Source: Comamonas testosteroni
GTDB lineage: Bacteria; Pseudomonadota; Gammaproteobacteria; Burkholderiales; Burkholderiaceae_C
Length of the DNA stretch: 64,000 nucleotides
Direction of reading: 5' to 3'
Assembly (NCBI RefSeq): GCF_014076415.1
Contig: NZ_CP043568.1
Coordinates: forward strand, 3,100,001-3,164,000
The translations under genes were made by a program, and so were the position numbers. Position 1 is the stretch's first letter. Each line of letters starts with the position of its first letter. The notes below the pieces were generated by a model. It was not told the DNA's origin and did not search any database. It saw only the letters and a list, made by a program, of their open reading frames with translations. Shown here in pieces: positions 1-64,000 of the stretch.

Positions 1-1
1 G

Positions 2-454
2 GACCGGCGTCTGGGCGCGCAGCAGCAGAACCTGATCAACAGCGTGGGCGACTTTGTGCTGCGCCGCGCGGACGGGCTCTGGGCCTACCAGCTGGCCGTG
101 GTCGTTGACGACGCCGAGCAAGGCATCACCGATGTGGTGCGCGGTGAAGACCTGGCAGACAACACTCCGCGCCAGCTGCTGCTGCAGCGCGCCCTGGGCC
201 TGACCCAGCCGCGCTATCTGCACACACCGCTGGTCTGCATGGACAACGGAGAAAAGCTCTCCAAACAGCATGGCGCACCCGCCGTGGATGTCAGCCAGCC
301 GCTGACCGTGCTGTCTGCCGCGGCACAGCGGCTCGGCCTGCCACAAGCGCCCGCAGACGCATCCTGCAGCAGCGAAAGCCCCGCAAGCGCCTTGCCTTTG
401 GCGCTGGACTTCTGGGTCCGGTGCTGGCGCCAAACCTACAATATCGCCCCGTGA
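2..454 (+). CDS. gluQ: Glutamyl-Q tRNA(Asp) synthetase, 3' part
   Basis: C-terminal part of a glutamyl-tRNA-synthetase paralogue that adds glutamate to queuosine in tRNA(Asp). The start lies left of the window; reading is open from base 2. Visible are the class I core segment [15 protein letters not shown], the [10 protein letters not shown] stretch, and a KMSKS-like loop GEKLSKQHG. The protein ends soon after this loop, without the anticodon-binding domain of GltX; that short form is the hallmark of GluQ-RS. The stop codon TGA at 452-454 overlaps the likely GTG start of trmB, so the two are probably co-translated. Confidence 0.88.
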
Positions 455-1218
455 CTTCTTCTAATCCAACACCTACCACCGATATGGCCGAAAACGTGCC
501 AGCCGCTGACGCATCCGCAGCATCCCAAGGCCAGGCACCCGAAGGCGTGGCCTATCCCAAGACCATCAAAAGCTATGTGCGCCGCGCCGGCCGCACCACT
601 ACGGGCCAGGCCAAGGCTTTTGAAGAACTGGGTCCGCGCTTCCTGCTGCAATACCAGAAGGCTCCTCTGGACGCCGCAGCCGCCTATGGCCGCGACGGCA
701 AGCTGATTCTGGAAATCGGCTTCGGCATGGGTGAAGCCACCGCCCATATCGCCCGCGTGCGCCCCGACGATAATTTCCTGTGCTGCGAAGTGCACGAACC
801 CGGCGTGGGCGCGCTGCTCAAGCGCATTGGCGAGCAGGAGATCGAGAACATCCGCATCCTGCAACACGATGCCGTGGAAGTCATCGACAACATGCTGCCC
901 GAAGCCTCGATCGACGGCGTGCACATCTTCTTCCCCGATCCCTGGCACAAGAAAAAGCACAACAAGCGTCGCCTGATCCAGAGCCCGCTGATCGCCAAGC
1001 TGGCCGCTCGCATCAAGCCCGGTGGCTACATCCACTGCGCCACCGACTGGGAGCCCTACGCGGTGCAGATCCTGGAAGTGCTGAACGCAGAACCCATGCT
1101 GCAGAACACGGCCGAGAACTACGCCGAAAAGCCCGACTACCGGCCGCTAACCAAATTCGAAAACCGCGGCATCCGCCTCGGTCATGGCGTCTGGGACCTG
1201 GTGTTCAGGAAGAAGTAA
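451..1218 (+). CDS. trmB: tRNA (guanine-N7)-methyltransferase TrmB
   Basis: S-adenosylmethionine-dependent enzyme forming m7G46 in tRNAs. The SAM-binding motif [11 protein letters not shown] and the family signature [14 protein letters not shown] are both present, followed by the C-terminal TKFENRG stretch typical of TrmB. The start is ambiguous: GTG at 451 overlaps the gluQ stop as GTGA and is preferred, while an upstream GTG at 421 and ATG at 484 are alternatives. The N-terminal 40 residues are Ala/Pro-rich and poorly conserved in the family. Cytosolic housekeeping enzyme; identification is secure, the start is not. Confidence 0.93.
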
Positions 1219-1224
1219 CCCCCT

Positions 1225-1365
1225 GAGGCACTTTGCGCCTTCCCCTAGCCGGGCGCCCCCTTTTCTCTACGCGCTTCGCGCTAAGGAAAGGGGGACGACA
1301 CCCTCGGTGCGGGGCGGCCCTTCCTCGGTGTCTCCGACTTGGGTTATGCCAGTTTCCAAGGGTTC
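1225..1365. repeat. GC-rich intergenic element of Comamonadaceae type
   Basis: Intergenic stretch with no gene. It contains a long imperfect hairpin (CCCCCTTTTC at about 1257 against GAAAGGGGG at about 1285) and the phrase CCCTCGGTGCGGGGCGGCCC. From memory such elements are scattered between genes in Comamonas, Delftia and Acidovorax genomes. Function unknown; only one copy is present in this window. Confidence 0.45.
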
Positions 1366-1380
1366 GCTCCAACAATAAAA

Positions 1381-1408
1381 AACGCTCCTCATTGAGGAGC
1401 GTTTTGTT
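1381..1408. terminator. Bidirectional rho-independent terminator between trmB and alaS
   Basis: Perfect 10-bp stem AACGCTCCTC (1381-1390) / GAGGAGCGTT (1394-1403), loop ATT, a T-rich tract on the plus strand and an A-run on the other side. It sits between two convergent genes and can serve both. Confidence 0.85.
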
Positions 1409-1460
1409 TTGGGACAAGGCAGCCTTGGCCGCCCCTGTCTTGCGCTTACAGGCGCTCGGC

Positions 1461-4085
1461 TCAGAGGCGCTCGGCCGCCCAGGCCTGGACGCTGGCCAGC
1501 GCTGCGGGCACGGCTGCGGCATCGGTGCCGCCGGCCATGGCCATATCGGGCTTGCCACCGCCCTTGCCGCCCACTTGCTGGGCCACAAAGTTCACCAGTT
1601 CGCCGGCCTTGACCTTGGCGGTCTCGGCCTTGGTCACGCCGGCAGCCAGCTGCACCTTGTCGCCATCCACGGCGGCCAGCACGATCACGGCCGCGCCCAG
1701 CTTGTCCTTGAGCTTGTCCATGGTGTCGCGCAAGGTCTTGGCATCGGCGCCTTCGAGCTTGGCGGCCAGCACCTTGACGCCCTTGACGTCGGCAGCCTGC
1801 GTGACCAGCTCGTCGCCCTGGCTGGAAGCCAGCTTGCCCTTGAGCGCAGCGATTTCCTTTTCCAGTGCCTTGATCTGATCCAGTGCACCGCCGATGCGGT
1901 TGGTCAGCTCGGCTGCAGGAGCCTTGAAAGCGGCCGCAGCCTGGTCCACGGTGGACTCCAGCGACTGCAGATAGGCCAGCGCGTTCTCGCCCGTAATGCC
2001 TTCGATACGACGCACGCCAGCGGCCACGCCGGATTCGCCCACCACCTTGAACAGGCCGATGTCGCCGGTACGGCTGACATGGGTGCCACCGCAGAGCTCG
2101 CGGCTGGAGCCGATGTCCAGCACGCGCACGGTTTCGCCGTACTTCTCGCCGAACAGCATCATCGCGCCGGTCTTCTGGGCCGACTCGATATCCATCACGC
2201 GTGCATCGGTGGCGGTGTTGGCCAGCACCTCGGCATTGACGCGGGCTTCGATCTCGCGGATCTGCTCGGCAGTCACCGGGGCGTTGTGCGCAAAGTCGAA
2301 GCGGGTACGCTCGGCATTGACCAGCGAGCCCTTTTGCTGCACATGGGCGCCCAGCACTTCGCGCAAGGCCTTGTGCATGATGTGTGTGACCGAGTGGTTG
2401 CGCATGGTTGCAGCGCGCACGGCGGTGTCCACCTGTGCTTCAACGGCATCGCCCACCTTCAGGCTGCCGGCTTCCAGCACGCCGTGGTGACCGAATACAT
2501 CGGCCTTGATCTTGAGCGTGTCTTCCACGGCAAAGCGGTTGCCACCCGCAACAATCACGCCCTGATCGCCGACCTGGCCACCGGATTCTGCATAAAAAGG
2601 AGTGGCATCCAGAACAACCACGCCGTTTTGACCTGCTTTCAGCTCGGAAACAGATACACCGTCAGCGTAAAGCGCTACGATTTTTGCAGATTCTGCCAGC
2701 TTGTCGTAGCCCACGAAGGTGTTGCCCTGTCCGGTGTACTCCAGCGCGCGATCCATCTTGAACTTGCCGGCTGCGCGGGCAGTTTCCTTCTGGTGCTGCA
2801 TGGCGGCGTTGAAGCCGGCCTCGTCCACCGTCACGCCACGCTCGCGCGCCACGTCGTTGGACAGGTCCAGCGGGAAGCCGTAGGTGTCATGCAACTTGAA
2901 GGCCACATCGCCGGGCAGCACCTTGACGTCGCCGGCCAGTGCGCTGTCCAGGATTTCCATGCCGTTGGCCAGGGTCTCGAAGAAACGCTCTTCCTCGGCC
3001 TTGAGCACGCTGGTGATATGCGCTTCCTGCTCCTTGAGCTTGGGATAGGCATCGCCCATCTGTACGACCAGGTCGGCCACCAGCTTGTGGAAGAAGGGAG
3101 TCTTCTGGCCCAGCTTGTAACCGTGACGGATGGCGCGGCGGATGATGCGGCGCTGCACATAGCCACGACCTTCGTTGGAAGGAATCACGCCGTCGGACAC
3201 CAGGAAGGAGGTCGCGCGGATATGGTCGGCAATCACCTTCAGCGAAGGAGTGCTCAGATCTTCGGTATGGGTTTCGCGGCCGGCTGCCTTGATCAATGCC
3301 TGGAACAGGTCGATCTCGTAGTTGCTGTGCACATGCTGCAGGATGGCAGCCAGGCGCTCCAGGCCCATGCCGGTGTCCACGCAAGGTGCAGGCAGCTTGA
3401 CCACGGAGCCGTCTTCCTTCATGTCGAACTGCATGAACACGTGGTTCCAGATCTCGATGAAACGGTCGCCGTCTTCTTCCGGGCTGCCGGGAGGGCCGCC
3501 GGCAATGTGCTCGCCGTGGTCGTAGAAGATTTCCGAGCAGGGGCCGCAGGGGCCTGTGTCGGCCATCATCCAGAAGTTGTCGCTCTTGTACTTGCCGCCC
3601 TTGTTGTCGCCGATGCGGATGATGCGCTCGGCAGGCAGGCCGATGACGTTCTTCCAGATGTCATAGGCTTCGTCGTCTTCGTGATAGACCGTGGCCAGCA
3701 GCTTCTCGGCGGGCAGGCCGAAAACCTTGGTCAGCAGCTCCCAGCCCCACTCGATGGACTCCTTCTTGAAGTAGTCGCCGAAGGACCAGTTGCCCAGCAT
3801 TTCGAAGAACGTGTGATGGCGCGCGGTGTAGCCCACGTTTTCCAGGTCGTTGTGCTTGCCGCCGGCGCGCAGGCAGGCCTGCACCGAAGTTGCGCGATTG
3901 TAGGGACGCTTGTCCGTGCCCAGGAACACATCCTTGAACTGCACCATGCCGGAGTTGGTGAACATCAGCGTCGGATCGTTGCCGGGAACCAGCGAACTGG
4001 ACGCGACAACCGTGTGGCCCTTGGAAGCGTAGAAATCCAGGAACGTCTTGCGGATGTCCGCAACGGAAAAAGTGGGTGTACTCAT
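1461..4085 (-). CDS. alaS: Alanyl-tRNA synthetase
   Basis: Charges tRNA(Ala); class II synthetase with an editing domain, 874 residues, the usual family length. The N-terminal catalytic core begins with [19 protein letters not shown], a conserved AlaRS opening. The editing-domain zinc ligands are visible as HSVTHIMH and [10 protein letters not shown], and the C-terminal DHHA1 glycine-rich region is complete. ATG at 4085 (MSTPTFSV) was chosen over a longer reading to 4169 because the extra 28 residues resemble upstream non-coding DNA. About 210 bp of non-coding sequence separates it from the divergent gene at 4296. Confidence 0.97.
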
Positions 4086-4295
4086 GGTGTTTGGTATGAA
4101 GACGCCTGCATGACGCCTGCGATCAGTACGGCCCGGCGCTGCTTTTTCAGGAGCTGCGCAGACAGGCAAATCAGCCGAACATTATAGGTTTGCGGCTACA
4201 TACCCACGCGGCCTTGTGCCGATAACAGCGATCATGAATTTTCATGCGTTGCATTAATGTCTTCATCATCGGCTTGCGGATAATCGGCAACCACT

Positions 4296-4589
4296 ATGAG
4301 CGACACACCCCAAACCGAGACCTCCAAGCCCGCAGCCCCTGCCAAAAACCGCCTGGTGGTCTGGCTCATCGCCCTGCCCGTGATCATCTTTGGCGCGCTC
4401 ATGCTCATCGGCCAGTTCATGGACGATCCGCTAAGCAAGCAGCGCTGGACGGAAGCAGAAACCATCAAGATCTGCTGGAAACAGACGGCCAAGCCCGAGG
4501 CCGAACGCAAGACCCAGGAGTTCAAAACCACTCAGGACTGCGAACGCCTGGAGTTCGATTTCAAGACCCGCTACGGCGAAAACCCGTAA
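4296..4589 (+). CDS. Small single-pass membrane protein, unknown
   Basis: 97 residues. After a Ser/Thr/Pro-rich N-terminus there is one clear transmembrane segment (about residues 18-42, LVVWLIALPVIIFGALMLIG), then a charged domain with two Cys (KICWK, DCERLEF). No recognised family. It stands alone between alaS and the convergent DUF4259 gene. Looks like a genuine conserved hypothetical because of typical host codon use; function is not inferable. Confidence 0.7.
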   Translation: MSDTPQTETSKPAAPAKNRLVVWLIALPVIIFGALMLIGQFMDDPLSKQRWTEAETIKICWKQTAKPEAERKTQEFKTTQDCERLEFDFKTRYGENP

Positions 4590-4641
4590 GACAGCTGCCG
4601 CGGCGCAAGCCGGAAGCCTGCGCCGTGCATGACTGCCGCAC

Positions 4642-5040
4642 TTATTCTTCGCCCCAGTCTTCGTCAGCGCCTTCTTCCTCTGCTGCTGCAGCCAGCGCGA
4701 TCATGCGATCGAAGGTCTCGATGATCGCTATGCGACGGTCCTGCTTGTAGCCCTCCTCGGGCTCCAGCTCGTCGATGCTCTGGTCCCAGGCCTGCAGATA
4801 AGTGGCTTTCCAATGCTCCAGCGTCTGCAGATCCGGCCACAGCGGATGCATGCCGCCCTCGGCCATGGCGCACAGCAGCTCGATGCGGCAGGGAACCAGA
4901 TCCGACTCCGGCTCGCCCGCCTGCAAGGCCTCGGGCGAGTCCAGGACCTCGGCAATTTCATCGATGAGCTGGCCCGTGATATCGGCCAGCCAGTCCAATG
5001 CGGTGTCGTTATCGAAATTGCCGTGCGACCAAGTGCCCAT
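4642..5040 (-). CDS. DUF4259 domain protein
   Basis: About 132 residues, opening with MGTWSHGNFDNDTALDW, which closely matches the conserved start of DUF4259 proteins (MGTW...FDNDTA.DW). The rest is acidic and helical, with a Glu/Asp-rich C-terminus. ATG 5040 has AAGGAG seven bases upstream and is preferred over a TTG two codons earlier. Biochemical role of the family is unknown. Confidence 0.8.
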   Translation of the reverse strand: MGTWSHGNFDNDTALDWLADITGQLIDEIAEVLDSPEALQAGEPESDLVPCRIELLCAMAEGGMHPLWPDLQTLEHWKATYLQAWDQSIDELEPEEGYKQDRRIAIIETFDRMIALAAAAEEEGADEDWGEE

Positions 5041-5143
5041 GACCAAACTCCTTGCTGCGATATGTCAGTAAAGCAAGGCCCAACATAGCGGGCCTTGATG
5101 TCAGAACTGTGTCAGTGCGGAAGATAGATCCAGGCGCGGCAGG

Positions 5144-5617
5144 TCAACGGTTGCGGTTTTTCATGGCGCGCTCCACCTCGCGCTTGCCTTCGCGGTCCTT
5201 GATCACATCGCGCTTGTCATGCTCGGCCTTGCCCTTGGCCAGGGCAATCTCGCATTTCACGTAACCGTTCTTCCAGTGCAGATTGATGGGCACCAGGGTA
5301 TAGCCCTTTTGCTCGACCTTGCCGACAAGGCGCTTGATCTCATCCTTTTTCAGGAGCAGCTTCTTGATGCGTGCCGAGTCGGGATTGACGTGGGTGGAAG
5401 CGGTCTTGAGCGGGTTGATCTGGCAGCCCAGCAGGAACAGCTCGCCGTCCTTGATCAGCACATAGCCATCGGTGAGCTGCACCTTGCCGCTGCGCAGGGC
5501 CTTGACCTCCCAGCCGTGCAGCACCATGCCGGCTTCGTGGCGCTCCTCGAAGAAATAGTTGAAAGCTGCTTTTTTATTGTCGGCAATGCGCGACGAAGTT
5601 TCTGGTTTCTTGGCCAT
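5144..5617 (-). CDS. smpB: SsrA-binding protein SmpB
   Basis: Partner of tmRNA in trans-translation that rescues stalled ribosomes. 157 residues with the family hallmarks: NKKAAFNYF near the N-terminus, the [12 protein letters not shown] strand-turn, and a basic C-terminal tail ([13 protein letters not shown]) that reads the empty mRNA channel. No ssrA gene is adjacent. It is divergent from ratA; the SmpB-RatA-RnfH neighbourhood is conserved in many proteobacteria, which supports all three calls. Confidence 0.96.
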
Positions 5618-5776
5618 GGAATATTAGTTGCAGGCGGACCGGAGATGAAAGCTCTCCCTACAATACTGGATTGCCGTCTCGCCTCTGAGCGATGATTTTA
5701 GTTTCGCATCGCGCCTCTGGGTGTATTGGCCTAGGCCAATTCCCTGCTCTTGCGCCCTGCTGATTGCTCTTTGTTC

Positions 5777-6229
5777 ATGAAAAACGTCAACAAGTCCGTC
5801 CTCATCTGGTACAGCCCCAAAGAAATGTTTGCTCTCGTGACGGACGTGGCCCACTATGCCGACTTTCTGCCCTGGTGCGATCATGCCAAGATTCTGGAGC
5901 AGGACGACACAGGCATGACAGCCGAGGTAGGTATTGCGTTCAGCGGACTGCGCAAGTCTTTCGTGACGCGCAACACGAACAGTAGCATGGATGACGGCGG
6001 CAAGCAGGTCAGCATGCGTCTGGTCAAGGGACCTTTCTCGCGTCTTGAAGGCCACTGGCGCTTTCATCCTGTAGGCGACGGCACGCAACGCGCCTGCAAG
6101 GTCGAGCTGCAGCTGGATTACGGCTTCGAGAACGCAGCCGTAGCCGCCATCATCGGCCCGGTCTTTGACCGCATCGCAGGCTCCATGGTCGACGCCTTCA
6201 TCAAGCGAGCCGAACAAATCTATGGCTGA
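5777..6229 (+). CDS. ratA: RatA-type START-domain protein (ribosome-association toxin family / CoQ-binding)
   Basis: 150 residues of the polyketide cyclase/START fold related to E. coli RatA and to Coq10. The opening NKSVLIWYSPKEMFALV and the central FLPWCDHAKI match the family. RatA is reported to block 70S assembly in E. coli, while relatives bind ubiquinone, so the exact role here is open. ATG 5777 is preferred over TTG 5750 because homologues begin at this point. The 3' end overlaps rnfH by 8 bases, implying coupled translation. Confidence 0.88.
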   Translation: MKNVNKSVLIWYSPKEMFALVTDVAHYADFLPWCDHAKILEQDDTGMTAEVGIAFSGLRKSFVTRNTNSSMDDGGKQVSMRLVKGPFSRLEGHWRFHPVGDGTQRACKVELQLDYGFENAAVAAIIGPVFDRIAGSMVDAFIKRAEQIYG

Positions 6230-6587
6230 TGCTCTGCCCGAGGTGATCGACATCACGGTCTGCATCTCGCCCTGCTCCGGCACCGTGCAGGAAGCCTTGT
6301 TGCAGCTTGCCGCGGGCAGCACTGTCCAGCAAGCTCTGGATGCAGTGACCGCCTCAGCAGCCTTGCCTGACCTGCAACTGCCCGACCCCTTGGCTGCCGA
6401 CATGCTCGGTATCTGGGGCAAAGTCGCGAATCCTGGCCAGATTCTCAAACATGGCGATCGCCTGGAAGTCTATCGCCCGTTGACAGTAGACCCCAAGGTT
6501 GCCCGACGCGAACGCTTTGCCCGCCAGGGCGCGCGCGGCGCCGGACTTTTCAAACGCCAGAGAGACGGAGCCAAGGCGGGCTATTAG
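6222..6587 (+). CDS. rnfH: RnfH family ubiquitin-like protein
   Basis: 121 residues; the beta-grasp core contains IDITVCISPCSGTVQ near the N-terminus and the family motif GIWGKVANPGQILKHGDRLEVYRPL. The basic tail (RRERFARQGARGAGLFKRQR) is typical. It starts inside the ratA reading frame (ATG 6222), the usual RatA-RnfH arrangement. The function of RnfH is uncertain; despite the name it is not part of the Rnf complex here. Confidence 0.9.
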   Translation: MADALPEVIDITVCISPCSGTVQEALLQLAAGSTVQQALDAVTASAALPDLQLPDPLAADMLGIWGKVANPGQILKHGDRLEVYRPLTVDPKVARRERFARQGARGAGLFKRQRDGAKAGY

Positions 6588-6613
6588 CCAGCAGCCGGCA
6601 ACCAGCAGGACTC

Positions 6614-6645
6614 AAAAAAAAGCGCCTTCTGACGGCGCTTTTTTA
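6614..6645. terminator. Bidirectional terminator after rnfH
   Basis: Stem AGCGCC / GGCGCT (6621-6640) bounded by seven A and six T residues, between rnfH and the convergent DUF4124 gene; works in either direction. Confidence 0.85.
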
Positions 6646-6672
6646 TCGAGATTTCGGCGAAGATCCCGGCGA

Positions 6673-8749
<2,077 letters not shown>

Positions 8750-8764
8750 GCAAGCCCCTTGAAA

Positions 8765-8792
8765 TCTGACCAGATTGAAAAATCTGGTCAGA
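8765..8792. promoter_or_regulatory. Perfect 10-bp inverted repeat upstream of the antitoxin gene
   Basis: TCTGACCAGA (8765-8774) and TCTGGTCAGA (8783-8792), spaced by 8 bases; each half is itself nearly palindromic. Antitoxins of the Phd family repress their own promoters through such palindromes, so this is a likely operator for the downstream pair. It shares ATCTGG with the terminator stem that follows. Confidence 0.5.
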
Positions 8793-8797
8793 ATGCT

Positions 8798-8837
8798 AAA
8801 ATCTGGCCTGAACTGCTGGTTCTAGCCAGATTTTTTT
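8798..8837 (+). terminator. guaB terminator / leader hairpin of the TA pair
   Basis: Stem AAATCTGGC (8798-8806) / GCCAGATTT (8825-8833) followed by a T tract. It ends 11 bases before the antitoxin ATG, so it would uncouple the pair from guaB transcription. Confidence 0.7.
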
Positions 8838-8847
8838 GTTTTCCGCC

Positions 8848-9120
8848 ATGCAATCTATCGGTATCTACGAAGCCAAAAGCCGCTTTTCCGCCCTGGTCGA
8901 AATGGTCGAGCAAGGCGAGGAAGTGCGCATCACGCGCCACGGCAAGGAAGTCGTGCGCATGCTGCCCATGCGCCGCAAGCCAGTGATCACCGATGAGCAG
9001 ATTGCACGCGAGCTGGAGCAGATCTCGGCTCTGCAGCAGACGGTGAAAGCGCCAGCAACTGCAACGAACGCCGCTGACAGCATCACCGGCCTGCGCCACA
9101 CAGGACGGAACCAGGCATGA
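8848..9120 (+). CDS. Type II antitoxin, Phd/YefM family
   Basis: 90 residues. The N-terminus (IGIYEAKSRFSALVEMVEQGEEVRITRHGKEVV) is the Phd/YefM DNA-binding fold; the C-terminal half (TDEQIARELEQISALQQ) should wrap the toxin. ATG 8848 is chosen over a TTG four codons earlier. The gene overlaps the toxin by ATGA (9117-9120). An upstream inverted repeat suggests autoregulation. Confidence 0.88.
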   Translation: MQSIGIYEAKSRFSALVEMVEQGEEVRITRHGKEVVRMLPMRRKPVITDEQIARELEQISALQQTVKAPATATNAADSITGLRHTGRNQA

Positions 9121-9557
9121 GCGCCACCGCTTTTGTGCTCGATGCATCCGTCACCGCCGCCTGGTTGCTGCCTGACGACGCCAGCGAGCACACCAGACGC
9201 CTCTACACCCGTATCCGCCGCGATGAAGTGGACCCGCAAGCCCCCAACCTCTGGCAGTGGGAATGCGGCAACCTGATTGCATCAGGCGTGAATAATGGCC
9301 GTATCCCGCAGACATCGGTCGAAGGTCTGTGGGGCGTACTGGAAGCCATTCGCCATCGCGTGGAGCTGCACGACCTGGCTCCTGCACAGCACAAGGCCGT
9401 GCTGGATGTGGCGCTGGATACCGGCCTGCCCACCTACGATGCCGCATACCTGTGGCTGGCGCAGTCGCTGCGCCTGCCACTGGCCACATTCGATACAGCC
9501 CAGATCGCGGCCGCCCGCAAAAGCGGCGTCACCGTCTGGGCTCCCGAAGATTTCTAA
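9117..9557 (+). CDS. Type II toxin, VapC-type PIN ribonuclease
   Basis: 146 residues of the PIN fold. Acidic catalytic residues are visible at the start ([11 protein letters not shown]), in the middle (WECGNLI) and at the end ([21 protein letters not shown]), the normal PIN order. It is translationally coupled to the antitoxin. PIN toxins cut tRNA or rRNA; the target here is unknown. The pair lies between guaB and guaA. Confidence 0.9.
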
Positions 9558-9589
9558 TCCCTTTTGCCACCCTCTTGCCCTTGATCACC

Positions 9590-11206
<1,617 letters not shown>

Positions 11207-11254
11207 AGGGCTGTCGTGAACTGACTCGCAACCTTTAGACTTTTTTCTCATGTA

Positions 11255-11280
11255 AGCCCGTGTTTTCACGGGCTTTTTTC
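11255..11280 (+). terminator. guaA terminator
   Basis: Perfect 8-bp stem AGCCCGTG / CACGGGCT (11255-11274), loop TTTT, followed by six T. It closes the guaBA region and marks the last clearly chromosomal signal before the prophage. Confidence 0.85.
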
Positions 11281-11365
11281 ATTTCTATCTAGCTCTATCT
11301 GGAACTAGCCGGTCTTACGAAGTCGGTGGGTTTCGATGGCACTTTGCATGGTACCGAGCGTCGCC

Positions 11366-11490
11366 CATACCATCCGCCTCGTCGATACCATCAACCCTGC
11401 TTTCTGCAGTTGATGGTATCAAAATCACCTAAGTCTTTGATTTTAAAGACGATACCATGCACAAAAACGCACTTGTTTGCTGATGGTATC
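11366..11490. promoter_or_regulatory. Five 9-bp repeats upstream of integrase (probable arm-type integrase sites)
   Basis: GATACCATC or a one-mismatch form occurs at 11366, 11384 and 11451 on the plus strand, and as GATGGTATC at 11412 and 11482. Two copies form a 12-bp perfect inverted repeat (GATACCATCAAC 11384-11395, GTTGATGGTATC 11409-11420). Clustered short repeats next to int in mixed orientation are typical integrase arm-binding sites; an operator for int is the alternative. Confidence 0.55.
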
Positions 11491-11515
11491 GAAGCAGTGA
11501 AAACGAGGCTAAACC

Positions 11516-12709
11516 ATGCTCACCGATACCAAGATCCGCTCTCTCAAGCCCACTGGCAAGCTGTACAAAGTCTCCGATCGAGATGGCCTCTATGTGGCCG
11601 TAACCGCTAGTGGAGCAATAAGCTTTCGCTATAACTATAGGATCAATGGGCGCCAGGAGACGCTCACGATCGGCGCGTATGGTATCGGCGGAATCACGCT
11701 TGCTGAAGCGCGTGAAAAACAGCTGGCAGCAAAGAAGCTGGTTCAAGAAGGCATCAGCCCTGCCCGCGAGAAGATCCGCACCAAGTCACGTGATGAAGCG
11801 GGCGGGACGTTTGGCGAATGGGCCGACAAATGGATGAAGGGCCACAAGATGGCCGACAGTACCCGAGATATGCGCCGATCCGTCTATGAGCGCGATGTCC
11901 AGGGCCGGTTCGGCAAGCTGCAACTGCGGGAGATCACCGGGGAGGATGTGCGCGCCATGGCTGATGCCATCGTCGCCCGCGGCGCTCCAGCAACTGCCGT
12001 GCACGCCCGAGAGATCACTCTTCTGGTGTTTCGCTATGCCATCGAGCGCGGACAGAAGGTTCTCAACCCCGCTGAAGAAGTGGCACCAAGCACCATCGCG
12101 ACCTTTGAGCCCAAAGATCGCGCCCTCTCCAAAGAGGAAATCGGACTCTTCTACAAGTACCTCGAAAAAGTGGGCACAACACCCAGCATTCGCGCGGCAT
12201 GCAAGCTGTTGCTCCTCACCCTGCTACGCAAGGGCGAACTGACCAACGCCATGTGGACGAATGTGAGCTTCACCGAAGGCACCCTCACCATCCCGGCGGC
12301 CAGAATGAAGGCTCGTCGCCCTCATGTGGTGTTTCTCTCTCAACAGGCTGTCGACCTGCTGCACGCCTTGAAAATGTTCGCTGGCAGTTCTGAATATGTC
12401 TTTCCGAGCCGCTACGAATCCCACCGCCCGATGAGCGCTGCTACTCTGAACCGGGTCATGACCTCCAGCTGGGAATATGCCCAGAAGGACCATCAGCCGC
12501 TGGGAAAGTTTGGCCCGCACGATATGCGCCGCACAGGTTCCACGATCCTGCATGAGGCGGGCTACAACTCGGACTGGATTGAGAAGGCCCTGGCTCACGA
12601 GCAAAAAGGCGTGCGCGCCGTCTACAACAAGGCTGAGTACCGGGAGCAGCGCAAAGAGATGCTCCAAGACTGGGCCAACATGATCGACTCCTGGACAAAG
12701 ACCCAGTGA
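11516..12709 (+). CDS. int: Tyrosine integrase (P4-like, DUF4102 N-terminus)
   Basis: Site-specific recombinase of 397 residues. The N-terminal DUF4102 arm-binding domain (about 1-90: MLTDTKIRSLKPTGKLYKV, DGLYVAVTASG, REKQLAAKKLV) is followed by a SAM-like core-binding domain (about 100-180) and a catalytic domain with Arg in LLRKGELTNAMW, HxxR in HDMRRTGSTIL, LAHEQKGVRAVY and the nucleophile Tyr near AVYNKAEY. It lies 310 bp after guaA and presumably integrates the phage there. Nothing suggests truncation. Confidence 0.95.
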   Translation: MLTDTKIRSLKPTGKLYKVSDRDGLYVAVTASGAISFRYNYRINGRQETLTIGAYGIGGITLAEAREKQLAAKKLVQEGISPAREKIRTKSRDEAGGTFGEWADKWMKGHKMADSTRDMRRSVYERDVQGRFGKLQLREITGEDVRAMADAIVARGAPATAVHAREITLLVFRYAIERGQKVLNPAEEVAPSTIATFEPKDRALSKEEIGLFYKYLEKVGTTPSIRAACKLLLLTLLRKGELTNAMWTNVSFTEGTLTIPAARMKARRPHVVFLSQQAVDLLHALKMFAGSSEYVFPSRYESHRPMSAATLNRVMTSSWEYAQKDHQPLGKFGPHDMRRTGSTILHEAGYNSDWIEKALAHEQKGVRAVYNKAEYREQRKEMLQDWANMIDSWTKTQ

Positions 12710-12846
12710 TGTATCCGTGTTACCAACGCCCTCAGACTCGTCGTGGAGCTTCAGACGGGGTTCGTGGATAACCAACAAAAGATCAGCACGTCAAGAACTC
12801 GAGTCAATTGCCCAAGGGAATTGGCAAGGGAGATGCAGGACCGCAG

Positions 12847-13119
12847 TCAGATGCCATAGGCTGACTCAACTTCCTGCACTGTGCGCGGAAGGTGTTGATT
12901 CCAAATAGAAATTGCAGCATTCATGTTTACAGCCCACTCTTGGGCATTCACGAACCCCAGCTTGCACTTCTTAGAAATTTGCTCGTACAACTGATCGTCA
13001 CTAACGCCTGCGACCGACTTCAAAGCATAGTAGAGCCCCAAGCTGGGGTGCGAGCTGTTTGTTTCGCCTTCAACAATGCCAGCGTCGCTCGGATGAACAA
13101 AGGTGAGTGGTTTAGTCAT
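12847..13119 (-). CDS. Hypothetical protein, convergent to integrase
   Basis: 90 residues with no recognised family: MTKPLTFVHPSDAGIV, a helical middle, and a C-terminus ending EVESAYGI. Two Trp (EWAVN, IWNQH) and one Cys suggest a small folded domain. TGAGGC precedes the ATG. It is convergent to the integrase across 137 bp with nothing notable and divergent from the UmuD-like gene. Coding potential is moderate. Confidence 0.5.
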   Translation of the reverse strand: MTKPLTFVHPSDAGIVEGETNSSHPSLGLYYALKSVAGVSDDQLYEQISKKCKLGFVNAQEWAVNMNAAISIWNQHLPRTVQEVESAYGI

Positions 13120-13322
13120 GCCTCATATTACTCGGCATGCTGTCCCTCATCGCTTTCATAGCCATCAGCTTCAAGCACATTTGTTTGCGCTGGCCGTTTG
13201 ACAGATACAGAGCGACCTGCATCGGCTTAATAGAATACAGCTCCTTCCAAGCTCAACATGCGGCAGGCATGCATTCACCGTCAAAAGGGTCACAGAGGGG
13301 TTGATGGTGGCCAACCGCTACA

Positions 13323-13338
13323 CTGTACATATGCACAG
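13323..13338. promoter_or_regulatory. LexA box upstream of umuD-like gene
   Basis: CTGT-ACATATGC-ACAG, an exact CTGT-N8-ACAG SOS operator as used by LexA in beta- and gammaproteobacteria. It lies just upstream of the ATG at 13349 and suggests DNA-damage induction. Confidence 0.8.
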
Positions 13339-13348
13339 TCATCGTCTC

Positions 13349-13768
13349 ATGAGTGGTATGCCCGTCCAACTGATCGCGTCCCCGGTTACTTTGCCGCTGG
13401 CTGATTGCAGCGCGCGCGCAGGCTCGCCCGCCAATGACTTTGCAGGCAAGCGGCTGGATATTACCGACCTGCTGGTCACGCACCCCAAGGCCACATTTGT
13501 GCTGCGTGTGGCCGGCCCGTCCATGCAGGAACACGGCATCGATGACGGCGATATCGTCGTGGTGGACAGGGAGCTGCGCGCTCGAGATGGCAGCATCGTC
13601 GTGGCGGTTGTCGAGCGCGAACTCGTCATCAGAGTGCTGGACGGCGAGGGCAACACCTGCAAGCTCAGGGCAGGCGCCCCCACCTACCCCGATATCGTGC
13701 CGCCAGAAGGACAGACGCTGGAAATATGGGGTGTGGTCACCAGCTGCATCAAGCGCTTTGCAAGATAA
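13349..13768 (+). CDS. UmuD-like S24 protein, catalytic Lys replaced
   Basis: 139 residues aligning over their length with UmuD. The self-cleavage site appears as Ala-Gly in ARAGSPANDF, and the serine is present in VAGPSMQEHGIDDGD. The position equivalent to the general-base lysine (EFTVKKL in E. coli UmuD) reads ELVIRVL, so Lys is replaced by Arg and autocleavage may be lost. No umuC follows. ATG 13349 was chosen because it is the first start downstream of the LexA box; a TTG at 13301 is the longest frame. Likely SOS-induced. Confidence 0.85.
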   Translation: MSGMPVQLIASPVTLPLADCSARAGSPANDFAGKRLDITDLLVTHPKATFVLRVAGPSMQEHGIDDGDIVVVDRELRARDGSIVVAVVERELVIRVLDGEGNTCKLRAGAPTYPDIVPPEGQTLEIWGVVTSCIKRFAR

Positions 13769-13908
13769 ACACATGCGCCCCGACGACACGCGCGGCTGCA
13801 GCGTTGAGCAGCCCCAGCAAAGTTGGCAGCGCCGGGCTGATGTACTGCTTTGCGACCAACTGACCAACGTGTCAGCGCGGGCCTCGGCCCGCTCAAGTTC
13901 TCCCAGCG

Positions 13909-15978
13909 CTACTCCTCGTCATTGCGGCGCGAAAAGCCGGAGATGATAGCAACCAGCAGCAGGCTGCTCACCCAGCCAAACAACGTTTCAAACCAAGCCA
14001 CAGCGCGCACCAAGTAGCCCCAACGCCAATACAAAACAGACTCTTCTGCTGCAGTTTCATCAGGAGAGGGTATATAGGAGCTCCAAGATTTCTCCTGCCC
14101 TAAATCCACAACAGGCAACAGCAAGTCCAAGGAGTAGGCAAATGGGCTGAATGTTGAGTACTCTCCGGGCATCTCAGAGCAGAAAGGCCAATTGCCAGTT
14201 ATCCGCTCAGCGAATATTTTTTGCGTTTTAACAGAATCGGACTGCTTATCTTGCGTTGGCCTGCATTCACTATAACGAGCGTCTTGGAAAACCAATGGAT
14301 CTGAAGGTGCCATGGCATTAAATGGCGATCGAGCAAGAGCCCAATAAATTCCGCCGCATAATAACCACACCGCAAGCATCCACATTACCAAGTTGACAGG
14401 ACGATAACCGTACCCGGCTAACTTCCCAAATATGTAATGGGCAGTACGAGTAACCATGCCCTTAAAACCGCGAACCAGGTCGCAAGGATCATTTGGCCAC
14501 AGCCCCATACGACCAATTTTGCGCAAATGATCCTCAAATGCAATGCCCACCTGCTTTGCATCTTCCGTATGCCCCATCTCTCGCAACACGCGCTGTAATT
14601 GACGCCATGGTTGCGGACGAAACTCGGCATTTCCTAGATGGTCTGGTAGCTGCCTATCCAACCACTTTAGCCGCTCTTGCCCACTGGTAGATACGTTCCC
14701 GCTAAGTACTCCGTAGCGGAAGCCATCTAAAACACTGCCGACACACCAAACATCTAAATCATCTTCAAGCACACCTACATCCGCGTGGGACATATCAATG
14801 CAGGCCGGTACACTTAGCTTCCTTAAAGCAAAGATGCCTCTAACAACTGCAGAATTAAGAGACAAGGCGATACCACTCTTTGGAGTAAGCGATGCATTAT
14901 GACAAGAGAAGTCGCCGCCAATCTGCACACCTCTCAAATCAACAAGCCCATTTGCCTTGAAATTATTTCTTAGAAAAACGCTTCCAACAATATTGGCACG
15001 ATAAGCATTAATCGTCGCCCCCTTATCCGCCTCGAAACTTCCACCATTGAACGATAAACTACCGCCAATAAAAGCACCTAAAAATCTCACCGATCCCGTT
15101 GCTTTGAAATTGTTATTCAGGAATACATCTCCTTTTATATTAGTGCGATCTGCAGATAAAGAATTTTTTGAGGTGTTCTCAAATTCACCACCTCCGCAAA
15201 ATAAATCTCCTCCGATCTTGGCACCGACTAACCTAACTTCCCCTTTCGCTTTAAAACCACCGCATAGGCAGATGTCACCATTAATGTCAGAGCCATCAAA
15301 ACCTAAGGCGACTCCATTTTTTCCTTCAAAAAATCCGTCAGTACAGTCGACATTACCTCCAATGCTAGCACCTAAAAATTTAATTTCCCCGATCGCTTTG
15401 AACCCATTACGAAGGTTCATGCTTCTACCGATCTTGGCACCATCGGCTAACAATGCCCTCCCTTTAGCGCTTTCAAACTGCCCGCTCTCACACGAGAGTT
15501 CACCACCAATCTCTGCGCCTGACAGATGGACTGCCGATTTTGTCATGACGTCATCAAGGATAACGCTGCCTGTGCAATGCAAGCGATCCGCAAAAATCCC
15601 TTTCTCAAGATAACTACCTACCAAGCAAAGTACGCCATCTAGACTTGCATCTGGCGCAGAAATCTCTTGCTTGAAATGACAGGACAGCAAACCAAATCCA
15701 TTAGGAATACTGCAGCCATCCAGATCAAGCTTATCCTCAAAATAGGCCCCTTGCAGCTGCACACCGGCTTCATGCACAGGCGCTTGCCCATCCCCCCCCA
15801 GTAACAAGAATCGAAGAAATCCGGCGCGAACGCTGTTTTTATCAGTCGGTTTATCTGGCACTTCATCGCCCAGCACTGCCATTTCACCCACACTGCACGT
15901 TTCCAGTAGCAGCTTTTCTCCTGGATTCAGCTCCCCAAAATCACTCAGACTGCGACCAAATGGCTTAAAAGGTTCCAC
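13909..15978 (-). CDS. Repeat-solenoid protein with C-terminal two-TM domain
   Basis: 689 residues. Residues about 90-420 are a right-handed solenoid built from units of roughly 35-38 residues with the pattern GAxIGGxLxCxGGxFE...FKAxGEVRL; Gly, Cys and Phe recur at fixed places. The C-terminal part has two membrane segments (about 540-562, VMWMLAVWLLCGGIYWALA; about 660-682, LFGWVSSLLLVAIISGF) around a conserved-looking loop, PFAYSLDLLLPVVDLGQ, reminiscent of 2-TM channel modules. Such proteins are often labelled membrane-associated oxidoreductase, without visible redox motifs here. GTG start with GGGGGAG upstream. Base composition is clearly more AT-rich than neighbouring phage genes, so it is probably a transferred moron. 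Confidence 0.75.
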   Translation of the reverse strand: MEPFKPFGRSLSDFGELNPGEKLLLETCSVGEMAVLGDEVPDKPTDKNSVRAGFLRFLLLGGDGQAPVHEAGVQLQGAYFEDKLDLDGCSIPNGFGLLSCHFKQEISAPDASLDGVLCLVGSYLEKGIFADRLHCTGSVILDDVMTKSAVHLSGAEIGGELSCESGQFESAKGRALLADGAKIGRSMNLRNGFKAIGEIKFLGASIGGNVDCTDGFFEGKNGVALGFDGSDINGDICLCGGFKAKGEVRLVGAKIGGDLFCGGGEFENTSKNSLSADRTNIKGDVFLNNNFKATGSVRFLGAFIGGSLSFNGGSFEADKGATINAYRANIVGSVFLRNNFKANGLVDLRGVQIGGDFSCHNASLTPKSGIALSLNSAVVRGIFALRKLSVPACIDMSHADVGVLEDDLDVWCVGSVLDGFRYGVLSGNVSTSGQERLKWLDRQLPDHLGNAEFRPQPWRQLQRVLREMGHTEDAKQVGIAFEDHLRKIGRMGLWPNDPCDLVRGFKGMVTRTAHYIFGKLAGYGYRPVNLVMWMLAVWLLCGGIYWALARSPFNAMAPSDPLVFQDARYSECRPTQDKQSDSVKTQKIFAERITGNWPFCSEMPGEYSTFSPFAYSLDLLLPVVDLGQEKSWSSYIPSPDETAAEESVLYWRWGYLVRAVAWFETLFGWVSSLLLVAIISGFSRRNDEE

Positions 15979-16132
15979 GCGCGCTCCCCCTTGCTCATAC
16001 TTTTATGTTGACGCCGGATGTTAGCCGCACCTCGGTGCGAGATTGATGACGCTTGCCAGCCAAAACGCACCCGCTATACTTGGCATACCTCGCAAGAGGA
16101 GGAGCGTAAGAACTCCTAAGGTACAGCGGAAG

Positions 16133-16161
16133 AACCGCATCCGATAACTGGCGGTTTTTTT
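16133..16161 (+). terminator. Terminator-like hairpin in rha leader
   Basis: AACCGC (16133-16138) / GCGGTT (16151-16156) followed by a run of T. It lies just upstream of the C4-like structured element; an equivalent hairpin precedes the second rha gene. Confidence 0.55.
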
Positions 16162-16200
16162 GCGCCCGGACACTGCACGCCTGCACTCTTGCAGACGGTT

Positions 16201-16290
16201 GGTTTATGGCCGGGAGGGCGACGGATACAAGACCCGCAAGGGGAAGAAGTCCGCCTGGCTGTACCCAGGTTCTTAACCTCCCGGCCGCCT
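16201..16290 (+). ncRNA. C4-antisense-RNA-like leader of rha (copy 1)
   Basis: A 10-bp perfect closing stem GGCCGGGAGG (16208-16217) / CCTCCCGGCC (16277-16286) encloses a small hairpin ACCCGCAAGGGG and a second CCTGGCTGTACCCAGG. This layout and position, directly upstream of an antirepressor-type gene, match the C4 RNA known from P1/P7 and many prophages, which controls ant translation. The call rests on pattern and context; no covariance model was run. Confidence 0.6.
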
Positions 16291-16350
16291 TATTGCAGTG
16301 CGTAAGAACGCTGCGATAAGGCTTCACAAGTCTCGTACAGGAGCAGCACC

Positions 16351-17142
16351 ATGTCTCAGCCCGCACTGGCTATCTCTCCCGCCGTCACCATCGTTGACGG
16401 CATCCCCACCACTCTCAGCACCGATCTGGCCAGCCACTTTGGCAAACGCCATGACGACGTGTTGCGCGGCATTCGCAATCTCTGCGCTCAGTTGCCCGAA
16501 GGGGGTGTCCGCAATTTTGCGGAGACCTCAGTCACCGGCGAGCAAAACGGACAAACCTACCCCGCCTACCGGCTGACCCGCGACGGCTTTACGCTGCTGG
16601 CCATGGGCTTTACGGGCAAGAAGGCGCTGGCCTTCAAGCTGGCCTATATCGATGCCTTTAACCGCATGGAAGCCGCGCTGCACCAGCCGGCTGACACGCA
16701 GCGCATGGAGCTGGCCTTCTCTCTGGCCGCAGAGGCTGCGGCGCAGGTGCACCGCACGGTGTTCAATGCGGTGATGGAAGGCGATGCAGACGAGTGGCAG
16801 CACAGCCGCTATTTGCTGAACCTGAACTACGACAGCCAGGGCCGCCCCACTCTGCCCCATGCCCAGCCGATTGCGACCGACCAGATGGTGGTGTCCTTCA
16901 GCAGCCTGCCGCAGCGCATTGCCGAGGGCGAGATCATGAGCGCGACCGATGCGCAACTGGCCACGCTGGCAACGGCCTGCACGCAGCGGCTGACCCAGCA
17001 CGCCCAGCACCGCGAAAAGCAGGTGATGCTGCCGGTGTACCCTGGCAATTCCCCCGGCCGGCGCCCCGCGTCTGCACCGGCCCGGTCAGCCAAGCAGCCC
17101 CCTGCGCCCGATGAAGGCCTGCTGCGCATGACATTCAAGTAG
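16351..17142 (+). CDS. rha: Rha family phage regulatory protein (copy 1)
   Basis: 263 residues. Rha N-terminal domain (about 15-115): TTLSTDLASHFGKRHDDVLRGIRNL and YRLTRDGFTLLAMGFTGKKALAFKLAYIDAFNRME are diagnostic. The C-terminal part (about 125-230) is shared with the second Rha of this prophage. Rha proteins regulate phage development and resemble antirepressors; the C4-like leader suggests RNA-level control. Start ATG with GGAG upstream (caggagcagcacc). Confidence 0.9.
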   Translation: MSQPALAISPAVTIVDGIPTTLSTDLASHFGKRHDDVLRGIRNLCAQLPEGGVRNFAETSVTGEQNGQTYPAYRLTRDGFTLLAMGFTGKKALAFKLAYIDAFNRMEAALHQPADTQRMELAFSLAAEAAAQVHRTVFNAVMEGDADEWQHSRYLLNLNYDSQGRPTLPHAQPIATDQMVVSFSSLPQRIAEGEIMSATDAQLATLATACTQRLTQHAQHREKQVMLPVYPGNSPGRRPASAPARSAKQPPAPDEGLLRMTFK

Positions 17143-17397
17143 TCTGCTTTTGATAGCTTCCAGCGCTTGAGTAGAAAAGGCCATCCTGGCATGGCCTTTC
17201 TTGTTTTTGCAACAGCAGGGTTGCATCGCTGCGCACTTTTGGAGAAACTTCAGCCGTTCGGGAAGCGAACCCTACCGCATTTGGTCTTTCCAATGCACAG
17301 CCGACACAGCTTCTGGTCAGCGCCTTGTACGCACCATCTTTTGGGCTCTTGGAACAGCAAAACTTCACCTGCTTCGGCAGGCGTCTTTTCTGGATCC

Positions 17398-17874
17398 ATG
17401 GCCAAACTCCAAACACTTCGCCAACGCGCTTTTATTGCTCAAAACGGTTGCTGCTTCTACTGCAACCTGCCCATGTGGGAGCGTGCCAATCAACCAGCGT
17501 TTGCCCGCCAATACCGGCTCTCCAGCAAGCTTCTTGCTTTGTGCCAAAGCACGGCAGAGCATCTGCATGCCAGGCAAGATGGCGGCCAAGACGCTGAGCA
17601 CAACATTGCCGCCGCATGCAGGTTCTGCAATGCCACTCGGCATAAAGGCCGCACGGACAATGCACCTAGCCCGCAGCAATACAAAGCCCAAATTCAACGC
17701 CGCATTGCGCAAGGAAAATGGCATCCGGCTTTAGCCTTGCTGCAGCAAGGTACAGTCAGAGAGTCCGTAGCATCGCGTCACCACCAACGAATGGCTGCGA
17801 TCAAGCCGGCCAAGCCTGCGGCGGCGATGCCCAATGCGGCCAGCACATTGGCCACGGCGATACGGCGGGCATAG
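17398..17874 (+). CDS. HNH endonuclease-like protein
   Basis: 158 residues. Zinc and active-site signatures: GCCFYC, AEHLHARQDGG (first His of HNH), NIAAACRFCNATRHK. The C-terminal 40 residues are Ala/Pro/Lys-rich and overlap the opposite-strand small membrane ORF at 17778-17930, so the real stop context is uncertain. ATG 17398 (MAKLQTLRQRAF) is chosen because upstream residues are not protein-like. It follows rha, away from the packaging genes. Confidence 0.75.
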   Translation: MAKLQTLRQRAFIAQNGCCFYCNLPMWERANQPAFARQYRLSSKLLALCQSTAEHLHARQDGGQDAEHNIAAACRFCNATRHKGRTDNAPSPQQYKAQIQRRIAQGKWHPALALLQQGTVRESVASRHHQRMAAIKPAKPAAAMPNAASTLATAIRRA

Positions 17875-17930
17875 CGTTCTGCCGCGGTGGCATTCAATGG
17901 TGCAGTGACGGTCACTTTGGAAAACATCAT
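17778..17930 (-). CDS. Small single-TM protein (tentative)
   Basis: About 50 residues: MMFSKVTVTAPLNATAAERYARR then an Ala/Gly-rich membrane helix (VLAALGIAAAGLAGLIAAIRWW). It precedes the minus-strand lysis genes only at a distance and overlaps the 3' end of the HNH gene on the other strand; one of the two overlapping frames may be spurious. Could be an accessory lysis or superinfection-exclusion peptide, but this is speculation. Confidence 0.35.
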   Translation of the reverse strand: MMFSKVTVTAPLNATAAERYARRIAVANVLAALGIAAAGLAGLIAAIRWW

Positions 17931-18099
17931 CAGCGGTCTGATCCTTGGGCTTTCAAGGGTTGGGAATGAAAGCCCCAGGCGCTCGTAACGCCTGGGGCAT
18001 TCGCCTTTTCTGGGTTCTGCGCAGTGGATTGTCAGCAAGGGCTACGAGTCGCTGGTGCTGCTGTGCGTTGCTACGAATCTGCTCAGATAGACTAGCGTC

Positions 18100-18654
18100 A
18101 TGCCTCAACAACTCCCCACTGGGTTCAATGACCAACCATGGATAGGCCGGGACTTCAAAACTACTGGCATTCTGGTGTTGGGTGAGTCTTGGTATGGCGA
18201 CTGGGGAGCTGAGTACAACAGTGATGCCAGCTATATACAGGCTTATCTGGATGGGAAGCTTTCCGACCGGATGTATACAAAGATCGCTAATGCTTGCCAG
18301 TCAAGTAAAGAGTCTTTCTGGCAAAGCGTCATGTTCACAAATCTTGTGATTTGGGCTGGGGCGAGCTCGAAAGATCGCCCTACCACGCACATGTACCTGG
18401 ATGGATATTTCAGACTTCGTCGCTTGCTGGAAAAGTACAAACCCAGAGGGGTATGGCTTTTAGGCAAGGAGCAAGCGCAGTTTTCATCACACTTGCTGAT
18501 AAGCGAAGAAATTCCGTTTTCAACATCCGTACATCCAACTGCTGTCGGCGTAACGACAGCACACCTTTCTCAAAGCTGGCAGGAGTTACTGACTAAACTT
18601 GCAAGAACTCAAGGATCGAACTCAAAGGCTTCAGCCAAAAGAAGCGAGATCTAA
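18100..18654 (+). CDS. Hypothetical protein, weak uracil-DNA-glycosylase-like pattern
   Basis: 184 residues. An early strand-turn ILVLGESWYGDW and a late SVHPTAVGVTTAHLS recall the N-terminal loop and C-terminal HP motif of the uracil-DNA-glycosylase superfamily; the middle has FWQSVMFTNLVIW and GVWLLGKEQ. The match is by eye only. The gene faces the minus-strand lysis genes. If not a glycosylase relative, it remains an unknown soluble protein. Confidence 0.6.
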   Translation: MPQQLPTGFNDQPWIGRDFKTTGILVLGESWYGDWGAEYNSDASYIQAYLDGKLSDRMYTKIANACQSSKESFWQSVMFTNLVIWAGASSKDRPTTHMYLDGYFRLRRLLEKYKPRGVWLLGKEQAQFSSHLLISEEIPFSTSVHPTAVGVTTAHLSQSWQELLTKLARTQGSNSKASAKRSEI

Positions 18655-18656
18655 TG

Positions 18657-19148
18657 TCAGTCACCAACTAGCAGTTGCCGATCGACCTGCACCTGTCCTT
18701 TCAGGGCGTCGACCTGGGCGTCTCGCCGTTCGACCAGTCCGACAAGCTGGCCAACCACGCCCGCGCCTTCGCCAGCAAGGGCTGCGAGTCGCTGGTGCCG
18801 ATCTGCGAGATCTCGGCAGGCAGCGGCGTCACCGGCAAGCTGGGCGCTCCTGGTGGCGGCGCCCCTGATGTCGTGCTGCAGGCCGGCAATGCGGGCAGCA
18901 TCAGCAGCGCGGCCAGCCGCCAGGCGGGCCATTTCTTGCGTGTAGTCATGGGTGTTTTCCTGTTGAGCGGCGCCGTGCGTCAACACGGCAACCGCTTTCG
19001 TTTCAGTAACTGCTTGCGATTGCTGGGCAATCTCTGCAGCCTGCTTTGCCTGAGCAACCTCAACCTTGGCCAGTCGCTGGGTCTGCAGGGCCAGCAGCAG
19101 GGCAAGGGCCAAGGCCAGCCAGGGCCAGATGCGGGATGCGCCGGTCAT
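18657..19148 (-). CDS. Rz: Rz-like spanin, inner-membrane subunit
   Basis: 163 residues with an N-terminal membrane anchor (IWPWLALALALLLAL) followed by a long Ala/Gln-rich periplasmic coiled coil, the layout of lambda Rz. It spans the periplasm with Rz1 to disrupt the outer membrane at lysis. ATG overlaps the lysozyme stop. The Rz1 gene is fully nested in another frame, which supports the call strongly. Confidence 0.88.
   Translation of the reverse strand: MTGASRIWPWLALALALLLALQTQRLAKVEVAQAKQAAEIAQQSQAVTETKAVAVLTHGAAQQENTHDYTQEMARLAAGRAADAARIAGLQHDIRGAATRSAQLAGDAAACRDLADRHQRLAALAGEGAGVVGQLVGLVERRDAQVDALKGQVQVDRQLLVGD
18701..18949 (-). CDS. Rz1: Rz1-like spanin lipoprotein, nested in Rz
   Basis: 82 residues fully inside Rz in a different frame. 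Signal sequence LAALLMLPALPAC ends in a lipobox (LPAC) and is followed by a Pro-rich segment (GAPPPGAPSLPVTPLP), both typical of Rz1 outer-membrane lipoproteins. Completes the spanin pair. Confidence 0.85.
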   Translation of the reverse strand: MTTRKKWPAWRLAALLMLPALPACSTTSGAPPPGAPSLPVTPLPAEISQIGTSDSQPLLAKARAWLASLSDWSNGETPRSTP

Positions 19149-19615
19149 GCCAGCCCCGCCTCGCAAAGTTGCCGCTCTGCCGCGCGGCGCTTGACCAGGC
19201 CGGGCAGTTGCTTGCCGCCGGCGTAAGTCCAGCGGCTGAGTTCGGCACAAGCGCCATTGATGTCGCCGCTATTTGCCTTGCGCACCAGGGTGCTGCGGCA
19301 GAATGCGTCGTCACCCACGTTAAAGGCAAAGCTCACAAAGGCGGCGCGCTGGCCGTCGGTCAGCGGCACGGTGACGCAGCTCAGCGCATCGGCATGTCTG
19401 GCCAGGTCCTGGTAGAGCATTTCCTCGCACTGCTCACGGGTGAACGTCTGCCCATCGCGCAGCTCGGGGCCGGTATGTCCCGTGCAACTGGTCAACACGT
19501 TGACCGGGTCTCGGTAGCTGCGCAGCACCGTGCCTTCGTACTTTTGCACCAGGGGCACAGCCAGAGCTACCGCGCCGGCACCGATGGCGGCCATGAGTTT
19601 TTCTTTCCAGTTCAT
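19145..19615 (-). CDS. Phage lysozyme (GH24, SAR endolysin)
   Basis: 156 residues. Catalytic triad region KYEGTVLRSYRDPVNVLTSCTGHT supplies Glu, Asp and Thr of T4-type lysozymes; NVGDDAFCRSTLV and GLVKRRAAERQL complete the fold. The Ala/Gly-rich N-terminal helix (LMAAIGAGAVALAVPLV) looks like a signal-anchor-release segment, so export by Sec and activation by membrane depolarisation are likely. Start and stop overlap its neighbours by ATGA. Confidence 0.92.
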   Translation of the reverse strand: MNWKEKLMAAIGAGAVALAVPLVQKYEGTVLRSYRDPVNVLTSCTGHTGPELRDGQTFTREQCEEMLYQDLARHADALSCVTVPLTDGQRAAFVSFAFNVGDDAFCRSTLVRKANSGDINGACAELSRWTYAGGKQLPGLVKRRAAERQLCEAGLA

Positions 19616-19929
19616 CGGCTGGCACCTCCTTTGACGGCCGTCCAGAAGGCCACGCAGGCCCCGCCCAGCATGACGATGGCGGCCAGCGGCTTGGCGATCT
19701 TGCCAACCCAGTTGAGCACCTTGAAGGCGCCTTTCATGGCGGTGAAGAACTCCAGCAGCTCGGCCATCTGCTGGTTGCGCTGGTGCAGTTCCTGCCGCAC
19801 CTCATGCAAGCCCTGGGTTGCGGCTTTCAGATCTCGTTCGATGGCAGCCATGCGTTCACTCCCCTGGTTAAAGCGTTTGTTGACTTGCTGCAGCGTGGTG
19901 GCCGGCAGCTCGTTGCCGTAGTCGTCCAT
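19612..19929 (-). CDS. Probable holin
   Basis: 105 residues: an amphipathic helical N-terminal half (about 1-70, heptad-like) then a membrane segment (about 80-100, PLAAIVMLGGACVAFWTAV) and a short basic tail. Position directly upstream of a SAR lysozyme and overlapping it by ATGA supports a holin or pinholin. A single clear TM makes the assignment provisional. Confidence 0.65.
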   Translation of the reverse strand: MDDYGNELPATTLQQVNKRFNQGSERMAAIERDLKAATQGLHEVRQELHQRNQQMAELLEFFTAMKGAFKVLNWVGKIAKPLAAIVMLGGACVAFWTAVKGGASR

Positions 19930-19947
19930 TCCCCTTCCTTTCTTCTT

Positions 19948-20184
19948 TCAGACTTCGATCAGCACATAGGGCATGGCGGGCGCGGGGCCGGTGACGGCGC
20001 CGCCTTGCACATAGACGCGCACGCCGTTGGCCGTGCCCAGCGGGTTGCGCACGCGCAGCAGGCCTGCGGCACCTTCCAGCGCGACCAGCGCGGTGCCGTC
20101 GACAAACACGGCGCTGATTTGCCCGGTCATGACGGGGTCGTCGGGCAGCAAAGCCTTGAGGCGCTTGTAGAGGTTGGTGCTCAT
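19948..20184 (-). CDS. Small phage tail-region protein
   Basis: 78 residues, beta-rich: DDPVMTGQISAVFVDGTALVALEGAAGLLRVRNP. No named family. It overlaps the large tail protein upstream (start 20184, neighbour stop 20181) and is the last gene before the lysis cassette. Probably a minor virion component; inference from context. Confidence 0.6.
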   Translation of the reverse strand: MSTNLYKRLKALLPDDPVMTGQISAVFVDGTALVALEGAAGLLRVRNPLGTANGVRVYVQGGAVTGPAPAMPYVLIEV

Positions 20185-22076
20185 GCGGCCACCCTTTCAA
20201 CGGTGACCTGCTGGCGCACCCGGGGCATGGAGGCGCTGACGTGGACGCCGCGCACCAGGCCGCGCCAGGTGCCGTCGGTATCGGCCACCTCCAGCAGCTG
20301 ACCGGGGTTCAAGATGCCGGGGTTGGTGCCGCCGGTGAGCACGGGCATGCTGATGCTGTGCTGCAGCTTGTTGCCGCTGGCGGCCAGCGCCCAGCTGCCG
20401 CGCATGCGGGCGGCGTCGGCATGGGTGATGAGGTCGTCCTGAATCTGCGGGGCCAGCTTGTCGCGCGCGCCGAGGCTGCGCACCACATGGCCCAGCACGC
20501 CGCCCACGCTGCCGCCGGCGACATAGATGGCGTTGTATTCAGCACGCGGATCGGGGCGCAGTTCGTCGGTGACGATGATGGCTGCCGGCATTTGCACATC
20601 GGGCACGGCCGCCCCCCACTCCCACGGCAGCACCGGGTAGCGCGGCGCAACAATCAACTGCTCTGCCGTGCGGTGGCTGCGCACCACGGCATTGACCGAA
20701 TCAGCCATGCGCAGCACAGCCTGCAGCGGCGTGCCCTGAAAGCTCCAGGCTCCGGCGGGCACCTGCCAGTCTGGGATTTGCCAATCCAGATCAACGCCAC
20801 TGAACTCCAGCGCGCCTACTGCGAGCTGCTGCGCCGTTGCCACCGAGGAAGAAAGCCAAGCCTGCTTGGGCATGTAAGGGCTGCCCAGCATGGCCGTGAC
20901 GCTGATGCCTTGCACGGCCACGCGACGGCGGTCAAACGAACGGCTGCGCGCCGTGCTGGTTACGGCAAAGACAAACTGCATGCCGTCGATACCGACCAGC
21001 AGCCGCTGCGGCAGCCCGCCCACGGGCGCGAGCTGGTCGAGCAGATGCTCGGGGCCGTTGGCCGACAGGCTCCAGCAGTAGCTGTCGTCGTCGGCGGCAA
21101 TGGAAACGTCAGTGAGCACTACGGGCTCAAGGCTGGGCAGCAAATGCGCCGTGAGGTGGTGGACTTGCATATAGACGGGCAGCAGAGGAATGACGAACTG
21201 GGGTTGCGGCTCTGGCCCGACGGCCTTGCAGCACATGAACAGCAAATCTGCCGAAGCGGCCCAGGATCTGCAGAACAGCAAACGAATGGGGCCGCCCACC
21301 AGTTGCTCATAGCAACCGGGCTTTTCCGGCTCTGGCGGTTTGGTCTGCGACTTGCCAGCGGGCGGCTTCATGGCCTGCTGGTAGCAGCCATGGAAGCCCC
21401 GGTACAGCGGCACCGATGGACCTGCACCCGTGGTGAAGAGGTATTGCAGGCGCATCGCATCCTGGGCTGTTACGTCGACCATGCGGCGGCGGTCGCGCAG
21501 GCTTTCCTGAAACCGCACGGCCCAACCTTCCCGCACGGGCGCGGCATCCTGCGCCGTGGCCTGCAGGCCCACGCGCACGCCCTGGGCCTCCTGCCAGCGG
21601 GCCTGGGTTGTTGCTCCAGGTAGAGGCTGGGCCTGCTGAAACCTGCCCTGTACAGCCACCCCTTGTCGCTGGCCGTCCTGCCAGGCAATGCCAAACTGCT
21701 CTTGCAAAGGCATGGCGTCCTGAGCGGTCGACACCCAGCCCGCAGGCAGTGCATCCGTGTCTTGCCATCCCGTGGCCCAGCCCTGTGCTACAGGCTGCGC
21801 CTGCTGGGCACTGGCTGCCACCTCGGCCACCACGGGCCGGGGCGTGTCGGTGTTGTAGCGCACGACGGCGCTGCAGCGAAGACCGGGCATGCGGCCCGCA
21901 GCGACCAGATCCTTGCGCACATGCACCAGGGAGCGGACCCGCAGGCCCGGCATGCGCGCGGCAACGACCAGCGCAGCATTGGGCACCTGCCCGCCGCCGC
22001 CATCGTCGCCAAACACCAGCTCGACCGGGTTGCCGGTCTTGAAGGCGCGGCTAAAGATCAGGTCGACGGCGGCCAT
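20181..22076 (-). CDS. Large phage tail protein (tail-hub-like)
   Basis: 631 residues. The N-terminal third has repeats around WQDxxxLPxG, AQDAMPLQEQFG and WQEAQGVRVGLQATAQDA; the C-terminal half (about 400-631) has the fold pattern of tail hub or gp27-like proteins (VDLDWQIPDWQVPAGAWSFQGTPLQAVLRMADSVNAVV; GGTNPGILNPGQLLEVAD). Genes on both sides overlap it by 4 or fewer bases. It likely forms part of the tail tip; exact homology is not certain. Confidence 0.65.
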   Translation of the reverse strand: MAAVDLIFSRAFKTGNPVELVFGDDGGGGQVPNAALVVAARMPGLRVRSLVHVRKDLVAAGRMPGLRCSAVVRYNTDTPRPVVAEVAASAQQAQPVAQGWATGWQDTDALPAGWVSTAQDAMPLQEQFGIAWQDGQRQGVAVQGRFQQAQPLPGATTQARWQEAQGVRVGLQATAQDAAPVREGWAVRFQESLRDRRRMVDVTAQDAMRLQYLFTTGAGPSVPLYRGFHGCYQQAMKPPAGKSQTKPPEPEKPGCYEQLVGGPIRLLFCRSWAASADLLFMCCKAVGPEPQPQFVIPLLPVYMQVHHLTAHLLPSLEPVVLTDVSIAADDDSYCWSLSANGPEHLLDQLAPVGGLPQRLLVGIDGMQFVFAVTSTARSRSFDRRRVAVQGISVTAMLGSPYMPKQAWLSSSVATAQQLAVGALEFSGVDLDWQIPDWQVPAGAWSFQGTPLQAVLRMADSVNAVVRSHRTAEQLIVAPRYPVLPWEWGAAVPDVQMPAAIIVTDELRPDPRAEYNAIYVAGGSVGGVLGHVVRSLGARDKLAPQIQDDLITHADAARMRGSWALAASGNKLQHSISMPVLTGGTNPGILNPGQLLEVADTDGTWRGLVRGVHVSASMPRVRQQVTVERVAA

Positions 22077-22471
22077 CAGGCTATCCTTGTCTCGCCCAGG
22101 ATGGCCTTGCCGCCCGCATAGAGCTGGGTGCCGGTACTGCCCAGCAGCTTGAAGTGCCCAGCGCCCGCCTCATCCGTGACCAGTCCGCGCCCCACCAGCT
22201 TGCCGTCGCTGGTGCTCCAGACGCCGATAGCGGCCTGCCCACTGGTCAAGATCATGTCGCCGCCGCCGCTGGCCTGGGTCAACACCAGGTAGCCCGCCTC
22301 GGTGATCTGGCCGCAAGGCTTGGTGAGCGTCAGAGTGACGAGCAGTTGCTCAGCTGCGTCATACAGCGAAATGCGCGAGGCGTCTGGGCCGGAGTCCGCA
22401 AATGCCAGAGTGGCCTGCAGGCGGGCGACCGCATGGGCCTGCGAGATCTCGAATTCGGGCAAGCCGCTCAT
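22076..22471 (-). CDS. Phage tail-region protein
   Basis: 131 residues, beta-rich, with ISLYDAAEQLLVTLTL and GGGDMILTSGQAAIGVWS. No family recognised. It is tightly packed between the hub-like gene and the beta-propeller gene with start/stop overlaps on both sides, so it is almost certainly translated as part of the tail operon. Confidence 0.6.
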   Translation of the reverse strand: MSGLPEFEISQAHAVARLQATLAFADSGPDASRISLYDAAEQLLVTLTLTKPCGQITEAGYLVLTQASGGGDMILTSGQAAIGVWSTSDGKLVGRGLVTDEAGAGHFKLLGSTGTQLYAGGKAILGETRIA

Positions 22472-24195
22472 GGCATGACCTCCGCCAACTGGTTATTGGC
22501 GACGGTCGAGTACTCCTGCAGCTCGTGATCCCAGGCGATGACATCCCACTCGTAGCGCGTGGAGATTTCGCGGAACTCATAGGAGCCATCGGCCTTGCTC
22601 CATGTTTCCCGAGCGAGATAGCCGTCGACGCTGCGATGCAGGCGCACCCGACGACGCAATGGGGCATTTGTGGGTGTGAGCTTGCGCGATACAGTGCCAT
22701 AGATGCGGCCCTGGCCGCCGCATTCCACGTCAAGCAGCTTGGCTGTGGTGAGCTGCGCCGTGTTGAGTACCCCTTGGGTCAGCGGTGGCGTGTCGCTGAG
22801 CCTCCGCGTTCCACGCGTCGACAAAGTTCGCAACGGCGGCTTGATGTAAATCGGGTCTTCTGTGGCACGCAGCAACAGGTTTCTGGAGCTGTTGAGATAG
22901 ACCCCGGCCAGTAGCAAACGCCCATCCGCACTTACGGCGCAGCCATTCCATTGCCCAACTCCTTGACTCCTCTGTGAGGCCCAGGTGGCTCCGCCGTCGA
23001 CCGACAAGTTCAGATAGCCGTCTGAAGACGACTTGGTGCTGCCAACAAGAATCACCCTTCCATCTGCGGAGATGGCACAACGACCCCATACATCGGCCCC
23101 GGCATTCGTGAGCGCTGTCCATGTCACTCCACCATCTTTCGACAGCTGCAGATACCCATTGGCGGTACTGGCGCTATAGGCTCCAACAAGCATGAGCTGC
23201 CCATCAGGGGACATCGCGCAGCCATACCAGTAACCGGCACCGGCTGATGTGATTGCGGACCAAGTTGCCCCTCCGTTCCTTGACACTCGCACGTATCCGC
23301 TGCTGTCTCCGCTTTCTGATGCAAGCAGCACTTGACCATCCTCAGACACCGCGCCTTGAAACCAACGTCTCGCCCCAGCACTGATCTGGGCTGCCCAGGT
23401 CTCTCCTCCATCTTTTGACAACCACAAGTAACCGCTGCCGCCGAGGTCACCACCGGCTAGCAATACCTTGCCGTCCTTAGACAATGCACAAAAACGCCAG
23501 TACAGGCTCCCCGCAGCAGTCTGCGCAGTCCAGGTGACCCCGCCATCCTTTGACAGCCACAAGTAGCTATTGCTTGAACCCGCACTTCCCGCAAGCAGCA
23601 CTTTTCCGTCTGCAGACACCCCGCAGCTATACCAGGAGCGATCTCCCAGAGTTGTTGCGGCCCAGGTCGCACCACCGTCCTTCGACAACTGCACGGAGTC
23701 TGCACGGGCTGCCAATTGCACGCGGCCATCCGCCGACATTGCGCAGCTTTGCCAGTAGCCCGCTCCCGCCGCAGTTTTCGCCTCCCAGGTCGTTGGGGTA
23801 TCCCAATTCGCAGGCACCGTCGGCGCCGGACTCAGTACATCAGTACCCTGCCACTTCACAGCAGCGAGTGCACAAGAGCCAGCAGGGCCATTGAGTAGAT
23901 GACCGAAGACCCACGTAGTGGGACTCGGGCCAGCAAAGCGAATTCCCCACAAGCCAGAGGCTTCTGCGACCGTGATCGTCAGCGCAAATCCCGGCTGGCG
24001 TACATCGGCGGCTGCAAATCTGACCGTGCTGGGGTCGTCAAGCAGCAAGTTGTCAACAGAGCCAGACGCAGGAGCCAGTGTGGCAGTGACAGACAACAGC
24101 GTCATGGCACCGCTAGCGCCCCAAGGCAACAACCGGCTCAGTATCAAATCAGCGCCTTGCGTCTCGATGCCTGTCACTCGGAAGGTGGCGGCCAT
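22468..24195 (-). CDS. Tail protein with BNR/Asp-box beta-propeller
   Basis: 575 residues. Residues about 130-440 contain six repeats, each with an Asp box (SKDGGATW, SKDGGVTW, SKDGGETW, SRNGGATW, SVDGGATW) and a paired C-A-x-S-x-DGxVLLAG strand; this predicts a sialidase-like six-bladed propeller. The N-terminal 125 residues are a virion-attachment type beta domain, and the C-terminal 100 resemble a carboxypeptidase-regulatory sandwich (GRIYGTVSRKL..., DGSYEFREI). Probably the receptor- or glycan-binding tail protein. No catalytic sialidase residues are evident. Confidence 0.75.
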   Translation of the reverse strand: MAATFRVTGIETQGADLILSRLLPWGASGAMTLLSVTATLAPASGSVDNLLLDDPSTVRFAAADVRQPGFALTITVAEASGLWGIRFAGPSPTTWVFGHLLNGPAGSCALAAVKWQGTDVLSPAPTVPANWDTPTTWEAKTAAGAGYWQSCAMSADGRVQLAARADSVQLSKDGGATWAATTLGDRSWYSCGVSADGKVLLAGSAGSSNSYLWLSKDGGVTWTAQTAAGSLYWRFCALSKDGKVLLAGGDLGGSGYLWLSKDGGETWAAQISAGARRWFQGAVSEDGQVLLASESGDSSGYVRVSRNGGATWSAITSAGAGYWYGCAMSPDGQLMLVGAYSASTANGYLQLSKDGGVTWTALTNAGADVWGRCAISADGRVILVGSTKSSSDGYLNLSVDGGATWASQRSQGVGQWNGCAVSADGRLLLAGVYLNSSRNLLLRATEDPIYIKPPLRTLSTRGTRRLSDTPPLTQGVLNTAQLTTAKLLDVECGGQGRIYGTVSRKLTPTNAPLRRRVRLHRSVDGYLARETWSKADGSYEFREISTRYEWDVIAWDHELQEYSTVANNQLAEVMP

Positions 24196-24196
24196 A

Positions 24197-25375
24197 TCAA
24201 GACCTCCAGGGGCCGGTCACGTCCAGGAATCCGACCCCCTGGTTGCCGCTTGCAGGCGAGCCAACCTGAACGCTCAGCAGCATCGTGCCGAGAAAAGCCC
24301 CTTGGCCTTTGGTCATTGCCACGTCCCAGCCGAAGCCGGCGAGTGCACCAGTCTGCGGGCAATGAAATGCCCCAGGCGCGATGCCCCGAGGCCCCGCCGT
24401 CGCAGGACCATCGCTGAGCAAAATCGGGGATAGATGCAGACCGTTGTCTACCGTCGAGGGGAAAGCGCCCAGATACGCGTCGTTCCCTGAGAAACTCGAT
24501 ACGCTGCCAAACACTTTTCGCGTTGCTTGCACAGCGCTGCCGATCCCGTGAGCCAGGCGTTTAAGCGTAAAGCCTGTGCTTCCGCTAGCGCTATACACGC
24601 ACCCTGCGGTGTTGTTGTAGTTTTGGGTATCCGCCCCTGTCACCATGGCGCACCAGGCGTCGCCGCTACGGTAGCTATTCAAATCGCCCATGTACTGGGA
24701 CACGAGCGCAACATTGTTATTGCTTGCTGGCGTCGAGGAGGTATTGGGTGCCACCAGGAAGTAGAAACCGCGCGAATCACCAGCCAGCACCCAGTACGAA
24801 GACGCACTGCCGCTGCCGCGCTTGTGCCAGTAGTACCCACCCGAGATGGTCAGTGGTGCCGCCCCTGCTCCGTTGTCCACGTCCGTCATGGACTCGTACA
24901 TTTGCACCCGGGCATACAGAGCGTTGCTGTCGTCCACGCGGTAATAGCTCCGGGTCGACGCCGGGTCGGTCTGGCGGTAAACGGCCACATTGGTCTTGCT
25001 GTAGACCTTCTCCCAACCCAGGGGCGCCATCTTGAAACTGATGGAGCCGGTAACGGCACCGTCGGGCAAGTCGGTCTTGAACTCCACCCAGGCATTGGCG
25101 ACAGCCGTTACCTTCTGCTCGCCGTTCAGGGCCGAGGGCGTTGCGCCGGTCACCGCAATGACGGCATGGGCCTCTGCCGCACTCTTGCCGCTGGCAAAGT
25201 TCAGGCGGCAGATGCCGTTGCTGATGACTGCCGAATCCACGGCCTTTGCGCCCCAGCCGTTGACCAGGAACGCATCGAGTGCGCCGATCAGGGAGCCGAC
25301 CGTGCCGCCGATGGCCGGAGCCCCGGCCATGGAGCTGTATGCGTGCTTGACTGAGGTATCTACAGGGGATGCCAT
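24197..25375 (-). CDS. Phage tail protein (fibre/appendage-like)
   Basis: 392 residues. A conserved start VKHAYSSMAGAPAIGGTVGSLIGALDAFL is followed by a long Gly/Ser/Asn-rich beta domain (YYWHKRGSGSASSYWVLAGDSRGFYFLVAP) and an aromatic C-terminus. Similar proteins occur in tail-tip clusters of betaproteobacterial siphoviruses, as far as I recall. It follows the baseplate-type genes and precedes the propeller gene. Role in the tail appendage is inferred. Confidence 0.65.
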   Translation of the reverse strand: MASPVDTSVKHAYSSMAGAPAIGGTVGSLIGALDAFLVNGWGAKAVDSAVISNGICRLNFASGKSAAEAHAVIAVTGATPSALNGEQKVTAVANAWVEFKTDLPDGAVTGSISFKMAPLGWEKVYSKTNVAVYRQTDPASTRSYYRVDDSNALYARVQMYESMTDVDNGAGAAPLTISGGYYWHKRGSGSASSYWVLAGDSRGFYFLVAPNTSSTPASNNNVALVSQYMGDLNSYRSGDAWCAMVTGADTQNYNNTAGCVYSASGSTGFTLKRLAHGIGSAVQATRKVFGSVSSFSGNDAYLGAFPSTVDNGLHLSPILLSDGPATAGPRGIAPGAFHCPQTGALAGFGWDVAMTKGQGAFLGTMLLSVQVGSPASGNQGVGFLDVTGPWRS

Positions 25376-25391
25376 ATCTCTCTCCGGGAAT

Positions 25392-25781
25392 TCAGTTTGA
25401 TTGCGGGCGGTTCACATCGCCGCGCGCCAGGATGGAAAAGCTGTGCTCGATGCCGGTCTCAGGCCCCGGCTGGATGGTGCGCACCACCCAGAACGGGTAG
25501 ATGGCCCCCACCGTGTTGATGCGCAGGATGTTTCCCACGGCCCAGCCGCTGCCCCAGCCCAGCGGCTGGATCGTGAAATAAGGCTTGCCCGTGGCCGGGT
25601 TCACGGGCGAGCAGACGCTGTTGATGTCGCCCGTGGCAATCACGCCCACATGCTCGCCAATCACACGAAACTGCGTGGTGCTGGTGAACTGCAGCACCCA
25701 GCGCTCGGTGCTGCCGCCCGCATTGGTGATCTCAATGGGCGTGACACCCTGGTCGTACTTGGCGGGCGGCTCCTGCCCCAT
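25392..25781 (-). CDS. Phage tail-region protein
   Basis: 129 residues: TPIEITNAGGSTERWVLQFTSTTQFRVIGEHVGVIATGDIN then FSILARGDVNRP. Beta-rich and lacking membrane or catalytic signatures. It is in the middle of the tail operon, 12 bp after the 1,063-residue protein stop and 16 bp before the next gene. Probable minor structural protein. Confidence 0.65.
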   Translation of the reverse strand: MGQEPPAKYDQGVTPIEITNAGGSTERWVLQFTSTTQFRVIGEHVGVIATGDINSVCSPVNPATGKPYFTIQPLGWGSGWAVGNILRINTVGAIYPFWVVRTIQPGPETGIEHSFSILARGDVNRPQSN

Positions 25782-25793
25782 CAGGGCGTCAGA

Positions 25794-28700
25794 CTAGGCG
25801 TTATCGACCCAGGTCTTTTGCGCAAAGGCCAGGCTCACCCGAGCACGGCGGTCGCTGGCCTGCAGGGCGCTGGAAACATAGGTGCCGTCCTTGGGGTAGT
25901 CATGGGTCAGCGCCCGGTTGAAAGTGATCTCGCCCGAGATCTGCACATCCGTGGCCGTGGCCATGTCCTCGATGCGATCCTCAATCGTCACCGGCATGGT
26001 CATTGCCGACACATCGGTAAAGGTGACCAAGCCGGCCTCCAGATCGACGGAGTAGCCGGTGTTCAGGGTCTTGCCGTTGGCATCCCTCACCACCACGCGA
26101 GACAGTCGCACGCGGGCCAGATTGACGGTCTGGTTGTTGCTGACGTTGAGCTGGGCGCTGGTCTTGGTGTGTCCCACCACGCATAGCGAGCCAGGCCGGA
26201 AGATGGGCACCTTGCCGTCGCTGGGCAGGCGCACAGGGTCGATGCCGATGATGTCGGCATTCATGGGCAGATAGGCATAGGCCACCGCCGTGTAGCGCAA
26301 GGCACTGGCGACCACGGGCTGCGGTTTAAAGATCCTGCCGTCCGGCTGCACGTTGGCCGCGTCATACCAGGGCTCAGCCTCATTGCCTGCGGCCACGACC
26401 AGGGCACCGAAGCCCAGGCGCACCAGGCCGGTTTCGTAGTCCACCGTGCCGACCACGCCGGGGGCCGTGATGGTGCCGTCAATGGCTGCACTGACGTTTT
26501 GCGATCCGCCCGAGGCCCTGGGAACCTGCACTGTGAGGGAGCCAGGACGAAGGGGAGCCGCCGCCGTGCGGAACACATAGGCGCTGCTGATGGCATCGCC
26601 CAGCGTGGTGATGCAGCCTGCACGGCGCAGCGTATTCGCATTGCCCGGCGTCCACGAGGTGAGACCCACACGGCCCGTGGCGTAGTTGATGCTGCCGCGC
26701 GTCACAAAGCCGCCTGAGGTCAGCACTCGCAGCACGCCCCTGCCGTCGTCGCTCCAGGGCTGACCGCTGGAGGGCATCAGCACAACCGAGCCAGGCACCA
26801 CCGGGGCCTGCACGCCCGTGACCAGGTCGAACTCGGGCGCAAACGTGACCTGCAGCGTGCGGCGCGTGGCGCTGCCCGTGGTGCGGAAGCGGATCTTGAC
26901 GTAGCCGCTTTCGTCATTGGGATAGATCGAGGGGGCATTCAGGTACTCGATGCCCTCATAGTTCAGGCGGTACTTGGCGACCTCGCCATCGAAGCCGCCG
27001 CCGCTGACCTGGCTGGACGAGTACACCGGCTTGGGGATCTTGATGACCACATCGGGATTGAAGTCCACCGCGCCCGTGCTGTAGTTGACCGTACCGACCT
27101 GCACGCCATTCAACGTCAGCTTGCCGTTGCCGTCATCGCGGGCGAGCTGGGTGGGGTCGACCAGCGTCACGCCCATTTCCTTGAGCTGGTCGCGGGTGTA
27201 GAGACCCAGCACGCTCTGGTCGGTCAGCGTGTTCCACTCCACCTCGACCGTGAACGGCACCAAAGCGCCTTGGCCCGCCGAAACGGCCAGGCGGCCCTGA
27301 CCGTTGCGCGAGGGATGCGGCAGATTCACCTCCACCGCAGGAGCCGTGTCGACCGTGACATCCAGCACCGTGCCCACGGCGGGCAGCAGCTTCGGAGCAA
27401 ACAGCACTTCGGAGCGGCCCACCCTCACCTCGCCCGTGGCGTCTCCCTGGAGCTGCCAGGCAGCGGTTGCCGTGGCGGTGCGCTGCGTAGTGCCATCCAT
27501 CCACTTGATATCAAAAGCGCCGGGATAGAGCGCCTGCCCTGCAGGCAAGGCCAGGACGATGGTCTGGCTGATCAGCAGATCGGCGGCAGGCTGCACGGTT
27601 TCCTGCGTGGGCACGCCCCAGTGCTGGACGATGGAACTGCCCACATCGGGCAAGGCCCCCAGCGTGACGACAAAGCTGCCAGTCTCGGCGCTATAGGTGC
27701 CCGCACCATAGCTGGAGTCGGTACCGCGCAGGGTGCCGTCGCCCGAGTCCGAGAGCACATACCAGCGGCCCTGTGCCCGATAGCTAAAGCTCAGCGTGCC
27801 GCGTGCCGGCAGCGGTGTGATGAAGCCGGTGTAGCTCTGGCTGCGGTTCTCCGCCGTGATGCGGATCTCGCTGGACTGCGGCATGCGCTGCATATAGGCG
27901 GCGGGCCGGTAGCTGATGGTCTTGCTGCCCGAGTAGTCGCCAGAGTTGGAGGTAACAATGCCGTTGGCATAGTCCACCAGCCCGATTTGCTGGGTGCCCG
28001 ACATCAGAATGCCGCCCTTGTCGGTGAAGGTGACGCCGCCCATCACGATGGAGAGCGAACCCGGCAGGCAGCCGCCCGGCAAGGCCAGGCTGGTGGTGGT
28101 ATTCCAGGTCTGCGAGGTACTGAAGGTCACGGCCTCGGCAGCAGAGACAGGGAAGCCCGCCGCCGCATACGGAATGGCTGCAGGAATCGGCGTCTCGCTC
28201 TGCGCCGAAGGCACGATCTGGGTCATGATCGTCTGGGCAATGATGGTGAAGTCGCCCAGGGCTGCAGCCTTCTGCAGGGGCGTGACGCCCACATAACTGC
28301 CCGCGTCGGCCACCACGGTATCGCGCAGATGGGCGCTATTGCCCTGGCGTGTGAACTGGCGGCTGGCAGGAGATCCGGTGAAGTCAAAGCGCAAGGCGTC
28401 GGACAGCTCCATGGTCACCACCAAGGCCTTGTAGTCCTTGTCCGCGTCATAGGTGAAAGTGCGCTCCAGGCTCGTCACGCGAATGGCGCGGACATATTGC
28501 TCCTGCTCGTTGGCCAGGCCTTCATTGCCCACCAGCACCAGTGTCTTGCCCACGGCGGGCAGCTCGGTGCCGGGGCGCTGGAAGATCTGAATGACGCGCT
28601 GGCCCTTGATGTGGTTCTCATAGAGATAGCCTGCCCATTCAGCCCCCTTGTTCAAGTAGGCCTCCAGCCGGGCCTGTGCCTGGGCGCGGGTGTCATAAAC

Positions 28701-28985
28701 CCCGCCCGTGGAAAACAGGGTGATGGAGACATTGGGGTCCTCGGGGGGCTTGGCCACAATGACATTGCTGCCCTGGTAGGTGTCGCGGTCTTGGGTGTCC
28801 ACGCCCACATGCACCTGACGCAGGTTGGCGCGGCCCGTGGCCCGATCCATCTCGGAAATGTCGGGCATCACGGCGTTTTCTTGCCCGGACGCGATCACGA
28901 CGTTGGACGGCCCGCCGCCGCCCTCAGGTACATCGTCCATGACGCGGCTGGCTCGCAGCTGGATATCGCCTTGCAAAATGGGCAT
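25794..28985 (-). CDS. Very large tail/baseplate protein with GxVxYxxGxV repeats
   Basis: 1,063 residues. The N-terminal third (about 1-215) has VVIASGQENAVMPDISEMDRATGRANLRQVHV. From about 330 on, a short beta motif recurs: LVDYANGIVT, TVNYSTGAVDF, SINYATGRVGL, TVDYETGLVRL, SVDLEAGLVTF. This suggests a chain of similar beta domains. No enzyme motif is visible. The gene lies directly after the tape-measure cluster, where tail-tip or distal-tail proteins are encoded. One of the largest virion proteins. Confidence 0.7.
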   Translation of the reverse strand: MPILQGDIQLRASRVMDDVPEGGGGPSNVVIASGQENAVMPDISEMDRATGRANLRQVHVGVDTQDRDTYQGSNVIVAKPPEDPNVSITLFSTGGVYDTRAQAQARLEAYLNKGAEWAGYLYENHIKGQRVIQIFQRPGTELPAVGKTLVLVGNEGLANEQEQYVRAIRVTSLERTFTYDADKDYKALVVTMELSDALRFDFTGSPASRQFTRQGNSAHLRDTVVADAGSYVGVTPLQKAAALGDFTIIAQTIMTQIVPSAQSETPIPAAIPYAAAGFPVSAAEAVTFSTSQTWNTTTSLALPGGCLPGSLSIVMGGVTFTDKGGILMSGTQQIGLVDYANGIVTSNSGDYSGSKTISYRPAAYMQRMPQSSEIRITAENRSQSYTGFITPLPARGTLSFSYRAQGRWYVLSDSGDGTLRGTDSSYGAGTYSAETGSFVVTLGALPDVGSSIVQHWGVPTQETVQPAADLLISQTIVLALPAGQALYPGAFDIKWMDGTTQRTATATAAWQLQGDATGEVRVGRSEVLFAPKLLPAVGTVLDVTVDTAPAVEVNLPHPSRNGQGRLAVSAGQGALVPFTVEVEWNTLTDQSVLGLYTRDQLKEMGVTLVDPTQLARDDGNGKLTLNGVQVGTVNYSTGAVDFNPDVVIKIPKPVYSSSQVSGGGFDGEVAKYRLNYEGIEYLNAPSIYPNDESGYVKIRFRTTGSATRRTLQVTFAPEFDLVTGVQAPVVPGSVVLMPSSGQPWSDDGRGVLRVLTSGGFVTRGSINYATGRVGLTSWTPGNANTLRRAGCITTLGDAISSAYVFRTAAAPLRPGSLTVQVPRASGGSQNVSAAIDGTITAPGVVGTVDYETGLVRLGFGALVVAAGNEAEPWYDAANVQPDGRIFKPQPVVASALRYTAVAYAYLPMNADIIGIDPVRLPSDGKVPIFRPGSLCVVGHTKTSAQLNVSNNQTVNLARVRLSRVVVRDANGKTLNTGYSVDLEAGLVTFTDVSAMTMPVTIEDRIEDMATATDVQISGEITFNRALTHDYPKDGTYVSSALQASDRRARVSLAFAQKTWVDNA

Positions 28986-28997
28986 TGTTTTTCTCGC

Positions 28998-29381
28998 TTA
29001 AACAGTGATCAGCCGCAGCGTGGCGACATAGGGATGGGTTGCGGCAGGCAGCTCAGGCCGGGAGATGGGCGTGGCGGCAATCGGGTCGTCTGCAGCAAAC
29101 TGCACGGTGAACTCACGGCCATCAGCCAGCTTCAGCGGGTACTGCGCGTCTGGCACATCGGCCATGGCCTGCACGGTCAGCAGCGTTGCGCGACGAATCC
29201 AGCCCTGGTCTTCAACGGCCTGCAAGGTGATGGGGCGTCCTTCGATACGCGATGCGGCGTCGATGATCTGGGCGCCGGTGATGCCGCGCTCGACCGTCTT
29301 CTGCACGGCAGACCAGTTGAATTCGTCCACCCACAACATGCCGCGCGGCAGCTCGATGCCCGCGAGAAAATGACCCGCCAT
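28998..29381 (-). CDS. Phage tail protein, distal-tail region
   Basis: 127 residues opening MAGHFLAGIELPRGMLWVDEFNW, with a central beta domain (AASRIEGRPITLQAVED). ATG 29381 overlaps the tape-measure stop by one base. In siphoviruses the gene just after the tape measure is often a distal-tail-type protein; assignment is from position only. Confidence 0.65.
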   Translation of the reverse strand: MAGHFLAGIELPRGMLWVDEFNWSAVQKTVERGITGAQIIDAASRIEGRPITLQAVEDQGWIRRATLLTVQAMADVPDAQYPLKLADGREFTVQFAADDPIAATPISRPELPAATHPYVATLRLITV

Positions 29382-32128
29382 CAGTGCACACCCCCAGACA
29401 AATTGGCATCCCGCTCCAGCGCGGCCATCAGCTGCTGCATCTCCGAGCTGCCCGCCGCATCCGTGCCCACGTTGTATTGACGACCGCCAATCACGACCTC
29501 GTGCCTGTGGGTGATGACGGATTGGGGTGCTGCTGCGGCAGGGGCAGCAGCAGGCGCCGGCGCCTGAGGCACTGAGCTGGGAACACTCGCCTTGCGCTCG
29601 GCCTCCTGCTTGGGACGGGCATTGGCGGCGGCCTGCTGCAGGTCGATTGCCCTGCCCGCCTGCGTGACCGCAAACTGGGTCAGGTCATATTGATAGTTGC
29701 CCAGTGCGCCGCTGCTCTTGACCGAGAAAGGGTTGTCCTGCGCATACTGGTTCTGCCATTGCTTCCACCAGGCATCCAGCTCCTGGCGGGTCTGGAACTG
29801 CGGCACTAGGCTCAGCGGCCCGGTGTTCTGGTGCATGATCCCTTGCGAACCTTGCACGCCTGCATTGCGCTCCTCGACAAAGTTTCGCGGGCCGCCCTGC
29901 TCCCACGCACGCGCGGCGTGGGCGGCGCGGCCGGATGCATGCTCGATGCCGCGCATGCTCTCCTGCACGCCGTCGGCTGCATCGCGCACCCGGCCCATGC
30001 CGTTGACCATGCTGCTGACGGCCCTGGCCGTGGCCCGGTCGGTGTTGAGCACGGCCTTGCCCGCATCGTCCACCGCTACTTCGTAACCTTTGACGGCGGC
30101 CTGGGTCTTGAGCCACTCAGGCGCGATACCACCATTGGCCGCAATCACCTTGTCGGCCATGGCTTTCCAGGCCTCAGCAATGCGCAGGGGCGGCTGCTTG
30201 CCGTCCTTTTCCAACTGATCAAACGCAGCCCGCGCCTGCTTGGCCATGCGCTGCAGATCCTCGTTGGTGGTCATGCCCAGGTCTTTGTAGGCCTGCTCCA
30301 GCAGCGCAGTGGACTGCGCCGCATCCTGGGCCGTGCTGGCTGCTGCGCGCTGGGCCTTGGCAATTTCCTGCAGCTTGCGCCCGGCTGCATCCAGATTGCC
30401 GCTGGAAATCAGCTGCTGATATTCGGCCTTGAGCTGCTTCAGGTTCTCGGCCGCAATGCGGTCGGCCTCAGCCTTGGCTGCAGCCTCCTTGGCCGCTTTA
30501 GCGGCTGCCTTGCCCGTGGCCTCTATGCCAGCGGCTACCGTCTCGATGGAGGGAGCCGCAGCTGCGGCAACATTGCCCGCCGCCTCCACTGCGCCCGTCA
30601 ACCCATCCCAGGCATCACGCGCTGTCTGGGCTCCATCGGCCATGCCCTGCAGGGACTCCGCAGCCTTGGCCTTGAGGGCATCGGCAGACGCCGCAAAAGC
30701 GCCCGCCATCTCCTCGGCATCAGCAGCCGCCAGGCGAAAGCTCTCGCTCAGGCCGCCAAAGGTGACGGATGCCAGGCCGCTGCGCAGCTGGGCCACGCCT
30801 TCCATCACCTTCGAGGCGATCTGTGCAAACGCCGCGCCCAGCCCGTAGATAGCAGTCAGCACGCCGTTGACGCCCGCCGTCATCACGCCCCAGGCGAGCT
30901 GCACCGTATTGCCAGCGTTGGTGGCGTACTGGCCGATGCGTTGCAGCGTCTCGCCCGTCTCGCTGGCAAAGACCTGCAGGCGCAGCACCACAGCGTCGAA
31001 GTTGACGTTGGCTGCAAACGCGCGGAAGAACTTGAGGCCGTTCTCAAAGGCCGTGGCCAGGGTCTGACCAAAGCGCTCAACCAAGCCGTTGTCGACAGCC
31101 TTGCGAAGCGCGCCGGTCAGCTCGTCCACGCCTTTGCGCACCGCCGGCAACACGGGCTTTCCCAGCACCTGGGTCACCGTCTCCCACATGCTGCCCAGGC
31201 CTTTGAGGGAGCCGTTGAGGTTGTCGGCCATGGTCCTGGCCGTGGCCTCGGCGCTGCCGCCCGCCTCCCGCAGCTTGCCCGTCAGCTCATCCAGAGCACC
31301 CATGCCCTGATTGAGCAAGGCGCGCAGCGCAGGGCCAGACTCCAGGCCCACGGCATTGATGGCTTTCTCACCGTCCTTGCCCTTGGCGGCCAGCTGGTGC
31401 AAGGCTTCCTCAAAGTTGGTGGTGACAATGCCGGCTGCGCCCAGCTCCTTGCGGAACTTGCTGGTCGGATCGGCAAACTGACTCATGACGGAGTTCAGCG
31501 CCGTACCCGCGCGGCTGGCGTCAATGCCTGCGTCAGCAAACTTGCCGATGATGGCGATCGTGCTCTCCAGGCTCACGCCAAGGGAGTTGGCAACGGGCGC
31601 TGCATAGCTCAGCGCCTGGGCCAGCCCTTCCACGCTGGTGTTGGTGGCGTTGGCGCCCTTGGCCAGCACATCGGCCACACGGCCGGCATCCTCAAAGGCC
31701 AAGCCCATGCCCATCACGGCCTTGGTCACGTACTCGCTGGACTTGCCCAGCTCGATATCGCCAGCCTGGGCCAGGGCCAGCACGGCAGGCAGCGCCTTGA
31801 CGGAGTCGCCCGCACTCAGGCCTGCCTTGGCCAGGTTCTCCAGCGCACCAGCCGCCTGCACTGAGGTGTACTTGGTATTGCTGCCCGCAGCCTGCGCGGC
31901 CTTTGTCAGCGCGGCCATTTCTGCGGCCGAGCCTTCGGTGGCAGCCTTGACCCGGCTCATGGCCGCTTCAAAGTCTGCCGCGCTCTGCACCACGCCCGCA
32001 AACGCCTTGATGCCGAAGTAGCCGGCAATCGTAGCGCCCAGCAGCTTCACATTGCGCCCAAGGCGGCTCAGCACCGCAGACGCATCGTCCTTGGCGTTGA
32101 TCACAATCTGAATGGGCTTGAAGGCCAT
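29381..32128 (-). CDS. Tape measure protein
   Basis: 915 residues. TP901-type core (about 30-340): AADFEAAMSRVKAATEGS, KYTSVQAAGALENLAKAGLS and DAGIDASRAGTALNSVMSQF are characteristic. Long Ala-rich helices and coiled coil follow (about 480-760) and the C-terminus is low-complexity Pro/Ala. Tape measures set tail length: 915 residues suggests a tail of roughly 130 nm by the usual 1.5 angstrom per residue rule. ATG 32128 (MAFKPIQIVINAKDDAS) rather than the longer frame. Confidence 0.9.
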   Translation of the reverse strand: MAFKPIQIVINAKDDASAVLSRLGRNVKLLGATIAGYFGIKAFAGVVQSAADFEAAMSRVKAATEGSAAEMAALTKAAQAAGSNTKYTSVQAAGALENLAKAGLSAGDSVKALPAVLALAQAGDIELGKSSEYVTKAVMGMGLAFEDAGRVADVLAKGANATNTSVEGLAQALSYAAPVANSLGVSLESTIAIIGKFADAGIDASRAGTALNSVMSQFADPTSKFRKELGAAGIVTTNFEEALHQLAAKGKDGEKAINAVGLESGPALRALLNQGMGALDELTGKLREAGGSAEATARTMADNLNGSLKGLGSMWETVTQVLGKPVLPAVRKGVDELTGALRKAVDNGLVERFGQTLATAFENGLKFFRAFAANVNFDAVVLRLQVFASETGETLQRIGQYATNAGNTVQLAWGVMTAGVNGVLTAIYGLGAAFAQIASKVMEGVAQLRSGLASVTFGGLSESFRLAAADAEEMAGAFAASADALKAKAAESLQGMADGAQTARDAWDGLTGAVEAAGNVAAAAAPSIETVAAGIEATGKAAAKAAKEAAAKAEADRIAAENLKQLKAEYQQLISSGNLDAAGRKLQEIAKAQRAAASTAQDAAQSTALLEQAYKDLGMTTNEDLQRMAKQARAAFDQLEKDGKQPPLRIAEAWKAMADKVIAANGGIAPEWLKTQAAVKGYEVAVDDAGKAVLNTDRATARAVSSMVNGMGRVRDAADGVQESMRGIEHASGRAAHAARAWEQGGPRNFVEERNAGVQGSQGIMHQNTGPLSLVPQFQTRQELDAWWKQWQNQYAQDNPFSVKSSGALGNYQYDLTQFAVTQAGRAIDLQQAAANARPKQEAERKASVPSSVPQAPAPAAAPAAAAPQSVITHRHEVVIGGRQYNVGTDAAGSSEMQQLMAALERDANLSGGVH

Positions 32129-32237
32129 GGCGTGGGTGCTTGAATGAAAGTGGTTGCTTCGGTTTGCGCTGCAGCCGGCGCTGGCTGGCCGTAGTGCAAA
32201 CCGCCCCGGCAAGCCGGGAGGTCTGGATGGAGATGGG

Positions 32238-33035
32238 TTAAGGAATCAGCGCTGCACGGCCGTCCACATAGACGGCTTCGCCGTTGTCGGGCTTGAGCAC
32301 TTCCACATCGAAGCCGAACTGGCTGTAGTCCGTGCCGTCCTGAATCAGCGGCAGCTCGCCCGTGGGCGACAGCGCTACGCTGGGGAACCACCAGTCACGG
32401 TTGGTGCCGTGGGCGTTGTCGGCAATCAGCTGCAACGCGCCCTTGAGATCCGCGCCGTTGCCGGACTTGATGCGCTCCCAGCTGGTCTCGGCTGCCGTGT
32501 AGCCCACCAGCACCTCGGTGGCCGCATCGATCTCGCCGCCCTCCGCGATCTGAAGCAGGCCCAGGTCGGCGTCCACGGTGTAGTCGGTGCCCGCTGCAAA
32601 GGTCGTGGTGCCGTCCTTGCTTTTGACGGTGACGGCACTCAGCTTGCGTGCACCCGTGGGGGCCGCTGGGGTCACGCCCAGGCGGTAGATGCCGCCCGGC
32701 TCCACCGTGTGCGCCTCGTCCGTCACTGTGGCCGTGGCCTGCGTGTGGGTCTGTGCCGTGCCGGACAGAAACATGCGCAGATTGCTGCCGCTGATGTTGT
32801 CGGTGGTGATGGCCGCCTTGCGGGTGATCTCGATCAGGACTTCTTCGTCCTTCTCGCGCAGGCCGCCCTGCGAGCTGTAATGTGGGGCCTTGTCGCCCTC
32901 CACGCTCAAAGAGAAGGCCGGGCAGTTGCCGAACTGCCGACCGCCCAGCAGGCGGCCCGCCGCATCGAATGGATAGAAAACAAGGCGTCCACGCGGAATC
33001 TGGTATTCCTTTTTGACGCGGGGCAATGCAGCCAT
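32238..33035 (-). CDS. Major tail tube protein
   Basis: 265 residues. Begins MAALPRVKKEYQIPRGRLVFYPFD and shows the paired beta segments RLGVTPAAPTGARKL and TEVLVGYTAAETSWERI usual for tail tube proteins. AAAGGAG precedes ATG 33035. Placed just upstream of the tape measure, with a 109-bp gap that may hold chaperone signals but no evident G/T-type frameshift gene. Confidence 0.7.
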   Translation of the reverse strand: MAALPRVKKEYQIPRGRLVFYPFDAAGRLLGGRQFGNCPAFSLSVEGDKAPHYSSQGGLREKDEEVLIEITRKAAITTDNISGSNLRMFLSGTAQTHTQATATVTDEAHTVEPGGIYRLGVTPAAPTGARKLSAVTVKSKDGTTTFAAGTDYTVDADLGLLQIAEGGEIDAATEVLVGYTAAETSWERIKSGNGADLKGALQLIADNAHGTNRDWWFPSVALSPTGELPLIQDGTDYSQFGFDVEVLKPDNGEAVYVDGRAALIP

Positions 33036-33070
33036 GGCTAGCTCCTTTGAAAGATTGAACGGCGCCGGCC

Positions 33071-33484
33071 TCAGGCGTCCAGCGACTCGAAAACAGACAC
33101 GGTGGTGAACTCCACCGCGTAGCCGACCAGGCCGGCATCCACAAACTCGGCCTCGCGCACGCCGGCGGCGCGCAGCTCGGACCAGGCCCGGCCACCCGGC
33201 ACCGCAGGCCGCCAGCCATGCAGGCAGCCCACCACCTCCTCCATGGCCGCATCCAGCTCGGCGGCAGCGGTGGCGCTGCGCTTGGCAACCAGCACGCAAG
33301 ACCAGCGCGGCTCCAGCTGGGCGGCCTCGCGCGACACGTCGCCCAGGCCTGCGCCAGACATGCGCACCTCAACGGCCGGCACCTGCGTGCGGTCGCACAG
33401 CTCAGAAGCACCGCGCACCTGCCAGGCGGCCAGCGCACTGCGCCCTGCCAGGCGCGACTTGATGACTTGTTCAAGCAACAACAT
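33071..33484 (-). CDS. Minor tail / tail-completion protein
   Basis: 137 residues with LEPRWSCVLVAKRSATAAAELDAAMEEVVGCLHGW, the pattern of Gp37-like or tail-terminator proteins. It follows the head-tail attachment gene by 5 bp and precedes the tail tube gene. Completion of the tail top is the likely role, inferred from gene order. Confidence 0.65.
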   Translation of the reverse strand: MLLLEQVIKSRLAGRSALAAWQVRGASELCDRTQVPAVEVRMSGAGLGDVSREAAQLEPRWSCVLVAKRSATAAAELDAAMEEVVGCLHGWRPAVPGGRAWSELRAAGVREAEFVDAGLVGYAVEFTTVSVFESLDA

Positions 33485-33489
33485 GGCGG

Positions 33490-33810
33490 TCAGTTCAGAA
33501 AGACGATGGGGAACACGGCCCAGCCGCTGGCGTCCTGCACCACCGGCCCGGTGACCTGGCAGGGTTGGCCGCCCACTAGCAGGCCGGTGCTGCCCTCGGC
33601 AATGCCGGGGGCATCGGCAACGGGCATTGCCACGGTGTGGCGCTCGGCGGTGGCGGCATCGGTCAGAAAGCCTTCCAGCGGCGTGCGGTTGAACACAACG
33701 CCAAAGGGCTTGCCGCCCTGCCAGCTGGCCGTGGCGTTGGCCAGCAGCTGGCTCACGCCCAGGTTGATCAGCGCATCCACCTGCGCAAAAGGTTCAGTAC
33801 TTGCCAGCAT
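33490..33810 (-). CDS. Head-tail attachment protein (FII-like)
   Basis: 106 residues, beta-rich: GKPFGVVFNRTPLEG, GIAEGSTGLLVGGQPCQVTGPVVQD. Length, position directly after the capsid gene and strand pattern resemble lambda FII-type attachment proteins. ATG 33810 lies 2 bp from the capsid stop. The longer open frame to 34029 overlaps the capsid gene and is rejected. Confidence 0.6.
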   Translation of the reverse strand: MLASTEPFAQVDALINLGVSQLLANATASWQGGKPFGVVFNRTPLEGFLTDAATAERHTVAMPVADAPGIAEGSTGLLVGGQPCQVTGPVVQDASGWAVFPIVFLN

Positions 33811-33812
33811 GC

Positions 33813-34856
33813 TCAAGCCTTGCGCTTGGCACGCTGCAGCATGCCGGGGCGGGTGCACATGAACAGCGGATAGCTGTACACCTCGGGGCGCACATAGGCC
33901 TGGCGCGCCAGATCGGGCACCACCATGGCGTATACGTCCTGGCCGGGCGTGTTGACGAAAGGCAGAAACTCCGCCGGCGAGAAGCCAGCCTTGAAGGCAT
34001 CGGGCGCGCCCACTGGAAAGAATTGGCATTCGTCGTTGTGGACGGCCACGGTGCTCTTGTCGTCCGTGCCTCGGTAGTTGATGAACAGGATGTTGCCGTA
34101 GCGGAAACTGCCAAACGCCTGCCCCACCTCGTTGCGCAGGTCAGTCGCTTCCTGCTGGTTCAGGTAGGTGCTGCGGGTTTCGGCATTACTGGTCAGGTCG
34201 TCAAAGAAGTTGTCGCCGCACAGGCCCACCGCATAGGTCTGGCCGGGCAGCCAGGCACCGTGGCTACCGCGCATCATGGCGCGGATGACCTCATTGCACT
34301 TCACGCGCACCCTGCCTTCATCGGCGGTTGCAGTCGCAAAGTCAAAGTTGAGGGTTGCGGGGCGGGCAATGCCGAACTGCTCAAACCAGTCATACAACTG
34401 GCTTCCGTCCGCATCCATCACCTTGCCCTGCACTGCGCCCAGGCGCATGTGCTCATGCGTCAGTTCAACAGCAGCACGCAGGCCGGTCTTGCCGTTCATG
34501 ATCTCGGCCACCTCGTTCTGCACGGCCTGCATCTCGCTGGTGCTGCCAAAGGCGCGAATGTTCTGCACCTCGGCCGCATACAGCGTCTTGCCGCGTGCAA
34601 TGCGCGTGGTGGTGAAATGACGGATGTCACGCTTTTCGCCCTTGCCTTCTTCAAGAGGAGCACCGCGCTCGCTTGTGGGGATCAGCGACAGCACGCCGCC
34701 CTTTTGCTCCACGGCAATGGTGGTGGTGCGCACGCGGTCAGGTGTGAAGATGCCCAGTTGCCCCAGCAGCTGCGGCGCATAGGGCGCTTGCTGAATGGCA
34801 GTGGAGAGCGACGTCATATTGAATGCGCCGTGGTTGAAGACGTTCAGATCAGCCAT
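33813..34856 (-). CDS. Major capsid protein, lambda gpE family
   Basis: 347 residues forming the head shell. Diagnostic segments: FNMTSLSTAIQQAPYAPQLLGQLGIF at the start, RGSHGAWLPGQTYAVGLCGDNFFDDL in the middle, FVNTPGQDVYAMVVPDLARQAYVRPEVYSYPLFMC near the end. All match the gpE family (PF03864). Follows the decoration gene as in lambda. ATG 34856 (MADLNVF) chosen as in homologues. Confidence 0.92.
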   Translation of the reverse strand: MADLNVFNHGAFNMTSLSTAIQQAPYAPQLLGQLGIFTPDRVRTTTIAVEQKGGVLSLIPTSERGAPLEEGKGEKRDIRHFTTTRIARGKTLYAAEVQNIRAFGSTSEMQAVQNEVAEIMNGKTGLRAAVELTHEHMRLGAVQGKVMDADGSQLYDWFEQFGIARPATLNFDFATATADEGRVRVKCNEVIRAMMRGSHGAWLPGQTYAVGLCGDNFFDDLTSNAETRSTYLNQQEATDLRNEVGQAFGSFRYGNILFINYRGTDDKSTVAVHNDECQFFPVGAPDAFKAGFSPAEFLPFVNTPGQDVYAMVVPDLARQAYVRPEVYSYPLFMCTRPGMLQRAKRKA

Positions 34857-34884
34857 GTGTTGTGCCTTGTTCTTTCTGCGCGCC

Positions 34885-35271
34885 TTAGCGCGCAACAATG
34901 CCCACGGCGGCCAGTTGGGCCAGGGCAGCGGTTTTCTGGGGTTCGGTCGTGCCTGCGGGCCAGGCCAGCGCATGGGCGGCCACTTCGGCGTCGCGGGCGG
35001 TAATCACGCCGGGCTTTTCAGCGGCGGTGGTGTCCACTGCGGCAAACAGCACGGCCACGGCGGTTTGGCTGCCGTCGGGCGTGCCGCCTTCGCCGCTGCC
35101 ATTGGCGGGGTCTACGGCTACGTATTTGCCGGTGGCAGTGACCTTGCCCAGCACAGCGCCGGGCAGCAGGTTCTTCCCCTGCGCGATAGTGACCACTTCG
35201 CGCGAGCGGGCGCCGTTGGCCTCGCTGACCAGATAGCAGGCCGTGCCGGGGCCGAGTTCTTGCACTTGCAT
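34885..35271 (-). CDS. Head decoration protein, lambda gpD family
   Basis: 128 residues that stabilise the expanded capsid as trimers. The core GTACYLVSEANGARSREVVTIAQGKNLLPGAVLGKVT and the late AVAVLFAAVDTTAAEKPGVITARDAEV are characteristic of gpD (HDPD). Placed between gpC/scaffold and gpE in the lambda order. Confidence 0.9.
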   Translation of the reverse strand: MQVQELGPGTACYLVSEANGARSREVVTIAQGKNLLPGAVLGKVTATGKYVAVDPANGSGEGGTPDGSQTAVAVLFAAVDTTAAEKPGVITARDAEVAAHALAWPAGTTEPQKTAALAQLAAVGIVAR

Positions 35272-35300
35272 GGTGTGTGCTCCTATGGGTGGGGGTTGGG

Positions 35301-36719
35301 TTACGGTGCGGTGCCAAAGGCCTTGCCCCAGCCGGCTGCGGCCTGGGTGGCCGCCTGTGCAGAGCCGTCGGGGCTGGCCGCCTCGACGCCCGAGACATTG
35401 GGGTTGCCCAGCGCCACCATGGCCTGCGCAAACTGGTTGGTGGCTGCGGGCGCCAAAGCGGCCACGGCAGCCGCCGGTGCGGCATCCAGCACGCCCTGGG
35501 CCTGCTCTGCCGTCAGGCCGCCAGCAATGCAGGTCTGCGCCAGGGTGGGGTTGGCTGCGGCATTGGCATGGCCCAGGATGGCGCTGACGCGGGCACGCTC
35601 GGCCTGTGCGCCTTCGGCGCGGGCTTGCTCCAGGCCTTGCGGGGCAGCCGCAGCAGCAGATGCCGCAGGCGCAGCAGCCGACGCAGCAGCGGGGGCCGCA
35701 ACCGTTGCCGTGGAAGGTTCGGCAGGCGCAGCCGCCGCCGGTTGGATGGTTTGGGGGTCGCCCATAGAAGCTCCTTGAAGTTGAATTGACATTCCCGCCC
35801 CTGCGGGGTAACTACGAGCGCGGCGCGCAGACAGGTCGGCAATCACGGCATCTGCCGTGCCAATGCGGTCGGCCAGACGTGCAGCCACACCGGCCACACC
35901 CCGGTACACGGCGGCGCGCGTGTCGCGCACGGTCTGCACTTCCATGCCCCGGTGCCTGGCCACGGCCTGCACAAACATCTGGTACAGGCCCTCGATGTCT
36001 GCCTGCAGGTGCTCGCGCACCGAGGTGGGCAGGGGCTGGTAGGGGTTGCCGTCCACCTTGTGCTCGCCGGCAAAGATGTGGCTGACGTTGATGCCCTCAT
36101 TGGCCAGCGCGCGGCTGTAGTCCACATGGCGCATCACCACGCCGATGGAGCCCACGTAAGAAGTCGTGGTCAGCACCACCTCGTCTGCCGCGCTGGCGGC
36201 CAGATAGGCAGCACTGGCCGCCATGCCGTCGGCCACGGCCACGATGGGCTTGCGCCCGCGCGCGGCGTAGATGCGGTCTGCCAGCTCGAAGGCGCCCGAC
36301 ACCTCGCCGCCCGGGCTGTCCAGCACCAGGGCAATGGCGTGCACCTCGGGCTGGGCCAGGGCGTCTTCCAGGTCGGCGGCCAGGTCGTTGTAGCCAATCA
36401 GCAGGCTGCTGTCGGCCTCCAGCCGGGTGCGGTGCACCAGGGCGCCCATGGCGCTGATGACGGCCACGCCCTCGTTCACGCGGTAGCCGCGTTCGGTGCG
36501 CTCGCCCTTGCGGGTGGTGAACATCTCTGCGGGCAAAGCCGCGCGGGGGCTGATGGCGGCTGCATCGATCTGCAAGCCCTCGGTGCCCAGCAGGCGCTGG
36601 CCCAGGCCGGCGATGATGGCGTCCAGCTTTTGCGGGTGCAGCAGCAGCGGGGTGTTGAACAGGCGGTCGGCCAGGTGCGGATAGGGTCGGCTCATCTGGC
36701 GGTTAATTTGGCGGTTCAT
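35301..36719 (-). CDS. S49 prohead protease with C-terminal scaffold region (gpC/Nu3-like)
   Basis: 472 residues. SppA/S49 peptidase (about 70-300): catalytic Ser in the segment AASAAYLAASAADEVV and the general-base Lys region near GEHKVDGNPYQPLP; VLDSPGGEVSGAFEL is the signature. Residues about 325-472 are an Ala/Pro-rich linker and helical tail (ARAEGAQAERARVSAIL), as in scaffold Nu3, which in lambda is made by internal initiation. The start overlaps the portal stop by ATGA. Confidence 0.9.
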   Translation of the reverse strand: MNRQINRQMSRPYPHLADRLFNTPLLLHPQKLDAIIAGLGQRLLGTEGLQIDAAAISPRAALPAEMFTTRKGERTERGYRVNEGVAVISAMGALVHRTRLEADSSLLIGYNDLAADLEDALAQPEVHAIALVLDSPGGEVSGAFELADRIYAARGRKPIVAVADGMAASAAYLAASAADEVVLTTTSYVGSIGVVMRHVDYSRALANEGINVSHIFAGEHKVDGNPYQPLPTSVREHLQADIEGLYQMFVQAVARHRGMEVQTVRDTRAAVYRGVAGVAARLADRIGTADAVIADLSARRARSYPAGAGMSIQLQGASMGDPQTIQPAAAAPAEPSTATVAAPAAASAAAPAASAAAAAPQGLEQARAEGAQAERARVSAILGHANAAANPTLAQTCIAGGLTAEQAQGVLDAAPAAAVAALAPAATNQFAQAMVALGNPNVSGVEAASPDGSAQAATQAAAGWGKAFGTAP

Positions 36720-38332
36720 GGCGCATCCTTTCGGGCGGGTGCGCCCTCTTCCTTGTCGCTGCCGTGGTCTGCGGTATTGGCAATCCAGGTGGTGGCACCG
36801 GGCTCGGGCAGGCCGTGCTCGCGGCGGCACTCCGCCTCCAGGCGCTGCTGGTGCAGCACCTCTTCCCAGTCCAGGCCTTGCTCGGCGCATTCCTGCTCCA
36901 GGGTGGAGACGCCAATCTCCAGCCGCAGCTTGGCGGCCTGCACTTCCTTGACAGGGTCCACCCAGCCCTTGCCGCCAAACACAAAGCGGCAGCGCGTATA
37001 GGCATAGCGGTTGGCGTAAAAGCCGGGCGCGTCGATCACGCCCGCGTTCACCGCCTCTTCCAGCCACAGCTCGTAGATAGGTCGCAGCCAGGTAGTGGTC
37101 AGCCAGCGGCGGCGGCCGTGAAAGTAGCGCCATGCCTCCAGCAGCGCGGCGCGGGCGCTGCTGTAGTTCACGCGGCTGAAGTCTTTGGCAAACAGCTCGT
37201 ACGGCAGGTTCATGCCTGCGGCAATGCGCCTCTCCACCGCCAGCATGAAGGCCTCGAAGGCCACATTGGGGCGGCCCGGCGCAAACGACTGCAGCCGCGC
37301 GCCCACGGGCAGCGGAATGACCGCCCCGGCCTGCAGCCTGCCGATGCTGCGCGACTGCATGACGGACTCCTTCCACACATCGCGTGCCTGATCGCCGAAC
37401 AGGGCCGAGGCGGCCTCCTGGCTCAGATCCGACTCCAGAAACGCCGCCACCAGCGAATTGGCCAGGCTGGCCTGCAGCTCGTTCTGGGCGTACTTGCCCG
37501 CCATGTGAAACTCGCGCATCACGGCGCTGACGATGGGCTTGCCCCGGCTCTGGCCTGTGCGCTCCTTGGCGTGCAGGTGCACCACGCGGCGGCGGCCCCA
37601 GGGGGTAAAGGCGGGCACGCGCTCCCAGCGGTTCAGGTCCTGCGCCTCGTCGCCGCGCAGGTACAGCGCATCGCCAGGGTGCGCAGCACGAAAGTGGTAG
37701 GCCACGGGCGCGCCCTCTCCGTCCAGCTCCACGCCACGGCGAATGCGGGCCATGCCCTCCAGGTGGGGCGGGGTCTCCAGCCGGTCGGCCTCGATCACGC
37801 TCAGCCGCGTGGCCCAGGGGCTGTCGGGCCGGGGCAGCCATTTGGGGATGGCCACGGCATCGCCGTTCACCATCTCGCCGCCCAGGGCCAGCACCGTCAG
37901 GCCCAGCAAATCCAGCGTGCGGGCCGCATCGCAATCGGTGGTGTCGGCCCAGCTGCGAAAGTGCGCCTCCACCTTGTTGCCCCACTCGCGGGCCTGCTCG
38001 GGCGTCCAGCCCAGCAGGCGGTAGTCGGGCACGGCCGACAGGCGCAGCACTGCACCCACCACGTTGTCGCGGTGGGTCTGCAGGCCGCCGGCCATCAGCC
38101 CGTCATTGCGGGCCAGGTCGCGGGCGCGGCTGGTCAGCGTGCCCAGCTCGGGCAGCAGGTCGGCATCGGCGCTGCCCGCCATGGGCTGCCAGTCGCTCAG
38201 CGCCAGGTCGGTGTGCGATGCGCCCTGGTAGGCCGACATGGCCGCGCCGCCCTTCAATGGCGCTGCGCCCAGCGACGCCGCAAACGACGTGCGGCTGCGA
38301 CTTTGGCGGCTTAGTTGGTTCTTGCGGCCCAT
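36716..38332 (-). CDS. Portal protein, lambda gpB family
   Basis: 538 residues forming the dodecameric DNA portal. Family segments include LTSRARDLARNDGLMAGGLQTHRDNVVGA, WGNKVEAHFRSWA, RRRVVHLHAKERTGQSRGKP and LPYELFAKDFSRVNYSSARAALLEAWRYF. The basic N-terminus (MGRKNQLSRQSRSRTS) may contact DNA. Normal length; no disruption visible. Follows the broken gpW gene. Confidence 0.93.
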   Translation of the reverse strand: MGRKNQLSRQSRSRTSFAASLGAAPLKGGAAMSAYQGASHTDLALSDWQPMAGSADADLLPELGTLTSRARDLARNDGLMAGGLQTHRDNVVGAVLRLSAVPDYRLLGWTPEQAREWGNKVEAHFRSWADTTDCDAARTLDLLGLTVLALGGEMVNGDAVAIPKWLPRPDSPWATRLSVIEADRLETPPHLEGMARIRRGVELDGEGAPVAYHFRAAHPGDALYLRGDEAQDLNRWERVPAFTPWGRRRVVHLHAKERTGQSRGKPIVSAVMREFHMAGKYAQNELQASLANSLVAAFLESDLSQEAASALFGDQARDVWKESVMQSRSIGRLQAGAVIPLPVGARLQSFAPGRPNVAFEAFMLAVERRIAAGMNLPYELFAKDFSRVNYSSARAALLEAWRYFHGRRRWLTTTWLRPIYELWLEEAVNAGVIDAPGFYANRYAYTRCRFVFGGKGWVDPVKEVQAAKLRLEIGVSTLEQECAEQGLDWEEVLHQQRLEAECRREHGLPEPGATTWIANTADHGSDKEEGAPARKDAP

Positions 38333-38334
38333 GC

Positions 38335-38567
38335 TTACACCAGGTAGATGGGCTTGCGCACGGCCTGGCCGCTGCGCTGGGCCAGTTCGGCGTTGATATC
38401 GTCAATGGCGCGGCGCAGCTGCGTCGTGTCGGCATTGAACTGCACGGAGCGCGCGCCCACGCCGTCGGTGCTGTGGCTGGCCTGCGTGGGGCCGGTCAGG
38501 CGCGCATCGATGGCGGCCAGATAACTGTCGTGAGCTGTTCGGTGGTGAGGTGGCTGTAGAGACCCAT
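38335..38567 (-). pseudogene. Head-tail joining protein gpW, one-base frameshift
   Basis: Reading from ATG 38567 gives MGLYSHLTTEQLTT in one frame; a second frame continues as YLAAIDARLTGPTQ and runs to ADTTQLRRAIDDINAELAQRSG and the stop at 38335. Together they make a normal gpW of about 77 residues, positioned as in lambda upstream of the portal gene. The frames meet near 38523-38535, where one base appears to be missing. Either the virion protein is broken or a sequencing error or unusual frameshift is present. Confidence 0.7.
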
Positions 38568-38666
38568 GCGCCGATGGTCGGCGGATGGCTGCGACAAGTC
38601 ACTGCGACATATGTCTCTAAATCATGTCGCAGCTGTCTAGTGCTTATGCAGCAAGGATCTAAACAA

Positions 38667-38681
38667 TCAATTTGATAGCAA
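38667..38681. repeat. 15-bp direct repeat, left of methylase cassette
   Basis: TCAATTTGATAGCAA, identical to 42050-42064. The two copies bracket the Vsr/DUF3883/Dcm genes. A related TTTGATAGC phrase is common in intergenic DNA of Comamonadaceae. Confidence 0.6.
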
Positions 38682-38698
38682 CTCAAGCCATACGAGCA

Positions 38699-39145
38699 TC
38701 AGGCACGCAGTTCGATGCATGAATCGGTTGAACCAATTGCTGCGATCAACCGGTCCGCCAGGACCTTGTCATCTTTTGTCTGGCGGAGAAAGCACTCCCA
38801 GACCACAAGAACTCGCCATCCATCTGCCTGCAGGCCGGCCACGGCAGCCATGTCCCGCCGGGCGTTGCCCTGGAGCTTCTGCGTCCAGAACTCCGTACGG
38901 GTGGATGGCATCTTTGCCAGCTTGCAGCCCTGATGCCCATGCCAGAAGCACCCATGCACGAAGATTGCAAGCCTGAGGCGCGGCAGGACCACATCAGGGC
39001 TGCCCGGGAGATCCTTCCTGTGCAGCCTGTACCTGTACCCGGCTGCATGCAACACCTGACGCACCCGCATTTCGGGCCTGGTGCCCTTGCCACGGATGCC
39101 GGACATCATCTGGCTACGCTTTGACGGAGAGACGATGTCCACCAT
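38699..39145 (-). CDS. vsr: Very short patch repair endonuclease Vsr
   Basis: 148 residues. Nicks beside T:G mismatches created by deamination of 5-methylcytosine. Hallmarks: MSGIRGKGTRPEMRVR at the N-terminus, the catalytic Asp in LPGSPDVVLP, and the CFWHGHQGCKLAKMP zinc/active-site loop. It belongs to the Dcm cassette upstream, the standard pairing. Complete. Confidence 0.93.
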   Translation of the reverse strand: MVDIVSPSKRSQMMSGIRGKGTRPEMRVRQVLHAAGYRYRLHRKDLPGSPDVVLPRLRLAIFVHGCFWHGHQGCKLAKMPSTRTEFWTQKLQGNARRDMAAVAGLQADGWRVLVVWECFLRQTKDDKVLADRLIAAIGSTDSCIELRA

Positions 39146-39166
39146 TCAGGTGCCCTGTGATGCGGA

Positions 39167-40276
39167 TCAGTCCTCGGCCTCGATCACATGCACGGCAGGA
39201 TCGAAGTCAAAGAAGCCAGGCTTGAAAGTCAACGAGTCGACCTGAGCACCTTCAGGACAGGCGTCAATGAATGCCTGTACCGGCTTCAGTTTCTCCCGGA
39301 CATCATGGGCCACCCTCATCCGTGCACCCGCGGCCTTCACTTCGAAAAGCCGATAGATGTCATAGGGGCGCTCGCTAGAGGTGGCGTACCGGATCTCGCC
39401 AGCTGACAGATGAAGCGGGGTCTCGAACTTTCCAGAGGTGCTTTTTGCATCAGCCTCCCTGGTCAATCCAGCCTGCTCGATCCGGAAATCGAAAGGAGCA
39501 ATTGCATTGGTGATCGAAACCCATTCATGTGATGTGACGCCCTGCAGGGTTCCGGACAGCCACTGGTCCATCAACTTCTCACCCAGCTCACCGGTCAACG
39601 CAGCTGCAGCAAGCGATTCTTTGAAATCATCAGGACTGATACCGCGCCCGGGACGACTCGCGTTGAGTTGACGGATTGCCTCAGGATTGCCGACTGCAGC
39701 CTCTTCCAGCAGCACCCCGTCCAGCCACTCCAGAATCGGATGTCCAGCGACTGGAGCAGCTTCATTCACGGCACTGCGCAGAAGCTCCTCTGTCAGGGGA
39801 GTCATCGAGTCAGCTGCATTCGGCAAAAGCTTCCGGAAAGCAGCGTACAGCCCCGAGTCCGGCTCACTGGCGGAAGATACAAGCACTACCTTCACGACGC
39901 TTGGCAAGCCGGTCCCGACGAACTCGATGACAGCAAAATCATCGGGCATCATGCTCGCAAAACGCCCCGTCTGGCCCTCCGGATCATGAACATACTCGCC
40001 ATTGAGGCGAATGTTCTTGGCGTCAATCTTCACCCGCCTGACCAGCGTTTCCATCGGCGCAAGGCCTGGCCCCTGCAGCGTCAGTTCGACAAACGTGCCC
40101 TTCTTAGGCAGCGGCTCCAGCAAGGTACGGAGCCCCGGATAGAAAGCGGGGCTCTCCATGACCTTCACGTCCAGATTGAACGCTTTCTGTTTTGCAGTTC
40201 CCTCTTTCTCGAAGCGGGCCTTGAAAAAAGACAGGTCAGACGGTTTCAGCTTCTTCAGCGCGAGTTTTCTCGACAT
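39167..40276 (-). CDS. DUF3883-like nuclease candidate in methylase operon
   Basis: 369 residues. The C-terminal third (about 270-360) contains FDFRIEQAG, ADAKSTSGKFETPLHLSAGEI and YDIYRLFEVKAAG, matching the DUF3883/NOV_C layout with a D...(D/E)xK core. The first 250 residues are of no known family. It overlaps dcm by 41 bases and precedes vsr, so the three are one operon. It is the best candidate for the restriction activity, though that is an inference from gene order and fold pattern. Confidence 0.65.
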   Translation of the reverse strand: MSRKLALKKLKPSDLSFFKARFEKEGTAKQKAFNLDVKVMESPAFYPGLRTLLEPLPKKGTFVELTLQGPGLAPMETLVRRVKIDAKNIRLNGEYVHDPEGQTGRFASMMPDDFAVIEFVGTGLPSVVKVVLVSSASEPDSGLYAAFRKLLPNAADSMTPLTEELLRSAVNEAAPVAGHPILEWLDGVLLEEAAVGNPEAIRQLNASRPGRGISPDDFKESLAAAALTGELGEKLMDQWLSGTLQGVTSHEWVSITNAIAPFDFRIEQAGLTREADAKSTSGKFETPLHLSAGEIRYATSSERPYDIYRLFEVKAAGARMRVAHDVREKLKPVQAFIDACPEGAQVDSLTFKPGFFDFDPAVHVIEAED

Positions 40277-41765
40277 TTTTCTCCCTCAGCAAACCCATGA
40301 TGTTATCCGCCAGGGCCTTGGCCAACAACGCGGGGACAGCGTTGCCGATCTGCTTGAAGGCAGGATTCATCGAGCCGGAGAGAACAAAACCGTCAGGGAA
40401 CGACTGCAGGCGTGCGGCTTCGCGCACGGAGATCGTCCGCGCCTGGGTGCTGTCATAGTGAATGTGCGAGTAACCATCCTTGCCCAGGTGCGCCATCAGC
40501 GTGCGGGCAGGCGCATCCGCCTCCATCTTGCGCCACTTGTTCGGGAACTTGGTCGCGTCATACGGCGGTACCGTTGCTGCCCACAGGTCCTGGTACTCGC
40601 GAGACTTCTCGCCAAGCACCTTGCCCGTCTTCTTGCGCAAGGCCTCGATACGCTCTTCAAAGAGCTGGACGGCATGTGCATGCGCTTCAGGGTATTGGTC
40701 CCCGGGGTTCATGCGCTCAAAGATGGCGTAGTCCCGCGGCAGGAAACGGATCACATGATCCTTCACACCGATGCGATTTTCGAAGCCGGACCATGTCCGC
40801 ATCAGCTTTGCATAGGCATTCAGCTTGCCCGCCGGGTACTCCATCACGGTGTCGAACCTGCGTGCACCCTTCTTGAGCTTGCCCTCCAGGTGCTCCGTGA
40901 GTCTGGGCAGATCCTTCAACGCATCTTCTGCAGTCACCGCAGGCAGGCATTTCTTGCGGTCCGCCACCGGGGGCTCGTGAAAGAACGAATCCTGCTCGAA
41001 CAGCCCACGGCGCACTGTCTGCAGTGCAACCTGACGGGTACCTTCATACCCTTTGGGCATGTCGATCCAGTGCGTGGGAGTGGGAAAGACGATCCTGTCG
41101 GCCACGGATCTGGCCACGGCAATCAGGAACATGCGCTCCCGCATCTGCGGGGCACCGAAGTACACCGAATTGAGCAGCGTATAGCCGCAGCGATATCCCA
41201 TCTCGGTCAGGATCTCGCAGGTCTCCTCGGCAACATTGTGGCCGCCGTAGTTCAGCACATCCGGAACATTTTCCATCAGCAATGCGATGGGTTTGAGCTT
41301 GTTCACATAGTGCAGATAACGCAGATAAAGGTTGCCTCTGGGGTCCTTGAGGAATGCCTCGGGATGGTCCGCGACTTCACGCAGCTTGGCACGGCCGACC
41401 CGTGCAAACGCCTGACATGGGGGGCCGCCCACAATCACGTCCACATGCCCGGTTGCATCACCCTCGCACCCGAGCATGGCCAGCAGCTCCTCGGGCTCGG
41501 TCTTCGTGATGTCCTTGGCCTGTGCATGCACCTCGAACAGTTCGTGCGGTACATCGGACATGAAATTGATGGCGTGCGAACGCGCTGCATCCGGATCGAA
41601 CTCGACTGCACCAATCGAGTGGAAGCCCGCAGCATCGAAGCCCAGCGACAGCCCGCCGCAGCCGGCAAAAAGATCGAGAGTGCGTGGAGCATTTCCGGCC
41701 AGGATGCGTTCGTGCTTGCGATCGACAAGGTCCTGAGGAAGCGGCGTGAAGTGGTTGTTGGACAT
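40236..41765 (-). CDS. dcm: DNA cytosine-5 methyltransferase (Dcm type)
   Basis: 509 residues with all key motifs: I LDLFAGCGGLSLG, IV GGPPCQAFARVGR, VI LLMENVPDVL, VIII APQMRERMFL, a long target-recognition region (about 230-420), IX REAARLQSFPD and X FKQIGNAVP. Methylates cytosine at an unknown site. The partner Vsr and the DUF3883 protein lie downstream. It sits between the direct repeats at 38667 and 42050, suggesting acquisition as a unit. Confidence 0.95.
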   Translation of the reverse strand: MSNNHFTPLPQDLVDRKHERILAGNAPRTLDLFAGCGGLSLGFDAAGFHSIGAVEFDPDAARSHAINFMSDVPHELFEVHAQAKDITKTEPEELLAMLGCEGDATGHVDVIVGGPPCQAFARVGRAKLREVADHPEAFLKDPRGNLYLRYLHYVNKLKPIALLMENVPDVLNYGGHNVAEETCEILTEMGYRCGYTLLNSVYFGAPQMRERMFLIAVARSVADRIVFPTPTHWIDMPKGYEGTRQVALQTVRRGLFEQDSFFHEPPVADRKKCLPAVTAEDALKDLPRLTEHLEGKLKKGARRFDTVMEYPAGKLNAYAKLMRTWSGFENRIGVKDHVIRFLPRDYAIFERMNPGDQYPEAHAHAVQLFEERIEALRKKTGKVLGEKSREYQDLWAATVPPYDATKFPNKWRKMEADAPARTLMAHLGKDGYSHIHYDSTQARTISVREAARLQSFPDGFVLSGSMNPAFKQIGNAVPALLAKALADNIMGLLREKNVEKTRAEEAETV

Positions 41766-41938
41766 TCTTGTATTTCGGTGTCTGGTGCAGCCAGGTATTT
41801 TTTGGCCTTTCGGGCACGAAGGGTAGCAAACAGATCATGCTCCACTTGCCGAGGGGGTCAATGTTCGACCATGAAAGCTCTTCAACCAGAAGGCAGCCAA
41901 GCCTCTGCTGCTACAAAAATCTGATTCTACAGCTAATG

Positions 41939-41954
41939 CTGTATAAAGATACAG
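41939..41954. promoter_or_regulatory. LexA-type box between dcm and membrane protein
   Basis: CTGT-ATAAAGAT-ACAG, an exact CTGT-N8-ACAG box inside a longer perfect inverted repeat (ATGCTGTAT / ATACAGCAT, 41937-41958). It lies between two divergent genes with 337 bp between their starts. Either or both could be SOS-controlled. A simple hairpin is the alternative reading. Confidence 0.7.
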
Positions 41955-42049
41955 CATCAGATGATGTACCAGACGCGGACATCAATCAGCGCCTGGCAGA
42001 TGCAACAAGCAGAGCTTTCCAGGCACACGGCCGGGCGATGCGGACACAG

Positions 42050-42064
42050 TCAATTTGATAGCAA
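42050..42064. repeat. 15-bp direct repeat, right of methylase cassette
   Basis: TCAATTTGATAGCAA, second copy; see 38667. It ends 38 bp upstream of the membrane-protein start. Confidence 0.6.
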
Positions 42065-42102
42065 AACCAGAATCGTACAAACAACAGTCAGGAGGAAATC
42101 GT

Positions 42103-42870
42103 TTGGACAAGTATTACGAACTGGCCAGCAAGTACTTTGAAACCTTCGAAGGCAGACACCTGTACCCCAGGCTGCTGAGCTGGCAATGGATTCTCTGGGC
42201 CATTTTTGGCATCTGCTTTGTCGGAGCCATCTGCATGTCTCTCTGGCTGCGCACACGGCCATGGATTGCGTCCATCTATGTTGCTGAAGTTCTTTTTTTA
42301 AGCATGGGCTTCGCCATGGTCCATCACCGCAAGAAACGACTTGACGAGCGCTTTGGCCTGACTGACGAGAACAGATCGACTCGCTTTAGAGCAATGCAGA
42401 AGATGCACCTGCAGTTTTTGACCAACAAACAGGCCACAGAATTTGCAGGCATCGTCAAGGAAATCGCAGACCTGCGCAGCAATCTGGACCGTTTTTCCCC
42501 TCCAAAAATCAACTACTTCAGGCTGATTTACGACCTGGATGCCAAGGCTCGCCTGATCTCCATCACGCTCGCGTCGCTCGCGCTGTTTGTGGCATTGGCC
42601 AGTCGAACAACCGATGCCGAGTTGCTCAACCTCCTGGAATTGATAGCCCACCCCGCCTTTGGCGTATACCTTCAAAATCTGCTCTGGATTTCCGTAGCCA
42701 TCTTTGCTGTTGGCGTCGGCATGTACTACAGCTACCTTGAGTCGAAAGCTTTCCTCCTTAGCTGGATGGCAAGGCTTGGCAGAAACAAAAAAGCCAATGA
42801 ACTGGCTCTCGAATACTTTGTGACTGCACTCATTGAACAGCACGACCCAACTCCTCTGGACAAGAAGTAG
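42103..42870 (+). CDS. Four-TM membrane protein, unknown
   Basis: 255 residues. Two TM helices near the N-terminus (about 27-50, WILWAIFGICFVGAICMSLWL; about 55-75), a soluble helical loop of about 80 residues (RSTRFRAMQKMHLQFL...), then two more TMs (about 153-170 and 200-225). The arrangement recalls SLATT-type pore-forming effectors, but the motif match is loose. TTG 42103 is chosen because AGGAGG lies 7 bases upstream. A LexA-like box lies 150 bp upstream. It runs opposite to its neighbours and is probably cargo. Confidence 0.7.
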   Translation: MDKYYELASKYFETFEGRHLYPRLLSWQWILWAIFGICFVGAICMSLWLRTRPWIASIYVAEVLFLSMGFAMVHHRKKRLDERFGLTDENRSTRFRAMQKMHLQFLTNKQATEFAGIVKEIADLRSNLDRFSPPKINYFRLIYDLDAKARLISITLASLALFVALASRTTDAELLNLLELIAHPAFGVYLQNLLWISVAIFAVGVGMYYSYLESKAFLLSWMARLGRNKKANELALEYFVTALIEQHDPTPLDKK

Positions 42871-42887
42871 CCGCAACCCAGCCAGAA

Positions 42888-42920
42888 GGCCCTGCCAGCC
42901 AACACCAGCAGGGGCTTTTT
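42888..42920 (+). terminator. Terminator after membrane protein
   Basis: AAGGCCCTGC / GCAGGGGCTT (one mismatch) followed by TTTTT, 18 bp after the stop. Confidence 0.65.
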
Positions 42921-42994
42921 CATTGCGCCAAGAGATTCAAGCCAGATCGACCTCTAGCGCTTATCCATCAAGCGCTAGCAGCTATCAAAACTGA

Positions 42995-43777
42995 CTATTT
43001 GAAGGTCATCATCAGCGTGCCAGGCGGCATGCTGGGTGCGGGTTGCACTGCGGTAAGGCCGGGCTTGGCAGCCTGCTTTTCGCGGTGCTGGGCGCGTTGG
43101 GTGAGGCGCTGGGTGCAGGCTGTGGCCAGGGTGGCGAGCTGGGCATCGGTGGCAGAAAGGATCTCGCCACTGGCGATGCGCTCGGGCAGCGCGTTGAAGG
43201 AGACGATCATCTGGTCGTCGCCAATGGGCTGGGCATGGGGCACGCTGGGCTGGCCTTCGCGGTCGTAGCCCAGGTTGAGCAGATAGCGGGCATGGCGCCA
43301 GTCGGTGTTGTCTGCGGCCATGACGGCGTCGAACACGGCCTGTGTGACCTGGGCTGCTGCCTGGGTGGCCAGACGCTGGGCAAGCTGAATGCGCTGCGGG
43401 TCTTGCGCGGGCTTTTGCAGCTCGGCTTCCATGCGGTTAAAGGCGGCGATATAGGCCAGCTTCCAGCGCAGCGCCTCTTTGCCGGTAAAGCCCATAGCCA
43501 GCAGCATGAAGCCTTCGCGGGTCATGCGGTAGGCACCTTCTTCACGTGATGCGCCGCTGCCGATTTCAACGACATGAACCATGCGCGCAAAATTGCGCGC
43601 ATGGTCCTCGGGCATCTCTGCAGTCAAGCTGCGGATAGCGCGCATCACATCGCGATGGCGTTTGCCAAAGAACTGAGCGACTTGAAGACTTGTGGTGGTG
43701 ACGGTGCCGTCGTGAATGGAAAGCTCGGGGCGAGCAGATACGACGGATGCAGAAGAACCGGTAGAGATGTCAGCCAT
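42995..43777 (-). CDS. rha: Rha family phage regulatory protein (copy 2)
   Basis: 260 residues. The Rha domain reads VAQFFGKRHRDVMRAIRSL and YRMTREGFMLLAMGFTGKEALRWKLAYIAAFNRME; the C-terminal part (ARYLLNLGYD, PHAQPIGDDQMIVSFNALPERIASGE, SATDAQLATLATACTQRLTQ) is nearly that of the first Rha at 16351 but in opposite orientation. AGGAG precedes ATG 43777. A C4-like RNA lies upstream. Downstream DNA (TTTTGATAGCT..AGCGCTTGA) is also similar at both copies. Confidence 0.9.
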   Translation of the reverse strand: MADISTGSSASVVSARPELSIHDGTVTTTSLQVAQFFGKRHRDVMRAIRSLTAEMPEDHARNFARMVHVVEIGSGASREEGAYRMTREGFMLLAMGFTGKEALRWKLAYIAAFNRMEAELQKPAQDPQRIQLAQRLATQAAAQVTQAVFDAVMAADNTDWRHARYLLNLGYDREGQPSVPHAQPIGDDQMIVSFNALPERIASGEILSATDAQLATLATACTQRLTQRAQHREKQAAKPGLTAVQPAPSMPPGTLMMTFK

Positions 43778-43829
43778 GGTCAGGCTCCTGTTGATGGACT
43801 TTGAGCCATCACCTCCCCTGCCAAGAGAA

Positions 43830-43920
43830 GGTGGTGGACCGTGCAGGGTTGGCAGACCGGCAACAGGCACCGGCACACCCTCGCGGGTGTCCCCACACGG
43901 CCCACCGTAAAGCGGAGCCA
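43830..43920 (-). ncRNA. C4-antisense-RNA-like leader of rha (copy 2)
   Basis: On the minus strand a closing stem GGTGGGCCGTG / CACGGTCCACC (43833-43916; one G-U pair) encloses ACACCCGCGAGGGTGT (43875-43890) and CCGGTGCCTGTTGCCGG (43857-43873). The three-hairpin layout equals the element at 16201 although the sequences differ, so the structure is conserved with different pairs. Position upstream of an antirepressor-type gene fits C4 RNA. Confidence 0.55.
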
Positions 43921-43947
43921 TGTGCACGCAGACATGCTCTAGAAAGC

Positions 43948-43980
43948 AAAAAGCCGCTGACCATCTTTGTATGGCGCGGC
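43948..43980 (-). terminator. Terminator-like hairpin in second rha leader
   Basis: GCCGC (minus strand, 43980-43976) / GCGGC (43957-43953) then TTTTT; mirrors the hairpin at 16133 relative to its C4-like element. Confidence 0.45.
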
Positions 43981-44059
43981 CGCTGCGCCTGTTGTTTCCG
44001 GGCTGCCAAGCCCAGATCACGCTTACGGGCGTGATGGCGCTTTATATCATAAAAATCAC

Positions 44060-44420
44060 AAAAAAATAAATAAGCGAGTACTTAAGAGCGATAAGTATTG
44101 ATAGACAAAAAACTGTTTGTTACAGTGACTCCGCACTAGGCGAAATCGTCTAGGCTGCATTACCGAAAGTTTAGAACAGAAAAGAGAAGCTAAAGTTTTC
44201 CTTTCAAGGAAATCGTTCTGCAAAAAGAACCTTACCGGCACCTCGCGAGGCTCGCCGCCGGACGCAAACCAGTCGTGGGGCGCGAATGGCGCAAGCTCTG
44301 AGAGTCGGTTGTTGTGCTAAAAGGAAGTACCTGAGTCAGTTGCTAGTTGTTATTCTCTTGGAGCCGATTGAGTGTTGTGCGGCGCATTAATTTTGATGCG
44401 CCATAACTCATGAGGTACCA
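44060..44420 (+). ncRNA. Candidate retron ncRNA (msr-msd) region
   Basis: A 380-bp non-coding stretch upstream of the retron genes. Visible hairpins: ACTGT/ACAGT (44112-44126), CTAGGCG/CGTCTAG (44136-44153), TTTCC..GGAAA near 44199, CCGGC/GCCGG (44235-44261) and GGCGCAT/ATGCGCC (44381-44402), plus GTACCTGAGT pairing with ACTC..AGGTAC across 44327-44418. Retron ncRNAs lie just here, 5' of the RT operon. I could not fix the a1/a2 repeats or the branching G, so boundaries are approximate. Confidence 0.5.
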
Positions 44421-44422
44421 AA

Positions 44423-44644
44423 ATGGGAAATACCCAAACGCAAAACTGTTCAAAAATCGAAATCATTAATAGCAATATTAATGTGAACGTAACGGTAAAA
44501 GTGATTTACGTGCGAGAGCAGGTAAATCATAAAAGCAGCGCTCGCAGCTGGCTCGGCTGGAAGAAAGTTGGCGAAATCCTTCTTCCTTTCATGCTTAAAT
44601 CCTTAACAGAGGTAGACTGGTCTAACATCCTGTCATACTTTTAA
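44423..44644 (+). CDS. Small protein in retron operon, unknown
   Basis: 73 residues, no recognised family. The N-terminal half is polar and Asn-rich with alternating hydrophobics (KIEIINSNINVNVTVKVIYV), predicting beta strands; the C-terminal half (WLGWKKVGEILLPFMLKSLTEVDW) looks like an amphipathic or membrane-seeking helix. GAGG lies 8 bases before ATG. It sits 28 bp before the reverse transcriptase, so it is probably part of the system; an accessory protein or toxin is possible. Confidence 0.6.
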   Translation: MGNTQTQNCSKIEIINSNINVNVTVKVIYVREQVNHKSSARSWLGWKKVGEILLPFMLKSLTEVDWSNILSYF

Positions 44645-44672
44645 ATAAGGTAGGTACTTTACCTTTCTTGAT

Positions 44673-45842
44673 ATGCGCCCAATTTTCAATAAGAAATCTA
44701 TTGGCTCAATTGAAGCTCTATCTGATGCACTTCAGGTAAATAAGCACATCCTTCAGAATACTGCAGACAATATATTCCAGCACTACCATCCTTACGAGAT
44801 TAAGAAGAAGGATGGCGGAACTCGGTTGATTCATATACCCACGCTGCATTTAAAAATAATTCAAAAAAGAATTAATAAAAATATTTTTGACAATGTCACC
44901 TATCCCGACTATCTGCACGGAGGTATTGAGGATAAAGATTATGTCAAAAATGCACTTTCTCATGCAAATGCAGAGGCAATCATTTGCCTAGACATCAAGA
45001 ATTTCTACCCTTCAATTACTCAAACTAGAGTAAGCAAGATATTTCAGTATTTTTTCAAGTTTCCCGAAGACGTATCAAACTTGCTTGCAAAGCTATGCTG
45101 CCATGAAGAACGGGTACCACAGGGCGCTTGCACTAGCTCACATTTAGCGAATTTGGCTTTTTTTGATTCCGAATACCATTTTGCATCGTTCTGTAAAAGC
45201 AAAAAATACACCTACACCAGATTGCTAGATGATATTACGATCTCAAAATCGAGTGCTTTCTCGGATACTGAGATAAGTAAAGCGATTGCCAGTGTCAAAT
45301 CCATAATCTCCCCACACGGGATAAAGCTAAATAACAAGAAGCAAAAAATTGTCTCAAGGTCCAACCCTAAAGACTTAATGGAAGTCACTGGCCTGTGGCT
45401 AAATCGAGGTCGCCCTAGAGCGCATCGTAGCTATCGTAAAGTCGTGCGACTCGAAATGCACATTTGCGAAAAGATGGCGAAAACCGATAGATTTAGCGAA
45501 GAATATCACAAACTTCATAATAGAGTATCAGGAAAAGTTTCAAAGCTTTCCTATCTTGGCCATCACGAAGCGACAAATTACCGAGATACATTACAGAAGA
45601 TTTTGCCTTTGTACGATATACATAAGGCAACCAATCTACATAAAAATGCTCTAATTCTAAGCAAAGTAAACGCAAATATCAGAAAGAAATTTGCATACTT
45701 TAAACGATATTCAAAAATCAACTACGAGCTAAATATCCTAGCAAGAAACAACAAACCTCTTAGCAAGACAATTCGAAATATTCTAAGCAACTGCAAACCC
45801 AGCGGTTTACGCGACGATCTTCTTTACAATGAACCAATCTGA
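44673..45842 (+). CDS. Retron-type reverse transcriptase
   Basis: 389 residues. Palm motifs: LDIKNFYPSIT (first catalytic Asp), PQGACTSSHLANLAF, and the catalytic pair in TRLLDDITIS, where YxDD is replaced by LLDD. Retron hallmarks NAxxH (KNALSHANAEA) and VTG (MEVTGLWLN) are both present, which separates it from group II intron and DGR enzymes. The C-terminal thumb is Lys/Arg/Asn-rich. It overlaps the cold-shock gene by 14 bases. The gene is far more AT-rich than the phage around it. Confidence 0.88.
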   Translation: MRPIFNKKSIGSIEALSDALQVNKHILQNTADNIFQHYHPYEIKKKDGGTRLIHIPTLHLKIIQKRINKNIFDNVTYPDYLHGGIEDKDYVKNALSHANAEAIICLDIKNFYPSITQTRVSKIFQYFFKFPEDVSNLLAKLCCHEERVPQGACTSSHLANLAFFDSEYHFASFCKSKKYTYTRLLDDITISKSSAFSDTEISKAIASVKSIISPHGIKLNNKKQKIVSRSNPKDLMEVTGLWLNRGRPRAHRSYRKVVRLEMHICEKMAKTDRFSEEYHKLHNRVSGKVSKLSYLGHHEATNYRDTLQKILPLYDIHKATNLHKNALILSKVNANIRKKFAYFKRYSKINYELNILARNNKPLSKTIRNILSNCKPSGLRDDLLYNEPI

Positions 45843-46059
45843 AAAAGAAAATTCCTTCACAATCGGAACGATTAAGTGCTATTTTCCATTAAAAGGATTT
45901 GGCTTCATAACCAGAGAAAAAGGAAAGGATGTCTTTTTTTTCTTCCAGAACGTCGCAGATGAAAGCCATATTATCGAGGGGGCAAAGGTTCAATTTAAAT
46001 TGAATAAAAATGAAACCGGGAAAGGCCCCTTTGCTACCGAAATTGAAAGAATCGGTTAA
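45829..46059 (+). CDS. Cold-shock-domain protein, retron partner
   Basis: 76 residues, a single OB-fold cold-shock domain: GTIKCYFPLKGFGFI holds RNP1 and DVFFFFQNV holds RNP2; it ends EGAKVQFKLNKNETGKGPFATEIERI. The 14-base overlap with the RT gene indicates coupled translation. Retron-Se72 is reported to use a cold-shock protein partner, so this is the probable effector or accessory protein. It could bind msDNA or RNA. Host cold-shock genes are not normally in this setting. Confidence 0.85.
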   Translation: MNQSEKENSFTIGTIKCYFPLKGFGFITREKGKDVFFFFQNVADESHIIEGAKVQFKLNKNETGKGPFATEIERIG

Positions 46060-46153
46060 TTTTTCAAGGCTGAACATCAGACATAAAAACATTTAATAAA
46101 AAGATATGTAACTTCTAAGCTAGAAAGCATTACTAAAAAATGTGCAGACAGGT

Positions 46154-46519
46154 TTAGTTTTGCATGAGAATCCGCTGCACCTGTCTCACGCTTAGACCAA
46201 ACCGCCCCGCAAGCTCCCGCGCATTGCACCCGTCAAAGCTGGCGCGGATCTCCTGAGCCACCCGCTCGCGCTCCCTCACCCGCTCATTGCGCACATAAAC
46301 ATTGAGCCCACCCAGCCGCTGCACATAACGGCGCACCAGCTCTTCCGTCAGATCCTCCACCCGCTCCACGCCATGGCATAGCGCGGCGGCGGCCAGTTCT
46401 TCGCGCAGCACGGCAATGGGGTCCAGCTTGTTGTGGCTGGATACCGAAGGGGTGGCGGTTGCGTTCTTATCGTTCATTGTTTTGATAGCTGGGTGCGCTT
46501 GCTGTGCCTGCGTTTGCAT
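46154..46519 (-). CDS. Mor-family transcription activator-like protein
   Basis: 121 residues. The C-terminal part (about 65-121) is GGLNVYVRNERVRERERVAQEIRASFDGCNARELAGRFGLSVRQVQRIL, the Mor/Mu middle-operon activator fold with helix-turn-helix. Start could be ATG 46519 or 46477; no good ribosome site separates them. It lies 9 bp after the terminase stop and so may be transcribed with it. Mor-type proteins activate phage late or middle promoters; this one may drive the head-tail operon. Confidence 0.75.
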   Translation of the reverse strand: MQTQAQQAHPAIKTMNDKNATATPSVSSHNKLDPIAVLREELAAAALCHGVERVEDLTEELVRRYVQRLGGLNVYVRNERVRERERVAQEIRASFDGCNARELAGRFGLSVRQVQRILMQN

Positions 46520-46528
46520 TGGTTTTTA

Positions 46529-49500
46529 TCAATAGAGGCTGATGGGGCTGAAAAGCTCTTCGTCCGCCAGCTGGCGCGACGGGCTGGGCCGCGCTGGCGC
46601 GCGTGGCGGTGCGGCTTCATCGCCCTGCGGCTGTGGCTTGTTGGCCTGCGCCGGGGCGGTGTTGAAGAGGTCTTGCGGGGGCTGCACGGTTTGCTCCAGC
46701 TGCAGCCAGCGGGCCTCGGGCCATTTGTGGATGCCAAGGCACATGGCGGCGTGCAGGGCGTAGTTGCGGCAGTTGCCCGCAATAAAGGTCTTGCCTCCAC
46801 GGCGCAGGATCAAAGTGCCGTTGGGAACCGTGGCGCAGTACACACGCCCTTCGTATTGCACGATCTGCCCTATGTAGCCGCGCTTGCCGTTGCCGCCGCC
46901 ATCCAGATAGGCGCGTGAGGCTAGGCGCTCATAGACGTGGTACTGGAGCTTTGGAATCGCTGGCGACTCATGCCCTCTGATGATGGGGCGGTGCTTGGGC
47001 TGCACCAAGCGCATCGATGCTGCGTTTCCAATTTTGATAAACAACTCCTGCATGTCATCCGCCAGCAAGCGAGACGTTGTGGCATAGGCGCGGCTTGGTC
47101 GATGGTGGTTCTCACGCTGCTGGACCCAGCCATCACCAGCAATGGCCGCAGTGAGGAATGCCTCTATAACGCTAGGCTTGGCATCCTTGATCCACTGAGG
47201 CACCCGGCGCTCATGCTGCAAGCGCCCCAGCGGTGCAACCAGGTCGTAGGCTTGCATGCAGGTGAGGATGTACCTGTCCGGGGAGATATGGAAGTTCCAT
47301 GGCAGACGGGACAGCAGTGCTTCGATCTCGCGGCGGCGCTCTGGCTTGACTTGGTGAAGCGTGACACGCCTGCGCACATTGCCCTGTGTTTTGCTACGCA
47401 CTTCCTGCACAGAGCCTTCGGACACCCACCACCCGAAGAAGGCCGCCATGTCGTGGGCATCGACAACCACCTCTGGCAAGAGAATGCGGTTTTGCGAGGA
47501 CACGGACTGGGGGATGACATAGGTGTCCGACTGATCCCCTGTCCAGGTCGAAGCAATCTTGAGTGCATGGTGCACGGTCAGGTCTTTGGCCAGCGTGATT
47601 TGCGGCGGCACATCAAAGTCCCATTTACGCACACCGGGAGCAATGGTTTTTTGCTGCTTTTTCAGGGTCACCATGCGATGGCCGGGCGTGACCAGGACAT
47701 CAATGGACTTGCCTTTGAGTTGCACCATGTCACCGCTGTAGGGCTTGTCGATCAGTAGCGATGGCTTTTGGTACTCAATCAGATCGGTAGAGAGGTCTAC
47801 CGTCGCGAACAGGTCTTCGTACCCTACATCTGTCCAACGCCGCCAGCCGCCGTGCGTGAGAACTTCGGTTTCAGCGTCAAAGCAGTCCAACACCTCGTTC
47901 CGAGGCCTGCGCTTGACCCAGCGGTACACATCCTTGCCGTTGACCTTGACGAGCACGCGCTGCTCTGCGGTGAGCTGCTCGTACCATTCTCGCGGCAGCT
48001 TCTGGCTGGTGTGCACGTAGCCGGGGCCGGGTTTGTCGATGGCGAGCTGGCCCAGCAGCAGGTCTTTGGCGCTGTCCACGCCCACCAGCCAGAGCTTGAT
48101 ACCGTGCGATATCTTGCGGCCGCGGTAGTTGACTTCTTGCAGGCTGCTGGGGCCGACGATGTTGCGGTTGTCGTTGTTGTCGCCCTTGATGGCGCGCAGG
48201 CCGGCAAGCTGCCCTTGCGCGCTGCGCACCCAGTTGTAGACGGCCTGGGTCTGGTCGGACGAGTCGATGCTGATGGCACTGAGGCCCAGGCTGCCGCCGT
48301 GCCAGGCCTGCACATAGCGCTGCTGCAGGTATTGGGTGACGGGCTCCCAGTCGGCCTCGCTAGCGGGGTTGCCCTGTATGACCTGGTGGGCGATGGCCCA
48401 GCTTTCCAGACCACGGCCCCAGGCCCAGATGGCGATCTCCCACCGGTCGCGCTGCACGTCGACCCCGGCGGTGAGCAGCAGCGCGCCGGCGGGCACGCGG
48501 CCCAGGGGGTAGTCTTCGGCCCGGGCTTGCAGGGCGTGTTCGTCGCTGCTGTCGCCCTTGAGCTCCCAGGTCTCGCCCAGGGTTTCGTTGGTGAAGCCGG
48601 TCATGGGCGCCACGTCGCCTGCCTGCAGGGCGCGGTGGGCTTTTTCAAATTCATCGACGATGCTGACCCAGGTGCGCTGGGGACTGTAGGCGGCCCAGAC
48701 ATGCACGCCCAGGGTGCGCGGCGGGCGGCAGGGCTGGCCCGCAGCGTCGCGCCAGATGCGGTCTGCGCCGTAGCGGCGGCCGGTCTTTTTGCAGACCCAG
48801 GTGCCGGTGAGCGGCCAGCCGCCGGGCAGGTAGTCGGCCTGGGTGATGCTCTCCAGGCAATGCGGGCAGACGTGATGCACGCTGGCGGGCTGGCCTTTGA
48901 CCCATTTGAAGCCGTAGGGCAGCTCTTTGCTGCCCCAGACGAGCGGGTGCTCCGCGCCGCAGCGCGGGCATTCGATGTGGTACTGGACGTAGGCGTCGGA
49001 TTCTTCGCAGGCGCGCTCCACATGGCACATGCCTTTGACGCGGGGTGTGCTGCCGCCGACGAACTTGGGGTATGGCGCGCCCTCCAGCCGGCCTTTGGCC
49101 AGGCTGCCGGGGTCGCCGGATTTCTCGATGCTCTGGTCGAAGGCGCTCCATTCGTCGAGGATGGATACGGCCACGGTGATGCGGCGATAGGCCCGCGCGG
49201 CCTTGCCGCCCAGCAGGTGCAGCACGCTGTCGCGGAAGGGCTTGTATTTGATGGTGTCCTCCACCCCCTTACCCTGGCGGCGCGCGGCCTGCACGGCGGC
49301 CACGCCGTCGAGCACGGGCTCGATCTCGCTCTTGACGTAGCTGTCGCGGTCGTCGTCGGTGGGCTGCCACAGCGCCTGCTTGCGGCGGCGGTGGGCGATG
49401 TTGTAGGCGACGAAGGCGGTGATCATCTTGGTATACCCGATACGTTTACTCTTGCGAACCGCCAGCTCCTCGATGCGGTCGTCGCTCATGAAGTCGAGAA

Positions 49501-49684
49501 TTCCGAGCTGAAACGGCCAGCCGACCCAGCCGCCCTTCTGGTGGCTGGATTCGCCGGCCAGCAGAAAGTGCTCTGCCGCCCATTCGCTGAGGGTTTGCGG
49601 CGCATCGGCCCGCAGGCTGGACAGGCCCAGCGCGGCTGCGGCCTGAATGGCAGCCATGGCCTCGGGGCTGAGAGGTGCGCTCAT
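46529..49684 (-). CDS. Terminase large subunit (gpA family) with intein
   Basis: 1,051-residue precursor; about 680 residues after intein removal, normal for gpA-type TerL. ATPase part (about 1-345): GWPFQLGILDFM, VRKSKRIGYTK (Walker-A-like), VAVSILDEWSAFD (Walker B); a zinc-ribbon-like ECPRCGAEH / CPHC insert is at about 238-276. Nuclease part: LTAGVDVQRDRWEIAIWAW, ISIDSSDQTQ and the post-intein CRNYALHAAM. Packages DNA into the prohead. The start overlaps TerS by ATGA. Confidence 0.93.
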   Translation of the reverse strand: MSAPLSPEAMAAIQAAAALGLSSLRADAPQTLSEWAAEHFLLAGESSHQKGGWVGWPFQLGILDFMSDDRIEELAVRKSKRIGYTKMITAFVAYNIAHRRRKQALWQPTDDDRDSYVKSEIEPVLDGVAAVQAARRQGKGVEDTIKYKPFRDSVLHLLGGKAARAYRRITVAVSILDEWSAFDQSIEKSGDPGSLAKGRLEGAPYPKFVGGSTPRVKGMCHVERACEESDAYVQYHIECPRCGAEHPLVWGSKELPYGFKWVKGQPASVHHVCPHCLESITQADYLPGGWPLTGTWVCKKTGRRYGADRIWRDAAGQPCRPPRTLGVHVWAAYSPQRTWVSIVDEFEKAHRALQAGDVAPMTGFTNETLGETWELKGDSSDEHALQARAEDYPLGRVPAGALLLTAGVDVQRDRWEIAIWAWGRGLESWAIAHQVIQGNPASEADWEPVTQYLQQRYVQAWHGGSLGLSAISIDSSDQTQAVYNWVRSAQGQLAGLRAIKGDNNDNRNIVGPSSLQEVNYRGRKISHGIKLWLVGVDSAKDLLLGQLAIDKPGPGYVHTSQKLPREWYEQLTAEQRVLVKVNGKDVYRWVKRRPRNEVLDCFDAETEVLTHGGWRRWTDVGYEDLFATVDLSTDLIEYQKPSLLIDKPYSGDMVQLKGKSIDVLVTPGHRMVTLKKQQKTIAPGVRKWDFDVPPQITLAKDLTVHHALKIASTWTGDQSDTYVIPQSVSSQNRILLPEVVVDAHDMAAFFGWWVSEGSVQEVRSKTQGNVRRRVTLHQVKPERRREIEALLSRLPWNFHISPDRYILTCMQAYDLVAPLGRLQHERRVPQWIKDAKPSVIEAFLTAAIAGDGWVQQRENHHRPSRAYATTSRLLADDMQELFIKIGNAASMRLVQPKHRPIIRGHESPAIPKLQYHVYERLASRAYLDGGGNGKRGYIGQIVQYEGRVYCATVPNGTLILRRGGKTFIAGNCRNYALHAAMCLGIHKWPEARWLQLEQTVQPPQDLFNTAPAQANKPQPQGDEAAPPRAPARPSPSRQLADEELFSPISLY
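46772..47884 (-). mobile_element. Intein with LAGLIDADG-type endonuclease inside TerL
   Basis: 371 residues (precursor 601-971). Block A CFDAETEVLTHGGW begins with Cys; block B VLVTPGHRM; endonuclease motifs FFGWWVSEGSV and FLTAAIAGDGWV (DOD type); block F VYCATVPNGTLILRRGGKTF; block G FIAGN then +1 Cys (CRNYALH). The residue before the final Asn is Gly rather than the usual His. Splicing would restore EVLD-CRNYALHAAM, the conserved nuclease region. Inserted, as is common, at an active-site motif. Confidence 0.92.
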
Positions 49685-50247
49685 GCGGCGTCGCCCTCCT
49701 CTTCGCTGCCAGCTCTGATATCAAATGCTGCAGTCTCGTCTGCGTCGAGCTGCGCCATGGCTTCGACCTCTTTGTTGACCAGCTGGGAGGTGGAGCGGAT
49801 CCATTCGTTGCGCGCGTCGGCCATGATGCGCAGCACGATCAGCAGCACCTCTTGGGGCAGGTCGGGGCAGGCCTTGCGCACCTGGCCTTCGAACTGGTCC
49901 ATCCGATCGACGATGGCCGAGCTGGCCAGCCCGAGCACGTCGGCCAGGATGCCAATGGGCGCGTACTCGCCACGGGCCACTTGGTTCTTCAACTCCTGCG
50001 CCTCGCGCTGGGCCCTGGCCAGGCCGGCTCGTTCTTGGACCAGGTCGAGGCCCAGGGTCTCGCCGATCCGGCCCGCGGCCTGGTCGCGCAGGTGCTCGCA
50101 GTAGCCCACCAGCCAGGCGTGGACGTTTTCACCACGAGTCAGCACGCCTTCGCTCACGCGCTTGCTGATGCTGGCTTCGCTGACACCCACCATCTGCGCA
50201 AACTCTGCTTGCGAAACGATAGCATCCAAATAAGGCAGAACCTTCAC
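49681..50247 (-). CDS. Terminase small subunit (Nu1-like)
   Basis: 188 residues. N-terminal winged-helix DNA-binding domain (IVSQAEFAQMVGVSEASISKRVSEGVLTRG), a helical middle with QEAQELKNQVARGEYAP, and an acidic C-terminus. Recognises cos and recruits TerL; lambda-like organisation predicts a cos site nearby, not located by eye. Overlaps TerL by ATGA. Confidence 0.85.
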   Translation of the reverse strand: MKVLPYLDAIVSQAEFAQMVGVSEASISKRVSEGVLTRGENVHAWLVGYCEHLRDQAAGRIGETLGLDLVQERAGLARAQREAQELKNQVARGEYAPIGILADVLGLASSAIVDRMDQFEGQVRKACPDLPQEVLLIVLRIMADARNEWIRSTSQLVNKEVEAMAQLDADETAAFDIRAGSEEEGDAA

Positions 50248-50365
50248 TTAACCCCCTTAGGAAACTCACGCAACAGTCCGACAACGCGGCTCGAATTACC
50301 CGCTTCAGAGGCTCGCCGGAAGGACCCGCGACCCTCACCCTGCCTATTTTTTGTGCAATGCAACA

Positions 50366-50914
50366 TCAGACCTTGACCTCCAGGCCCAGGGCCATTCGTG
50401 CGGACTTGCCGGCGTAGTACGAGATGCTGGTGTCGCCACCCTCCATGCGGGCCACGATGCGGCGTGCCCAGTCCTTGCCGTCGTTGCGCTCCTGCAGGTT
50501 GACCTTCACAGGCGGCGCGGCCACGGGCGCAGGCAAGGCAGGCAGGCCCTGCTGCTGGGCATAGGTCTGGCGCGGCATGACGGCATCGCACATCAGCTCG
50601 AACTGCGGCAGGTTGGGCGGGAAGTCGGGGTGCTCGGCAGCCAGGCGGGCGGCCGCGGCCTCCAGCACATCGGCAGGAAAGCGCCCCAGGCGCGCCTGCC
50701 AGACGTTCATGGCCGCACGGATGCCCTTGTCGTGGCCCAGGCCGTCCTTCAGGCCCGTGGCGAACTTGCTGAGGAACAGGCTGCCGTAGCTGCCCTGCAG
50801 CAGCACGAACAGCTTGCGCACCGCCGGGCCGGCCCGCAGCCCGTCGGCCGGATCTGCGGCGCGTGCCTGCGCTTGCTGGATCGCTTCAGCCGTCAACGTC
50901 GCCACGTCATGCAT
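50366..50914 (-). CDS. Replication protein P-like
   Basis: 182 residues. VRKLFVLLQGSYGSLFLSKF, IRAAMNVWQARLGRF and FPPNLPQFELMCDAV match the lambda P family (helicase loader; compare lambda FLPSPGQFVAWC). The C-terminal part ends with KDWARRIVARMEGG. ATG 50914 overlaps the stop of the upstream O-like gene, as in lambda O-P. About 118 bp with no clear feature separate it from the terminase gene. Confidence 0.75.
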   Translation of the reverse strand: MHDVATLTAEAIQQAQARAADPADGLRAGPAVRKLFVLLQGSYGSLFLSKFATGLKDGLGHDKGIRAAMNVWQARLGRFPADVLEAAAARLAAEHPDFPPNLPQFELMCDAVMPRQTYAQQQGLPALPAPVAAPPVKVNLQERNDGKDWARRIVARMEGGDTSISYYAGKSARMALGLEVKV

Positions 50915-51695
50915 CCCACACTCCGTCGAAAATCGTTGCCGCAGCAGCAGCGTGCTTGTTCGCGTTGAACGCCGGCGCACGACCGCCCGCCGGCGCTGCA
51001 GCAGGCCTGAGCCATGCGGCCTGCAGCCCTTGCGAGCCGCGTATGCACCACAGCTGCAGAAAGGCCTCCAGCGTCATGCCGGCCTTGGCAGCCTCTGCCT
51101 TGGCGCCCTTCAGCACGGTCTCCGTCACCGGTGCCCGTTTGACCTTGCGCAGCTGCAGCCAGTCGGCCCAGGTCTGGTCGGTCACATCCTCCGGTTGAGC
51201 AACAGGTCCTGCGCGCTCAAGCGCAGGTGTGTTGGTTCTTTGATGGTTCCTATGACGGTTCAATGATGATTTGGGTGCGCTTGGTTCACCCCTGGGGTGC
51301 GCCTGGTGCGGGGGTACAGGTGCGCCTGGTTCACCACCTGGTGCGCCTGGTGCGGGGGGTGCGCTATCTGCGGGGGGTGCGCCATCTGCACCACCTGCCT
51401 TGCTCCGACTGCGACCGACAGGTGCCTTCGTCGGGTCAAAACTGCCCGGTGTGATGGTGTAGCTGGTGCTGGCGTTCAGGCGATATTCCCGAAAGACCAG
51501 ACCGACCTTCTGCAGCCACGACAGCGCCTCTTGCACGGCCCGCTCAGACAGGCAGGTACGCCTGGCAATGGTGCCGACACCGGGCCAGCACACGCCGTCG
51601 TCATTCGACTGATCCGCCAGCGATATCAGAACTGCCTTTTGCGCTGCGGACATGCCCTGCAGCGGCCAGCAGGCCGACATGATGATGGTGCTCAT
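50907..51695 (-). CDS. Replication initiator-like protein (O-like) with repeated linker
   Basis: 262 residues. Winged helix (about 15-80): AAQKAVLISLADQSNDDGVCWPGVGTIARRTCLSERAVQEAL, as in phage O-type initiators. The middle (about 100-145) is Gly/Ala/Pro-rich and encoded by direct repeats. The C-terminal domain (WADWLQLRKVKRAPVTETVLKG) is the helix-rich part found in such proteins. The lambda origin lies in O, and the repeats here suggest the same. Confidence 0.82.
   Translation of the reverse strand: MSTIIMSACWPLQGMSAAQKAVLISLADQSNDDGVCWPGVGTIARRTCLSERAVQEALSWLQKVGLVFREYRLNASTSYTITPGSFDPTKAPVGRSRSKAGGADGAPPADSAPPAPGAPGGEPGAPVPPHQAHPRGEPSAPKSSLNRHRNHQRTNTPALERAGPVAQPEDVTDQTWADWLQLRKVKRAPVTETVLKGAKAEAAKAGMTLEAFLQLWCIRGSQGLQAAWLRPAAAPAGGRAPAFNANKHAAAAATIFDGVWDA
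51274..51382. repeat. Six GGTGCGC iterons inside O-like gene (candidate replication origin)
   Basis: GGTGCGC recurs at 51274, 51296, 51319, 51340, 51358 and 51376, at 18-23-bp spacing, with similar flanks (CTGGTGCGG, TTCACC). It encodes the Pro-rich linker. The position inside O equals the lambda ori, where O binds iterons. Confidence 0.6.
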
Positions 51696-51708
51696 ACTTC
51701 TCTCCCGA

Positions 51709-52125
51709 TCAGGCCAAGGCCGTTTGGCGCGCCTTGCAGCGCACAGGCATCACGTCACGCTGGCGTGGCGACAGGCTGCAGCGGCGCGCAGTGCCCTCCT
51801 CCAGCCGTCCGGCCGCCAGCAGGGCATTGACCGTGCTGGCCACGCTGCACAGCTCCAGCCACTCGCCCGTCTGGGTGTTGTGGTAATCGCGCAGCTCGCG
51901 CCGGCTCATGTCGCGCACGCCTTGCTGGTGGGCATGGCGCAGCGACTCGTACAGGCGCTCGTGCAGACGGCGGCGCGTTTCGTTGCCCAGAGCGGCAAAC
52001 GCCTCGGCGCTGGTGTCGCGCCCGGTCACCACGGATTGGGGTTGCTGCATGGTCAAACCTCCTGATATCTGCACGGGCGGCTGCGCGCCTGCGCTCAAAT
52101 TCGTTGCTGGGTTCATGGAAGTCAT
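51709..52125 (-). CDS. Hypothetical phage early protein
   Basis: 138 residues. N-terminal part low-complexity (NLSAGAQPPVQISGG); the remainder is helical and Arg-rich: GNETRRRLHERLYESLRHAHQQGVRDMSRRELRDYHNTQTGEW. No family. It overlaps the upstream gene by ATGA and precedes the O-like gene by 13 bp; translation is likely. The Arg-rich helices suggest nucleic-acid contact, which is speculative. Confidence 0.6.
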   Translation of the reverse strand: MTSMNPATNLSAGAQPPVQISGGLTMQQPQSVVTGRDTSAEAFAALGNETRRRLHERLYESLRHAHQQGVRDMSRRELRDYHNTQTGEWLELCSVASTVNALLAAGRLEEGTARRCSLSPRQRDVMPVRCKARQTALA

Positions 52126-52955
52126 ACGCCTGCGGCCTCGCGCAAGCGGTAGCGGATGCGGCGCTCCAGATAGGCCGTGGCGTCGGCGCGCTTGGCCACC
52201 TTGTCCATGTCAAAGCGCGGCAGGTAGCCAAGCTTTGGCTTCACAAACAGCAAGACGGGGCGAACAAGCGCGCCGCCTGTGCCGCTGACGGCCCAGATGC
52301 CGCGAGCCAGATGAGCTGTGCGCCCGTCCGGCTCACCCTTGCGGTTGGTGCGCGGCGAATCGCGCTCGCTGCCATAGGCAATGAAATAGCGCCGGCCAGC
52401 CTGCTTCTTGGTGCCACGGTGCACGCGCAGATAGCCCTTGGCGTTCATATTGGCCTTGTAGCCCTGCTCGCCAAACGCCTGGAAGTAGCTGATCAGTTGC
52501 ACCAGAAACGGCCCGCGCAGGTTGCCCTTGCCGTCATCGCTGCCGGGGTAAGGGCCACCTCTGGCCTCATCGGGTATCGCCGTCTGATAACCAGCAGGCA
52601 GGATGCCCGCACGCTTCAGTGCCACCTCACTGCGTTTGTCGCGCCGGCGGCCGCCCCAGGTCTGGGCATCCAGAATCTTTTGCGGATCGATCCCCTTTCC
52701 GCCCATATAGGTCGGCTCGATCGTCACGCTCAGCCTGGCGGCCGTGGCCATGCGCACAAACGGGCTGCGCAGGATGTAATCCGTAGGCCGGTCGAACACC
52801 GCACGCATCTCGTCCTGCATGGCACGGCGGATCTCGAAGCCCGTATCGTTCAGCGCCTTGGCATAGGCCTTGGCCGCCTGCGGGCCCGCCAGCCCGTGGA
52901 TCTGCCGCAGCAGCTCCGCCTGGTTCAGCACTCGCGCGCTCAGCTGGATATGCAT
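52122..52955 (-). CDS. Hypothetical phage protein
   Basis: 277 residues. Begins MHIQLSARVLNQAELLRQIHGLAGPQAAKAYAKALNDTGFEIRRAM and contains ADKKR-type basic segments (GGRRRDKRSEVALKRAGILPAGYQ, YFIAYGSERDSPRTNRKGEPDGRTAHLARGIW). The opening resembles minor virion proteins of the gp10/Z type, but it lies in the early region, so the role is unclear. ATG 52955 was chosen over upstream GTG-like starts; it overlaps its neighbour closely. Confidence 0.6.
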   Translation of the reverse strand: MHIQLSARVLNQAELLRQIHGLAGPQAAKAYAKALNDTGFEIRRAMQDEMRAVFDRPTDYILRSPFVRMATAARLSVTIEPTYMGGKGIDPQKILDAQTWGGRRRDKRSEVALKRAGILPAGYQTAIPDEARGGPYPGSDDGKGNLRGPFLVQLISYFQAFGEQGYKANMNAKGYLRVHRGTKKQAGRRYFIAYGSERDSPRTNRKGEPDGRTAHLARGIWAVSGTGGALVRPVLLFVKPKLGYLPRFDMDKVAKRADATAYLERRIRYRLREAAGV

Positions 52956-52956
52956 A

Positions 52957-53490
52957 TCAGCCCTCCTCCACCGACGCCGGCACACGCGCTGCCGCCGTGG
53001 CCAGCAGCTGGTTCAAGGCAGATATCAGCTCGTTGTAGCGGTACTGCAGCCGCTTGATCTCGTTGCGGCTCACCATGGCCTTGCCGCCACGAAAGGCGTC
53101 TGCCGCGGCGGATGTGAACTCGCCCACCTCCTGCTGCAGGGCCACAAACGCCTCCACCGGGTCGCCCTCTGCCTGGTCGGGCAGCGCGGGCACGCAGGTG
53201 TAGCCCAGGGCCGCTGCCATGGCGCGCAAGATAGCCGGGTTGCCCGCCATCACCTGCAGCGCCACAGACTCGCGCAGCGTCAGGTGGTGCGTCGTGTTGT
53301 TCGGGTTCAGCTTGTTCTGCAGCGTATTGGCGCTCACACCCATGCGCTCGGCCAGCACTCGCACACCGCCGGGATGTTTGTGCGCAATGAGATAGGCCGC
53401 ATCCGCAACATCGACTGGTATTGGCATGTCGGCCTGAGCATCCAATTCGCCATTGTTTGTGTAGGGAGGAAAAGAGACACTGCTTCTCAT
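52957..53490 (-). CDS. CII-like phage regulatory protein
   Basis: 177 residues. Core (about 25-90): VDVADAAYLIAHKHPGGVRVLAERMGVSANTLQNKLNPNNTTHHLTLRESVALQVMAGN is the phage regulatory CII (CP76) pattern with a helix-turn-helix. Activator of lysogenic or replication genes by family analogy. ATG 53490 shares the palindromic CATG with the divergent plus-strand gene at 53489, so their starts overlap. Confidence 0.8.
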   Translation of the reverse strand: MRSSVSFPPYTNNGELDAQADMPIPVDVADAAYLIAHKHPGGVRVLAERMGVSANTLQNKLNPNNTTHHLTLRESVALQVMAGNPAILRAMAAALGYTCVPALPDQAEGDPVEAFVALQQEVGEFTSAAADAFRGGKAMVSRNEIKRLQYRYNELISALNQLLATAAARVPASVEEG

Positions 53491-53764
53491 GACCACACCT
53501 CACTTCTCAGGCGAATCGCTGACGGCCGCTGCACAGACAGCCAAGCAGACTCCCATCGTCCCCACACCCGAGTGGGCCCACGCCATGGAGCTGCTGCTGC
53601 AGCAAATCGTCTTTGTCCTAGACGTCGAAGGCCGCGACAGCTTCACCACCCGCAAAGTCGCCCGCTGGAACAACCAGTGCATCCACGAAATGCTGCGCAC
53701 CGGCAGCGTGCCCCTGCCCGTCATCGAAGAGCTGCAGCGCGTGGCGGTGCGGGTGCTGACGTGA
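53489..53764 (+). CDS. Hypothetical protein divergent from CII-like gene
   Basis: 91 residues: THFSG-type polar start then WAHAMELLLQQIVFVLDVEGRDSFTTRKVARWNNQCIHEML. The middle resembles a small helical regulator, family unknown. Its ATG overlaps the opposite start codon of the CII-like gene, so expression of the two must share a regulatory region. Confidence 0.5.
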   Translation: MTTPHFSGESLTAAAQTAKQTPIVPTPEWAHAMELLLQQIVFVLDVEGRDSFTTRKVARWNNQCIHEMLRTGSVPLPVIEELQRVAVRVLT

Positions 53765-53839
53765 GGCTTCAGGCCCGAAATAGAGCCCACCCCCTCTTTG
53801 AATACGATCGAACTCTCAACACCATTACCCATGTGAACC

Positions 53840-54073
53840 ATGGGCAATAAACCTTTGAATGAAGACATTCACTACCTCAACGGCCAGATTGATGCGTTGA
53901 CGGCACTGGTGCTTGCAATTGCAAACTGCACTGTGGACAAGGACGACTTCCGCACGGAAGGTCTTGAGAGGCTGCAATCTGTTGAGACGGCATTGCTTCA
54001 TCAGGCGGTCCCTGAAAGCCGACTGATCGCGATAGATCACATGAAGCAATGGCTGGAGAGCGTGACAAGCTGA
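53840..54073 (+). CDS. Hypothetical small phage protein
   Basis: 77 residues, predominantly helical: LNEDIHYLNGQIDALTALVLAIANCTVDKDDFRTEGLERLQSVETALL. One Cys, no membrane segment. It is 75 bp after the preceding plus-strand gene with no strong ribosome site. Plausible small early protein opposite to the main leftward operon. Confidence 0.5.
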   Translation: MGNKPLNEDIHYLNGQIDALTALVLAIANCTVDKDDFRTEGLERLQSVETALLHQAVPESRLIAIDHMKQWLESVTS

Positions 54074-54217
54074 GGCGGTAACGCAAAGACGCCGCCGCGC
54101 GCTCCTGCAATGGATCAAGCCAAGCCATAAGAACCTCCTGGCACAAAGGTGCCCGCCCCACACTTGGTTACGATGGCGGCGACCAAACCTTTACCAACTG
54201 CACCAAGGAAGACGGAC

Positions 54218-54424
54218 ATGACCAAGGAAAAAATGATGAGCGGCGCCGAGTTCAAGGCCCACTTCAAAGATCTGGTGGATTCGCTCAAGGACGACGACCT
54301 GGTGTACTTCGGCTCGGCCGACCTGAGCATGTATCGCGTCAAAGAGCGCGGCCCACTCCAAGGACCGCGCATGGTGCAGATCGAGTTCAACGAAACATAC
54401 GAAGTCACGACAGTTCCCGACTGA
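54218..54424 (+). CDS. Hypothetical small phage protein
   Basis: 68 residues: SGAEFKAHFKDLVDSLKDDDLVYFGSADLSMYRVKERGPLQGPRMVQIEFNETYEVTTV. ATG 54218 follows AAGGAAG; the longer frame to 54149 lacks one. Predicted alpha/beta. The 3' end overlaps the opposite-strand gene 54405-54788 by 20 bp. No family. Confidence 0.55.
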   Translation: MTKEKMMSGAEFKAHFKDLVDSLKDDDLVYFGSADLSMYRVKERGPLQGPRMVQIEFNETYEVTTVPD

Positions 54425-54788
54425 GCCGATCTCGCAACTCGTTCACCAGCTTTTCAACTTCACCCGCAACCCGCAGGTCTTGCATGGCGGCGTACGACGC
54501 ATCGCGTGCTCCCATGCAGGTGCTGGTGATTCGCACTAGTCCGCCCGGCAGCAAATCCAGGGCCACTTGCGCGATTGGCAAGGCTTTGCTGGGCGACTGG
54601 ACACCGCACCTGCCCAGATAAGCCGCAGCGGTATCCACCAAACCATGAGCGCTTTCCACCGGCAGCCGTATGCGCAGCACCTCAGCGTCACACGCAAACG
54701 AGAAGCAGATCCAGCCGTCGCTTACCGGCGTCGTGCCACGCCACAGCACAGGCTGATAACGATCAAGATGAGACGCGGGCTTAGTCAT
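54405..54788 (-). CDS. Hypothetical phage protein
   Basis: 127 residues: LWRGTTPVSDGWICFSFACDAEVLRIRLPVESAHGLVDTAAAYLGR and a helical C-terminus (GEVEKLVNELRDRLSREL). No named family. Its ATG is within the stop region of the small gene upstream, so the two are coupled in the leftward early operon. Confidence 0.6.
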   Translation of the reverse strand: MTKPASHLDRYQPVLWRGTTPVSDGWICFSFACDAEVLRIRLPVESAHGLVDTAAAYLGRCGVQSPSKALPIAQVALDLLPGGLVRITSTCMGARDASYAAMQDLRVAGEVEKLVNELRDRLSRELS

Positions 54789-54915
54789 GAGATTCCCGCT
54801 CCACCACTTCAGGCACTTGCCGTGGTTGCGCCTGCTTCACGCAGATTTCCGGCGGCGCGAAGTAATCCGGCCAGAAGCGATGCAACGCACCAGCCTTCAC
54901 CAGCACAGTCGACAT
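54781..54915 (-). CDS. Very small hypothetical protein (tentative)
   Basis: 44 residues from ATG 54915: STVLVKAGALHRFWPDYFAPPEICVKQAQPRQ. The longer reading to 54972 adds a membrane-like segment but overlaps the plus-strand gene at 54914. Kept because its stop overlaps the start of the next gene; coding evidence is thin. Confidence 0.35.
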   Translation of the reverse strand: MSTVLVKAGALHRFWPDYFAPPEICVKQAQPRQVPEVVERESHD

Positions 54916-55171
54916 GAACATGCTCAACGAGAAAATGATCCATAAAAGACGTTCACCAGAGTTCACAGACACCTACCTTCGTTTGTTGAGCGGCCAAGCC
55001 CCTGCCCCAGAAGACTGGGAAGCGGCAGCCGAATTGATAGAAGCAGGAATGGCCACAGGCCACGTGCATCGCAGCAGCCAGACTGCTGCCAATGAAATTG
55101 ACGCGCTCGTTGCATTCGCGCCCACATTGCAGGGGCGCCTGTATGCACAGCAACTGCTTGAAACCATGTAG
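54914..55171 (+). CDS. Hypothetical small protein
   Basis: 85 residues: TDTYLRLLSGQAPAPEDWEAAAELIEAGMATGHVHRSSQTAANEIDALV, helical with a winged-helix-like spacing but no family match. The ATG overlaps the opposite start at 54915. It runs against the leftward operon, like the plus-strand genes at 53489-54424. Confidence 0.5.
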   Translation: MNMLNEKMIHKRRSPEFTDTYLRLLSGQAPAPEDWEAAAELIEAGMATGHVHRSSQTAANEIDALVAFAPTLQGRLYAQQLLETM

Positions 55172-55219
55172 GCAATCGATCGCTGAGCGGCAAGCTTGCG
55201 ACCACGTCGTGTTGTGCAT

Positions 55220-55456
55220 TCAGTCATGCGCAGACTCCGGCACTGAAATCAGGCTGCTTCCAGCCAGAAGGTCTTGAGCAAGGAAGTGGTCAAGCAGCGG
55301 CTGAATAGTGTTCACGCGCGGGTCCTTGCGCCCGCCATAGAAGAACTTGCGGATGAAGCTGACCTTCACGCCCGTCTCAATAGCAAGTTGGTCAAACCCA
55401 CTCGTACCGACTTCGGTCAGCTTCTGATGGAGATATTCAGTGATTGGCACGTTCAT
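55220..55456 (-). CDS. Cro-like repressor
   Basis: 78 residues from ATG 55456: a helix-turn-helix GFDQLAIETGVKVSFIRKFFYGGRKDPRVNTIQPLLDHF then an acidic tail. Faces the CI-like gene across the operator pair at 55470-55508. A third degenerate operator copy (TACCGACTTCGGTC, 55405) lies within this gene. First gene of the leftward lytic operon by lambda analogy. ATG 55495 is a possible longer start that would overlap the operator. Confidence 0.75.
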   Translation of the reverse strand: MNVPITEYLHQKLTEVGTSGFDQLAIETGVKVSFIRKFFYGGRKDPRVNTIQPLLDHFLAQDLLAGSSLISVPESAHD

Positions 55457-55469
55457 CAATAAACCTATA

Positions 55470-55508
55470 AACCGATTTCGGTACAAGTATGACATACCGA
55501 TATCGGTA
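55470..55508. promoter_or_regulatory. Operator pair O1 between cro and cI
   Basis: AACCGATTTCGGTA (55470-55483) and the perfect palindrome TACCGATATCGGTA (55495-55508), starts 25 bp apart. The same sites recur downstream of cI at 56278 and 56303 with the same spacing, so these are repressor/Cro operators, the OR equivalent. Confidence 0.85.
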
Positions 55509-55523
55509 CATCAAGATCGAACA

Positions 55524-56186
55524 ATGTTTGATATGGATAAAGCAGCCAATCAGACACTCGCCGACAACGTAGCCATGCTCATCAAAGGCAAGGCAATTGG
55601 GCGTCTACGTGATGAGATGAAGACCGCTGGCTACGCCATCGGTCAGGGCACGCTTGCCAGGATCATTGCTGGCGACACCGGCGTGAGAATGGAGTCAATT
55701 CAGAAATTTGCAGACTTCTTCGGGATCAGCACGGGCACTCTCCTTCATGAATCGATAGAAGATGGCGAGAACGACTTTGTACCGGTCTCTAAGCTGAGCG
55801 TTCAGGTCGGTGCAGGCAACGGGCGTCATGTGGGTGTAGTCGCCAGTTTGGGGTTACTCCAGTTTCGTAGGGATTTTCTGAAGTCTGCAGGTGTAAGCCC
55901 TATCAATGCGGCGGTTGTCACCGTCAAGGGTGTAAGCATGGAACCCACCATCCGCGATGGCTCTATCTTGCTGCTTAACAAAGCAGACCGCGAACCACGC
56001 GCAGGCCAGATCTACGCTTTCTCGTGGGATGGTGAGATGCTTGTGAAGCGTTTTCAAACTATCGGAGGCGTGTGGCGGGCGGTATCAGACAACGCGGACA
56101 AGAGCGAATACCCAGACATCATCATTGATGGCAAAGCCGAAACACTCATACAAGGGCGGGCCATCTGGGTAGGCTCAAAGCTGTAG
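55524..56186 (+). CDS. CI-like repressor with S24 autocleavage domain
   Basis: 221 residues. N-terminal HTH (about 12-70, ADNVAMLIKGKAIGRLRDEMKTAGYAIGQGTLARII). Linker cleavage site Ala-Gly in QVGAGNGRH. Catalytic Ser in KGVSMEPTIRDG and Lys in GEMLVKRF, both intact, so RecA-stimulated cleavage should release it on DNA damage. ATG 55524 is downstream of the operators. Maintains lysogeny by binding both operator regions. Confidence 0.92.
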   Translation: MFDMDKAANQTLADNVAMLIKGKAIGRLRDEMKTAGYAIGQGTLARIIAGDTGVRMESIQKFADFFGISTGTLLHESIEDGENDFVPVSKLSVQVGAGNGRHVGVVASLGLLQFRRDFLKSAGVSPINAAVVTVKGVSMEPTIRDGSILLLNKADREPRAGQIYAFSWDGEMLVKRFQTIGGVWRAVSDNADKSEYPDIIIDGKAETLIQGRAIWVGSKL

Positions 56187-56205
56187 CTACAACGATTTCT
56201 CATCT

Positions 56206-56226
56206 GGGGCCTTATGGCCCTTTTTT
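56206..56226 (+). terminator. cI terminator
   Basis: GGGCC / GGCCC (56207-56220) with loop TTAT, followed by six T, 20 bp after the cI stop. Confidence 0.75.
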
Positions 56227-56277
56227 GTTGTCTTTGTACCGAACTCTAAGCTGGTACACAAAAAAATATCACCAATG

Positions 56278-56316
56278 TACCGAATTCGGTATTGCTCTTT
56301 TATACCGATATCGGTA
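56278..56316. promoter_or_regulatory. Operator pair O2 downstream of cI
   Basis: TACCGAATTCGGTA (56278-56291) and TACCGATATCGGTA (56303-56316), both perfect palindromes 25 bp apart, the OL equivalent. A weaker dyad TGTACC..GGTACA lies at 56235-56258. It would control a promoter for the rightward genes. Confidence 0.82.
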
Positions 56317-56403
56317 CATTCAGCTCGTCGCAGCAGTGTGACGGGCACCACGGCATCGACCGGGTCACGCCCGGTCTTTAAAAAGAGAGTGGATGGGAAA
56401 GGG

Positions 56404-56988
56404 TCAGGCCGGTGGATCTGCTTCAAAAAGCTTTGCCAACTCTGGTGGCAAGCCAATAGAGACAGACATGGACGCTTCATGATCCTTCTCAGGCATACCG
56501 AGAAAATCAGGGTGGTCTTCATCGTGCAAGAGCTGACCGACCAACGTTGGAGAAACACCCAACCCGATCAAATAGCCTGCCGGATCAGCACGCCAGGCGT
56601 CCCAGTCAAACACGAAGTTGAACAGCTCATGCTGGCGGTCGAGAAACGGCTGAAGGCGACTCAGCTCTTCAGGCGTGTAGAAGGCTTCGGGGTCTTGGTC
56701 TAGCTTTGTGCCATTGCATCTGCGGCAAAGTGACACAAGATTGCCAGGTACCAGATGCCCGCCATGCGCCATTGGCACATGGTGGTCGATACAAAGAACC
56801 TTCAGTCCTCTAGTGCCTTGCACGTATGTTTCGGGTTGGCCGCATTTAAAACAACGCGTACCGAACAAGGCAAAGAATTTTTCCCTGTAAATAGCCTCCA
56901 CAGCAGGGATTGCAAAACGACTGAGTAACTGACGCCGCTCTTTCTGGCGCTGATCCGGATACAGCTCAACCGAGGCCTTGCCTCCCAT
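56404..56988 (-). CDS. HNH endonuclease-like protein
   Basis: 194 residues. Two zinc knuckles and the HNH core: TRCFKCGQ, VLCIDHHVPMAHGGHLVPGNLVSLCRRCN. The C-terminal part (about 110-194) is helical with GLGVSPTLVGQLLHDEDHPDFLG. It is opposite to the plus-strand early genes and close to the O2 operators, so it may be expressed in lysogeny. Composition is more AT-rich than the late genes. Role unknown; nuclease fold secure. From 56989 to 57374 I see no gene. Confidence 0.8.
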   Translation of the reverse strand: MGGKASVELYPDQRQKERRQLLSRFAIPAVEAIYREKFFALFGTRCFKCGQPETYVQGTRGLKVLCIDHHVPMAHGGHLVPGNLVSLCRRCNGTKLDQDPEAFYTPEELSRLQPFLDRQHELFNFVFDWDAWRADPAGYLIGLGVSPTLVGQLLHDEDHPDFLGMPEKDHEASMSVSIGLPPELAKLFEADPPA

Positions 56989-57374
56989 ATGGGATCCCTC
57001 CTGTAAGAAGTCTGTGATGTCGGAATCCAGATGTTATTACAGCGAGCGGATCCCGCCCTTTTCCATCCACTCTTGCACCGCCTGCCCATGTTGTTCGCTC
57101 CACCCATGCGGAGCGTCCCCGGGCAACATCGCATCAGCGGGCACGGCCGCTGCTCTGCGCGGCATCCCTGCCGTAACCAGCCGTCAAAGCACGTACACGG
57201 TCAAAAGGGTGAGGCGAAGGCGGCCAAGAGCAAGAACGGTCATGCCGGTTGGAATCCCGGTACCGCCCGCCCCATGCGCGACGAGGCAAACCAAAGCGCC
57301 TTGCACCAGGGCGCTGCGGTTTAGGTCAGATTGCTTCATGTGCTAAAACCCCCTGTAGATCAGGGAGGAAACAC

Positions 57375-57677
57375 ATGAAGACACGCCAGCAAGTACTGGC
57401 TGCAGCTGCCTTGGCATTCGCCGCAATCACCCCCGCTTTGGCCCAGGTGAAGTGCTCGATGCCAAATCAGAAAGTCATTACGCTACAGACGGCTAGCAGA
57501 TGCCCGCCAGATGCCTTGAAAGCAGAAACGCTAGATGGTCGGGACATCACACCGCCAGCCAGCCAGCCAGCGACCATCACCACCTCGAACAAGCGTTCCA
57601 CAGAAGGCCGAGACACCCAAGCCAATCGAGAACCATATCGTCAGGCCGAGGAAAGAAGAGTACGTCGAGCCGTTTGA
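57375..57677 (+). CDS. Exported protein, apparently frameshifted at a CCAG repeat
   Basis: As read: 100 residues with a signal peptide (MKTRQQVLAAAALAFAAITPALAQ) and a Cys-containing mature part (VKCSMPNQK, ASRCPPDAL). A second frame from about 57570 to 57777 encodes VPQKAETPKPIENHIVRPRKEEYVEPFDAARRICSVVTDSKSACAALIRN, which looks like the true C-terminus. Removing one unit of the CCAG tract (57555-57566) joins the two frames into about 132 residues. GGGAGG precedes the ATG. From 57778 to 58200 no gene is evident. Confidence 0.6.
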   Translation: MKTRQQVLAAAALAFAAITPALAQVKCSMPNQKVITLQTASRCPPDALKAETLDGRDITPPASQPATITTSNKRSTEGRDTQANREPYRQAEERRVRRAV

Positions 57678-58200
57678 TGCCGCTCGCAGAATCTGCTCTG
57701 TCGTCACCGATTCAAAGTCGGCCTGTGCAGCATTGATCAGGAACAGCGACAAGGCAAATGGCCTAGCATTCGAGTGATAACAGACGGCACAGCCGGCGAA
57801 CTACGCCAGCTGTGCCAAATGCTTGCCAAATCTGCTCAGGACATAAGCAAAGGCAGCATGCGTGATCGCTCCTGGTCAATAAAAGTCTTCTCCCGTCACG
57901 ACATCTTCACCGCCGTAGCGAGCTGCGACGTATAGAGTAATTTGCGCCATGTCGATTGCTTTTGTTGGATCTCATGCTTACAATCACTACGCGCTGACCG
58001 TCAGATGAAATAGGTCGCTTATTTGCAATGGCGCTTTTCCGACCATTCCCTGCACTTGCGTTTTTTCGTTTGGTTGGCAGGAGAAAAAGTCTCGTTTCTG
58101 ACACCGGACAATTGTGCTCAGGCACAAAAACGTCACCTCTACGCGCCTTAGCGTTGAATGGCTTCTCCAATTTACGCCGACCTCTAGAACGAGGATGCAT

Positions 58201-59190
58201 ATGCATGCGTATTTCAATGACGACGACCTGTTCGTCGATGGCGTTGACTTCAAGCGGGTCGCCCGCAACATCAGCAAGCTGGGCCTTCCTGATGTCAAGG
58301 ACCGCAACGACGCCCTCAACTTAGCGGCAACACTTTTTGGCTTTCGCAACTATCATCAGTTGCGCAAAGAGGGAGACCGCCCCCTGTCCGCTCGCAAGAT
58401 TCCGTACTCTCTCATGTCCAAACACATGCGTGAAGAATGTGATTTGGCAGACGTGAAGCGTCTTGCTGTCGAGCCACTCGGCGTCACATTCAAGGATCAG
58501 TGTTTGCCCAACCACTTCGGTAAGCAATGGCAGAGCAGCGTCATGGCGTTACTGCATCGCGCCATTGCCGGTGCTCGTGATAAGCCCGGACACCTCGTGA
58601 TAGTTGTAGGCAAGAGCAAGTCTGGCAAGACGATTGCGTTGAAGAACCTTGCAGCAATATCTAACGGTGTTATTTTTGACAATGCGTTCAGCTACCTTCC
58701 GATCTACGAAACGATTCTGAGTGGAGCTAAGCGAAAACTGAAGGTGCCCGAAATCTATATTTTCGACGGCGGTCTGTCACACACAGAAGCACGCCATGGA
58801 TATGACAACTTTCGTGCTGTCCACGAGAGCTTCAAGCATGCCATGCCCGACCCAGTGCACAAAGATGGCAAGCCTTTTTTCTATACTTTGAACAGCAAGT
58901 TAACCTGGGGCCACGGCCCTTCTGTTCGGTATTTTGGCGACAAGACACCACAACGGACTCCCTGGAAGAAAGAGATAGATGGCGTCGTACGTCTGCTTTC
59001 GGTGAGTTCTGTGCATGAAGCTAACCGCGGTATTTTCGGCCCCTCTATTCGTCTGAACGCTGAAGATCCGTTTGAGATCGAAGTCGCGACCATCGTCAAT
59101 CTGGACTCGATGGAACTGACCTACCAACACACCCCGAAGAAGGGAACGGCAGAGTTTGAAGCAGTGATGAAGGATTTCTTTATGCTGTAG
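58201..59190 (+). CDS. P-loop protein of unknown function
   Basis: 329 residues. N-terminal 60: ARNISKLGLPDVKDRNDALNLAATLFGFRNYHQLRKEG, a motif seen in plasmid and phage proteins. At about 140-155 there is a Walker A loop, IVVGKSKSGKTIALKNL, then a weak Walker B-like EIYIFDGGLSH. The C-terminus is unassigned. Start ATG 58201 has GAGG at proper distance; ATG 58195 is an alternative. It stands alone, well separated on both sides. An ATPase of defence or replication type is possible but not shown. Confidence 0.65.
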   Translation: MHAYFNDDDLFVDGVDFKRVARNISKLGLPDVKDRNDALNLAATLFGFRNYHQLRKEGDRPLSARKIPYSLMSKHMREECDLADVKRLAVEPLGVTFKDQCLPNHFGKQWQSSVMALLHRAIAGARDKPGHLVIVVGKSKSGKTIALKNLAAISNGVIFDNAFSYLPIYETILSGAKRKLKVPEIYIFDGGLSHTEARHGYDNFRAVHESFKHAMPDPVHKDGKPFFYTLNSKLTWGHGPSVRYFGDKTPQRTPWKKEIDGVVRLLSVSSVHEANRGIFGPSIRLNAEDPFEIEVATIVNLDSMELTYQHTPKKGTAEFEAVMKDFFML

Positions 59191-59240
59191 AAAAGCGGTG
59201 CACCACCTGCTTTTTTAACCTACCTCCGCATATCCACTGA

Positions 59241-59272
59241 GCCCGCCAGCTATTGCTGTGCGGGCTTTTTTT
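59241..59272 (+). terminator. Intercistronic GCCCGC/GCGGGC hairpin
   Basis: GCCCGC (59241-59246) / GCGGGC (59260-59265) then TTTTTTT. Similar hairpins at 59984-60006, across the IS (60353/61830), and at 63129-63150, each just before a GGAGCC-type ribosome site. Confidence 0.7.
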
Positions 59273-59293
59273 GTCTCATGAACAGGAGCCACC

Positions 59294-59995
59294 TTGCCAT
59301 CTGTCCACGACCTTATGCGCCGCCTGCATTGCGGCCCGAATGAGTTGCGCCAAGTCTTGAGCGCGAATTTCAGAGCTCTGGGCATGGTGTTTGCCTGCGA
59401 CGGCGGTGCATTGATTGCCATCCCCGAAGACGATGCGCCGATCTGCACCTCAACGCCCACGAAATCCATGGAACCGAGCCTTGACCGACTGCACATGCAG
59501 TTCGTAGAGACGCCCAAAACCGCGTGGCGTGAATTTGCGCCTCTGCTGGCGCACCCCAAACTGCAGGATCTGGAGACATGCCCTAAATGCAAGGGATCAC
59601 ACTGGATCACGCGATCGACCTGCTCAACATGCCAGGGCGGCGACTTCTCCCCCTGCTATGTGTGCCACGACACAGGCCACATTGAGACGCCTAGCGCTGA
59701 TGTACTTGGCGCATACCCATGCGAACTGTGCAGGGGTGCTGGCGATATCCCGAGGGAGCGATTTGCAAATCGGTACTGCAATATCCCGCTGCCCGATATT
59801 CCCCACTGCTTCGGCGTGGATGCCAAGCATGTGCGACTGCTGGCTCAGTTGCCCGGCGCTCAATGGGCGCCACCCGAGCGCCTTGGTGAACACGACTGCG
59901 GCGCCATCCTTGTGCGCTTCGATCAAGGCTGGGGCGCAATCATGCCCTTGCGCGAGTTTGTCATCGTCACCCGCCACCACCAAGCCCGCCACTGA
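59294..59995 (+). CDS. Zinc-finger protein with DnaJ-like CxxC repeats
   Basis: 233 residues from TTG 59294 (AGGAG upstream). The centre (about 96-165) has four CxxC pairs: CPKCKGSHW, CSTCQGG, CYVCHDTGH, CELCRGAGD, like the DnaJ zinc domain (CxxCxGxG). The N-terminus PSVHDLMRRLHCGPNELRQVL may be a wing helix. The function is unknown; DnaJ itself is excluded because the J domain is missing. The stop is in the arm of a terminator hairpin. Confidence 0.65.
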   Translation: MPSVHDLMRRLHCGPNELRQVLSANFRALGMVFACDGGALIAIPEDDAPICTSTPTKSMEPSLDRLHMQFVETPKTAWREFAPLLAHPKLQDLETCPKCKGSHWITRSTCSTCQGGDFSPCYVCHDTGHIETPSADVLGAYPCELCRGAGDIPRERFANRYCNIPLPDIPHCFGVDAKHVRLLAQLPGAQWAPPERLGEHDCGAILVRFDQGWGAIMPLREFVIVTRHHQARH

Positions 59996-60022
59996 GCGGG
60001 CTTTTTCATGGAGCCAATGACC

Positions 60023-60379
60023 ATGTCAACAACCGCCACCACGGAGCGAAAAGCCCCCGCCCGTCGCCGCGCCCCCAAGGCCGAGCACTTGAGCATGGCT
60101 TACCCCCGTCCATGCCCAGCATTCCACCCCCATTTCTGGATTGCTTCCTACCTCGCCGATCTGGCAGAGAGAGTCGCAATGGAGCACCTGCGACACAAGG
60201 TCCATTCAAAGGTCGACAACGTGACCCAAATGGCTCTGTGCAGATCGGACACGCATTACTTTCACAGCATGAATGAAAGCGTTCGATATGTACGCGACCA
60301 CGGCCTGCTGCTCTACGCATGGCCGGGAACCAAGCTGTTCACCAACCCCGAAGCCCGCCACTGTGAACTGACCCCTTAA
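60023..60379 (+). CDS. Hypothetical protein, C-terminus altered by IS insertion
   Basis: 118 residues as read, with a basic N-terminus (TERKAPARRRAPKAEH) and a helical body (FWIASYLADLAERVAMEHLRH). Its natural stop was CAC TGA; the IS3-type insertion at 60364 split the stop, and the frame now runs into the IS and adds CELTP. Otherwise intact. The flank after the IS (61825) restores the original terminator arm. Confidence 0.6.
   Translation: MSTTATTERKAPARRRAPKAEHLSMAYPRPCPAFHPHFWIASYLADLAERVAMEHLRHKVHSKVDNVTQMALCRSDTHYFHSMNESVRYVRDHGLLLYAWPGTKLFTNPEARHCELTP
60360..60363. repeat. Target-site duplication, left copy
   Basis: ACTG directly left of the IS; the right copy is 61825-61828. Typical 4-bp duplication for IS3-family elements. 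Confidence 0.85.
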
Positions 60380-60394
60380 AGTTGGACAGTTAAA

Positions 60395-61231
60395 TTACGG
60401 GCACATGGCCTGAGTTCGGTATTGCACCGGGCTCAGGCCTTTTAACTTCATCTTGATTCGATGATGGTTGTAGTAACGGATGTAGTTCACCAACTCACCG
60501 CGCAGATGCTCGGCGCTTGTGAACTTCTGCATGTAAAACAACTCCGTCTTCACTGTCGCAAAGAAGCTCTCCATCGCAGCGTTGTCCAGGCAATTGCCCT
60601 TGCGTGACATGCTTTGGACCACACCTTTGGTGGCCAGGTGGCGGCGATAGGCCGGCATCTGGTATTGCCATCCCTGATCGGAATGCAGCACAGGCGCAGT
60701 CTGGCCTTTGAGTTTGCCAAGCGCCTTTTTCAGCATGTTGCCCACCAGTTGGAAGTCTGGCTTGTCACGCATCTCATAGGCCACGATCTCGCCGTTGTAC
60801 AGGTCCATGACCGGCGACAGGTAAAGCTTGCTGCCACGAACATTGAACTCCGTCACATCCGTCACCCACTTCTGCTGCGGCGCATCCGCCTGGAATTGGC
60901 GCTGCAGCAGATGAGGCGCCTGAGCATTGACTGGGCCTCGGTAGGCACGGTACTTCTTGGGTCTGACCAGAGACTTCAAACCTTGCACCTGCATCAAGCG
61001 CTGGACGGCTTTGTGATTGATGACGCATCCCGCTTGGCGCAGATGCGCTGTGATGCGGCGATAGCCATACCGCCCCTTGTGCTTGTCGAAGATGCCTTGG
61101 ATCTGGGCCTTTAGGCCCGCACAGGAGTCACCGCAGCGAAGCACCTGGCACTGGTAATAGAACGTGCTGCGAGCCAGCCTTGCAGCCTTGAGCAATTGCG
61201 CCACAGAGTATTCATGCCTCAGTTCAGTCAC
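60395..61231 (-). CDS. IS3-family transposase OrfB
   Basis: 278 residues with an rve/DDE integrase core: first Asp in WVTDVTEF, second in VLHSDQGWQYQ, Glu in DNAAMESFFATVK. N-terminal HTH_21 part: KGRYGYRRITAHLRQAG. Intact. Active enzyme is expected as an OrfAB fusion made by -1 frameshift; ATG 61231 overlaps orfA by ATGA. Confidence 0.93.
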   Translation of the reverse strand: MTELRHEYSVAQLLKAARLARSTFYYQCQVLRCGDSCAGLKAQIQGIFDKHKGRYGYRRITAHLRQAGCVINHKAVQRLMQVQGLKSLVRPKKYRAYRGPVNAQAPHLLQRQFQADAPQQKWVTDVTEFNVRGSKLYLSPVMDLYNGEIVAYEMRDKPDFQLVGNMLKKALGKLKGQTAPVLHSDQGWQYQMPAYRRHLATKGVVQSMSRKGNCLDNAAMESFFATVKTELFYMQKFTSAEHLRGELVNYIRYYNHHRIKMKLKGLSPVQYRTQAMCP

Positions 61232-61773
61232 GGCTTGCGCTTTGTCAGCATTGCCTGTTGCTTTGCCCGAACCAAGGCATCCAATTTTTTTAGGTACGCC
61301 ACCTCCGCGCGCAGGTATTCGTTTTCTTTGCGCAGTGCTTGCAGCGCTTTGGACTCGTCTACGGATGTGGACGAAGACTTGAGTGGCTTGGGAGGTTTGG
61401 GGGCGGGCATCTTCTTGGGGCGGCCACGGCGCTGGGGTTCAAGCGCCTCTGGGCCGCCCTCATGATACTGACGCTCCCACCTGGCAAGGATGCCTGTGCC
61501 GCCGCGCAGATTGAGTAAAGCGACTACCTGTCGGTACGTCAGGGCCTCACGCCACATGCGCTTGAGTGCTTGGAGCTTGAATTGAGCGCTGTAGTGCGCG
61601 CCCTGTCCTTTGCGGCACAGACCATCATCTCCATGCCACCGATAGACATCTACCCATTGGCGCACGGTGGAGCGGTCTATCCCATGCTTGGTTGCAAGCA
61701 CTCTGAATCCACCAGTGCCATCCAAATATTCCCGGACTACGGTCCTTTTGAAATCTAAATCATGCCTCGCCAT
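61228..61773 (-). CDS. IS3-family transposase OrfA
   Basis: 181 residues from ATG 61773 (MARHDLDFKRTVV). Two helix-turn-helix segments (VLATKHGIDRSTVRQWVDVY; ALTYRQVVALLNLRG) and a C-terminal leucine-zipper region (LQALRKENEYLRAEVAYLKKL). An A7 run in the mRNA (61291-61285, at YLKKL) is a good -1 slippage site for making OrfAB. Confidence 0.92.
   Translation of the reverse strand: MARHDLDFKRTVVREYLDGTGGFRVLATKHGIDRSTVRQWVDVYRWHGDDGLCRKGQGAHYSAQFKLQALKRMWREALTYRQVVALLNLRGGTGILARWERQYHEGGPEALEPQRRGRPKKMPAPKPPKPLKSSSTSVDESKALQALRKENEYLRAEVAYLKKLDALVRAKQQAMLTKRKP
61285..61291 (-). promoter_or_regulatory. A7 programmed frameshift site of the IS
   Basis: Seven A in the orfA mRNA just upstream of the orfB start. 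A-runs of this kind give -1 frameshifting in IS3 elements. Confidence 0.6.
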
Positions 61774-61863
61774 GAACAACACCTCTTCGGTTGGATCAGT
61801 GTCCAACTTTTGGGGTGCAGTTCAACTGAGCGGGCTTTTCTTTTGCCCTCAACCGGAGAACCC

Positions 61864-62103
61864 ATGCAAGCAGCACGCCACACCTTGCCCAGCGTCCCGA
61901 TCACCAGCGCGGCATTCCAGTACATCCATTCAACCAGCACCAACATTGCTGACACCTTCGCCAAGGCCCGCGAGCACATCGCAGCCGAGCAGGCAGCCCA
62001 GGCCAAGAAGCCGCGCCGCCGCACCCAGCACACCCCGGCGCTGATGACGATCAACCGTGTGCGCGCCGGCACCACCAACCACCTGAATTTGCAGCTGTTC
62101 TAG
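61864..62103 (+). CDS. Small hypothetical protein
   Basis: 79 residues: ITSAAFQYIHSTSTNIADTFAKAREHI then AKKPRRRTQHTPALMTINRVRAGTTNHLNLQLF. Basic, probably nucleic-acid binding; no family. It has GGAGAA upstream and is the first gene after the IS and hairpin. Confidence 0.5.
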   Translation: MQAARHTLPSVPITSAAFQYIHSTSTNIADTFAKAREHIAAEQAAQAKKPRRRTQHTPALMTINRVRAGTTNHLNLQLF

Positions 62104-62114
62104 GAGCCCCCGCC

Positions 62115-62249
62115 ATGCGACTCTTTGTCCTGACATGCGGTTGCGTCTCCATCCAGCACATAGCCCGCAGCACCGCCGAAGCTTTCGAGCACGGCTTCAA
62201 CGAGCTGGGTCATCTAGGCATGGGGATCTCCTGCCGATGCATCCGATAG
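62115..62249 (+). CDS. Very small Cys-containing protein
   Basis: 44 residues: MRLFVLTCGCVSIQHIARSTAEAFEHGFNELGHLGMGISCRCIR. Cys in C-x-C pairs at both ends could bind metal. It follows the previous gene by 11 bp (GGAGCC before it) and overlaps the next by 13 bp, consistent with a packed operon. Confidence 0.45.
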   Translation: MRLFVLTCGCVSIQHIARSTAEAFEHGFNELGHLGMGISCRCIR

Positions 62250-62467
62250 ACACCGTGCTGCACGAGCTGCAGCACCGCGACCGACAGCGCAGCCGCCTGC
62301 TGCGCCTCATGCAGAGCCAGGCAGCAACCGCCGCCACGCCTGCACCCTCTCTCAATACCTACTTTCAAACCGAGCTGCAGCAAGCGCTGCGCGCCATGAA
62401 GCATGCAAAGGAGCAACGCCATGTCCACCCGTTCTATCGTGATCTTCGGCCCTCGCGGCTGCGGTAA
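62237..62467 (+). CDS. Small hypothetical protein
   Basis: 76 residues, Arg/Gln-rich and helical: MHPIDTVLHELQHRDRQRSRLLRLMQSQ then TYFQTELQQALRAMKHAKEQ. Overlaps genes on both sides. No family. Plausible small DNA-associated phage protein. Confidence 0.5.
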   Translation: MHPIDTVLHELQHRDRQRSRLLRLMQSQAATAATPAPSLNTYFQTELQQALRAMKHAKEQRHVHPFYRDLRPSRLR

Positions 62468-62678
62468 AGCCAGCCAGGCAGCACGCCTGCAGCAGCACTT
62501 CGGCCTCAGCAAGGTTTACGACACCGACTGCGAAGGCCTGACCAGCGCCCGCCAGCTGCCACGCCATGACACGCTGATCCTGGCCAACACCCAGCCGCAG
62601 CACTGCCCCGTGCGCAGCATGAGCTTTGAGCAAGCCGTGCGCCAGATGGACCAGGCACCCAGCCACGCCCATGGCTGA
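62421..62678 (+). CDS. Small P-loop protein
   Basis: 85 residues. Starts MSTRSIVIFGPRGCGKASQAARLQQHFG, a Walker A motif (GPRGCGKAS), then a short tail. It is much smaller than usual kinases and lacks a Walker B, so it may be a nucleotide-binding fragment. Overlaps the previous gene by 47 bp and the next by 8 bp. Confidence 0.55.
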   Translation: MSTRSIVIFGPRGCGKASQAARLQQHFGLSKVYDTDCEGLTSARQLPRHDTLILANTQPQHCPVRSMSFEQAVRQMDQAPSHAHG

Positions 62679-62868
62679 AGCCTTCAAGACCACATGGGCC
62701 GGTGGCGAGGTGCTGATTCCCAAAGCCCAGGTGGAGGCCGAAGCCCGCGAGGCCTACTACGCATGCCGCGATGCCAATGAGGCCTGCCCCTATCCCTTCC
62801 ACACCGACGCCGCCCTGCACTGGCTGGCGACCTTCAACCTCTGCATCCCGCTACCCGTCAACAGGTAG
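62671..62868 (+). CDS. Small hypothetical protein
   Basis: 65 residues from ATG 62671: TTWAGGEVLIPKAQVEAEAREAYYACRDANEACPYPFHTDAALHWL. Two Cys and several aromatics suggest a compact fold. Overlaps the P-loop gene by 8 bp. No family. Confidence 0.5.
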   Translation: MAEAFKTTWAGGEVLIPKAQVEAEAREAYYACRDANEACPYPFHTDAALHWLATFNLCIPLPVNR

Positions 62869-62877
62869 CCATACCCC

Positions 62878-63111
62878 ATGACCACCACCCACATTCCCAA
62901 AGGCGGCATGTGCACAACCTGCACCGATGGCTCCAAAGCCTGCGCAGATCTGCAGTTCGAGAGCATGCAGCCGGTCCAGCGCTACCCCGACGGCATCACT
63001 GCCGTGAAGTGCACCAGCCACAGCGCACCTGCTGCCGCACCGCCGCTCTGCATCAGCTGCGGCGCACGCAACAACCCGCTGCCCGACGGCAGCCTGCCCT
63101 GCGGTCACTGA
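62878..63111 (+). CDS. Small Cys-rich protein
   Basis: 77 residues with CTTCTDGSKAC at the start and CISCGARNNPLPDG near the end, two zinc-binding-like CxxC pairs. Probably a small metal-binding protein; no family. Its 3' end is followed by the GCCCGC hairpin and the methylase gene. Confidence 0.55.
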   Translation: MTTTHIPKGGMCTTCTDGSKACADLQFESMQPVQRYPDGITAVKCTSHSAPAAAPPLCISCGARNNPLPDGSLPCGH

Positions 63112-63168
63112 CCGCGCCACCAATCACAGCCCGCCAACTGCGCGGGCTTTGTCATTTCTGGAGCCCTA

Positions 63169-64000
63169 ATGCTTACCCCTCAATTTGTGCTGGCACTGTC
63201 TGCCAAGCTGGTGATTGACCTGTTTGCCGGTGGCGGCGGAGCCAGCACAGGCATTGAGCAGGCCATCGGCCGACCAGTTGACATTGCAATCAACCATGAC
63301 GCCGACGCCATCGGCATGCATGAGGCCAATCACCCCCAGACGCGCCATTACCGCGCCGACATCTGGGAGGTCTGCCCCCGTCAAGCCACGGGCGGGCAGC
63401 CGGTGGGCCTGCTGCATGCATCCCCGGATTGCACCCACCACAGCCAGGCGCTGGGCGGCCAGCCGCGCAGCAAGGAAATTCGCTCTCTGGCCTGGGTGGT
63501 ACCGCGCTGGGGCGGCATTGCCAAGCCTGATGTCATCACCCTGGAGAACGTGGAGCAGATGCTGCTCTGGTGCAGGCTAATTGCCAAGCGCTGCCCAGAA
63601 ACCGGCCGCGTCATCACCCTGGACAAGATCAAGGATGCCAAGGGCAAGACCACCTACCGCGTTGCAGACCCTGGCGAGCGTGTGCCACGCAATAACCAGT
63701 ATCTGGTGCCAGACAAGAAGCAACTGGGCAAGACCTGGAATCGCTTTGTGCAGATGCTGCGCAATCAGGGCTATGTCGTGCAGTGGCGCGTGATCTGCAA
63801 TGCAGACCTGGGCTGCCACAGCACCCGGACGCGCCTATACATGATCGCCCGACGCGACGGCCTGCCCATCATCTGGCCCGAGAAGACCCACGCCAAGAAG
63901 CCAGTAGGCAAGCTCAAGCCCCACAAGCCTGCTGCCGACTGCATCGACTGGAGTATTCCTGGCACAAGCATCTTTGGCCGAAAGAAGCCATTGGCCGAGG
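63169..64000 (+). CDS. DNA cytosine methyltransferase, 5' part
   Basis: At least 277 residues, open at the right edge. Motif I VIDLFAGGGGASTGIE, catalytic motif IV as SPDCTHHS (normally PPC), motif VI TLENVEQ and motif VIII STRTRLYMIARR. GGAG precedes ATG 63169. Likely a phage-encoded methylase for anti-restriction; the target domain is outside the window. Confidence 0.88.
   Translation, partial: MLTPQFVLALSAKLVIDLFAGGGGASTGIEQAIGRPVDIAINHDADAIGMHEANHPQTRHYRADIWEVCPRQATGGQPVGLLHASPDCTHHSQALGGQPRSKEIRSLAWVVPRWGGIAKPDVITLENVEQMLLWCRLIAKRCPETGRVITLDKIKDAKGKTTYRVADPGERVPRNNQYLVPDKKQLGKTWNRFVQMLRNQGYVVQWRVICNADLGCHSTRTRLYMIARRDGLPIIWPEKTHAKKPVGKLKPHKPAADCIDWSIPGTSIFGRKKPLAE

Follow-up and report, generated by a model that had tools for sequence, protein, structure and literature searches.

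A type V (Se72-type) retron with a small third gene and repeated boxes among prophage genes of Comamonas testosteroni

Described relatives and assignment of the locus

Retrons are bacterial reverse-transcriptase (RT) elements, and phage defence is their supposed role. Type V is described through its cold-shock partner: PADLOC pairs the model RT_V with CSD_V, a protein with a cold-shock domain (CSD), and the NCBIfam effector is this same CSD protein. Retron-Se72 (Sen1), present in Salmonella and on E. coli plasmids, has an RT of the RT_V kind with the motif RLLDD together with a CSD protein that is annotated as belonging to the NCBIfam Se72 family. In type IV (the Ec48 type), the nearest RT group in the tree discussed below, the partner is a membrane protein. 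Outside the retrons, type I toxin-antitoxin systems combine a small hydrophobic protein, a structured leader, and nucleic-acid complementarity.

The window analyzed here, a stretch of 64,000 nucleotides from Comamonas testosteroni, carries an RT of 389 aa (44673..45842, + strand) that matches PADLOC RT_V at 2.8e-112 (373.7 bits; the runner-up, RT_IV, scores 247.5) and Pfam RVT_1 at 5.1e-20. Its AlphaFold2 model has a mean pLDDT of 91. Directly 3′ of the RT, and overlapping its end, is the gene for a 76-aa CSD protein (45829..46059, + strand), which is recognized by PADLOC CSD_V (1.6e-25) and passes the cut-off of 82 for the NCBIfam model retron_eff_Se72 with 85.6 bits, i.e., it is labeled by NCBIfam as the Se72 effector.

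A previous reading of the DNA from its sequence only had pointed to the retron motifs NAxxH and VTG, and both are found in the RT, the former as NALSH. In alignment A1 (28 rows), N93, H97, T239, and G240 are invariant and A94 is nearly so. The sequence-only reading had also listed LLDD as a departure from the norm. The motif is present, but RL[LI]DD occurs in 28/28 rows of A1 and LLDD is therefore typical of the clade, so its treatment as an anomaly was rejected; remoter type V loci have RLTDD (L033) or RLVDD (L045).

A maximum-likelihood tree built from the fetched loci (58 RTs) places the window RT inside a group of 12 rows, all of type V, with support of 100/99. The nearest rows of another type (L062-L064) connect to those of type V through a long branch with support of 91/84. 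With respect to monophyly of the type V rows, the tree needs two label changes, and a single change suffices in only 16% of the bootstrap trees. The named relatives of the RT, at about 60% identity, come from Comamonas, Hydrogenophaga, and Lampropedia, and the host genome (5.95 Mb, 2 contigs) has one match to the window RT at E <= 0.001. Both PADLOC and the tree place the RT among retrons, and the PADLOC and NCBIfam matches bear out the description of a retron that has a noncoding RNA (ncRNA), sits among phage genes, and is partnered by a cold-shock protein like that of Se72. Judged by RT_V, CSD_V, the NCBIfam Se72-effector cut-off, and the RT phylogeny, the locus is almost certainly a type V (Se72-type) retron, and within its own clade it is an ordinary one.

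The comparison with the described systems supplies both likenesses and differences. The Se72-type loci L053 and L055 share with the window the ncRNA helices, the repeats A and B, a small ORF before the RT, and a hairpin inside this ORF (see below). The RTs, however, are only about 36% identical (tblastn), and Se72 resides on a small plasmid whereas the window locus lies among prophage genes. Here, L054 and L055 are taken to be Se72 itself on the basis of annotation and host, not of the original sequence. With regard to type IV, L062 has an RT_IV match and a 236-aa 2TM_IV protein after the RT, while L063 and L064 have ORFs of 236 and 234 aa in that place, known by size only. Unlike the window, these three loci have no CSD and no small ORF under the strict rule used below. 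In the window, CSD_V follows the RT, and 2TM_IV matched none of the five ORFs scanned.

The arrangement ncRNA–73-aa ORF–RT–cold-shock gene had been described as an AT-rich operon oriented opposite to its phage neighbors, a description confirmed by the ORF positions and the GC content. Positions 44041-46062 have a GC fraction of 0.389 vs 0.604 window-wide, and the 2022-base stretch with the lowest GC in the window begins at 44101 (scan step 100). All three ORFs are on the + strand, while the nearest phage genes are all on the − strand: a Rha-family gene (42995-44020), a Mor-like activator (46154-46519), and a terminase (46529-49684). The ncRNA, the small ORF, the RT, and the CSD gene are probably carried on a single transcript. 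A promoter-like consensus match, TTGATA-17-TACAGT with TG preceding the second hexamer, is positioned just upstream of the ncRNA (44098..44126, + strand); since 6 such sites were found in 2.4 kb vs 4.8 expected by chance, the match is by itself no evidence. The locus is best explained as a complete retron of type V (Se72-type), an AT-rich piece of cargo amid prophage genes. In a search for an insertion hotspot, relatives of the Mor-like gene were found in 2 of 299 genomes (the host included) and in no phage record.

A small third gene before the reverse transcriptase

Between the ncRNA and the RT lies an ORF of 73 aa (44423..44644, + strand) with GAGGT before its ATG. The sequence-only reading had regarded it as an unknown extra gene that stands outside the nameable retron layouts. 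The databases scanned have no family for it, but the gene is near-constant in the type V loci examined, including Se72-type Salmonella and E. coli plasmids. The loci compared were drawn from genome contigs (21), viral contigs (9), further genomes, and plasmids; type V was called where a CSD gene follows the RT, and 43 loci were usable, i.e., could be read upstream of the RT (a CSD is visible in 42; in L023 the contig ends). In all 43, an ORF of 52-85 aa with an ATG start, chosen by eye where several ATGs were available, ends 18-59 nt before the RT. It is preceded by a Shine-Dalgarno (SD)-like motif in 41 loci, and the +1 and +2 frames over it are open in 1/43 and 0/43, respectively.

Under a strict version of this ORF rule, the gene is found in 38 of the 39 non-redundant type V loci, where 0.17 would be expected in first-order Markov sequences, and in 0/20 retrons without a CSD; the sole miss (L024) has no SD-like motif. 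Both the strict rule and the A/B rule discussed below were written after these loci had been seen. Among the loci fetched later, L071 and L100, both with a CSD, have the ORF by the strict rule (2/2), and 0/8 of the non-V loci examined do. These results are difficult to reconcile with the proposal that the 73-aa gene marks a distinct retron subtype. The absence of a model for the gene from the libraries scanned speaks for that proposal, but the type V loci examined carry the gene, and the window RT sits within a well-supported group of type V rows. A new subtype is thus very improbable and was rejected, because the small gene occurs across type V; homologous loci carry both the ncRNA and the gene.

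That the ORF encodes a protein is suggested by the way it changes. Among 12 pairs of relatives, some of them non-independent, 8/8 gaps between small ORFs are multiples of three, and substitutions fall most often on third codon positions (186/161/221 over the three positions, p 0.008). The dN/dS values, about 0.2-1.1 and often near 1, are weak coding evidence by themselves. In 10/10 pairs for which RT dS could be computed, the small ORF has the lower dS, which argues for an added constraint at the RNA level. The small ORF of the window contains a hairpin with a GAGA loop (44501..44530, + strand), with a z of −4.1 vs synonymous-codon redraws. The best local hairpin in mid-ORF exceeds the average synonymous redraw in stability in 34/38 loci (mean z −1.30) and in one of the two later loci (L071, z −1.43; L100, z 0.15). 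Many of the loops are GAGA, with GGAG in L058, L060, L061, and L100.

The hairpin and the low dS raise the possibility that the stretch is mainly RNA, a second, hairpin-bearing msr-like element in which the ORF serves as a leader peptide or as a translation-coupling device. However, the intact, ATG-started frame in every usable locus (52-85 codons), the closed alternative frames, the gaps in multiples of three, and the SL motif and basic N-termini that are common to the small proteins of the window branch all argue against this explanation, which we consider improbable. The small gene is, on these comparisons, very probably real and type V-wide.

The protein family is nearly invisible to searches by similarity. 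The 73-aa protein has no family in PADLOC, Pfam, NCBIfam, or PHROGs. None of its relatives rises above the Pfam cut-off (8 scanned) or matches PADLOC (6 scanned), and among the six relatives compared with PHROGs there was one match (L017, 0.0021), to a PHROG of unknown function. A protein search with the 73-aa sequence returns only itself and one relative at 81%; the family is visible by position only. In plasmids, the Se72-type small ORF is matched over at least 98% of its length in 29 records, 1 of which has an annotated feature under the match according to a plasmid gene table that is itself incomplete. A type V RT unaccompanied by a sequence match to the small ORF was found in plasmids of Halomonas and Edwardsiella, in CP051740, and in two Alteromonas records. 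In the Halomonas and Edwardsiella plasmids, position reveals a divergent small ORF, the Edwardsiella copy being annotated as hypothetical; CP051740 has a truncated E. coli RT and no small-ORF match, and the two Alteromonas records combine a type V RT match with a different partner.

Se72-type retron DNA is present in 29 of 5426 complete E. coli genomes and is plasmid-borne in 39 of 40 places (e.g., NZ_CP103484.1, L053). Two further loci appear to be damaged. L021 (Advenella sp. S44) matches only RT residues 169-389, lacks a listed small ORF where one would be expected, and is probably a decayed type V copy. L009 (Candidatus Burkholderia humilis) has no in-frame start codon at the expected start of the RT and is probably a damaged retron.

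A hairpin-containing ORF in Se72 is mentioned in a 2019 review. In full-text searches of open papers, we found no description of the type V small ORF beyond that remark. The locus points to a third gene of type V retrons that is near-constant and mostly without annotation, together with the co-varying repeats described below, where novelty refers to the description of the type as visible in databases and open papers. If the third protein is indeed a constant component, constructs made from the two named genes may lack something essential, perhaps the effector itself.

The ncRNA and the repeats A and B

The ncRNA (44131..44382, + strand, both ends predicted) opens with the first hairpin and runs through repeat B; its structure and sequence are conserved in 12 loci of the window's RT branch and 22 of the other main branch. 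An ncRNA upstream of the small ORF had been proposed from the sequence only, within 44050-44420; the RNA is there, while its start is probably near 44131. The region 44041-44425 is more stable than shuffled sequences (z −2.6). The fold comprises a hairpin at the 5′ end, a long-range stem that closes the structure, and three inner helices. The 5′ hairpin P1 (44134..44153, + strand) corresponds to helix 1, in which 100% of the alignment cells are paired and 5 of 6 pairs show changes on both sides. The closing stem (helix 2) joins an a1-like left arm, AAGAGAA (44182..44188, + strand), to an a2-like right arm, TTCTCTT (44353..44359, + strand), and the two are 100% complementary. A further local hairpin is predicted between box B and the SD sequence of the small ORF (44381..44402, + strand).

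The structure is supported in both main branches of the RT tree, in part by construction, because the structures come from the alignments on which they were scored. In the window branch (12 loci), 94.1% of the cells pair and 56 both-side changes are observed vs a shuffle mean of 19.9. In the other main branch (22 loci, mostly from gammaproteobacteria and viral contigs, with L059 from a Burkholderiales genome), 98.7% of the cells pair, with 79 both-side changes vs a shuffle mean of 21.5. None of 500 shuffles reaches the covariation of either branch, and controls with slid positions are 30-53% paired. The number of further pair types shows no excess, as it is reached by 152 and 379 of 500 shuffles.

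No Rfam family matches within 44041-44422. A covariance model of the 5′ part, trained on the other RT branch only, gives a single, weak match in the window (44132-44240, + strand; 15.5 bits, E 0.26). Among the 16 type V loci outside the training set, the model finds the right place at E < 0.05 in L034, L005, L032, L009, L003, and L033 and at E 0.15-0.48 in L004, L008, and L045; it misses L002, L006, L007, L058, L060, L061, and L022 (searched in full). Of the 20 non-V loci, none does better than L046 (E 0.3).

The ncRNA and the leader of the small ORF share a short repeat. Box A, GTTGTTGTGC (44308..44317, + strand), is enclosed by the closing stem. Box B, TGTTGTGC (44373..44380, + strand), lies in the leader, 63 nt after its copy in A, between the closing stem and the SD sequence. 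Across loci, B is positioned 35-66 nt before the small ORF, and the spacing is 59-68 nt in those loci whose match is A/B. As the repeat in a single locus is often insignificant (shuffle p 0 to 0.6), the case for it is built on comparison. The last six bases of A recur in the locus's own leader in 38/41 loci, with L006, L009, and L061 failing, vs 8 of 328 comparisons (summed) for the leaders of loci of another type; box A was not found in L022 and L045. With near-copies left out, the own-locus match holds in 34/37. On the RT tree, the A core has 9 states and has changed at least eight times. In L071 and L100, the two boxes agree in their core. Collectively, these data support the view that most loci keep A and B identical to each other although the sequence differs from one lineage to the next.

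The RNA contains no reverse complement of the repeat, the exception being L022, which is without an A box; hence the shared partner, if it is a nucleic acid, is most simply a cDNA copied from A. A and B could alternatively constitute a site shared by a protein. Pairing of box B with an ACCGGC box was inspected by eye and is inconsistent. In the Se72-type plasmid locus L055, the span from A to B is 71 nt, close to the 72 in the name Se72. A 2025 preprint reports an additional band of ssDNA. The co-varying boxes would offer a handle both on the synthesis of double-stranded DNA by Se72 and on a possible control of the small gene by cDNA.

Effector candidates and the prophage setting

The small proteins tend to have a hydrophobic end. 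The hydrophobic maximum lies within the C-terminal half in 41/43, the exceptions being the window protein and L022, and KD19 is at least 1.6 in 19/43 and at least 1.2 in 33/43. The window protein is among the least hydrophobic and gives no transmembrane helix by this measure, with a KD19 of 1.02 and its maximum outside the C-terminal half. The net charge is positive in 37/43. AlphaFold2 models the window protein as helical with low confidence (mean pLDDT 61, pTM 0.21), with residues 41-73 at about 70-77. Over 15 pairs, the mean identity is 0.70 for the RT, 0.64 for the CSD, and 0.53 for the small protein, which diverges faster than the RT in 14/15 pairs and faster than the CSD in 10/15.

Four features make the small protein the likeliest effector: its constancy, its fast divergence, the hydrophobic end of most copies, and the fact that the partner in the nearest retron type is a membrane protein. 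The chances that it is the effector appear about evenly balanced. It is possibly a membrane-acting toxin. The serious rival is that the CSD is the effector and that the small protein acts as an RT cofactor, as an antitoxin, or as a localisation factor anchoring the complex at the membrane. The databases favor this assignment, as NCBIfam names the CSD the Se72-family effector and PADLOC lists it as the type V partner. The CSD is likewise constant (42/43; in L023 the contig ends), although by construction, since it defined type V, and the small gene is placed directly 5′ of the RT. Cold-shock domains, however, are usually nucleic-acid chaperones and not toxins, and the fast divergence of the small protein relative to the RT and the CSD is effector-like, if suggestive only. 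An effector role for the CSD is thus the less probable of the two assignments, and we regard it as unlikely.

With the small protein as effector, the locus may be read as a type V retron in which a small-protein effector is kept silent and a cDNA derived from A is able to pair with B, a reading as a whole to which we give an even chance. By analogy with the two-TM partner of type IV, the small protein would act at the membrane. The RT, the ncRNA/cDNA, and the nucleic-acid-binding CSD would hold it silent, and disturbance of the cDNA by a phage would release it. A cDNA copied from A would be complementary to B and could anneal in the leader of the small ORF. There it might serve as primer for the second DNA strand that Se72 is reported to make, or it might repress translation of the small protein. 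Co-variation is the evidence for pairing of A and B through the cDNA, a step whose likelihood we judge to be somewhat short of even. In a stricter, four-part version, the cDNA of A on B would be an antisense antitoxin (or a second-strand primer site) for a small membrane toxin, and loss of the cDNA during infection would free the toxin. This version is doubtful. Type I toxin-antitoxin systems use an antisense RNA, whereas here the complementary strand would be a cDNA made by the RT; if true, an RT-made DNA antitoxin would work on its own messenger.

Several features of the surrounding prophage were observed in passing. A C4 antisense RNA (Rfam, 69.6 bits; 43827-43912, − strand) is positioned at the start of the Rha-family ORF next to the retron. 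Beside it is a weak isrK-like match (43947-44018, − strand; 24 bits vs a gathering threshold of 50). These RNAs adjoining the retron perhaps belong to the immunity/antirepressor control of the prophage. A second Rha-family gene (16351-17139, + strand; TIGR02681) has an sRNA-Xcc1 match just 5′ of it (Rfam, 69.7 bits; 16208-16294, + strand), so that both Rha-family ORFs of the window adjoin an Rfam RNA. The large terminase subunit (46529-49684, − strand) contains a long, intein-like insertion: the terminase match extends up to residue 609, and a thymidylate synthase family matches at 598-717. Such thymidylate synthase-type families carry inteins. On the other side of the retron, an ORF of 271 aa (42055-42870, + strand) with a GC of about 0.5 and, by eye, hydrophobic stretches has no family in Pfam, NCBIfam, PADLOC, or PHROGs. 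It lies beside a C5-cytosine methylase gene (40236-41765, − strand) and may be additional prophage cargo.
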